This document shows positions 1 through 33,975 of a stretch of DNA of 33,975 nucleotides, one piece after another. Below the pieces are notes generated by a model. It was not told the origin of the DNA. It saw only the letters and a list, made by a program, of their open reading frames with translations, and made no database searches. The DNA is from Candidatus Hinthialibacter antarcticus (lineage in GTDB: Bacteria; Hinthialibacterota; Hinthialibacteria; Hinthialibacterales; Hinthialibacteraceae). Each line of letters begins with the position of its first letter. Position 1 is the first letter of the stretch. Both the position numbers and the translations under genes were made by a program. Where the stretch lies: positions 1 through 33,975 of the forward strand of contig JAVCCE010000042.1 in assembly GCA_030765645.1 (NCBI GenBank). The letters are read 5' to 3'.

Positions 1-157
<157 letters not shown>

Positions 158-161
158 TTAA

Positions 162-234
<73 letters not shown>

Positions 235-289
235 TTGTTGTTTCGTTGCTAGAAGCGCCGAACAATCTTTGTATTTTAACAGAACGAGA

Positions 290-317
290 ATCTTATCCAA
301 GAGGCGGACAATGTCAA
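290..317 (-). promoter_or_regulatory. Sigma70-type promoter for tRNA-Thr/tuf
   Basis: A perfect -35 box TTGACA (plus 312-317) and a -10-like TAAGAT (290-295) are separated by 16 bp on the minus strand. This would place the transcription start about 50 bp before the tRNA 5' end. The spacing, position and strength fit a stable-RNA/translation-factor promoter. The call is by motif only. Confidence 0.6.
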
Positions 318-360
318 GGAACCAAAAACCTTTAGGACGTAAGAATTTGATAAGATGCGG

Positions 361-984
361 TTAATTGGGCTTTTTTTCCATTTCTTTTATCACGCGATAG
401 ATGCCTTCTTCAACCAAAGGGATGCGCGGGGCGATTTCGTATTCCAGAACGTCGGAGAGTTCCAGCATACGGTTTTCTTGCACCATCACGGTTACGTGGT
501 CTAAGAATTTGTGGATTTCTTCATTGATCGCCAAAAAGGTGCGGCCTTCAACGGTGACCATATTTAAATCAAGCCCGGTGACCAGAATGGCGCTTTGGAA
601 GCCCTGGTAGAGTTCCGCCCAGGTCGCTGTAACTTGTTCTAACAGTTGCATGCCGTCTTTTTCAGCGCCTGATTGAATTTTGCTGGAGGTTTCAATCAGA
701 GCCTCTTTGATGCGCGGCATATAACTGGCGATTTCATGTAAGACTTTGTGGGCGAGATTGCGCGGTTCTTCTGAAATCAGGCGCATATTTTGGCATTGAC
801 CCACGGTCATTTGCGACAACTCAGGGTCGTCCCAACCGCCAATATGGCGCCCATCGAGCACAATCTCGCTGATAACGCGCTGGCTTTCTTTCAGTTCAAG
901 CGAAATTCGCTCGACCACTTCGCGCAACGTCGCGTCGCCGGTTTCAGTAAAGTCTATGGGTTGGTCGTCAAGAACAAGTTTCAT
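361..984 (-). CDS. Hypothetical protein, 207 aa, function unknown
   Basis: I do not recognise this family. The protein is acidic and soluble, without signal peptide or membrane segment. The first ~75 residues (starting MKLVLDDQPIDF) look like short beta strands around one helix (REVVERISLELKE) and end in VGQCQNMRLISEEP, a layout that could be a small beta-grasp-like domain. The rest is almost entirely helical with long amphipathic stretches (for example HKVLHEIASYMPRIKEALIE). The frame opens upstream at a TTG (1030-1032), but I prefer the ATG at 984-982 because AAGAGA precedes it at suitable spacing. It stands alone, divergent from the glycosyltransferase gene at 1163. The family assignment is open, but the frame itself is convincing. 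Confidence 0.7.
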   Translation of the reverse strand: MKLVLDDQPIDFTETGDATLREVVERISLELKESQRVISEIVLDGRHIGGWDDPELSQMTVGQCQNMRLISEEPRNLAHKVLHEIASYMPRIKEALIETSSKIQSGAEKDGMQLLEQVTATWAELYQGFQSAILVTGLDLNMVTVEGRTFLAINEEIHKFLDHVTVMVQENRMLELSDVLEYEIAPRIPLVEEGIYRVIKEMEKKPN

Positions 985-1162
985 TACAATCTCTTTCGGT
1001 TCAAACTGTAACGATAAATTGAATTTACTCAACTCATAATTTCATTTTTTCTGAAAAAAATACAGGTTTGCGACCGGGTGTACTATCTTATCCCTTGAAA
1101 AGCCGTCGTTTTCAATCAAGTGTATCACCGCGAATGCGACTACGTCTTCAACTGGGATTCCA

Positions 1163-2197
1163 ATGAATAAAGAAGGCAATCCAGAAATTATCGGCGCTTC
1201 TGCGCGCTCTGTCATCCCTACGGACGGGATTGAGCGCATATTATTCGTGCGGCTGTCTGCGTTGGGCGATTGCATCTCATCCATGCCGGTTTTGTGCGCA
1301 TTGCGGCGGCGGTTTCCTAAGGCGCATATCGCATGGCTTATCCAGGATAATTCGCTGCCCATCATCCAAAATTTAAAAATGATTGATGAAGTGATCGTGT
1401 TTCCCCGCGCGCGTTGGCGCGAGCAGCCGCCCTTTCGAGTGAATTGGCGCGAGGCGTACCGGTTGGTGCGCCATTTGAGGATGCGGCGCTTCGATCTGGT
1501 GGTGGACGTCCAAAGCAACAGCAAAAGTTCGGTGTTGTCATGGTTGTCTGGCGCTAAATATCATATTGGTCACGGAAAAGGGCAAAGCAAAGAAATCAGC
1601 CATTGGTTTATTAAAACGCCGGTCGCGCCCGACCCCAACCAGACGCACATCATCCCGCGCAGCCTGAAATTATTGGAACCATTAGGCGTCAAGGTCGAGA
1701 CGCCGGAATTTTCATTGCCAAAAGACGACGCCGCCAATACGAGAATGACAAAATGGCTGGAACGAAAAAAACTGGCGCCGAAATCCTATTGCCTGCTAGC
1801 GCCGTTTTGCAGCACGACCGAAAAAGAATGGCCGCCGATGCGGTACTCAAAATTGGCGGGCCTGTTAGCGAACAATGGGACGCCGGTTGTGGCGTTAAAT
1901 GCGCCCGGGCGTGAAGAGACCGTCAAACAGATCGTCAAAGACGCACAATCGCCGCAGGTTTTCGCCGGGCCGTCGACGAGCATCGTCGAGATGGTCGAGT
2001 TGGTCCGCATGGCGAAGGGCGCGGTGGGCGGCGACACCGGGCCGATGCAAATAGCGGGCGCGCTTGGAGTTCCGTCGATTGCCTTTTTTGGCCCGACTGA
2101 CCCCAACCGTACCGGCCCGTGGGGGCTTGATGCGGCCTTAGATATGCAGGTCGAAGAAGGCCCCGCGTTTGACGCCATTACCAAGGCGATGCGTTAA
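1163..2197 (+). CDS. Glycosyltransferase family 9 (heptosyltransferase-like)
   Basis: This looks like an ADP-heptose:LPS heptosyltransferase-type enzyme (GT9, GT-B fold) that would act at the inner face of the cytoplasmic membrane in LPS core assembly. Family signatures are the N-terminal ILFVRLSALGDCISSMPVL (residues ~26-44), with the LSxLGD loop, and the C-terminal donor-site block GGDTGPMQIAGALGVPSIAF followed by FGPTDPNRTGPWG. At 344 residues it matches the family size (about 320-360). The 24 residues before the first beta strand are longer than usual, but no better start is visible. The ribosome-binding site is weak. It precedes the ftsX-like gene by 74 bp on the same strand. Whether the acceptor is LPS core or another glycan cannot be read from sequence. 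Confidence 0.85.
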   Translation: MNKEGNPEIIGASARSVIPTDGIERILFVRLSALGDCISSMPVLCALRRRFPKAHIAWLIQDNSLPIIQNLKMIDEVIVFPRARWREQPPFRVNWREAYRLVRHLRMRRFDLVVDVQSNSKSSVLSWLSGAKYHIGHGKGQSKEISHWFIKTPVAPDPNQTHIIPRSLKLLEPLGVKVETPEFSLPKDDAANTRMTKWLERKKLAPKSYCLLAPFCSTTEKEWPPMRYSKLAGLLANNGTPVVALNAPGREETVKQIVKDAQSPQVFAGPSTSIVEMVELVRMAKGAVGGDTGPMQIAGALGVPSIAFFGPTDPNRTGPWGLDAALDMQVEEGPAFDAITKAMR

Positions 2198-2271
2198 CCG
2201 TTGATTGATACGCATCCATTCGCCACACTATGTTGATCTCGGAAACTGAACGGACGATTGCGGCTACCTGA

Positions 2272-3162
2272 ATGAACCAACGAACCCTGCAAAACGTATT
2301 GTACTCCACCCATATTGCTTTGGTTGTCATTCTCCCGGCCTGCGTCGCGTTTTTGTCGCTGACCCGTATGCACTTTCGCGCCGAACAAGAGCGCTCGCAG
2401 TTTGCCAATTTGCCTGTGCAACTGGCAGTCCGCACCGCGCCCGGCGAAGGGGCCGGGCGCCTCAACGCGCTCGCGAATTCCATCAATTCAATCGACGGCG
2501 TCAATCATGTAAACCTGGTCTCGCCGATCCCTGCATGGCAGGGCGATGATGAATATCAAGACGAATGGGCTTCGCTCTGGCAGGCGAATTCCGCGTCAAT
2601 CATCTATGTGACCGCAGAACAGGCGGCTGACCCCATTTCCGCCGCCAATCGGCTGCAAGAAGAAATCGCGGCGCTTGGCCCCTTTCAAGAAATTGTCTGG
2701 AACCGTGACGATTTTCAAGAGTCAGAAAGTGAACGCCAGATTTTACGCCAACACCGCACCCACATGACCTGGATGCTTTTAGTATTATTGTTCGCGGCCT
2801 CGGCGGGATTGGCGCTCAGCTATCCGTTGCGTTTTCGCCGCCGGTTTGTGGTACGTACCGGCGGAGGCGGGGCCGGGTCGCAAGTCAGCCCCGAAATGGT
2901 CTGGGGCGCGATCATGTTGGTGCACTGCATTCTGGCGGTGCTCATGTTTGTCCTCTTGTTTTTTCTTGGCTACGTTACGTTCACGTTTCCGCTTGCGCCG
3001 GATGGGCGCCCCAGCGTATTCGCGTTGTTTATACAGGGCGTGTTTTGCACAGCCGCTTTAACGGCGGCGGTGAGCGCTATCGGGTGGTGGTTGCCCACAG
3101 ATGAAATTGATGCCGTCAATTTGCTGCGTCCGCCGTCTATCCCTTGGGACAGAGAAGACTAA
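2272..3162 (+). CDS. ftsX: FtsX-like cell-division membrane protein
   Basis: Four hydrophobic segments (about residues 10-32, 165-187, 210-238 and 248-272) flank one large extracytoplasmic loop between the first and second, the topology of FtsX. FtsX is the membrane part of an ABC-type complex that transmits a cytoplasmic signal to periplasmic murein-hydrolase activators. Sequence identity to FtsX is not obvious by eye, so the call rests on topology, length (296 aa) and context: the next genes encode an EnvC-like LytM factor and an S41 protease, a gene order repeatedly seen as ftsE-ftsX-envC-ctpA. The ATPase partner FtsE is not adjacent; a GT9 gene occupies that place. The stop codon overlaps the next start (TAATG), implying coupled translation. 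No strong Shine-Dalgarno sequence precedes the ATG. Confidence 0.7.
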   Translation: MNQRTLQNVLYSTHIALVVILPACVAFLSLTRMHFRAEQERSQFANLPVQLAVRTAPGEGAGRLNALANSINSIDGVNHVNLVSPIPAWQGDDEYQDEWASLWQANSASIIYVTAEQAADPISAANRLQEEIAALGPFQEIVWNRDDFQESESERQILRQHRTHMTWMLLVLLFAASAGLALSYPLRFRRRFVVRTGGGGAGSQVSPEMVWGAIMLVHCILAVLMFVLLFFLGYVTFTFPLAPDGRPSVFALFIQGVFCTAALTAAVSAIGWWLPTDEIDAVNLLRPPSIPWDRED

Positions 3163-4382
3163 TGCGCATCGGGCTGATTTCTCTGTTTTTGCTGTTTGCC
3201 GTTACGCTGGTCGCGTTGGCGCAAGACGTAGGCCCCGACCCGAGTGCGTTAAAAGCGCAGCTATTAGAAGAACAGGCCCGCGCCAGAAAAATTGAGTCTC
3301 AACGGTTGAATCTGGAACGCAATGTCCAGGTTCGCCAAAAGCGCCTGAAGTCAGTCAACAAAACCTTACAGATTTATGAATATAACATCGAACAAGCCCA
3401 AAAGGTGCTTGAGGGCGCCCAACGGGAAATTGATGGCATCCAAAAACGCAACCTGGAACGTCTCGAACTCTTTCGCGCTTGCTCGTATTCAATTGAGGGC
3501 CAGTTGGTGCGCAATGTGGCCGATTCGAGGTTGATTCAAGTGCGGGGAGAGTCGATTCAACGCACGGCGGCGCAGATTGCGCAAGATTTGTTCGCCGCGA
3601 TGAAGGCTGAAGGGCCGCGCTTGATAGAATTACAGCGCATTGTCGATGAGAAAAAGGCCTACCAGCAGCGTATTCGCAATGTGTATCTTCCTGCTGATTT
3701 GCAGAAACAAGAGACCCAAGAAGACATTATTCTAAAAAATGTAGAAGCCTTGCAAGAAACCCAAGCGGCGTCGGTCGAGATTTCATCTTCAATCCGAACC
3801 TTGAAAGAGAACCTGCAAGCGGCGCAACAAAAAATCGAGAAATTACAAGCGACGTTTCAGCGCACCAAAGCGGCGCCGACGCCGATTGCGTCAATACCCG
3901 ACGCGGTGAAGCCGCCGATAACGACCGCAAGCGCAGTGCAGTCTGTCACCAACCGCTCTCAGGCATTTACCCGGTTTGAAGATAAAAAAGGTCAGATGTC
4001 TTGGCCTGCCGAAGGGCGCCTCGCGCGTCCGTTTGGGGAATACGCTCACCCGACTCTTCAAGTGAAAATGACCAATGCGGGCGTGGATATCGAGACGGAA
4101 CCCGGCGCCGCGCTGGCGGCGGCCGCTGACGGCGAAGTGATGTATGCGGGTGAGATTCCCGGTATGGGCGAATCGGTCATACTCGACCACGGCGGCGACT
4201 ATCTGACTGTGTATGGCAACTTGCGCCCCCGCGTTCAAAAAAACGACTGGGTAACCGCCGGGCAAGTATTAGGCAGCGTCAACGGAAATAGCGCCGGACG
4301 CGCGGTTTACCACTTTGAATTGCGCAAAGGCAACGCGCCGCTCAACCCGATTGTTTGGCTGCGACGGCTCCCTAGCCTGTAA
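3162..4382 (+). CDS. envC: EnvC-like murein hydrolase activator (coiled coil + degenerate LytM/M23)
   Basis: A signal peptide (MRIGLISLFLLFAVTLVALA) is followed by long coiled-coil helices (about residues 25-235), a Pro/Thr-rich linker, and a LytM/M23 domain (about 280-400). FtsX recruits this architecture to activate periplasmic amidases at the septum. In the M23 domain the metal site is incomplete. The usual first His is Asn305 in TNAGVDI, Asp309 is kept, the first His of the HxH pair is Val382, and the second is His384 (YHFELRKG). It should therefore be an activator rather than a peptidase, like E. coli EnvC. The ATG at 3162 overlaps the ftsX stop; an in-frame TTG at 3144 is rejected because it would extend the signal peptide N-terminus into the coupled junction. 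The C-terminal text NAPLNPIVWL is typical of the family. Confidence 0.85.
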   Translation: MRIGLISLFLLFAVTLVALAQDVGPDPSALKAQLLEEQARARKIESQRLNLERNVQVRQKRLKSVNKTLQIYEYNIEQAQKVLEGAQREIDGIQKRNLERLELFRACSYSIEGQLVRNVADSRLIQVRGESIQRTAAQIAQDLFAAMKAEGPRLIELQRIVDEKKAYQQRIRNVYLPADLQKQETQEDIILKNVEALQETQAASVEISSSIRTLKENLQAAQQKIEKLQATFQRTKAAPTPIASIPDAVKPPITTASAVQSVTNRSQAFTRFEDKKGQMSWPAEGRLARPFGEYAHPTLQVKMTNAGVDIETEPGAALAAAADGEVMYAGEIPGMGESVILDHGGDYLTVYGNLRPRVQKNDWVTAGQVLGSVNGNSAGRAVYHFELRKGNAPLNPIVWLRRLPSL

Positions 4383-4398
4383 ATTCATGCAATGCCGC

Positions 4399-4404
4399 TA
4401 TAAT
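4399..4404 (+). promoter_or_regulatory. Possible -10 box before the S41 protease gene
   Basis: A perfect TATAAT sits in the 88-bp gap between the envC-like and S41 protease genes, 66 bp before the latter's start. No convincing -35 hexamer lies at the right distance upstream, so this is a weak internal promoter candidate for ctpA-tsaD. Confidence 0.3.
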
Positions 4405-4470
4405 GTTTGAATGTAAATACAACATTGTAAGAATTCTTCGCAGAAACTCTTTTAGGAGAAATGACTCGCA

Positions 4471-5916
4471 ATGGCGTCTCCCGGAAAAAGACATATAGGG
4501 CTGTTTTTTGGACTGCTTTTAATCGTGCTGGTCGGTTTGGGTATGGGTGTGCAGCGCACGGTCATGGCCATCGACGACTTCGACGAAGGCATGAGGAAAA
4601 TCAAACTGCTGGCCAGCGTCTTGGCGAAAATCCAAGAACAATACGTCGATGAAGACAAGGTCAACACCGAAGACCTCATCAACGGCGCCATCCACGGCAT
4701 GTTGGCGACGCTCGATCGCTACAGCGTCTATATGGAGCCGACCGAGGCCAAGGAATTCAACGACCAGACCCAGGGCCAGTTCGGCGGGTTGGGCATCCAG
4801 ATCGACGTGGTCGACGGCTGGCTGACCGTCATCGAACCGCTGCCCGGGACGCCCGCAGCCGAAGCCGGACTCACCAGCAGCGACCGCATTGTCGAGATTG
4901 AAGGCGAGTCAACCAAGGGAATCACCATCTACGGCGCCATCCAAAAACTCAAAGGCGAACCGGGAACGCAAGTCACGCTGACCATTGCGCGCCAGGGCGA
5001 AACCGCACTATTTCAGCGCACTGTCACACGCGCCATTATTAATACCAAAGCCGTCGAAGAAGACGAAATCCGTATGCTGGACGACCATATCGGGTATGTC
5101 CGCTTGCGCGACTTTACCCGCGACGCAGGCGACGAATTAGAAGAAGGCATCCGTGAACTTCAAACCCGGGGGATGGACGCGCTGGTTCTCGATTTACGCG
5201 ACAACGTCGGCGGTTTGCTCGATGTCGCTGTGAAAATATGCGACCTGTTTGTGGATAAAGGCGAAGTGATTGTTTCTCACCGCAAGAACCGGACGGACTA
5301 CAACGAACCGCGTATTTACCGGGCGCAACGCGAGCCAATCGGCGACTTTTTCCTTGCGGTGTTGGTGAATGAATTTTCCGCCAGCGCCTCAGAAATCGTA
5401 GCGGGCTGCGTCCAAGACCACGGACGCGGCGTCATCGTCGGGCCTGCCGGACACCGCACCTTCGGTAAGGGTTCCGTGCAGACATTGATTGAGGCGTCAG
5501 AGTTGCAGGGCGGCGCCTTGAAGCTGACCACGGCGAAATATTACACCCCGTCAGGGCGTTCGATTTCAGACGACAAGGGCCTGTTGCCAGACGTATTTGC
5601 TCAAGTCAATGATGAACAGCGCATCGCCATCCGCCGCGCGGGCAAAGTCGGCGTCTTGCCCAAAAATATCAGCGGCGACGAACCCAAAGAAGAAAAACCC
5701 ATCGAAGAAATTGAAGACAGCAAAGAAAAAACCGAAGAACCCGAACCCATCACGGTGGATGAAGTGTTTAATCCGCACGATGAAGCGGGCGTGGACGCAG
5801 CAAACGACGATTTGTATGACGAAGAACTCTTTGCGGCGTATCAGTGCTTAAAGGGCGCGTCTGTTTTGAACTTGAACCTCAATCGGCGATATAGTCTTGC
5901 GAATCCTCGGAATTGA
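4471..5916 (+). CDS. ctpA: S41 family C-terminal processing peptidase (CtpA/Prc-like)
   Basis: This is a membrane-anchored periplasmic serine protease that cleaves unstructured C-termini and typically tunes murein hydrolase levels. An N-terminal hydrophobic anchor (about residues 8-29) is followed by a PDZ domain (~100-185, with GGLGIQI and PGTPAAEAGL) and the catalytic domain (~195-370). By comparison with E. coli Prc spacing, the Ser-Lys dyad is Ser305 in SASASE (303-308) and Lys333 in TFGKGSVQ. The C-terminal ~110 residues are an unusual acidic tail (E/K/P-rich from ~403, then Asp-rich) that may be unstructured. AGGAGA at 4454-4459 supports the ATG at 4471. The last 20 bp overlap tsaD in another frame, suggesting co-translation. 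Neighbouring ftsX/envC-like genes link it to cell-wall remodelling. Confidence 0.93.
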   Translation: MASPGKRHIGLFFGLLLIVLVGLGMGVQRTVMAIDDFDEGMRKIKLLASVLAKIQEQYVDEDKVNTEDLINGAIHGMLATLDRYSVYMEPTEAKEFNDQTQGQFGGLGIQIDVVDGWLTVIEPLPGTPAAEAGLTSSDRIVEIEGESTKGITIYGAIQKLKGEPGTQVTLTIARQGETALFQRTVTRAIINTKAVEEDEIRMLDDHIGYVRLRDFTRDAGDELEEGIRELQTRGMDALVLDLRDNVGGLLDVAVKICDLFVDKGEVIVSHRKNRTDYNEPRIYRAQREPIGDFFLAVLVNEFSASASEIVAGCVQDHGRGVIVGPAGHRTFGKGSVQTLIEASELQGGALKLTTAKYYTPSGRSISDDKGLLPDVFAQVNDEQRIAIRRAGKVGVLPKNISGDEPKEEKPIEEIEDSKEKTEEPEPITVDEVFNPHDEAGVDAANDDLYDEELFAAYQCLKGASVLNLNLNRRYSLANPRN

Positions 5917-6886
5917 AACCTCCTGTGATGACACCGGCGTCGCGATAGTCGACGCCGGAAACGGCGTACTGACCAATCTGGTCGCGTCTCAGGTCGATCT
6001 CCATCGGCCTTACGGCGGCGTCGTGCCCGAAATCGCTTCCCGCGCCCATATCGAAAATCTCAGCCCGCTGGTGCAACGCGCCTTGCAGGACGCCAGCGTG
6101 AAATTCAGCGACCTGGACGCGATTGCCGTCACCTATACGCCCGGCTTATCGGGGTGTTTGCTGGTCGGCGTGTCGTACGCCAAGGCGCTGGCGTATTCGC
6201 TGGGAGTCCCGCTGATTGGGGTGAACCATCTCGAGGCGCATATCTTCACCAGTGCGCTTGACGTCGCGCCCGAAGATCAGCCGCCGTTCCCTCATTTATC
6301 GCTGCTGGTTTCCGGTGGACACACCGCGCTCTATCGTATCGACAGTTGGACGCAGCAAACCCTGCTTGGTAGCACAAAAGACGACGCGGCGGGCGAGGCG
6401 TTCGACAAAGTCGCCAAATTGCTTGCTCTGGGTTTTCCCGGCGGGCCGGTGATTCAAAAACGCGCTGAAGGCTACGACGGCGAGTGGATCGAGTTCCCGC
6501 GCCCGATGCTGCATCAAGGTTTGGATTTTTCATTCAGCGGCCTCAAAACCGCCGTGCTGCAAAAAAGCCGTGAGAAAGAATTATGCGAAGACGACGTGAC
6601 CCAGATCGCGGCGTCGTTTCAGCGCGCGGCGGTGGATGTGTTGGTGAGCAAGACCCTGAAAGCGGCTAAGCAATTTGGTTTGCGCGATATTTCCCTAGTC
6701 GGCGGGGTTTCGGCGAATAAAGCCTTGCGCGAAGAACTCACCCGCCGGGCGTCCGAAAAGGGATGCAAGGTGTACTTGCCTGATTTCAAATATGCGATGG
6801 ATAACGGCGCCATGGTGGCGGGACTGGCCCATCACTACTACCAGGAAAAGCGCTTCTCAGACCTCACCCTCAACGCGATTGCGTGA
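5897..6886 (+). CDS. tsaD: tRNA N6-adenosine threonylcarbamoyltransferase TsaD
   Basis: TsaD transfers the threonylcarbamoyl group to A37 of ANN-decoding tRNAs (t6A synthesis), acting with TsaB and TsaE, neither of which is in the window. Family hallmarks are in order: MRILGIETSCDDT at the N-terminus, the metal-binding HLEAH (His111, His115), LLVSGGHT, DFSFSGLKTAV, VGGVSANKALRE and DNGAMVAGL. At 329 residues it is near normal length. The start is a TTG at 5897, inside the end of the S41 protease gene, and it fits the family start exactly. The 3' end overlaps the convergent membrane-protein gene by 30 bp. Presence as a single complete copy suggests the essential housekeeping version. Confidence 0.96.
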   Translation: MRILGIETSCDDTGVAIVDAGNGVLTNLVASQVDLHRPYGGVVPEIASRAHIENLSPLVQRALQDASVKFSDLDAIAVTYTPGLSGCLLVGVSYAKALAYSLGVPLIGVNHLEAHIFTSALDVAPEDQPPFPHLSLLVSGGHTALYRIDSWTQQTLLGSTKDDAAGEAFDKVAKLLALGFPGGPVIQKRAEGYDGEWIEFPRPMLHQGLDFSFSGLKTAVLQKSREKELCEDDVTQIAASFQRAAVDVLVSKTLKAAKQFGLRDISLVGGVSANKALREELTRRASEKGCKVYLPDFKYAMDNGAMVAGLAHHYYQEKRFSDLTLNAIA

Positions 6887-7807
6887 ACCCCAAAACGCTT
6901 TATACAAGGCCGCAATAAAGAGAACTGCCCCACCGAGTGCGGACGCAATATAAATAGTCGGCCCGGTCGCGATGCGCTGGTTGTTCAATAATAGAAGGGC
7001 GTAAACGCCAATCGCCGCTGCGGGCATGGCGAGCAGGCAAAGTAGCTGCATCAGCGATGGTTTTGAGTAGATTTGTTCATCTAATGATGACTTCGGGTTT
7101 CGTCGGTTTCGATTTAACGCCCAAAGCGTGATCCCTACACAGAGTGGAAATACCCAAAGCGCATGGATGTTAGCCGGGACGGTGACGAAGCAAAAATATA
7201 TCACGCAGATAGCCAACACCAGGCCGCCTTCGGTGCGCGGCGGGGGGAACGCGCCTGGTTGAATCCAATTTGACCCAAGCAAGCCGCCGATAAAAAGTAG
7301 GGACGTAATCGCGGCGTAGATGCAGTATTGAGGCAGCGGGGTGATTTCACCCGTTTCGATCCACCACCAGACCGACCAAAGACCCCAGAATAAGCCGAAG
7401 ACCACCGCATGACTGAGTAAGGGGAACAGGCGTTTCTCTCGTAACCGGCGGCGCGTGATGTACCAGCCTTCATACACGACGATCAAAGCGTGCCACGACA
7501 GCCCGGTGATGACAATGCTGAGCGGCAGGTCGTCATACATGGTTTGCACCACCAGACCTTCGATGAACCAGCCATACAGCGCAGCGGCCAAAACAACGCC
7601 CGCCCATTCATGGACGCGAAACGACTGGACCGTCCAGAGAAACACATAAGCCGCAAGGCTATACAACACTAGCGTCGGAATAAATTGGCTGCCGAATTGA
7701 CCGATAGAATCAAACCGCCCCCAAAACACCGCTTCCGCCAGCGCATAAAAAATGCAGCCTGTGAAAAGCGACAGCGCCACTCGTTTTGAAAACGCTTGTA
7801 TATTCAT
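6857..7807 (-). CDS. Polytopic membrane protein, about 10 TM segments, function unknown
   Basis: The 316-residue product consists of about ten hydrophobic segments with short loops and many aromatic residues (for example LFWGLWSVWWWIETG), with no signal peptide or soluble domain. I do not recognise the family. There is no transporter or enzyme motif I can name. The ATG at 7807 overlaps the stop of the upstream RNase HII-YraN gene (ATGA), so it is the second gene of a two-gene operon. Its 3' end runs 30 bp into tsaD on the opposite strand. A basic stretch NRNRRNPKSS (around residue 230) probably marks a cytoplasmic loop. Confidence 0.75.
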   Translation of the reverse strand: MNIQAFSKRVALSLFTGCIFYALAEAVFWGRFDSIGQFGSQFIPTLVLYSLAAYVFLWTVQSFRVHEWAGVVLAAALYGWFIEGLVVQTMYDDLPLSIVITGLSWHALIVVYEGWYITRRRLREKRLFPLLSHAVVFGLFWGLWSVWWWIETGEITPLPQYCIYAAITSLLFIGGLLGSNWIQPGAFPPPRTEGGLVLAICVIYFCFVTVPANIHALWVFPLCVGITLWALNRNRRNPKSSLDEQIYSKPSLMQLLCLLAMPAAAIGVYALLLLNNQRIATGPTIYIASALGGAVLFIAALYKAFWGSRNRVEGEV

Positions 7808-8982
7808 CGCAACTCTTCCTCCACCCGAAAGGCGTCTTCGATGTGCTCGATCTGCGGCGCCTCGCCTTTGGGCGTATACACGCTGATAACATCGTAGCGG
7901 ATATCCCAGCCGTGCAGTAAATCTCTGTCGAATAAATAGCGTTCTGCGGTTCGGATCATCGTCTGTGCTTTGCGTTTGGTGATGCTTTCCAACGGCGCGC
8001 CGAATTTGTCTGACGTACGCGTTTTGACTTCAACGAAAACGATAAGCATCCCCCGGTTGACGATCAGGTCGATCTCGCCGCCGCGTATTTTGTAATTGCG
8101 TTCCCAGATCGCGTACCCGTTGTCTTCCAGCAGCCGGGCCGCGACGTTTTCGCCGCGCTTGCCTTTTCGCAAAGTGGATATTTTTTTCGATGCTTGTTTG
8201 AGCGCTTCGAGACGATACTTGCAACGCTGTTGTAAGTAACTCGCCTCTATTGTATCCAACCTGGACGCTTCGATTTGGTTCCCAATCGCCATCAGTGCGT
8301 CTATCTGTTTGCACGGGGCGACCTGTTTCATAAACGATTGAAACGCAGGCGTGGGGTCGCAGGCGAGCAGGTTTTCCTGCACGGGGCCATACTTCGTGCG
8401 GTGCTCTTTGCAGGCGCCGAAAATTTGTACTGCGGCGCGATGGTATTCGGTCGGATAGCCCTTGTGTTGCGCGAACCCGTAGGCGGGGTGTTCGCGGTCG
8501 AGCGCGACCATGATGCGGTCGCGCACCACTTTGGCGATGATCGACGCCGCCCCCACGCATAAGCAACGCGCGTCGCCTTTGATGACCGCCTCGCCGGAAA
8601 GCGTGATCTCCGGGTAGTCGCGTCCGTCAACCAATACATACCCGGGCGGCTTTGGAAGTTTTTCGACGGCGCGTTTCATCGCCAAAAGCGACGCTCTGCG
8701 GATATTAATGGCGTCGATCTCTCGCGGCGAGGCTTGCGCGACCGAGTAGGCGTACGCGTGCTGGATGATGCGCTCGTACATCTGCTCGCGGGTGGATTCG
8801 GACAATTGCTTGGAGTCGTTGATTCCCGCGAACGCGCTGTAATCGCTGTCGTTAGAGAGGATCACCACCGCCGCGACCACCGGGCCTGCCAGCGGTCCGC
8901 GCCCGGCTTCATCCACCCCCGCGATCAGCCCGGCCTTGCGCTCATGCAACGCATGTTCAATATCGTATTTTGGATCGATCAT
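7804..8982 (-). CDS. rnhB: RNase HII - YraN (UPF0102) fusion protein
   Basis: Two normally separate proteins are joined in one uninterrupted 392-codon frame. Residues ~17-210 are RNase HII, which nicks RNA in RNA:DNA hybrids and removes misincorporated ribonucleotides: GVDEAGRGPLAGP carries Asp24/Glu25, VDGRD carries Asp119, and KVVRDR carries Asp155, completing the DEDD site. Residues ~275-392 are a YraN/UPF0102 nuclease-like domain: GKRGENVAARLL, GGEIDLI (302-307) and VFVEVKTRT (Glu318, Lys320), the PD-(D/E)XK-type core. A ~65-residue helical linker joins them. rnhB and yraN are often neighbours in bacteria, so fusion is plausible. There is no clear ribosome-binding site, and a REP palindrome lies 19 bp upstream. 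The gene overlaps the downstream membrane-protein gene by ATGA. Confidence 0.92.
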   Translation of the reverse strand: MIDPKYDIEHALHERKAGLIAGVDEAGRGPLAGPVVAAVVILSNDSDYSAFAGINDSKQLSESTREQMYERIIQHAYAYSVAQASPREIDAINIRRASLLAMKRAVEKLPKPPGYVLVDGRDYPEITLSGEAVIKGDARCLCVGAASIIAKVVRDRIMVALDREHPAYGFAQHKGYPTEYHRAAVQIFGACKEHRTKYGPVQENLLACDPTPAFQSFMKQVAPCKQIDALMAIGNQIEASRLDTIEASYLQQRCKYRLEALKQASKKISTLRKGKRGENVAARLLEDNGYAIWERNYKIRGGEIDLIVNRGMLIVFVEVKTRTSDKFGAPLESITKRKAQTMIRTAERYLFDRDLLHGWDIRYDVISVYTPKGEAPQIEHIEDAFRVEEELR

Positions 8983-9000
8983 GTAGGTATGGTACAGAAA

Positions 9001-9023
9001 GTAGGGTGGGTTCTTAACCCACC
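9001..9023 (+). repeat. REP-like palindrome, copy 1
   Basis: The copy reads GTAG followed by GGTGGGTTCTTAACCCACC, an 8-bp perfect stem with a 3-nt loop. It is identical over 23 bp to the copies at 9618-9640 (inverted) and 9729-9751. It lies 2 bp past positions 8983-9000 upstream of the rnhB-yraN start and just beyond the 3' end of the transposase gene, so it could affect transcript ends or expression of both. Confidence 0.85.
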
Positions 9024-9034
9024 GTTACAGCGTA

Positions 9035-9586
9035 TCATTCTCCCGTACAAGTATTCATCATTGTTGTAGGTTCACTGCTTCCCCAATTTATGTCATACCA
9101 TTCTTTTTCAACATATTTTTGGAATGATGAATATTCCCAATCTTTTGGCGACGAAACGTATCCATGCTTCACCGGGTTGTAATGAATATAATCCAAATGG
9201 TGGTGAAAATCATTTTCATCTCGGATGAAATGTTCCCAATAACGTCGTTGCCAAATGCCTTTTTCGTTTTTTTGAATTTTCGATTTTGATATATTTGTTT
9301 GAGATTGAATTGCGCTTTGATAATTTCGCGTGAATAGCGACTTGATGATTTGCCATCGCGTTGAAAAGTCGTTGTCATCTTCAGGCAATTTCCAAATCGT
9401 GTGAATATGATCGTGGAGCAAGACGAATCCTTCAATCGTAAATGGACGTTTTCCTCTTGCGATGTTGATGGCTTGTTTTAAGCAATTCCGTGCGGATTGA
9501 GATGTAAGTATCGGGCGTCGGTTATGCGTGACGACCGTGAAAAAATACATTGCGCCTTGTATGTTCGCCCGTCGATAGTTCGGCAT
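9035..9586 (-). CDS. REP-associated tyrosine transposase (RAYT, IS200/Y1-like)
   Basis: This is a single-strand DNA endonuclease of the HUH/Y1 superfamily that recognises REP hairpins. The N-terminus MPNYRRANIQGAMYFFTVVT is the standard RAYT opening. The HUH metal site is LLHDHIHTIWKLP (about residues 56-68), and the catalytic Tyr region is DYIHYNPVKHGYV, followed by the conserved WEYSSFQKYV. At 183 residues the length is normal, and the frame is intact. It lacks the left/right ends of an IS but is flanked by inverted REP palindromes, the hallmark of RAYTs. These genes are normally single-copy and vertically stable rather than freely transposing. Its physiological role remains unclear in general. 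Confidence 0.93.
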   Translation of the reverse strand: MPNYRRANIQGAMYFFTVVTHNRRPILTSQSARNCLKQAINIARGKRPFTIEGFVLLHDHIHTIWKLPEDDNDFSTRWQIIKSLFTRNYQSAIQSQTNISKSKIQKNEKGIWQRRYWEHFIRDENDFHHHLDYIHYNPVKHGYVSSPKDWEYSSFQKYVEKEWYDINWGSSEPTTMMNTCTGE

Positions 9587-9617
9587 GATATCATGTGCGT
9601 TTTTCAGAACATTTCAT

Positions 9618-9640
9618 GGTGGGTTAAGAACCCACCCTAC
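9618..9640 (-). repeat. REP-like palindrome, copy 2 (inverted)
   Basis: This is the exact reverse complement of copies 1 and 3. It lies 32 bp upstream of the transposase start. With copy 1 it forms an inverted pair around the transposase gene, like a BIME. Confidence 0.85.
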
Positions 9641-9670
9641 GAATTTTATAAATATTACCACATAATTCAT

Positions 9671-9702
9671 AAAAAACCGGAGGCGTCTTTCGGCGCCTCC
9701 GG
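9671..9702 (-). terminator. Rho-independent terminator of the ilvBNC operon
   Basis: A perfect 9-bp stem CCGGAGGCG/CGCCTCCGG with an 8-nt loop (9677-9702) is followed on the minus strand by six T residues (9671-9676). It is located 59 bp after the ilvC stop codon. The third REP copy lies between the stop and this hairpin. Confidence 0.9.
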
Positions 9703-9728
9703 CGGGTGATGAATCGTAGTAACCTAAT

Positions 9729-9751
9729 GTAGGGTGGGTTCTTAACCCACC
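9729..9751 (+). repeat. REP-like palindrome, copy 3 (in ilvC 3' UTR)
   Basis: This 23-bp copy is identical to copy 1. It sits between the ilvC stop codon (9761) and the operon terminator (9671-9702), so it should be transcribed as a hairpin in the 3' untranslated region. REP hairpins in such places are known to stabilise upstream mRNA; that role is inferred here. Confidence 0.85.
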
Positions 9752-9760
9752 ACAAGAGTC

Positions 9761-10753
9761 TTACTTCTTTTTCAACCACGACATCAGGTTGCGCAGTTCG
9801 GCGCCGGTGGTTTCGAGTTCGTGTTCGGCGTCGCGTTTGCGAAGCGCGTTCAATTTCGGACGGTTGGCTTGGTTCTCAAGGATCCATTCCAAGGCGAACT
9901 CGCCGTTCTGGATTTCTTCGAGAATATCTTCCATTTCCATCTTGGTTTCTTCGGTGATGATGCGCGGCCCGCGTGAGAAGTCGCCGTATTCGGCGGTGTC
10001 AGAAATGCTGTCGCGCATCCCGGCGAGGCCCTTCTCATAAATCAGGTCGATGATCAATTTCATTTCGTGGACGCATTCAAAATAGGCCATTTCAGGCTGG
10101 TAGCCCGCATCGACCAGGGTTTCGAATCCGGCTTTCATCAGCGCGGTCAAACCGCCGCAGAGAACCACTTGCTCACCGAACAAATCGGTTTCGGTTTCTT
10201 CGCGGAAACTGGTTTCGATCACGCCCGCGCGGGCGCCGCCGATGCCTTTGGCGTAAGCAAGCGCGTTGTCTTTGGCGCTGCCGGAAGCGTCTTGTTCGAC
10301 CGCGATCAAGCAAGGGACGCCGCCGCCTTCGGTATACACACGGCGCACCAGGTGACCGGGGCCTTTGGGCGCGACCATGATGACGTCGACGTCAGCAGGC
10401 GGGATAATCTGGCCGTAGTGAATGTTGAACCCGTGCGCGAACAGCAGGGTTTTGCCCGCTTTCATTTCCGGCGCAATGGCGTCGTTATAAACCATCGGTT
10501 GGAACTGGTCGGGAACCGTAATCGTAATCAGGTCGCCCTTTTTGGCGGCTTCGGCGGCGCTCATCACTTCAAAGCCGTCCGCTTTGGCTTGGTCAAAGTT
10601 TTTGCCGGGTACTTCGGCGACAATTACGCTGACGCCGCTGTCGCGCAGGTTTTGCGAGTGGGCGTGTCCCTGGCTGCCGTAACCGATAATGGCAACGGTT
10701 TTGCCTTTGAGTAAGTCTAAATTCGCATCATCATCATAGTAAATCTGAACCAT
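9761..10753 (-). CDS. ilvC: Ketol-acid reductoisomerase
   Basis: This is the second enzyme of valine/isoleucine synthesis. It isomerises and reduces acetolactate or acetohydroxybutyrate to the dihydroxy acid, with Mg2+ and NAD(P)H. The Rossmann motif [13 protein letters not shown] (24-36), [10 protein letters not shown] with the catalytic His, [11 protein letters not shown] (metal-binding Asp/Glu) and [16 protein letters not shown] are all present. At 330 residues it is the short class I form. The beta2-alphaB cofactor loop reads VAEVPGKNF (45-53) instead of the common GLRxGSxSW type, so the Arg and Ser that usually hold the 2'-phosphate of NADPH are missing and a Glu is present. Cofactor preference may therefore differ. 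AGGAGA precedes the ATG. It is the last gene of the ilvBNC operon, 97 bp after ilvN. Confidence 0.97.
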
Positions 10754-10853
10754 CGTTTCGTTCTCCTCGTGGTATCCTCTGTAACAAACAGAATATCGTA
10801 TCGGGTTCCGCCCGGTTTGGCTAGAAGCAGCCGCCGGGCGCCCGTGTCTTGCC

Positions 10854-11372
10854 TTAGACCAATGCTGGAGCGGCTTGATCGGATTTGACCAACCCGCGCG
10901 CCATGGCGACGCGTCCGCCGCGCGCGACTTCTAACACTTCGTACGGCGCCAGCAATTTCAAAAACGCCTGAATCTTGCCTTCGGAACCGGTCGCTTCCAC
11001 CGTCATGGTGTGAATACCCACGTCGGCGATATGCGCCCGGAAAATATTTGAGATTTCAACAATCTCCGACCGCTGATCGGGTTTGATTTTCAGTTTGACT
11101 AAAACCAACTCGCGGTTGATGATGTCGCGGTCTTCCATCGAAAAATCGCGGCATTCATGCACGTCAATCAATTTGTTGAGTTGCTTGCGCACTTGATCGA
11201 GAATCTTGTCATCGCCGGGCGCGACGATGGTCATTCGTGAAATTTTTGGATTTTCGGTTTCCGCGACGGTCAAACTTTCGATATTAAAGCCGCGCGCCGA
11301 AAACAAGCCCGCCACGCGAGCCAAAACGCCGGAGCGGTTTTCCACCAACACATAGAACACATGTCGTCTCAT
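10854..11372 (-). CDS. ilvN: Acetolactate synthase small (regulatory) subunit
   Basis: This is the regulatory subunit that activates IlvB and gives feedback inhibition by branched-chain amino acids. The N-terminal ACT domain starts [23 protein letters not shown] (shown in part: [14 protein letters not shown]) and continues [15 protein letters not shown], with the classic GxxNI loop. The C-terminal half (about 80-172) is the ALS_ss_C domain with [20 protein letters not shown]. At 172 residues it has the normal length. It begins 14 bp after the ilvB stop, preceded by AAGGAAA, so the two subunits are translated together. Expression is expected to be controlled by the attenuator upstream of ilvB. 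Confidence 0.96.
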
Positions 11373-11386
11373 CGGTTTTTCCTTTC

Positions 11387-13213
11387 TTAGGACATCCCGT
11401 CCACAATCTGGTCTAGCGACGCGCCGGCAGGCACCATCGGGAACACGTTTTCTTCGCGTTCAACCCACACGTCTAAAATCGCGCAGGTCTTTTGCTGCAA
11501 GCATTCTTTCATCGCGGCCTTGAGTTCGCTGCTTTTGGTGACGCGCTTGCCCCAACATCCATAAGCGTCGGCCAGTTTGGCGAAGTTCGGGACATAGTCG
11601 GAGTTCATCCAATCGCCGGGCGTGGTGTCGGTTTTCTTCTTGCCCGGTTCAGGGCGCGTTAACAGCGTCGCGGCGTAATTTTTGCCATAGAACATATCTT
11701 GCCACTGACGCACCATACCCAACCAACCGTTATTCATAATGATGACCTTTACCGGTAAGTTGTGATACACCGCCGTCGCCAATTCTTGAATGTTCATCAC
11801 CACTGAACCATCGCCCGCAATACAAACCACTTGGCGTTTGCGGTCGGGCCATTGCGCGCCGATGGCGGCGGGGAAGCCGTAGCCCATCGTGCCCAGGCCG
11901 CCTGAAGTCAACCAGGTGCGGGGTCGGGTAAACGTATAATATTGCGCCGCCCACATCTGGTGCTGGCCCACTTCGGTGGCGATGATGGCGTCGTCGTCAG
12001 TGAGTTCATCGACAACCTGTACCAACTCTTGAGGCTTGATGAGGTCGTTGGTGTTTTTCGTGTTATAGCGAAGCGGATGCTTGCGCTTGATCTCATCCAG
12101 TTCTTCGAGCCATGCTTTGGTATCGCAGCGTTTGGCGACTTTATTGAGTTCTTTGAGGATGTATTTCACATCGCCGACCAAATCGACATCCACCGACACG
12201 TTTTTGCTAATGGATGACGGATCAATGTCCATGTGGACAATTTTGGCGTTTGGCGCGAATTCTTCGATCTTTCCGGTGACGCGGTCGTCGAAACGCGAGC
12301 CGGTCGCAATCAAAACGTCGCAGCGTTGCACCGCCAGATTTGCGTAGACGGTTCCGTGCATGCCCAGCATGAGAAGCGCAAGCGGGTGCGTTTCAGGAAA
12401 CGCGCCCAATGCCATCAAGGTTGTGGTGACTGGCGTGTTGGTCTTGGTCGCGAACAAAAATAGTTCGTCCGCCGCATTGGCGTTAATCACGCCGCCGCCG
12501 ACGTACAGCAAGGGCCGCTTGGCGTTTTTAATCAGTTCCCACGCCGCCTTGATGTTTTCTTTTGGCGGCATGATCTGCGGATTGTATCCAGGCAGGTCCG
12601 GTTCTGTCGGGTAGACATAGTCTTCCAGCGTTCCCTTTTGGATGTCCTTAGGGATGTCGATCAGCACCGGGCCGGGGCGCCCTGTGGCGGCGATGTGGAA
12701 GCAGTTGCGCATGAGTTGCGGCAACTCCTCAATGGTTTGTACTAAATAATTGTGTTTGGTGACTGAGCGGGTGATGCCGACCACGTCCGCCTCTTGAAAG
12801 GCGTCGTTGCCGATCAGACTGGTTGGAACCTGGCCGGAGATGCAGACCAGCGGGATCGAATCCATCTGCGCGTCAGCAAGCCCAGTAACAGTATTCGTTG
12901 CTCCAGGGCCGGAGGTGACCAGCGCACAGCCGACCTTGCCAGTCGCGCGGGCGTAGCCTTCCGCCATGTGGAGCGCGCCTTGTTCGTGACGCACCAAGAC
13001 AAACTCAAACTTGTCTGATTGCGTAATCAGGTCGAAGACCTCGATAATGGCGCCGCCAGGGTAGCCAAAGACGACTTCAACGCCTTCACGCTCCAGTGCG
13101 TCGACGACGATTTCCGCCCCCCGCATGGGGCGCGGCTGAGTTTTCAAGGCTTTTTTCTTGCCCTTGCCTTTGGCTTTGGCCGTTGCTTGTTTCGGCCCGG
13201 TTTTGCTAGGCAT
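11387..13213 (-). CDS. ilvB: Acetolactate synthase large (catalytic) subunit
   Basis: This is the ThDP/Mg2+/FAD enzyme that condenses pyruvate with pyruvate or 2-oxobutyrate, the first common step of Val/Leu/Ile synthesis. The order of domains is: Pyr domain with FGYPGGAIIEVFD and the catalytic Glu in RHEQGALHMAEGYAR; central FAD/DHS-like domain; and PP domain with the ThDP motif GDGSVVMNIQELATA ending in the NN pair of IIMNNGWLGMV. The length of 608 residues includes an unusual Lys/Ala-rich N-terminal extension of ~30 residues (KAKGKGKKKALK) before the conserved start MRGAEIVVDALE. AGGGAG lies 7 bp before the ATG at 13213. It is the first structural gene of the operon, ~70 bp downstream of the leader terminator. 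Confidence 0.97.
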   Translation of the reverse strand: MPSKTGPKQATAKAKGKGKKKALKTQPRPMRGAEIVVDALEREGVEVVFGYPGGAIIEVFDLITQSDKFEFVLVRHEQGALHMAEGYARATGKVGCALVTSGPGATNTVTGLADAQMDSIPLVCISGQVPTSLIGNDAFQEADVVGITRSVTKHNYLVQTIEELPQLMRNCFHIAATGRPGPVLIDIPKDIQKGTLEDYVYPTEPDLPGYNPQIMPPKENIKAAWELIKNAKRPLLYVGGGVINANAADELFLFATKTNTPVTTTLMALGAFPETHPLALLMLGMHGTVYANLAVQRCDVLIATGSRFDDRVTGKIEEFAPNAKIVHMDIDPSSISKNVSVDVDLVGDVKYILKELNKVAKRCDTKAWLEELDEIKRKHPLRYNTKNTNDLIKPQELVQVVDELTDDDAIIATEVGQHQMWAAQYYTFTRPRTWLTSGGLGTMGYGFPAAIGAQWPDRKRQVVCIAGDGSVVMNIQELATAVYHNLPVKVIIMNNGWLGMVRQWQDMFYGKNYAATLLTRPEPGKKKTDTTPGDWMNSDYVPNFAKLADAYGCWGKRVTKSSELKAAMKECLQQKTCAILDVWVEREENVFPMVPAGASLDQIVDGMS

Positions 13214-13285
13214 GGTCCGTCTCCCTTCGTTAGGTTCTCTCGTGTTTTGTTTCCCCGTTGTCTACCCGCTTGGGGCAAAGACAAT

Positions 13286-13315
13286 AAAAAAGCCGTGGAC
13301 TGTCGCCCACGGCTT
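13286..13315 (-). terminator. Attenuator terminator in the ilv leader
   Basis: The stem AGCCGTGG/CCACGGCT (8-9 bp, 8-nt loop) is followed by a run of six T residues on the minus strand. It lies 23 bp after the stop of the Val-rich leader peptide and ~70 bp before ilvB. Its 5' arm overlaps the antiterminator arm at 13304-13320, so the two structures exclude each other. Confidence 0.88.
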
Positions 13316-13366
13316 CGAGGTTGTTGTTTTAGGTGTCTTACGCAGCCATCCTCGAGGCAGTGGGCG
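13304..13366 (-). promoter_or_regulatory. Antiterminator helix of the ilv attenuator
   Basis: Two arms, 13350-13366 (inside the end of the leader peptide frame) and 13304-13320 (5' side of the terminator), can pair over 17 positions with only two mismatches. Formation of this helix removes the 5' arm of the terminator. A competing upstream hairpin at 13373-13392 (CGTCGTC/GACGACG), extended by CCTCG (13391-13395) pairing into the first arm, would be disrupted when a ribosome stalls at the Val codons. This matches the 1:2, 2:3, 3:4 logic of amino-acid attenuators. Confidence 0.85.
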
Positions 13367-13442
13367 TCATCGCGTCGTCTACTACGACGACGAGGTTCGC
13401 TACTACACTGACGACTACGAGAAGAATGGCGTTTGATATCAT
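13338..13442 (-). CDS. ilv operon leader peptide (34 aa, Val/Leu/Ile-rich)
   Basis: A short minus-strand frame starts at ATG 13442-13440 and ends at TAA 13340-13338. The central part reads ILLVVVSVVANLVVVV; in all, 9 Val, 3 Leu and 2 Ile occur in 34 residues, using both GTA and GTC Val codons. The tail (DDAMTPTASRMAA) covers the antiterminator arm. This is the layout of IvbL/IlvL-type leaders: lack of charged tRNA-Val/Leu/Ile stalls the ribosome, the antiterminator forms, and ilvBNC is transcribed. With amino acids plentiful, the ribosome reaches the stop, masks the arm at 13350-13366, and the terminator forms. The ribosome-binding site is weak (an A-rich stretch). I infer no separate function for the peptide. 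Confidence 0.9.
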   Translation of the reverse strand: MISNAILLVVVSVVANLVVVVDDAMTPTASRMAA

Positions 13443-13473
13443 AATTTTTTTAGTTATCGTTAGATGAGGTGAA

Positions 13474-13502
13474 AACTTAATCGCAAATCACTTCTTTGTC
13501 AA
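13474..13502 (-). promoter_or_regulatory. Promoter of the ilv leader/operon
   Basis: A perfect TTGACA (plus 13497-13502) and TAAGTT (13474-13479) are separated by 17 bp, 32 bp upstream of the leader-peptide ATG. This gives a short 5' leader of about 25 nt, suitable for attenuation control. The -10 matches the consensus only partly. Confidence 0.6.
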
Positions 13503-13714
13503 GGGAATACTGAGAAAATCCTAAAAATTCAAATGAGCCGGATGAAATGTTAGGCAAAAATCAATCTATTGACTCGATAGGTTCCTGGATATGAAATTAT
13601 CTTGCATCAAACACTGCGATTAATTCATTAATAATGATTTTGTGCAATTTGTTTCGTTTTAGCGAATCTCGTCCCGTTTTCGGAATTCCATTTTGGCACA
13701 CTGGTTCAATATGA
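13503..13714. other. Non-coding spacer between the ilv promoter and the hypA-like transcript end
   Basis: This is AT-rich sequence with no convincing open frame on either strand. A plus-strand TTGACT occurs near 13567 without a matched -10 or a downstream plus-strand gene. I see no further structure. Confidence 0.5.
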
Positions 13715-13754
13715 AGAAGGCGTCGTGCCCCATATTTGGGACGAGACGCCTTCT
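13715..13754 (-). terminator. Hairpin terminator after the hypA-like genes
   Basis: The outer stem AGAAGGCGTC/GACGCCTTCT (10 bp, perfect) encloses a partly paired inner stem. It lies 53 bp past the stop of the gene at 13808. The T-run is poor on both sides, so it is a probable but not textbook intrinsic terminator and may also act as a transcript-stabilising end. Confidence 0.6.
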
Positions 13755-13807
13755 GTTTATTACTTAATTTAACTAACTGATGCTGCTGTCTTCATAAATG
13801 TGGCGAG

Positions 13808-14149
13808 TTAATCAAATTTGACTTCAATCAATTCGAGGTCTTTTGTTTCGTCAAATTTCATTGATCCGCCGCATTCGGGGCAGATAAACAAGTGGCCCAC
13901 CAGGTCTTCTTCGCTAATGGTTTGAGTCAGGCCGCAGTCGTCGCAGTAATGGACGAACTCGCCCTGGTCAATCACCAGTTCGGACCCTTCAAGCGCAGTA
14001 TGATCTGTTAATGAGTTGTATGCTTTGCGTAACTCCTCATCGGAAAAAATAGCGCCTTTACGTAAGTGAACTTCATGCACATGGGCGGAGCCGTTGGCTC
14101 GCTCGTTCAGTTGGCTGACCAGCCGTTCAACATTTGAATACTCATACAT
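13808..14149 (-). CDS. HypA-like zinc protein lacking the nickel-site His2
   Basis: This 113-residue protein has the HypA/HybF fold pattern: an N-terminal helix starting MYEYSNVERLVSQL, a strand EVHLRKGAIF, SDEELRKAYNSL, then a zinc domain with two CxxC pairs (Cys69/72 and Cys90/93, the latter in HLFICPECG). HypA delivers nickel to NiFe-hydrogenase or urease maturation; its Ni site needs His at position 2, and here that residue is Tyr while Glu3 is kept. A nickel-delivery role is therefore doubtful. It is a paralogue of the protein at 14560-14904, which has His2. AAGGAGA precedes the start, partly overlapping a small palindrome TTAGGA/TCCTAA (14164-14177). No hydrogenase or urease gene is in the window. 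Confidence 0.85.
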   Translation of the reverse strand: MYEYSNVERLVSQLNERANGSAHVHEVHLRKGAIFSDEELRKAYNSLTDHTALEGSELVIDQGEFVHYCDDCGLTQTISEEDLVGHLFICPECGGSMKFDETKDLELIEVKFD

Positions 14150-14335
14150 TTTTCCGCGTCTCCTTAGGAAATCCTAAAAGTTGTTTTTACCCCGTGGCGA
14201 AATAGGGAGCCGTTTCGTCCGAGGAGATGCGGGCTCTTCAAGAGTCCTTGTTAAGCCTTCGTTTGCAATTCACATACCAATAAGGATTTTTTTTTTACGA
14301 TTACTTCATAAATGCGAAAAAGGCGGTTAAGAGCA
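14150..14335. other. Leader region of the Tyr2 hypA-like gene
   Basis: No open frame. It contains a palindrome GGGCTCTTCAAGAGTCC around 14228-14246, and the TTAGGA/TCCTAA hairpin next to the ribosome-binding site. Either could be regulatory, but there is no direct evidence. A MITE follows at 14336. Confidence 0.4.
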
Positions 14336-14516
14336 AATGTCATTAACTTAAGGGGTGGCAAGCCAAGGCATAGTAAAGTGAGAGCAGACCTTGATGCAAC
14401 GAAATCAAAATATCAGGCCTGTAGGGGCGCAACGTGTTGCGCCCGAATCCCCCCTGGCGCTTTCAGCGCCGTCCCCCCTTAAAAAGGGGGGCTAAACGTC
14501 TTAAGTCAATGACATT
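14336..14516. repeat. MITE-like element, copy 1
   Basis: A 181-bp non-coding element is bounded by 17-bp terminal inverted repeats (14336-14352 and 14500-14516; one mismatch; consensus AATGTCATTGACTTAAG). Inside are three palindromes: GGGCGCAACGTGTTGCGCCC, GGCGCTTTCAGCGCC and CCCCCCTTAAAAAGGGGGG. A related element occurs at 22271-22443 with a partial one before it. It separates the two hypA-like paralogues. Confidence 0.8.
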
Positions 14517-14559
14517 GGGTTAATGGCTGGGGGCGTTCATGCAAAAAAATGAGGAATTC

Positions 14560-14904
14560 TCAAACTTTGATTTCGAGAACTTCTAAGCCCGAGGCTTCGT
14601 CGACTTGCTCGGCGTGGCCGCATTCGGGGCAGATGTGCAGGTGTCCGACCAGGTCGTCGGCTTCGACGGTTTCGGTAAAGTTACAATTTGGGCAGGTTTT
14701 TTCGACAGAGTAGGCTTCAACGATGAGTTCGGATCCTTGCAACGGCGTATCGACAGTCAACATTTCAAAGGCCTGAATCAACGCGCCCTCTGAAAACGTA
14801 CTTCCACGGCGTAGGCGGACGGACTTTAATTGATTGGCGCCCTTTGACTCTAACTCTTTCTTGAGCTGGTTGACCAAATCTTCGACGATAGAATATTCGT
14901 GCAT
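14560..14904 (-). CDS. hypA: HypA-like nickel/zinc metallochaperone
   Basis: The 114-residue product begins MHEYSIVEDLVNQL, so it keeps the His2-Glu3 nickel site of HypA, followed by VRLRRGSTFSEGALIQAFEML and a zinc domain with Cys71/74 (CPNC) and Cys92/95 (CPEC). Its length equals typical HypA. The frame is open further upstream, but the ATG at 14904 has AAGGGAG eight bases before it and gives the correct HypA N-terminus. The role would be nickel insertion with HypB into hydrogenase or urease, yet no partner gene is nearby, so the target is unknown. The Tyr2 paralogue lies downstream on the same strand beyond a MITE. A -10 box TATAAT lies at 14969-14974. Confidence 0.87.
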   Translation of the reverse strand: MHEYSIVEDLVNQLKKELESKGANQLKSVRLRRGSTFSEGALIQAFEMLTVDTPLQGSELIVEAYSVEKTCPNCNFTETVEADDLVGHLHICPECGHAEQVDEASGLEVLEIKV

Positions 14905-14968
14905 GAGGGCGACTCCCTTATTGGCAATGTTGGCTGGCTTCGTTATGATGAAGTCGTATGTTCGTGAT

Positions 14969-14997
14969 ATTATATAGTGGCTGGTTTTATCTGACTT
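14969..14997 (-). promoter_or_regulatory. Promoter candidate for the His2 hypA-like gene
   Basis: There is a perfect -10 TATAAT (plus 14969-14974) with AAGTCA (14992-14997) 17 bp upstream as a weak -35. It lies 65 bp before the ATG in the divergent region with the secreted-protein gene. Confidence 0.45.
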
Positions 14998-15028
14998 GAA
15001 AAGGACTACCGCAACTGCGGAATATGAA

Positions 15029-15646
15029 ATGATGTCTCTGTTTAAATGGTTTAGTTGTGCAATTCTCATCACCCTGTCAATTCATGCTTGGGCTGACCGG
15101 GTGCATCCTCTCTCATTGCCTGAGATCGCCGCATCCGCCGCAACCATCTTTGAAGGCGAATGCGTTGACATTCGCAGCGGCGTTGATGAACAGAGCGGCC
15201 TCTTGGCGACTTGGTACACCTTTAAAGTCACGAACCGCATCAAAGGCGATTTGAGCGAAACCTTCACCTTCAAACAATACGGCGGCAGCGACGGCGAGCG
15301 CAGGATTGCGTCTCCCAGCGCCCAATATGAAAAAGGCAAGACGGTGATTGTCTTTCTATATGGAACTAGCAAGATTGGTTTTTCTAGCGCCGTGGGGCTG
15401 ACCCAAGGCAAATTCAGCGTAATCGAACACCCTGCGACAAAAAAAATGGTGGTCAGCAACGGCATGCCAGCGGCGATTTTATTTAAGAATACGCCATTTC
15501 TGCCTGCGGCCTACGACGGGCAGGGCAAGCGATTGCAAGGGGCCAAACAATTACAAGCCAAACAACTCGACCACAACGAATTTATCGCTGTGGTACAAGA
15601 ACTCATTGAATCCGCCAGCAAAGACGCGAAAAAAGAGAAAGAATGA
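15029..15646 (+). CDS. Secreted protein of unknown function
   Basis: The 205-residue product opens with MMSLFKWFSCAILITLSIHAWA, a good signal peptide cleaved near AWA-D. The mature part (~180 residues) looks mostly beta-stranded: TIFEGECVDIRSGVD, LATWYTFKVTNRIKGDLSET, FTFKQYGGSDGE and KTVIVFLYG. This resembles extracytoplasmic beta-barrel-like hypothetical proteins found in environmental bacteria, but I cannot name the family. The Lys/Gln-rich C-terminus is helical. A TTG at 14996 would add 11 residues before the signal peptide, so the ATG at 15029 is preferred. The stop overlaps the next ATG (ATGA), so it is coupled to the NPCBM-like gene. Confidence 0.75.
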   Translation: MMSLFKWFSCAILITLSIHAWADRVHPLSLPEIAASAATIFEGECVDIRSGVDEQSGLLATWYTFKVTNRIKGDLSETFTFKQYGGSDGERRIASPSAQYEKGKTVIVFLYGTSKIGFSSAVGLTQGKFSVIEHPATKKMVVSNGMPAAILFKNTPFLPAAYDGQGKRLQGAKQLQAKQLDHNEFIAVVQELIESASKDAKKEKE

Positions 15647-16179
15647 CTACTGATACGCCGACATCTACCACATCCTGGACGCCTTTGCAAATCGCGTTTC
15701 TGATCATTCTCGCTATCTCATGCGCTGGTCTGGTCTGGAACGCCTATGCGCCCGCAGACATTCCCTTCGCCGATCTGAAATTTGAAGCGTTGGAAGGCGA
15801 CTCGGAACCGCTGATTAATATTGGCTGGAACCAGCGCCCCCTACAAATTCAAAATAAAAACTACCCCATCGGCCTGGCTGTCGAGACCGACTCGCTGATT
15901 GAGTTGCGCTATTTGCCGAATGGATACCGCTATTTCTCGGCGGAGATTGGCGTCTCGGCTGACGAAGCGGCGGGCGGGCCGAACGGGATCGTATTCACCG
16001 TGCTCTCTGAAGGGACGGTGTTGTATCAAAGCCCGGTGATGCGCCCGGGGATGCCGCCGCGTTTGGTGTGGGTTCCCGTGCTCGACCGGCAGACGCTCGC
16101 GTTAAAAACCGAACGCGCCAGCGACGATGCGCCGGGCGGACGCGCCGTGTGGGCACTAGCGCGGTTTGTACATCACTAA
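15643..16179 (+). CDS. Membrane-anchored NPCBM-like carbohydrate-binding protein
   Basis: A single membrane anchor (about residues 15-36, LQIAFLIILAISCAGLVWNAY) is followed by a domain (about 70-178) that fits the NPCBM family, a beta-sandwich attached to glycoside hydrolases. The evidence is YPIGLAVETDSLIELRYL, YRYFSAEIGVSADEA, GIVFTVLSEGTVLYQSPVMR and ALARFVHH. The family pattern is an iG...h...eydL...y..F.a.vGvd opening and a vvF.V..Dg..ly.S..m centre. No hydrolase domain is attached, so it may bind envelope or external glycan on its own. It is translationally coupled to the preceding secreted-protein gene and 15 bp before the lipase gene. Confidence 0.7.
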   Translation: MTTDTPTSTTSWTPLQIAFLIILAISCAGLVWNAYAPADIPFADLKFEALEGDSEPLINIGWNQRPLQIQNKNYPIGLAVETDSLIELRYLPNGYRYFSAEIGVSADEAAGGPNGIVFTVLSEGTVLYQSPVMRPGMPPRLVWVPVLDRQTLALKTERASDDAPGGRAVWALARFVHH

Positions 16180-16194
16180 GAATGACCACCTCCT

Positions 16195-17043
16195 ATGCAA
16201 CCAATTATTCTTGCTCATGGATTTCTTGGCTTTCGGCGCTTTCTGCTCTGGAAACATTTCGACGGCGTTGCCAAAGCGTTGCGTAAAGCGGGCTATACCG
16301 TCTTGCAGCCGCTGGTTCACCCTACCGACTCGATCCAAAACCGCGCCTCGCAACTCGACCGCGCTATACGCGCCGCGTACGGCCCCGATGAACCCGTACA
16401 CATCTTCGGACACAGCATGGGCGGGCTGGATGCGCGTTTCATGGCCTCGCCGAACGGGCTAAACCAAGGGCATCGCATCCGCACTATCACCACAATCGGC
16501 ACGCCGCATCATGGGTCTCCGGTGGCGGATTGGATTCCTGAATTATTGATCCCCGTCTTCTGCGGCGGGGCATACATCTTGAGCAATATGCCGTTCGACC
16601 GCGACAGCCGTCGCCTCGTGGGCCGCATTGGCGAGAAGCGCTTTAACGGATTGCGGCAACTGCGCCCCAACTATATCGAGGGCGAGTTCAATCCAAATAC
16701 GCCTGACCACCCTGCTGTGTATTACCAGTCGTATGCGGGATGTCTGGATGAAAAACGGGTCGGGTTTCCCCGTACGTTCTCGTGGCGGCGCATGAAAGGC
16801 ATCGCGGGAGATAACGACGGGATGGTCCCGGTGAACTCCGCCAAATGGGGCGAGTTTCGGGGCGAGATTTCTGCCGACCACGGCGCTTTGGTGGGGTTGC
16901 GGATTGTTCCATTCATCAAATCGCATCATAACCATATTGCGTTTTTTTTAGACTTGGCGAAAGAACTGAGCGAGCGGGACGCCAGACAAGCGTCTCATAC
17001 AACTGCGCAACTCAATGAAGAATTAAAGAGTCCACATGAATAA
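16195..17043 (+). CDS. Alpha/beta hydrolase, bacterial triacylglycerol lipase type
   Basis: This is an esterase/lipase of the Pseudomonas/Burkholderia lipase group. The oxyanion-hole region is IILAHGFLGFRR (4-15), the nucleophile elbow GHSMGG has Ser74, and the likely acid and base are Asp208 in GDNDGMVPV and His229 in ADHGALVG. TTIGTPHHGSPVAD is a typical lipase block. At 282 residues the size fits. No signal peptide is seen, whereas classical members are secreted, so it may act in the cytoplasm or use another route; no lipase foldase gene is nearby. The ribosome-binding site is poor. Its last 8 bp overlap the DUF1289 gene. Confidence 0.88.
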   Translation: MQPIILAHGFLGFRRFLLWKHFDGVAKALRKAGYTVLQPLVHPTDSIQNRASQLDRAIRAAYGPDEPVHIFGHSMGGLDARFMASPNGLNQGHRIRTITTIGTPHHGSPVADWIPELLIPVFCGGAYILSNMPFDRDSRRLVGRIGEKRFNGLRQLRPNYIEGEFNPNTPDHPAVYYQSYAGCLDEKRVGFPRTFSWRRMKGIAGDNDGMVPVNSAKWGEFRGEISADHGALVGLRIVPFIKSHHNHIAFFLDLAKELSERDARQASHTTAQLNEELKSPHE

Positions 17044-17248
17044 AAAGCCGTTATCTCACCGTTCTCCCTGCGTTGGAATTTGTCAGTATGATCCTGACGC
17101 GGAACTGTGCGTCGGTTGTTTTCGTAATTTCGCTGAGATTAGCGATTGGCGCGAGTTGCCGCCCGAAGAGCAACAGCGAATCATGCGTGAAGAACTGCCG
17201 AAGCGCGCCAAACGATATTCCAAGTCCTTCGAGAATAAATACCGCTAA
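17036..17248 (+). CDS. DUF1289 family small Cys-rich protein
   Basis: This 70-residue protein matches the DUF1289 pattern: SPCVGICQYDPDAELCVGCF with four Cys residues, then EISDWRELPPEEQQRIM and a basic end (PKRAKRYSK). The Cys arrangement suggests metal binding, but the function is unknown in general. It overlaps the lipase gene by 8 bp and ends the four-gene run, followed directly by a terminator. Confidence 0.85.
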   Translation: MNKKPLSHRSPCVGICQYDPDAELCVGCFRNFAEISDWRELPPEEQQRIMREELPKRAKRYSKSFENKYR

Positions 17249-17255
17249 ACAAACA

Positions 17256-17276
17256 ACCGATCAATCGGCTTTTTTT
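17256..17276 (+). terminator. Rho-independent terminator after the DUF1289 gene
   Basis: A short CCGA/TCGG stem (17257-17268 region) is followed by a run of seven T residues (17270-17276), 8 bp after the stop codon. The stem is short, but the position and T-run support it. Confidence 0.5.
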
Positions 17277-17412
17277 GATTAGGGATTCCCCTGTCTGTGG
17301 ACTGTGGTAATCTGTATTCAATTGTCTTAATTCTGGTTTATCCGGTAAGTGAGTACCTACATTGATGGATAGCCATATTTTTGACAAACCCTCTAAAAAA
17401 GACAAACCAAAT

Positions 17413-17447
17413 CGAGCAGAGTTGTACCCATGCCTGATACAGCGAAA
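17413..17447 (+). repeat. Dispersed 35-bp repeat, copy A
   Basis: The core GAGCAGAGTTGTACCCATGC and its flanks match, in inverted orientation, 22115-22149: 22 identical bases followed by 13 with three differences. This copy points at the downstream TPR/FG-GAP gene, whose start is 115 bp away. The other points at the nhaC-type gene. Confidence 0.7.
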
Positions 17448-17483
17448 GATCAGGAATTCACGAAAAGGCGTCAAAAAACGCAA

Positions 17484-17512
17484 TTCAATTTGTGATAAAG
17501 TACCTATATACT
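17484..17512 (+). promoter_or_regulatory. Promoter candidate for the TPR/FG-GAP gene
   Basis: TTCAAT (17484-17489) and TATACT (17507-17512) are 17 bp apart, ending 50 bp before the start codon. The -10 is good and the -35 weak. GGGAGG then provides a strong ribosome-binding site at 17548-17553. The rest of the 17277-17483 spacer shows no gene apart from the repeat at 17413. Confidence 0.4.
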
Positions 17513-17561
17513 GGAAGAATCTTAATTCTATTTATTTGTATTCCCGTGGGAGGTCGTACGA

Positions 17562-20354
17562 ATGATGCGTAGATGCGCTCTGTATCTATTCTGCGCCATA
17601 TTGTTTTCTATTTGCGCTCTTGAAGTCTATTCTCAAAATGCGGGCAGTCGTATTGCGCCTCTCATCCAAACCATTGAAGACGGAAACCCAACCGAAGCCA
17701 TTGAACGCCTCACGGCAATCAATGGGCCATTTTCTGCCCAAGAGCGCACCCTGGTTTTGCAGACCTTGAGCCGCATCGCGCCCGGCGGCGAGTGGGTCCT
17801 GTTTTTACGCGAACTTTGTGCGCGCAACCCCAAAGACGCTGATTACCGCTACACGTTAGCGCGTACCTGTTGGCGTTCCGGCGACGACAAGGCTGCGCTT
17901 TTTGAATGCGAAGCGGTGTTAGAACTCGCGCCCAACGATCCGTTATTGTTGTATCGAATCGCTGCCATTGCCTACGCGGCGAATGAATATCCCAAAGCCA
18001 AAGAATGGTTGAACCGCTTGTTGGAGGTGAAGCCCAATGACCTCAATGGGCTATTGTTGTTGGGGACGTTGCTCGCTCGCGACGGCGAAGATGACGCTGC
18101 CCGCAAGCAGCTGTTGCGTGTAATAGAATTAGACTCGAGAAATTATCTGGCGTATTTTGAATTGGGGAAACTCGCCAACCGGGTAGGCGACAGCGAAGAA
18201 GCCGAGCGCTACCTACGCGCGGCGATTGAAGGGTATCCCTTTTTTCGCGAGGCGGTGAACGCGCTGCTGGTTGCGCTGTCTCGTCAGAAGAAAATCGAAG
18301 AGCTGCAACAGATGCAGGAAATCTTTGAACACTTGCGGCAGTGGCCCGAAGTAAAACTCAACCGGATGTTATATGCCTATCGCAATCCCGCGAAAGTTCC
18401 TTCAGAAGAGGCGGAGCAATTAGTCATTGAACTGAGCCAGGTAAAACGCCCTGACCTGGCTGAACGCTACACCCGCTACCGCATGGACAAGGGGCTGGCT
18501 TCCCTGCAAGAAAAACTGTTGTTGTCGCGCCTTTATTACAACGAGCAAGATTACAAAAAAACAATCAAAATTTTAGACGCGCTTGCCCCGGAAGAGTTTG
18601 GACAGTCGCTCTTGTATGTATATTTGAGAACGCTCACCTTGATGCGGGTGGGGCGCATGCCGGAAGCGCAAGCGTTTTATAAAACGTATGCGCCGAATTT
18701 TCCTGATTCAGACGAACTGCAATCCATCGGCGCGGTTTTCCAGGAGGCGCTCTCCAGCGCGGGCGGCGTGGTTTCTCCAAAAGATTATGCCATTCGCTTT
18801 GTTGATGTATCTCAACAATCAGGGCTGCAAACCTTTCAGCATATTTTAGGCTCTCCCGAAAAACCGTGGATCACCGATGCGATGGGGTCGGGCGTCGCCG
18901 TCGGTGATTATGACAACGATGGAGACGATGATATTTATTTCGCGAACGGACGCCCTCAACTCAATCAGCCCGATGAAAAATGGCGCAATGCGTTGTTCAG
19001 AAACGATGGTGGAACCTTTGTAGATGTAACCGGCCCCACCGGCGTGGGCGACTTGGGGTTTGGTATGGCCTGCCTGTTTGGCGATGTGAACAACGACGGG
19101 TGGTTAGACCTGTTCGTCGGCAACATCGGCGCCAATGCGCTTTACATCAATAATGGCGACGGTACGTTTTTGGACGCAACAAAAGAGTCGGGTCTTGATG
19201 ACCAGGGCTATTGCGCCGCCGCTGCCTTTGTTGATATCGACCACGACGGCGACCTCGATTTATACGTGGGCAACTACATCGAGTTTGACGAAAAAGCCGA
19301 CGGCGAAAAGCGTTTTAATTATCACGGCGAAGATGTCTTTGTCGGGCCGCTGGGGTTTGATGCGCAGCCAGACTTGCTCTACATCAACGATGGCAAGGGC
19401 GCCTTTACTAACAAGGCCAAAGAGTTGGGCTTGCCGCAGGAATACAGCCGCGCCATGGGCTCCGTGTTTTTTGATATCGAAAATGACGGCGATTTGGATT
19501 TATACATCACCAACGATTCGACCTACAACACCGTCTTAGAAAACCAGGGCGATGGACATTTCAACGACGTGAGTTTTCCGTCCGGCGGGGCGTTTACCGA
19601 GAGCGGCGTCGAAGGCGCCAGCATGGGCATTGGCCCCGGCGACTTTAATAACGACGGCTTCATTGATTTGTATATCACATCATACGAACGGCAGACGGAT
19701 GTTCTCTTTCAAAACCAGGGCAACGGATTTTTGACGGACGTCACCAGCCGCACCGGCCTTGCATCCAGCCGCATGTTGATTACCTGGGGCGTTGCGTTGT
19801 GCGACTTCGACGCCAACGGCTGGCTGGATGTCTTTACCGCCAATGGCCACATGTATCCACAAGTCAGAAAACTGGATATCGATTTGGTTTACGAACAGGG
19901 CGCTTCATTTTATAAAAATTCCGACGGACGTTTTGAAGATGTTTCCGACAGCGCGTTGCATTCATCCTACAAACCCGAGAGTGGACGCGGCGCCGCGTTG
20001 CTCGATTTTGACAATGACGGCGACATGGATGTTGTCATTAATAATATGGACGCCTCGCCGACGTTGTTAGAAAACCGCAGCCCGCACGGCGCCTGGTTGC
20101 AAGTCAAACTCGACGCGACCAGTGCTCAATCATACGGCGTACGCGTTGTCGCTCGCAAAGGCGATCAGGTTTGGATGCGGCTGGTAGACGGCGGTTCTGG
20201 CTATCTCTCACAGAACAGTTCGATATTGCATTTTGGTTTTGGCGACGTAAAAGAAATTGATTCGCTCACCATTGATTGGCGGCATCTCTCGCCGCAGGTG
20301 ATCGAAAGCCCAAGTCTGAACCAGCGATTGGTTGTTTCGCCCGGCGGGGAATAA
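17562..20354 (+). CDS. Secreted TPR + FG-GAP/VCBS + ASPIC/UnbV (CRTAC1-like) protein
   Basis: A signal peptide (about residues 1-25, LYLFCAILFSICALEVYSQ) is followed by TPR-type helical repeats (~30-390; for example AKEWLNRLLEVKPNDLNGLL). Next come seven FG-GAP blades with calcium-binding DxDxDG loops (GDYDNDGDDD, GDVNNDGWLD, VDIDHDGDLD, FDIENDGDLD, GDFNNDGFID, CDFDANGWLD, LDFDNDGDMD; ~405-800). An ASPIC/UnbV domain closes it (~830-925, SYGVRVVARKGDQ and GGSGYLSQNSSILHFGFGD). Such beta-propellers are surface or periplasmic Ca2+-dependent interaction proteins, abundant in environmental bacteria; ligands are unknown. It is 930 residues, intact, with a strong GGGAGG ribosome-binding site and two adjacent ATGs (17562, 17565). 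It is transcribed toward the antiporter gene. Confidence 0.92.
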   Translation: MMRRCALYLFCAILFSICALEVYSQNAGSRIAPLIQTIEDGNPTEAIERLTAINGPFSAQERTLVLQTLSRIAPGGEWVLFLRELCARNPKDADYRYTLARTCWRSGDDKAALFECEAVLELAPNDPLLLYRIAAIAYAANEYPKAKEWLNRLLEVKPNDLNGLLLLGTLLARDGEDDAARKQLLRVIELDSRNYLAYFELGKLANRVGDSEEAERYLRAAIEGYPFFREAVNALLVALSRQKKIEELQQMQEIFEHLRQWPEVKLNRMLYAYRNPAKVPSEEAEQLVIELSQVKRPDLAERYTRYRMDKGLASLQEKLLLSRLYYNEQDYKKTIKILDALAPEEFGQSLLYVYLRTLTLMRVGRMPEAQAFYKTYAPNFPDSDELQSIGAVFQEALSSAGGVVSPKDYAIRFVDVSQQSGLQTFQHILGSPEKPWITDAMGSGVAVGDYDNDGDDDIYFANGRPQLNQPDEKWRNALFRNDGGTFVDVTGPTGVGDLGFGMACLFGDVNNDGWLDLFVGNIGANALYINNGDGTFLDATKESGLDDQGYCAAAAFVDIDHDGDLDLYVGNYIEFDEKADGEKRFNYHGEDVFVGPLGFDAQPDLLYINDGKGAFTNKAKELGLPQEYSRAMGSVFFDIENDGDLDLYITNDSTYNTVLENQGDGHFNDVSFPSGGAFTESGVEGASMGIGPGDFNNDGFIDLYITSYERQTDVLFQNQGNGFLTDVTSRTGLASSRMLITWGVALCDFDANGWLDVFTANGHMYPQVRKLDIDLVYEQGASFYKNSDGRFEDVSDSALHSSYKPESGRGAALLDFDNDGDMDVVINNMDASPTLLENRSPHGAWLQVKLDATSAQSYGVRVVARKGDQVWMRLVDGGSGYLSQNSSILHFGFGDVKEIDSLTIDWRHLSPQVIESPSLNQRLVVSPGGE

Positions 20355-20382
20355 ACTCAATCGAAGCATAGTTGTAAGTACA

Positions 20383-21936
20383 TTATGATTCGTCGATGCC
20401 TTGCGGTTTGCGTCCGACCGTGTAGGCGACGATTACCAAAGCAACCCCTCCGCCAATGTTCAGCGTCCAGGCTGGAGCAACATTCACAGATAACAAACAA
20501 ATGGCGGCAACCGCCGCTGCTGTCAGCGCGTACGGCAACTGGGTGTTGACGTGAGATGTGACGGTGCACCCACTCGCGGCGGACGAAAGAATGGTGGTGT
20601 CGGAAATCGGCGAACAGTGGTCGCCGAAAATCGCGCCGCCTAAGATGCTGCCGACGGTTGCGTTTAAAATTTCCGGGTTGGATTCGCTAAACGGCAACGC
20701 CAACGGCATGACGATGGGGATCAGAATTGACATTGTGCCGAAACTGGTCCCGGTCGAGAAACTAATCACCGCTGCGCAAATAAACGTCACAACAGGTAAA
20801 TACGCGGGGTTGAAATCTGCGCCGAGGATCGACGCGACGAACGCGTCCGTCCCCAGTTCGGTACAGACCGAGCCGATGCTCCAGGCGAGGGTCAGGATCA
20901 TACAAATAGGAAACATAGATTTGCAGCCGTCGAGCCAGGCGTCGTAGACTTTTGCAAACGATTCGCGCAATAACAGCAGGTGGATGCCGTACGCCAATAC
21001 GGAGGCGAGCAGGGTCGCCCAGACGATGCTGCGGTAGGCGTCGGCGTTGTTAAAAATGTCAGCCATGGTTGCCCACGGCGTTCCCCAGTCGATTGCGGCG
21101 CCGTTTCTCACGCCGCTGTAGGTGAGAAAAATCAACGTGAAAATGGTAAGAACAGCGAACGGCGCAAACACCAACAGCGTGTATACATTCGGCGACTCAA
21201 CGCCGCTGGTGTTGTCGTCTTCTTCATCAAAACCAGGGCCGCCGTTGCGGATGGCTTCTTCTTCGGCGCGTCGCATGGGGCCGAAGTCGCGTTGCGACCA
21301 GACTAGCCAAAAGCAGAAAAACAAAATCAATATCGGATAAAAACGATAGGGAATCGAAGTGAAAAATAGTCCGTATCCGCTATAGCCTTCGATGGCTTTG
21401 GCGTCTAATACGCTCTGAATGGTGGAGATTTCAAAACCAATCCAAGTTGAGATAAACATGATGGAGGTGATTGGCGCAGAGGTGGTATCGACCAGAAAGG
21501 CGAGTTTCTCGCGTGAGATGCCGACGCGGTCGACCAACTTGCGAAAGCCGTTGCCGACGATGAGCGAATTGGCGTAGTCATCAACAAAGAGCAACATGCC
21601 CGACGCCCATATACTGACGCCTGCGTTGCGCCGGGTGCGCAATATATTCGCCAGGGTCGAAATCCAATACCGGGTATAGCCGCTGCGGTTCATGATTTCC
21701 ACGAAGCCGCCGATCAACACCACGAAGATGATGTTCATCAAATGGTCTTCATCAATAAGTGAATTGAGGATCAAACCGTCAACCGAATGAAACAGGGCCG
21801 AGAAGGGATTAAAGCCGTTAAGAATAAGCGCGCCGACGAATACGCCGATAAACAGTGAGAGAATGGCTTCGCGAAGAACAATGCAGAGCAAGATGGCGGC
21901 GAGCGGCGGCAATAACGATACGAACGTCCCTTCCAT
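20383..21936 (-). CDS. nhaC: NhaC-family Na+/H+ antiporter
   Basis: This is an inner-membrane secondary transporter of 517 residues with about 11-12 hydrophobic segments. Characteristic NhaC-family stretches are MLLFVDDYANSLIVGNGFRKL, shown here in part as LLFVDDYANSLIVGN (residues ~115-130), TSAPITSIMFISTWIGFE, FSTGTSFGTMSILIPIV, and the C-terminal GGAIFGDHCSPISDTTILSS, which carries conserved polar and charged residues. A cytoplasmic acidic loop (GGPGFDEEDDN, ~235-245) is unusual but not damaging. AAAGGA precedes the ATG at 21936. It is convergent with the TPR/FG-GAP gene with only 28 bp between stops and no visible terminator. Substrate choice (Na+/H+ versus organic acid exchange) cannot be told from sequence. 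Confidence 0.9.
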   Translation of the reverse strand: MEGTFVSLLPPLAAILLCIVLREAILSLFIGVFVGALILNGFNPFSALFHSVDGLILNSLIDEDHLMNIIFVVLIGGFVEIMNRSGYTRYWISTLANILRTRRNAGVSIWASGMLLFVDDYANSLIVGNGFRKLVDRVGISREKLAFLVDTTSAPITSIMFISTWIGFEISTIQSVLDAKAIEGYSGYGLFFTSIPYRFYPILILFFCFWLVWSQRDFGPMRRAEEEAIRNGGPGFDEEDDNTSGVESPNVYTLLVFAPFAVLTIFTLIFLTYSGVRNGAAIDWGTPWATMADIFNNADAYRSIVWATLLASVLAYGIHLLLLRESFAKVYDAWLDGCKSMFPICMILTLAWSIGSVCTELGTDAFVASILGADFNPAYLPVVTFICAAVISFSTGTSFGTMSILIPIVMPLALPFSESNPEILNATVGSILGGAIFGDHCSPISDTTILSSAASGCTVTSHVNTQLPYALTAAAVAAICLLSVNVAPAWTLNIGGGVALVIVAYTVGRKPQGIDES

Positions 21937-22114
21937 ACTGGTCCTTTCGGTGGCTGAACAATGGTCGCTTCGGCGAAAAACAAAAACCGCTCGCCTATTT
22001 CAGCACGAAATAATGATTTGGGCAAAGGATAATGCTAAAAACTATGTGATCGTATACGGTGAGAAAAAAAGGGGCTTCCGTCAATTGGATCCTTTTTTAC
22101 AAATTCGATTGAGA

Positions 22115-22149
22115 TTTCACTGCATCTGGCATGGGTACAACTCTGCTCG
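22115..22149 (-). repeat. Dispersed 35-bp repeat, copy B
   Basis: This is the reverse-oriented counterpart of 17413-17447. It lies 179 bp upstream of the nhaC-type start and reads in the same direction as that gene. The 21937-22529 spacer holds no gene. It contains this repeat, a partial MITE and a complete MITE. Confidence 0.7.
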
Positions 22150-22170
22150 CTTCAGTGCGGGCTTTCAGGC

Positions 22171-22269
22171 CCTTATGCAACGAAATAATAATATATCAGC
22201 TATGTAGGGGCGCAACGCGTTGCGCCCGAATCCCCCCTGTCGCTTCCAGCGCCGTCCCCCCTTAAAAAG
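22171..22269. repeat. Partial MITE (internal segment)
   Basis: This segment is similar to the inner part of the element at 14336-14516, from ATGCAACGAAAT through the perfect palindrome GGGCGCAACGCGTTGCGCCC and the CAGCGCCGTCCCCCCTTAAAAAG block, then stops abruptly where the next element starts. Both terminal repeats are missing. Confidence 0.7.
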
Positions 22270-22270
22270 C

Positions 22271-22443
22271 AATGTCATTGACTTAAGGGGTGGCAAGGGC
22301 AAGGCTGAATAAAATGAAGCCAGCCCTTGAAATATTGTTTGAATGTATCGCTTTATTTGTGCTGTTTTGAAATCCCCCCTGTCGCTTCCAGCGCCGTCCC
22401 CCCTTAAAAAGGGGGGGGCTAAAAGTCTTAAGTCAATGATATT
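22271..22443. repeat. MITE-like element, copy 2
   Basis: This 173-bp element has 17-bp terminal inverted repeats (22271-22287, 22427-22443; one mismatch) matching those of copy 1. It has the same GGGGTGGCAAG start and CCCCCCTTAAAAAGGGGGG end block, but a different centre that lacks the GGGCGCAAC palindrome. It abuts the partial element on its left. Confidence 0.8.
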
Positions 22444-22529
22444 GATGCCTGAATTGGTTTATTGATTTTTGATATATCGGAATTAGTTTTTGTATTCAAA
22501 ATTATGGCAAGCACTATGAAACAGAAAAT

Positions 22530-23015
22530 TTATTCATCATCATCATCGTTTTGCTCAAATAAAAAAGAAGCGTGATCTTTGTTTATTTTAACTTGAGTTT
22601 GTGGTGGTTTGGTTTCTTGGTTTGAATTACGGAATAAAATGATATGGTTTTGCCTCTGTTTTTTGGCGCTTGATGAAAAATTCACTTGTCTGCGGTTGCG
22701 ATACCGCTGTTTTAATAATTCCATCATCATCCAACTGCCAACGGTTATCCCTAGTACGTCAGCGACAACATCGCTCATTTGTACATTGCCAAATCCCCAA
22801 TAATCGAGCCATTCTTTTCCTATGCCTACGACGAAAGAATATGCGATGGCAATTAAAAAAACCAAAGCCAGAAAACGGTTTCGGATTTTGCGTTCCGATT
22901 GCCAAAAACGCGGTGAGTTGCTTTTGAATGTTGGGGTAAAGGAGAGAAAGCCGAAGATGACGACAATCGTTACGATAAACGATATGAGAAAATGAAGAAG
23001 TAAGTCTATTCGCAT
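22530..23015 (-). CDS. VanZ/DUF2279-like small membrane protein
   Basis: The 161-residue product has hydrophobic segments at about 7-29, 48-67 and 83-102, with a conserved-looking loop VVGIGKEWLDYWGFGN and DVVADVLGI. The GKExxD...DxxADxxG pattern recalls the VanZ-like and DUF2279 (YfiM) proteins that often accompany exopolysaccharide and exosortase loci. The C-terminal ~60 residues are hydrophilic and end in an acidic run (NDDDDE), probably cytoplasmic. It follows the Wzc-like gene by 39 bp on the same strand as the last gene of the export operon. The function is unknown, and the family assignment is tentative. Confidence 0.6.
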   Translation of the reverse strand: MRIDLLLHFLISFIVTIVVIFGFLSFTPTFKSNSPRFWQSERKIRNRFLALVFLIAIAYSFVVGIGKEWLDYWGFGNVQMSDVVADVLGITVGSWMMMELLKQRYRNRRQVNFSSSAKKQRQNHIILFRNSNQETKPPQTQVKINKDHASFLFEQNDDDDE

Positions 23016-23054
23016 CCGCTTGTTGTTCGCCTTATCTGATTTGGTTATCTGTTA

Positions 23055-25313
23055 TTACGCTTGTGTTTCAGGGACCGTGTTATTCGCGTAGCCATATCCG
23101 TGACGAGTATACACACTGCGCTCATTTGCAGGGACTCCATTCAACACAGTCGCAAAGATGTTCCCGCCGCTTCGATGAATATGGTCGATTGAAGTGACCA
23201 GGTCGTCTTTCACGACCTTTCCACTACGCACAACAAGCAACGTCGAATCAAATTGCGGGGAAAGGATGGTCGCATCGGGAGTCGCCAACACTGGTGCGGT
23301 ATCAATAAATATGTAGTCAAACACTTCTTTTAATGAATCGATCATTTCAGAAAAATTCTTTGATGTTAAAATTTCACTCGGCATACTATGTGTCTTGCCT
23401 GCCGGGAGGAGGAATAACCCCGGAATATCCGTTTCAAATAGCGCTTGATCCAAAGACTCGGAGCCGTCAATTACGTCAATGAGTCCGATTGAACTATGCT
23501 CTCCAAAGAACCGATGCAGAGTTGGCTTACGAAGATCGCAATCGACCAAAACGACGCGTTTCCCAAGCAATGAGATTGCGGATGCGAGATTGGCGCAAAC
23601 AGTGCTTTTGCCCTCGCCAGGGACGGAGCTGGTTATGAGAATCGTTCGTGAGCGGCGCACCATGTCAGAAAATAAAAACCGGGTTCTCAACGCAATCATT
23701 GATTCGGCTGCGGGCGACAACGACTCGGGATCAATTCTTCCTTCCGTGATCGATTCGTCTGTATTGGAAAACAAAGGGACGACGCCTAATACCGTTACGC
23801 CTGTGATTTGTTCGACTTGTTGAGGCGTACGAATTGTGCGGTCTTGGAACTCGATGAAAATAACAGCGCCAACAGCGACTCCTAGAGCGGAAGCAATCGT
23901 GAGAAGTACGATGCGTATCCAATTACGGTTAATCGGGCTTAGAGGGACTTCTGCATAATCAACAATCTCAAAAATGCGGCTACGGGTTTCCTTCTGGGTT
24001 TCAAGACTGCCTTTGGCTTGTTGTATGTCTTCGACGACAGACGTTTTCTGATCAATGATTTGGTCGCGAGTCCGTATTAAATCTTGCAATTCGCTCCATT
24101 GGGCGTCTCGGCTGTATTTTTCTTTTATGAGTTCTTGCTCTTCACTGTCCAATACGTTTTTGCGGGACAAATTACGCTCGTATTCGATTCGCCGTTTTTC
24201 AACAAGAGATAGTATTTCTTCGTCAATAGCGTCTTCTAATACATTGATTTGATTTGCCTTTTCTTTGTAGTCTGGATAATTTCGTCCATACCGTTCTTCA
24301 ATTTCAGCAAATTCTTTTCGCAATTTTGTTAATTCGATTCGCCAGGTCTGCAGCGTAGATGAGTCGAGTGCATCAGGATTGATTGCGTTAAAGTTGCCGG
24401 TTTCGCTTGGAAGGAAGACTGATTCAAAATCCGTTCGCGCGTTTGTTAATTCATTGCTTGCTTCCGCCAGTTGTTGCCTGACTCTTGAAAGCCTGTCATC
24501 AATATCTTGAATCGGGTCGTATGAACTCACTCCCTGTAGTTGAAAAAAACCATTCTCTTTTTTGAATCCAAGAATGGATTTATCCATAGCATGAATTCGC
24601 GTGTCAATTTGCGTCAGCTGAGCACTGAGGCCGTCAATGTATTCATCTGTGAAGAGTTCATTTGATTTCCGGCTGAAATCAATATATTCCTCTGCGTGGG
24701 CGTTAGCAATGTTTGCCGCTAAAAATGGGTCTTTTGCGGTATATCTTAGATAGAGAATTCTTGGGGATGTTCGCTCTGAAGTCACTTTAAGGCCTGAGAG
24801 ATAACGATTAACCAAGCGGCTCATTATTGGATCTGCGTAGGTCGTCGCGAGATCAACATCACCGGATAAAAGGGTAATAGGTTTACTCGCCGAATTCAGG
24901 TTTTCTGATGGTTTTGGCGACGAGTTATTACTTGTAAACGTATCATCGTTCCAAAGTTCAAATTGGTTAATAACATTTCGCGCAAACCGGCGGCTTTGAA
25001 TTAAGTTAGGCTGAGCCATGTAGAATTCGAGTGAAATGTTTTCAAAATTCAAAAACTCTTCAAGGTTAAAAACGGGGCGTTTGGATTCAACTTTCAATTT
25101 GACCGTCGCTGTGTATTGAGGCGGATCTGAAATGAAGATGAAAAAAACGACGGACGCTACGCATATAAACGCAGCGATTCCGAGTTTCCAATGTCGCATA
25201 AATGTTTCTTGCACCCAGCGTAAATCAAACGCGAATTCGCTATCGCTTGATTCTATTGATTCAAACGGTTGCGAATTTCTTGATTGCAACGATGGTTCGT
25301 CAAAATCAACCAT
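23055..25313 (-). CDS. Wzc-like polysaccharide co-polymerase / tyrosine autokinase
   Basis: This inner-membrane protein controls polymerisation and export of exopolysaccharide. TM1 (44-61) and TM2 (465-488) flank a large periplasmic Wzz domain with coiled coil (~200-440); the PxxP-like LSPINRNW precedes TM2. The C-terminal BY-kinase domain has Walker A SSVPGEGKST (562-571), Walker A' VVLVDCDLRKP (587-597) and Walker B YIFIDTAP (667-674). A short tyrosine cluster at the end (Tyr735, Tyr740, Tyr742) is the expected autophosphorylation site. It is 752 residues, intact, lying 15 bp after the Wza-like gene. The ribosome-binding site is weak. This is the G+-type fused architecture typical of Gram-negative EPS loci. 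Confidence 0.93.
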   Translation of the reverse strand: MVDFDEPSLQSRNSQPFESIESSDSEFAFDLRWVQETFMRHWKLGIAAFICVASVVFFIFISDPPQYTATVKLKVESKRPVFNLEEFLNFENISLEFYMAQPNLIQSRRFARNVINQFELWNDDTFTSNNSSPKPSENLNSASKPITLLSGDVDLATTYADPIMSRLVNRYLSGLKVTSERTSPRILYLRYTAKDPFLAANIANAHAEEYIDFSRKSNELFTDEYIDGLSAQLTQIDTRIHAMDKSILGFKKENGFFQLQGVSSYDPIQDIDDRLSRVRQQLAEASNELTNARTDFESVFLPSETGNFNAINPDALDSSTLQTWRIELTKLRKEFAEIEERYGRNYPDYKEKANQINVLEDAIDEEILSLVEKRRIEYERNLSRKNVLDSEEQELIKEKYSRDAQWSELQDLIRTRDQIIDQKTSVVEDIQQAKGSLETQKETRSRIFEIVDYAEVPLSPINRNWIRIVLLTIASALGVAVGAVIFIEFQDRTIRTPQQVEQITGVTVLGVVPLFSNTDESITEGRIDPESLSPAAESMIALRTRFLFSDMVRRSRTILITSSVPGEGKSTVCANLASAISLLGKRVVLVDCDLRKPTLHRFFGEHSSIGLIDVIDGSESLDQALFETDIPGLFLLPAGKTHSMPSEILTSKNFSEMIDSLKEVFDYIFIDTAPVLATPDATILSPQFDSTLLVVRSGKVVKDDLVTSIDHIHRSGGNIFATVLNGVPANERSVYTRHGYGYANNTVPETQA

Positions 25314-25328
25314 AAAAACAATACTTTC

Positions 25329-26471
25329 TTAAAACACTGACGATTCTAATACTGTAAGTGGTAACGAAAATGGATTCAGACGACGTAATGTATAAGGGAT
25401 ATTTAAAATGCTATGGCTGACATGAATGATGTCTCCAGGTTTCGCTATGTTATCTATTTCGTTTTTCTGTAAATGAGATAGTGAATATTTTGTCATCACC
25501 TGGCTTCCATCTGGGACAACTCGATAAACGCGTATCGTTCGACTGGCGACAAAGGTCCGGTCGCCTGCTTCGACAATGGCGCTTGTAATGGTCATATTCG
25601 GTTTCCATGGGTAAGCGCCTGGTTTATTTACCTGGCCCGCGACAAAAACAGTATCATTATCTGGTATATAGATACTGTCGCCAGCATTCATCGATTGATT
25701 GCGTATTTCAGAATTTGATTGATATTGCTCAGAAGTAAATGTGCTTAGCTGCTGATTGCCTTCTTGGTTGATATGATGCCATAAAAGAGTATGACCAGCA
25801 TTATCCGAACGGCCTCCAGCCAATCCGATCGCATCCCCAATCGTTAGTGTGCGCGTAAGTGGAATATCACCCGGATTTTTCACTGCGCCTAGAATATAAA
25901 CGTTCTCCGCAAAGGGGATGATAATTTCATCCCCTGCGTTTAATAACACATTCATTGTCGCTGACTGAATGTTGTTAGACTGCATCAGTTCTTCTCGATC
26001 AATCTGTACTTGTACACCGTCTAATCTCTGTAGATGAATAAAAGGTCCTGCTTGAGTATCGTCGACGCCCCCTTGGCGGGCGATCACTTCCCGGAGGCGA
26101 ATTCCAGGATAGATTGGGACAATTCCTGGTGTTTTGATTGCTCCCGCCAAAGTAACAATCGCACTGTTCTGCTCGGTGATTTTTACGATAACCGTTGGGC
26201 TTACCAGAAATTCTTCATCGCGTAAGCGCTCTTGCATGTGGATTTCAAGTTCGCTGGAAGTGCGGCCTGCGGCATTCACGCGTTCAAGCAATGGATACGA
26301 AAAAGAACCATCGCCAGAAATCACAACTTCAAGTGAAAGGCTTGGTTCGTCATAAACAGTGATTGATAAAATGTCTCGAGGCCCAAGTTTTGGATCATTT
26401 GCATGAATGGATTGCACGATTGCAAGACCAAACAAGATAAAAACCATGATCTGGAACCATTTTGGCTTCAT
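25329..26471 (-). CDS. Wza-like polysaccharide export protein (Poly_export + SLBB)
   Basis: This is an outer-membrane/periplasmic export channel subunit. A signal peptide (about 1-24, FQIMVFILFGLAIVQSIHA) is followed by the Poly_export domain (~28-105: KLGPRDILSITVYDEPSL, SGDGSFSYPLLERVNAAG) and SLBB-type repeats (VTLAGAIKTPGIVPI, VYILGAVKNPGDIPL, VFVAGQVNKPGAYPW). No lipobox Cys is present, unlike E. coli Wza, so it may not be a lipoprotein. At 380 residues the length is usual. Its ATG overlaps the stop of the STAS-PilZ gene (ATGA), and the Wzc-like gene follows by 15 bp, forming one operon. Confidence 0.92.
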   Translation of the reverse strand: MKPKWFQIMVFILFGLAIVQSIHANDPKLGPRDILSITVYDEPSLSLEVVISGDGSFSYPLLERVNAAGRTSSELEIHMQERLRDEEFLVSPTVIVKITEQNSAIVTLAGAIKTPGIVPIYPGIRLREVIARQGGVDDTQAGPFIHLQRLDGVQVQIDREELMQSNNIQSATMNVLLNAGDEIIIPFAENVYILGAVKNPGDIPLTRTLTIGDAIGLAGGRSDNAGHTLLWHHINQEGNQQLSTFTSEQYQSNSEIRNQSMNAGDSIYIPDNDTVFVAGQVNKPGAYPWKPNMTITSAIVEAGDRTFVASRTIRVYRVVPDGSQVMTKYSLSHLQKNEIDNIAKPGDIIHVSHSILNIPYTLRRLNPFSLPLTVLESSVF

Positions 26472-27289
26472 GATCCGCTAACCGCCTCTGTATTGATTTC
26501 AAAGCGTCCAGCATACTCAACAATATCAATCAGCGCGACGCCGATTCTGTGCCATTCCCCGGCTGACGTACAATGTTTGACTCGACCCGTAAAAATTACA
26601 AGAGTCGATTCGTTTAAGCGTTTAGAATCCCAACCCAATGTGGGAAAAACGAAATGAATTTCCGCTCCTTTTCGGATGGGGCGTGATGAGAAGAAGCCCA
26701 CTCCAGAAAATGAGTCAACATCCAAGTCTTCTGTGACAGAGCCGATCCATTCCGATTGCAGAAATTCTTTATTGTCTACGCGACCATAAAAAAACGGGAT
26801 CGAGACTGAGGCCCGTTCGCTGCGGCGGGGCATGAACTCATGACCGCAATTGAGACAGCGATTGGCCCCTCGTCGAACTTGTTTGTTGCAGGAAGGGCAC
26901 GTATTGTCATTCGCAGTCTGTTTTAGTTGTTTAAGGCCTTTGGATTCGGGCTGTTGTTTGTATGGAAATGTGGCTTCATCCATAGAATCGCTTTTCCATA
27001 AAGGCAATTCTAAACCACTTTCTTTAATGCGTTTTTTGAGGTCTGCAGGCACTTTGACAAGGGTGATTTCACGATTGCTCTCAAGCGCTTGTTCAAATTG
27101 TTGCAACAAGGCTTTCACTGTGTCATCTGTTAGGGGGCCTAATTCTCCAAAATCAATAAATAGATGATGCTCAAGAAATTTGGGCGTAAACAACCATTTA
27201 TTAAACTTTAACACATCTACAATTTCAAAATTTCCGCTCACATGAACAGAAATACCGTAGGGCATTTCCACTACTTTTAAAGTTGCCAT
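26468..27289 (-). CDS. STAS - zinc ribbon - PilZ domain regulatory protein
   Basis: Three modules are visible in 273 residues. Residues ~1-95 fit a STAS domain (anti-sigma-antagonist fold: ISVHVSGNFEIVDVLKF, HHLFIDFGELGPL), although the usual phosphorylatable Ser is not obvious. Residues 131-148 are a zinc ribbon (CPSC...CLNC). Residues ~154-265 are PilZ-like, with an RxxxR start (Arg155, Arg159) and SFSGVG (193-198) where DxSxxG is usual, so the c-di-GMP contact is partly degenerate. It heads the Wza/Wzc/VanZ operon with an ATGA overlap, which suggests it couples a c-di-GMP or partner-switch signal to polysaccharide export. That role is inferred. Confidence 0.75.
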   Translation of the reverse strand: MATLKVVEMPYGISVHVSGNFEIVDVLKFNKWLFTPKFLEHHLFIDFGELGPLTDDTVKALLQQFEQALESNREITLVKVPADLKKRIKESGLELPLWKSDSMDEATFPYKQQPESKGLKQLKQTANDNTCPSCNKQVRRGANRCLNCGHEFMPRRSERASVSIPFFYGRVDNKEFLQSEWIGSVTEDLDVDSFSGVGFFSSRPIRKGAEIHFVFPTLGWDSKRLNESTLVIFTGRVKHCTSAGEWHRIGVALIDIVEYAGRFEINTEAVSGS

Positions 27290-27311
27290 GATGTCACTTT
27301 TCGTTAATGTC

Positions 27312-27340
27312 TTTATAGATTTATCCGAAACTAGTGTAAC
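27312..27340 (-). promoter_or_regulatory. Promoter candidate for the export operon
   Basis: GTTACA (plus 27335-27340) and TATAAA (27312-27317) are separated by 17 bp and end 23 bp before the STAS-PilZ start. The -10 matches 5 of 6 and the -35 matches 4 of 6. Confidence 0.45.
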
Positions 27341-27466
27341 GGATTCAGTTTTATATCTTTTACGGGTTTAGGTTTTTAGACTCATGAAACGAGAAATAAA
27401 GAGATCGTTTATCATCAGTTCCTTTTTCCAGTCATCTGGAAACCTGTGGATCATACGAAGTAAATG

Positions 27467-27475
27467 TGGTATACT
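27467..27475 (+). promoter_or_regulatory. Extended -10 promoter candidate for the beta-helix gene
   Basis: TGGTATACT is an extended -10 (TGn + TATACT) with no strong -35, 150 bp before the start codon. The remaining part of the 27290-27625 spacer is AT-rich and without open frames; a short CTGAG/CTCAG palindrome lies near 27580-27591. Confidence 0.4.
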
Positions 27476-27625
27476 TAATAAGTTATCGGCTAAATGCTTT
27501 GCAACTCAATAGAGTTCTCTGGAAAATTTTACTTCCTGGTTGAGATATTTTGCAATTTTTATTCCATATACAATCTCCTGAGTGCTCAGTGATTGTTGGT
27601 GTAAAAATTGCTAGTTGGACGGATA

Positions 27626-29422
27626 ATGCCTACAAAACTGTGTGGATACGTTAGCCCATTTGATGGTTATAAATGTGATACTCCTGCGTATCAAGGTTCG
27701 GAGGATGGTCTCTGTATCGGACACACGTTTGAAATCAAAAAATCTAAAAAAGCATTTCAGTCATTAATCATTCAAAAGTTTAAAGATAATGATTTTAATT
27801 TTGACGGATTTGTTTTTCCCGCCAAATTTTTTATAAAAAACATTCGTTTTGAAGGAACGGTATCGTTCATCGGTTGTACCTTTCAAAAAGGACTCCATTT
27901 TGAGAAAGTGAAGTTTCTGAGCGACCAAGTTCGATTTGACCAATGTTGGTTTGAAAAAAAAGATGTGTTCTTTGATCGCTGTATTTTTAATTCACCGAGA
28001 ATTGTATTTAACGATTCTGCATTGACATCAGATACTATAGAGTTCAGGAACTGTGGCTTTTTCGGCGAAAAACTCGAATTTGATCGCGTTCAGTGGAAAG
28101 CCGATAAACATATTGCCTTTCTCGCGTGTCAATTTCGCAGTCAATCGAGCATGTTTGACAAAGCAATTTTAAAAGCGCCTGTTATTTCTTTCTTTGGATC
28201 TTCATTTCATGGGGACCAATTTGACTTTTACCGGACATCCTTCGAAACAAACAAACTTACCTTTAAGCGGATCAAGTCGATAAAAGGCAAAATCAATTTT
28301 AATGAAACTCGAGTTCGCTCTAATGTTTTTGATTTGTCTGAATCTATGTGGCACGATAAGGGGATGCGTTGGCAAAAAGTCAATTGGAGCGGCGACCGTC
28401 TATTATTCAACGATCTCAAATCGGTGGGCGCAAAAATCTCTATGCAGCGATGTAATTTAGTTGGCAACCAAATCAATTGGAAGTCAATGAACTTTGATAA
28501 ATCGACATTCGAGTGTCTTGATTCAAAGATTCATGGTAAAAAATCCGTTTCATTTGACAATTCTTTTGTAGAAGGCCGTTTTCGGTTTAATAAAACAAAA
28601 GTCAATTCACCAGCCTTTTCAATGGTTGGTTGTCACATGAAAGGCGAAGATTTTTCATTGCAACAATCAACATTCAAAGGCAACTTGTTTGCTCTTACAA
28701 AGTCTGTGTTTGAAACTCAGCGCGCGTCATTAACGCGGACTCATATTGATGCGGAAGATGTTCGCTTTGATTACACTCGATTTGAAAACCTTCAAACCTC
28801 ATTTCAATCTCTTCGCGCTGATGCGGAACGAATATTATTTACTTCCAGTCTGTTCGCCAGTAACCGGGTTGCGTTTAACCGTACCGTATTTAACGCTAGG
28901 CGAACCTACTTTGACAACACAAATTTCGGCTCAGGAATTGTCACTTTTTGGCGGACGGATTTTGGAGGCGGCGCTGAATTTAATGGAGCGAAAGACCGTG
29001 GAGCCATTATCCACTTTAATAGCGATTTATCCAATGTCCGTTGGGAAGGCGCCCTGATGAATCGCTGCCGGTTCCATGATTCGAAATGGCCAACAACGGG
29101 TTGGATGGGACGTTTTTGCTCGTCGGATGAGTTTCCCCTGATTAAAAGAAATAACTTCAGCCAACTGGTCGAAATCTATTCTTGGATCGCCAGTCAATAT
29201 AGCGACTCGAATCAAGATGGGCTGAAACGTGATTTTCTCTTTTCAGCAAAAGAAATTGACCGCAGACGTTTGATTCAACAAAAATTAATGACGCCGTTAA
29301 TCAAGATGGAATTACGGCGTTGGATGACCGGTTATGGTCTCGGTTTATCACACGTCGGCCTAATAAGAGGCGCGGCGGTATTCTTCACATCGCTTGCCCC
29401 CTTGTTTGTCAAAATTCGATAG
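27626..29422 (+). CDS. Pentapeptide-repeat-like beta-helix protein with N-terminal Cys/His knuckle
   Basis: The 598-residue product has an N-terminal knuckle (Cys6, Cys17, Cys30, His33; GLCIGHT), like that found before some pentapeptide proteins. About 430 residues of irregular Phe-centred repeats follow (for example VRFDQCWFEKKDVFFDRCIF, VAFNRTVFNARRTYFDNTNF) that should fold as a right-handed beta-helix. Residues ~495-560 are helical and charged. The last ~35 (MTGYGLGLSHVGLIRGAAVFF) contain one hydrophobic segment resembling the start of ion-channel domains that end related proteins, but the frame stops there. The ATG at 27626 follows GGACGGAT; an upstream TTG at 27608 is less likely. It is the only plus-strand gene in the polysaccharide locus. 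Its function is not known. Confidence 0.7.
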   Translation: MPTKLCGYVSPFDGYKCDTPAYQGSEDGLCIGHTFEIKKSKKAFQSLIIQKFKDNDFNFDGFVFPAKFFIKNIRFEGTVSFIGCTFQKGLHFEKVKFLSDQVRFDQCWFEKKDVFFDRCIFNSPRIVFNDSALTSDTIEFRNCGFFGEKLEFDRVQWKADKHIAFLACQFRSQSSMFDKAILKAPVISFFGSSFHGDQFDFYRTSFETNKLTFKRIKSIKGKINFNETRVRSNVFDLSESMWHDKGMRWQKVNWSGDRLLFNDLKSVGAKISMQRCNLVGNQINWKSMNFDKSTFECLDSKIHGKKSVSFDNSFVEGRFRFNKTKVNSPAFSMVGCHMKGEDFSLQQSTFKGNLFALTKSVFETQRASLTRTHIDAEDVRFDYTRFENLQTSFQSLRADAERILFTSSLFASNRVAFNRTVFNARRTYFDNTNFGSGIVTFWRTDFGGGAEFNGAKDRGAIIHFNSDLSNVRWEGALMNRCRFHDSKWPTTGWMGRFCSSDEFPLIKRNNFSQLVEIYSWIASQYSDSNQDGLKRDFLFSAKEIDRRRLIQQKLMTPLIKMELRRWMTGYGLGLSHVGLIRGAAVFFTSLAPLFVKIR

Positions 29423-29429
29423 CAGCCTA

Positions 29430-30038
29430 TTATTCATTTCTTTTGATCGTCTTCTTAAAACACGCTGATATGGTTTCAAATAACTGAAACTGAAAAATAG
29501 TTTCAAACTGTTCTTTTTGATAAAACCTCAATCCTTCTTCATTGTCAGTGAACACAATGTATTCCGTCTGATTTGAGTCAATCAATATCTTCTCAAGTTC
29601 GCAGACTAACATCCTGCCGATTCCCATTCGGCGATGATTTTTATTGACAGAAAACGCAGTGAGTTCAGGTAAACACTGAACGGGTTTGGCTTTCCACTTT
29701 TTGATCAATGCGCGTAATACTGCAATTGGATTAAGCCGAAATGTGAACAATCGAAACCATAGTCTAGCGTTTATTTTTTTCTTCAACTGCTTCATCTCAG
29801 GGCTGCTATGATTGACCGTAAAACCAATGTAGCCAACGGTTGAGTTATTATGTTTGCAGACAATGACTCCGCTTTGTTTTGATTCAATCAATGCTTTATA
29901 GTAGTGATGAATGTAAGTTGCACCCAGCTGATTCATAATTCCATCGGGGAACGATTCAATATGCAGTTCGATTATTTTTGAAATCGCCTCATGATCATTT
30001 GTATTAACAAGATGGTATGAATAATTTGGTTCTGTCAT
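29430..30038 (-). CDS. GNAT family N-acetyltransferase
   Basis: This 202-residue acetyl-CoA-dependent acyltransferase shows motif D/A features: VGYIGFTVNH (beta4), LTAFSVNKNHRRMGIGRMLV with the pyrophosphate-binding R/QxxGxG/A as RRMGIG, and VFTDNEEGLRFYQKEQFE near the C-terminus, where GNATs carry N..a..fYek.GF. The substrate cannot be inferred directly. Its place behind glycosyltransferase and heparinase-like genes suggests acetylation of an amino sugar of the polysaccharide. It is the last gene of the second operon, 30 bp after the GT4 gene, and almost touches the convergent beta-helix gene (7 bp between stops). Confidence 0.87.
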   Translation of the reverse strand: MTEPNYSYHLVNTNDHEAISKIIELHIESFPDGIMNQLGATYIHHYYKALIESKQSGVIVCKHNNSTVGYIGFTVNHSSPEMKQLKKKINARLWFRLFTFRLNPIAVLRALIKKWKAKPVQCLPELTAFSVNKNHRRMGIGRMLVCELEKILIDSNQTEYIVFTDNEEGLRFYQKEQFETIFQFQLFETISACFKKTIKRNE

Positions 30039-30068
30039 TGCCTATTGTCTTTCGCCCATCACTTATTT

Positions 30069-31286
30069 TTACTGAGAAAAACGCTCTAGCACTTCAACGA
30101 ATTGTTCGGCATGCGTATGCCGGTTAAAGTGCTTAAATACATAATCTCTTGCGCGTATTCCTTGTTCACTCGCAAGATTTCGATTCTGATAATAGTTCAA
30201 TACGGCATCAGCATAAGCATTCGCATCACTCGGTGATACATAGCAGCCGCCGTCGCATTCTTCGATTACTTGACGGATCACTCCGTCAATGGCCAACAGG
30301 GTTGGCTTGCTCGCCGCCATATAGTCAAATACTTTGTTGGGATATGTCATTCGAAACATCGGGATATCTTGCAAGACTGCTGTGCAGACATCTGACGATA
30401 ATAAAATCTCAGGGATTTCACTTTTAGGCCGTGTCCCAGCAAATGTTACGTTTGAAAGGTGGAGTTGTTCTTTCAACAATTCTAAATGAGGGCGCTCTTT
30501 TCCGTCGCCAACAATAAGAAAGTGTATATCCGTATGCTTTTTGAGATGGTTTGCCGCATGCAACAGCAGATCAATGTTATTCGCCAACCCTAAAGCGCCA
30601 GCGTAGGTAATAAGGAATTTATTCTGCAAATTATATTCGTCACGAATTTGATTTGTCGCCTGGGATGAAGAAAAACGCTCTACGTCTACGCCATTGGGGA
30701 TCAAGGTGACCTTGTCGAAAGCAATTTTTTTATTGTTTGTCAAATAGTCTTTATAGGCTGGAGAATTGACAATGATATGCTCCGCTCTCGCATACAAAAA
30801 ATTCTCTAACCGATAAGATAGCCAAATCAATATTGGATTTTTTAATACACCCATATCGACCGCAAACGCAGGCCATAAGTCGCGAATTTCGAGTAAAAAA
30901 GGCTTTTGTTTAATCAATGAAATTAACCAGGCCGAAACCGCTTGAAAGATTGGCGGCGACGTACCCAATACAACGTCGATTTGTTTTTGTTTTAAGCCAT
31001 TGAAAAACGACGAAACCATGAAAGAAAAAAATGAGACAATTCGCCATACAAAACTTCGATGGTGTACGGGAGCGGTGTAGGAGCGGACAATTTGGATTTC
31101 ATCTGTTTCATTCGAATCGCTCTGTTTGTCAATCGCGACTTTTTTACCAGTCATATAATTCAAGTCGCTGGCGATTATGGTGAAAGTATGGCCTTTTGTT
31201 GCCGCCAACTGGGCCAATTCATAATGGCGTGTTCCTCCAAATTCATTTGGAGTGATAAACGCCTGATGGATGAATAAGGTTTTCAT
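30069..31286 (-). CDS. Glycosyltransferase family 4 (WcaI-like)
   Basis: This is a GT-B retaining glycosyltransferase with an N-terminal Rossmann domain beginning MKTLFIHQAFITPNEFGGTR, the acceptor-side signature EIRDLWPAFAVDMGVL, and the linker IPNGVDVERF. The C-terminal nucleotide-sugar domain has FLITYAGALGLANNIDLLL, FLIVGDGKERPHLELL and FRMTYPNKVFDYMAASKPTL, with the family EX7E region modified around PNKVFDYMA. It is 405 residues, intact. It probably adds one sugar of the repeat unit on the cytoplasmic face. Its start overlaps the stop of the heparinase-like gene (ATGA). Confidence 0.92.
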   Translation of the reverse strand: MKTLFIHQAFITPNEFGGTRHYELAQLAATKGHTFTIIASDLNYMTGKKVAIDKQSDSNETDEIQIVRSYTAPVHHRSFVWRIVSFFSFMVSSFFNGLKQKQIDVVLGTSPPIFQAVSAWLISLIKQKPFLLEIRDLWPAFAVDMGVLKNPILIWLSYRLENFLYARAEHIIVNSPAYKDYLTNNKKIAFDKVTLIPNGVDVERFSSSQATNQIRDEYNLQNKFLITYAGALGLANNIDLLLHAANHLKKHTDIHFLIVGDGKERPHLELLKEQLHLSNVTFAGTRPKSEIPEILLSSDVCTAVLQDIPMFRMTYPNKVFDYMAASKPTLLAIDGVIRQVIEECDGGCYVSPSDANAYADAVLNYYQNRNLASEQGIRARDYVFKHFNRHTHAEQFVEVLERFSQ

Positions 31287-33268
31287 TGGTTCACTCGGGA
31301 TTCAGGATAAAAATGTGTTTCAAAGATGACGTTGCTATTCGTTGTTATTTCGATGACAAGTGAAAGCGCTGGCGCCGCATGTAGGTAATAAGGTGACCAC
31401 CAGCCTTGGCTGCTGTTTGTATCTGCGCGAATGATGGTAGACACCGGAGAATGCCCCGGCGTTTTCCATTCAATTGTATAACTGCCTTCCGGTGTTTTTA
31501 GCATAACTGTTTTCGCTTCTTGATTGTATTGATAAGGCCAGTCTGCTAGCAACCAATGTAGACGGTAATGATGTATGTTGGCTGAATTTGAGTTTGCGAC
31601 GCGGTCAGTAACGACCCAGTGGTCATTGCCCAGCGCATTGACGCTTCGTGTATGTAATATGCCTTTGTTAAGATATCCGCTATGCACTGCTTCTATGTTT
31701 GAATCCGATTTTATGTTTACGCAACATTTCGCCCATGGAAGAAATAAAAAACGGTTCACTTTTTCCATTTGGTTTGATCGGTCAATCTCTATTGTATTGT
31801 GACAACTTGTATCCATCATGCTATGTGAGAAAGCGTCTTTTGTGTTATAAGAAAAAGTACCTGGCTCTAATGTGATCGGTTCACTTTTATTCCAGATACC
31901 TATGTGTAACAGGTCCGCGTGTGAGGGGCGGTGTTTAAATTGAGCGGGAGAATGAAAATAGAGTCTCGAATTGGGTTGATGGATAATATTATGCCCCCCA
32001 TTCTCTGCGTGCATATTATTCTGACTTCGTGCGTGTTTCTCTCTTTCTGAATGTAATTGTGAATCCCCGCTCAACCAATACAAGGCCTCATCCCAAGGCC
32101 CAGACCGTAGTAATAAATTTGGCGCAAAAAACCAAGCAGTGGTTTGAAGGGCAGGGCGGAAATCAAGATAGTCACAATCGCTTAATGGTAAAATGTTTGA
32201 TCCGTCGTTATGGCCGACAAGGGGCGCTGATCCCGTTTTTGAATCTACCATTTGATTCAAAAAACATACAGCGCGTTCGCCGCCAGAGAGAATACTCGAA
32301 TGGATGTTTTTGTTGCATTGCGTTTCTAACGCGACATACCACACCAACATATTGAGCATTAATCGGTGATAGACGGTTGAATGCTGTGCAAACGAACCGT
32401 CATCATAGATAAGGGCGTCAACTTCATGCTGAAGGGCTTTGAGCGCATACTGCTCCCAGCGTAAAGAAAATTCAGATTGATTCAATAAACGAACGGCTGT
32501 GATTAACCCAACGCATTCACTGATGCCATGATTGTTTGACTGGCTGAGGGCATAGTCAATATTGCCTGCAATGCGCTCACCCGTTGCTAAAACAAACTGG
32601 CGCCATCGTTTGAGTCTGTCACTGGTTGTTGCCGCGTCGTTTCTCAAAACTCGGATCGCAAAACAGGTCGCGATCAGTCGAAAGGAAGCCTCTTGGCCGC
32701 ACTTCCAATGAACGCCAGTGTTTGGAGGGTTGTGATCAAGCCAATCCTCAAACAAACGCCAGAAACATTCAGCAAATTTTGAATCCTGACTATGCGCATA
32801 GGCGCGCGCTAAAGTGAATGCCCACGAAAAACGCCCCATTTCCCAGATCGCTTTAATGTCGCCAAATTCAAAGTCTGACAACTGTGACCAGTGGACGCCA
32901 GATTGAGCGCGTTCTTTCGTAAAAGGGTTCTGAAACCAATCTGGAGGGTTCCCTACATTCTTCTGGTGAAAACTGAAGAGAGTGAAATGTCCTTGAAGTA
33001 TTTGTTCGGCTTCACAAATTACTTTGTTTGTCGGTGAATCGGACAGTTGAATGTGTTGTTGAAAATAACTGCGGAAATTCGAGTCGAATATTGGGATAAA
33101 ACTCAATACGGATTCATCAATTTCTGGATCAGGAATCGAATCCCATGATGTACAGGGCATGCGCCGTTTCAACGCGCCTGTACGTATTCGTAGCCAATAG
33201 CGAAACCGAAATACAACCCAGCGGAAGCCGAGGTTGCGTAGTAAATAGTATAGGGTTCGAACTCGCAT
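31283..33268 (-). CDS. Heparinase II/III family protein
   Basis: The 661-residue protein has a helical toroid N-terminal domain and a beta-sandwich C-terminal domain of the heparinase II/III (alginate-lyase-like) family. Visible family blocks are SQSNNHGISECVGLI, YDDGSFAQHSTVYHRLML, GHNDGSNILPL, PSHADLLHIGIW, EPGTFSYNT and DTSCHNTIEID. Such proteins cleave uronic-acid polysaccharides by beta-elimination. In biosynthetic loci they sit beside GT4 and WecB genes, where they may trim or epimerise the product. No signal peptide is evident: the N-terminus MRVRTLYYLLRNLGFRWVVF is basic and amphipathic. It starts 13 bp after the epimerase remnant and overlaps the GT4 gene by 4 bp. No strong ribosome-binding site is present. 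Confidence 0.88.
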   Translation of the reverse strand: MRVRTLYYLLRNLGFRWVVFRFRYWLRIRTGALKRRMPCTSWDSIPDPEIDESVLSFIPIFDSNFRSYFQQHIQLSDSPTNKVICEAEQILQGHFTLFSFHQKNVGNPPDWFQNPFTKERAQSGVHWSQLSDFEFGDIKAIWEMGRFSWAFTLARAYAHSQDSKFAECFWRLFEDWLDHNPPNTGVHWKCGQEASFRLIATCFAIRVLRNDAATTSDRLKRWRQFVLATGERIAGNIDYALSQSNNHGISECVGLITAVRLLNQSEFSLRWEQYALKALQHEVDALIYDDGSFAQHSTVYHRLMLNMLVWYVALETQCNKNIHSSILSGGERAVCFLNQMVDSKTGSAPLVGHNDGSNILPLSDCDYLDFRPALQTTAWFFAPNLLLRSGPWDEALYWLSGDSQLHSEREKHARSQNNMHAENGGHNIIHQPNSRLYFHSPAQFKHRPSHADLLHIGIWNKSEPITLEPGTFSYNTKDAFSHSMMDTSCHNTIEIDRSNQMEKVNRFLFLPWAKCCVNIKSDSNIEAVHSGYLNKGILHTRSVNALGNDHWVVTDRVANSNSANIHHYRLHWLLADWPYQYNQEAKTVMLKTPEGSYTIEWKTPGHSPVSTIIRADTNSSQGWWSPYYLHAAPALSLVIEITTNSNVIFETHFYPESRVNQ

Positions 33269-33281
33269 AGGGTGTTTGAAG

Positions 33282-33848
33282 TTATGCCCCGCCGTTTTTA
33301 AATGAATGATTTAATAGTGTTTCGAGATGGTGAATAATTCGTTTGGCGGTTTGGCCGTCCCACAATTCTGGAATCGACCCCGTTTTCCATTCTCCCGCGT
33401 GAATACGCTCAAAGTAAGTTTTTAAGTTGTCTGGGTTGGTTCCAACAAGTTCGTTTGTTCCTTCAGTAATTGTTTCTGGTCGTTCTGTCGAATCTCGCAA
33501 GGTCATACAGGGGACGCCCAATACAGTTGTTTCTTCTGTGATTCCACCGGAGTCAGTAATTACCGCTTTGGCGTGTTGGATCAGATAATTAAATTCCAGA
33601 TACCCCATCGGCTCAGTTAGAATTAAATGTTCAGAGTGAAGAAGGTTATCATTCAGACAGTTCGCTGTTCGAGGGTGAATTGGAAACACAACCGGAATTC
33701 CAGCAGCATGTAGGAGAATTGTATTGACTAAATTGTGCAAATGGTTTTCTTCATCAACATTCGCTGGACGGTGAAGGGTCATGACAAAATATTTTTGTTT
33801 ATTCAGTGATTTTTGTTCCCAAAACGCGGGCTTTTTAAAATAGGGCTT
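33282..33848 (-). pseudogene. wecB: UDP-N-acetylglucosamine 2-epimerase, N-terminus removed by IS insertion
   Basis: WecB-type enzymes interconvert UDP-GlcNAc and UDP-ManNAc for envelope polysaccharides and are about 370 residues long. Here only the C-terminal ~188 codons remain. Recognisable parts are KQKYFVMTLHRPANVDE, PVVFPIHPRT, LTEPMGYLEFNYLIQHA, the UDP-binding VITDSGGITEETTVLGVPC, and RPETITEGTNELVG. The homologous frame continues upstream of the first Met (33782) through KPYFKKPAFWEQKSL up to 33848, where IS3-type sequence begins and a stop follows (TAG). The rest should lie beyond the element, outside the window. If translation started at 33782 the product would lack the N-terminal domain, so it is most likely inactive. 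Confidence 0.85.
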
Positions 33849-33882
33849 TGACGTGCCCCTCTAGAATGGTTCCATGTGAAGT

Positions 33883-33915
33883 GAGAGAAATAATGAAACG
33901 GAAGGGATTTCTCTC
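33883..33915 (+). promoter_or_regulatory. Hairpin over the translation start of the IS orfA
   Basis: GAGAGAAAT (33883-33891) and ATTTCTCTC (33907-33915) form a perfect 9-bp stem, the second arm ending at the base before the ATG. The Shine-Dalgarno-like GGAAGGG lies in the loop. Similar structures in other insertion sequences block translation of read-through transcripts; that function is inferred here. Confidence 0.55.
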
Positions 33916-33975
33916 ATGTCAAAAAGCAAAGGCAAGCGGTACACGGAAGAACAGATCCTAGCGATCTTGAATGAA
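33916..33975 (+). CDS. IS3-family transposase OrfA (first 20 codons)
   Basis: The first 20 codons are visible; residues 7-20 read KRYTEEQILAILNE, the standard opening of the helix-turn-helix OrfA of the IS3 family (FTEEQIIxILKE type). In this family OrfA and OrfB are joined by programmed -1 frameshifting to make the DDE transposase. The part seen is intact. GGAAGGG upstream could serve as ribosome-binding site, with the hairpin described separately. Confidence 0.85.
   Translation, partial: MSKSKGKRYTEEQILAILNE

Follow-up and report, generated by a model that had tools for sequence, protein, structure and literature searches.

How is the ilvBNC operon controlled in a deep uncultured lineage, and what part does the short reading frame in front of it play? 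The window analysed here (the whole stretch of 33,975 nucleotides from Candidatus Hinthialibacter antarcticus, whose genome comprises 5.1 Mb in 78 contigs) carries on its minus strand the genes for the large subunit of acetolactate synthase (ilvB, 11387..13213; TIGR00118, 796 bits; Shine-Dalgarno GGGAG at 13225-13221), its small subunit (ilvN, 10854..11372; TIGR00119 / NF008864, over cut-off) and ketol-acid reductoisomerase (ilvC, 9761..10753; NF004017 / TIGR00465, over cut-off). A preliminary description had placed a complete ribosome-mediated attenuator upstream of these genes. The observation was confirmed and its numbers proved exact on re-reading of the sequence. We consider that the ilvBNC leader is a ribosome-mediated (leader-peptide) transcription attenuator, with a probability of roughly 0.93. 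On the same strand, the neighbourhood includes a gene for a REP-associated tyrosine transposase immediately 3' of ilvC (9035-9586; NF047646, 189 bits), a single ORF that appears to fuse RNase HII (residues 6-205) to a YraN-like domain (residues 270-386) at 7804-8982 and, further upstream, genes for two neighbouring HypA-like proteins (hydrogenase nickel metallochaperone; 13808-14149 and 14560-15072), each under the family cut-off.

The leader peptide ORF (13338..13442, minus strand, as are all features below) encodes MISNAILLVVVSVVANLVVVVDDAMTPTASRMAA and a stop codon. It has 34 codons, 14 of them for Val, Leu or Ile, and lacks a Shine-Dalgarno sequence. Its Val-rich control-codon region (13380..13418) reads GTA GTC GTC AGT GTA GTA GCG AAC CTC GTC GTC GTA GTA. 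The last Val codon is 16 nt from arm 2, the 5' side of the antiterminator (13350..13366; CGCCCACTGCCTCGAGG), which lies within the ORF and encodes TPTA(S/L). Arm 3 (13304..13320; CCTCGAAGCCGTGGGCG) pairs with arm 2 (13366-13350 against 13320-13304) at 15 of the 17 positions and is also the 5' side of an intrinsic terminator, 3:4 (13286..13316; stem 13316-13289, T-run 13291-13286). The two hairpins are therefore mutually exclusive, as had been claimed.

Two other elements of the preliminary description fared less well. The 'strong promoter' read from the sequence at 13474..13502 does have a perfect -35 element, TTGACA (13502-13497), but the -10 box that follows after a 17-nt spacer, TAAGTT (13479-13474), is weak, matching TATAAT at 3/6 positions, and is not listed by a consensus scan, which gives no sigma-70 hit for this strand. 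An upstream competing hairpin can be folded but was rejected: it is no stronger than in controls with synonymous codons (z averages about 0, at +0.65 and -0.27), and it has no bases in common with arm 2.

A whole-genome search provided 13 relatives of the same class: five from family f1, three from its sister family f2 (same order) and five from other families. RpoB proteins of the class are 65-86% identical; against the 33 named genomes tried, long RpoB matches reach about 61% at most, and IlvB matches to named lineages reach 57%. The element lies directly 5' of ilvB in all nine f1 and f2 genomes, including that of the window, giving ten copies with one tandem duplicate. Leaders contain 28-34 codons, with 10-16 V/L/I codons each, and start with ATG in nine copies and GTG in one. 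The stop codon is found, in the same frame, 8 nt past arm 2 in 7/7 f1 copies and 2 nt past it in 3/3 f2 copies. The preliminary description had made its case depend on conservation in relatives; all ten copies, across two families, retain the reading frame with its V/L/I run, end it at the conserved stop position and preserve each of the two competing helices. Each leader is also preceded by TTGAC[A/G] and a TA-rich -10 box at 16-17 nt spacing (10/10), and the -10 boxes of the relatives are better than the TAAGTT of the window.

A covariance model built from the ten sequences gives 87-112 bits at the ten ilvB sites, scores that are not independent because the same sequences built the model, and at most 28 bits in the rest of the 14 genomes, an absence that is independent. 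Three further families of the class lack the element by this model. Weak full-length matches on contigs G001:C27 and G000:C29 lie within unrelated genes or at their ends and were discarded. G001:C51 (L113) has two ilvB genes in tandem, 65% and 75% identical to that of the window and each with its own leader attenuator, and on G003:C113 (L114) a diverged extra paralog (G003b) is preceded by a degenerate attenuator remnant, AAAGCCGTAAGATGCGGGTACAATGCTCACGGTTTTTC, with no recognisable V/L/I leader.

We also used a detector requiring a V/L/I run in a short ORF together with a terminator. It is strict, and other types of control at some loci may escape it. Positive results were obtained for 8/10 orthologs and for two further ilvB-like genes, G009b and G011b, and for none of approximately 96 regions preceding IlvB genes of other lineages, among them Omnitrophota, Nitrospirota, Planctomycetota and Deltaproteobacteria. 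Since one of 1,140 Markov-shuffled upstream regions was positive, such a combination almost never arises by chance. This bears on the alternative that the hairpin merely terminates the upstream HypA-like gene (14149-13808) and that the short ORF is fortuitous. The gene is indeed on the same strand, and intergenic intrinsic terminators are common. However, it has a separate terminator-like hairpin of its own at 13731-13717, a TTGAC(A/G) promoter element stands between this hairpin and the leader in all copies, and the element accompanies ilvB in every close relative, including the tandem duplicate of G001. We regard this explanation as extremely improbable.

Base pairs were counted on a hand-made alignment of the arms of the ten copies. 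In helix 2:3, 85.8% of cells are paired, compared with 41.6-49.5% in slid controls. Five pairs have changed on both sides, compared with 2.1 +/- 1.0 after shuffling (3/500 shuffles reach five), and the covariation score is equalled by 2/500 shuffles. In helix 3:4, 97.5% of pair cells are kept and one pair shows a two-sided change, from A-U to G-C in four sequences. As arm 3 serves both helices, any change must satisfy both 2:3 and 3:4. Helix 2:3 is predicted to be more stable (-26.7 to -33.6 kcal/mol) than 3:4 (-17.5 to -27.4 kcal/mol) in 10/10 copies, an order which, as modelled, is what attenuation needs. When a single species is considered alone, a shuffle test of the arm-2 duplex energy is weak for ilv (p = 0.13), and the claim consequently rests on the comparison and not on one sequence. 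The ORF, the arms, the terminator, their conservation, the compensatory changes and the predicted relative stabilities form the part of the attenuator that is demonstrated, at the level of sequence.

Another alternative is that the ORF encodes a functional small hydrophobic peptide, active in the membrane or in trans, instead of or besides acting as a sensor of ribosome position. The peptides do have 28-34 residues with a hydrophobic core, and trans-acting leader peptides, such as peTrpL, are known (PMC7298713). The only invariant residues are, however, M1, V21, P27 and A29, and the TPTA stretch is accounted for by RNA pairing. Conservation concerns the class of codon (V/L/I) and its distance from arm 2 rather than particular residues, and we judge a role for the peptide itself to be very unlikely.

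The choice of codons also agrees with attenuation. The 64 Val codons of the leaders comprise 29 GTA, 22 GTC, 8 GTT and 5 GTG. GTA thus represents 29/64, compared with 15% in the genes of the window (p = 6e-8, an optimistic value because the background is the genome of the window only and the leaders are related). This bias fits the theory of selective tRNA charging, which predicts a preference among synonymous codons at regulatory positions, where they are chosen for sensitivity (PMC1183508). Pairing with the anti-Shine-Dalgarno sequence is weak or absent in nine of the ten leaders (none better than -3.5 kcal/mol) and reaches -7.2 kcal/mol in G002. The start codon of the f2 leaders is about 10 nt past the -10 box, and this position suggests that their mRNA may be near-leaderless.

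From these features we infer leader translation, ribosome stalling, premature termination and the response to amino acids. RNA polymerase would initiate at the TTGACA promoter, with a ribosome trailing it through the 34-codon leader. If charged tRNA-Val (and tRNA-Leu or tRNA-Ile) were scarce, the ribosome would stall in the Val-rich stretch, 13-22 nt before arm 2. Arm 2 would then be free to pair with nascent arm 3, the terminator would be blocked and ilvBNC would be transcribed. If amino acids were plentiful, the ribosome would mask arm 2, arm 3 would pair with arm 4 and transcription would stop at about 13286.

Folding of truncated transcripts is largely consistent with this scheme. In this model the RNA extends as far as arm 3. 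If a ribosome occupies Val codons located 13-22 nt before arm 2, most copies form 2:3 with a probability of approximately 1; placing the ribosome inside arm 2 lowers this value to approximately 0. Most copies therefore have the spacing required, with arm 2 free when the ribosome is on the control codons and masked when it is further on. The exception is G002, whose arm 2 is not released in the model by a stall on the codons closest to it. For f1, a ribosome at the stop codon covers arm 2 incompletely and 2:3 can still form in the same model, so that the scheme accounts only in part for the state in which amino acids are plentiful. Equilibrium folding of the full-length RNA favours the terminator in nearly all states, even with the ribosome on most of the Val codons. 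The switch must consequently be kinetic and depend on the order in which the arms are made, like that of classical attenuators. Full-leader equilibrium folding is thus uninformative as a test of the switch, and truncated transcripts were used in its place. The protector hairpin, 1:2, of the classical four-arm scheme was not found in most copies: upstream pairing of arm 2 is at most 0.10 in 8/10 copies, with values of 0.40 in G004 and 0.89 in G002. The proposal of a ribosome-mediated attenuator is largely supported, with the exception of a conserved competing upstream hairpin.

A different type of RNA device could also govern the terminator: a T-box or a small-molecule riboswitch (for example, of the ppGpp type), with no role for leader translation. 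T-boxes are present in this lineage 5' of leuA, and ppGpp riboswitches have been found before ilvB in some bacteria (PMC10272879). Nevertheless, searches of the ilvB leader with Rfam, both at gathering thresholds and at E = 5, gave only spurious miRNA matches (the library may not include every published ilvB motif). T-box model RF00230 has no match at ilvB, though the same library detects T-boxes at leuA. In addition, coding region and antiterminator take up essentially all the space between the start of the leader ORF and the terminator, and the frame has been conserved together with its run of V/L/I codons. A riboswitch or T-box at this site is exceedingly unlikely.

The leuA T-box (RF00230, 98-120 bits) was found in seven genomes (L180, L181, L182, L184, L186, L187 and that of the window itself, L185 on G000:C56). 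With a leader attenuator at ilvBNC and a T-box at leuA, different RNA control systems operate side by side in the same genome. Further candidate leaders were identified at other biosynthetic genes. A second DAHP synthase gene in G008, G003, G005, G001 and G011 (L174, L175, L176, L177 and L173) has a Phe/Tyr/Trp-rich leader ORF and a terminator. These leaders, for example MMTQRFSFPYFYFYWRLT, are sited approximately 220-920 nt 5' of the DAHP synthase family match and include the runs FSFPYFYFYW, FSFYYFWW, YSYRFYFWY, FFGYWYYF and RFYWYFYF; at L177 (G001) a candidate antiterminator pairs GGGGAGAATC with GATTCTCCCC. They are putative aromatic attenuators that may respond to Phe, Tyr and Trp alike. 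The AroR leader at aroF of C. glutamicum, with its Phe-Tyr-Phe, is comparable (PMC11802643, PMC4046766). At L200 (G008) and L201 (G006) an Ile-rich leader, MTH[I/T]IEIIGIIIGQGGPGPMP (run IEIIGIII), and a terminator lie approximately 200 nt 5' of a leuA-like gene. This low-scoring member of the leuA family is probably citramalate synthase, an enzyme of the Ile pathway. No leader was found at trpE, one dubious case excepted.

It is possible, at what we would consider somewhat less than even odds, that the lineage has evolved its own leader-peptide regulon beside the leuA T-box, comprising ilvBNC (V/L/I), the second DAHP synthase (Phe/Tyr/Trp) and the probable citramalate synthase (Ile). Its ilv leaders would be SD-less or near-leaderless and GUA-preferring, with the antiterminator arm in the ORF and without a protector hairpin, and would perhaps sense one tRNA-Val isoacceptor. 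Within single genomes, control of the branched-chain pathway is shared out between leader peptides and T-boxes. The comparative evidence extends leader-peptide attenuation to a deep uncultured lineage, with an element for which no Rfam family gave a match, and the covariance model and its ten sequences could seed a new one.

The mechanism is a textbook one: E. coli and Corynebacterium provide established cases of ilvB attenuation, and others have been proposed in several phyla. In E. coli, the ivbL-ilvBN attenuator combines a Val/Leu-rich leader with a terminator and antiterminator. The element described here resembles it in these respects and precedes the gene for the same first enzyme, although the arm sequences differ. 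In two other families of the class, a diverged second ilvB-like gene (G009b, L122; G011b, L128) is preceded by an ivbL-like leader (VVVRVLVVVRVTNAVAP in G009b) with a different, C-rich terminator; horizontal transfer and convergence are both possible explanations. The antiterminator arm within the ORF and the lack of a clear protector hairpin are variations of the known mechanism, not a new one.

The preliminary description overstated how far the present example widens the range of such attenuators, since ilvB attenuators with upstream ORFs have already been reported or suggested from 'various bacterial phyla' (PMC10272879). An ilv leader peptide is also found in Listeria (PMC5864092). The ilvB-OMG and Leptospira ilvB motifs, proposed attenuators from various phyla with upstream ORFs rich in codons for branched-chain amino acids and Thr (PMC10272879), are similar as ilvB-associated RNAs with an upstream ORF, a comparison made from their descriptions; as there is no Rfam match in the window, no sequence or structure relationship to them is shown. 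A close parallel is the ilvBNC attenuator of Corynebacterium (ilvB-II motif; PMC10272879, PMC11857589), which also has a V-rich upstream ORF, a terminator and an antiterminator. Synthesis of the C. glutamicum leader reportedly also dispenses with a ribosome binding site (Morbach 2000, as cited in PMC10272879), as seems to be the case here. That leader differs in length, with approximately 15 residues (PMC4046766) compared with 34, in that the antiterminator arm is inside the ORF here, and in that the element of the window scores with no Rfam model. Finally, V/L/I-rich ORFs and poly-U terminators have been noted upstream of actinobacterial ilvB genes; there, the terminator is overlapped by the V/L/I runs, and how regulation works was described as unclear (PMC1262725), whereas the ilvBNC leader described here has an explicit, covarying antiterminator.
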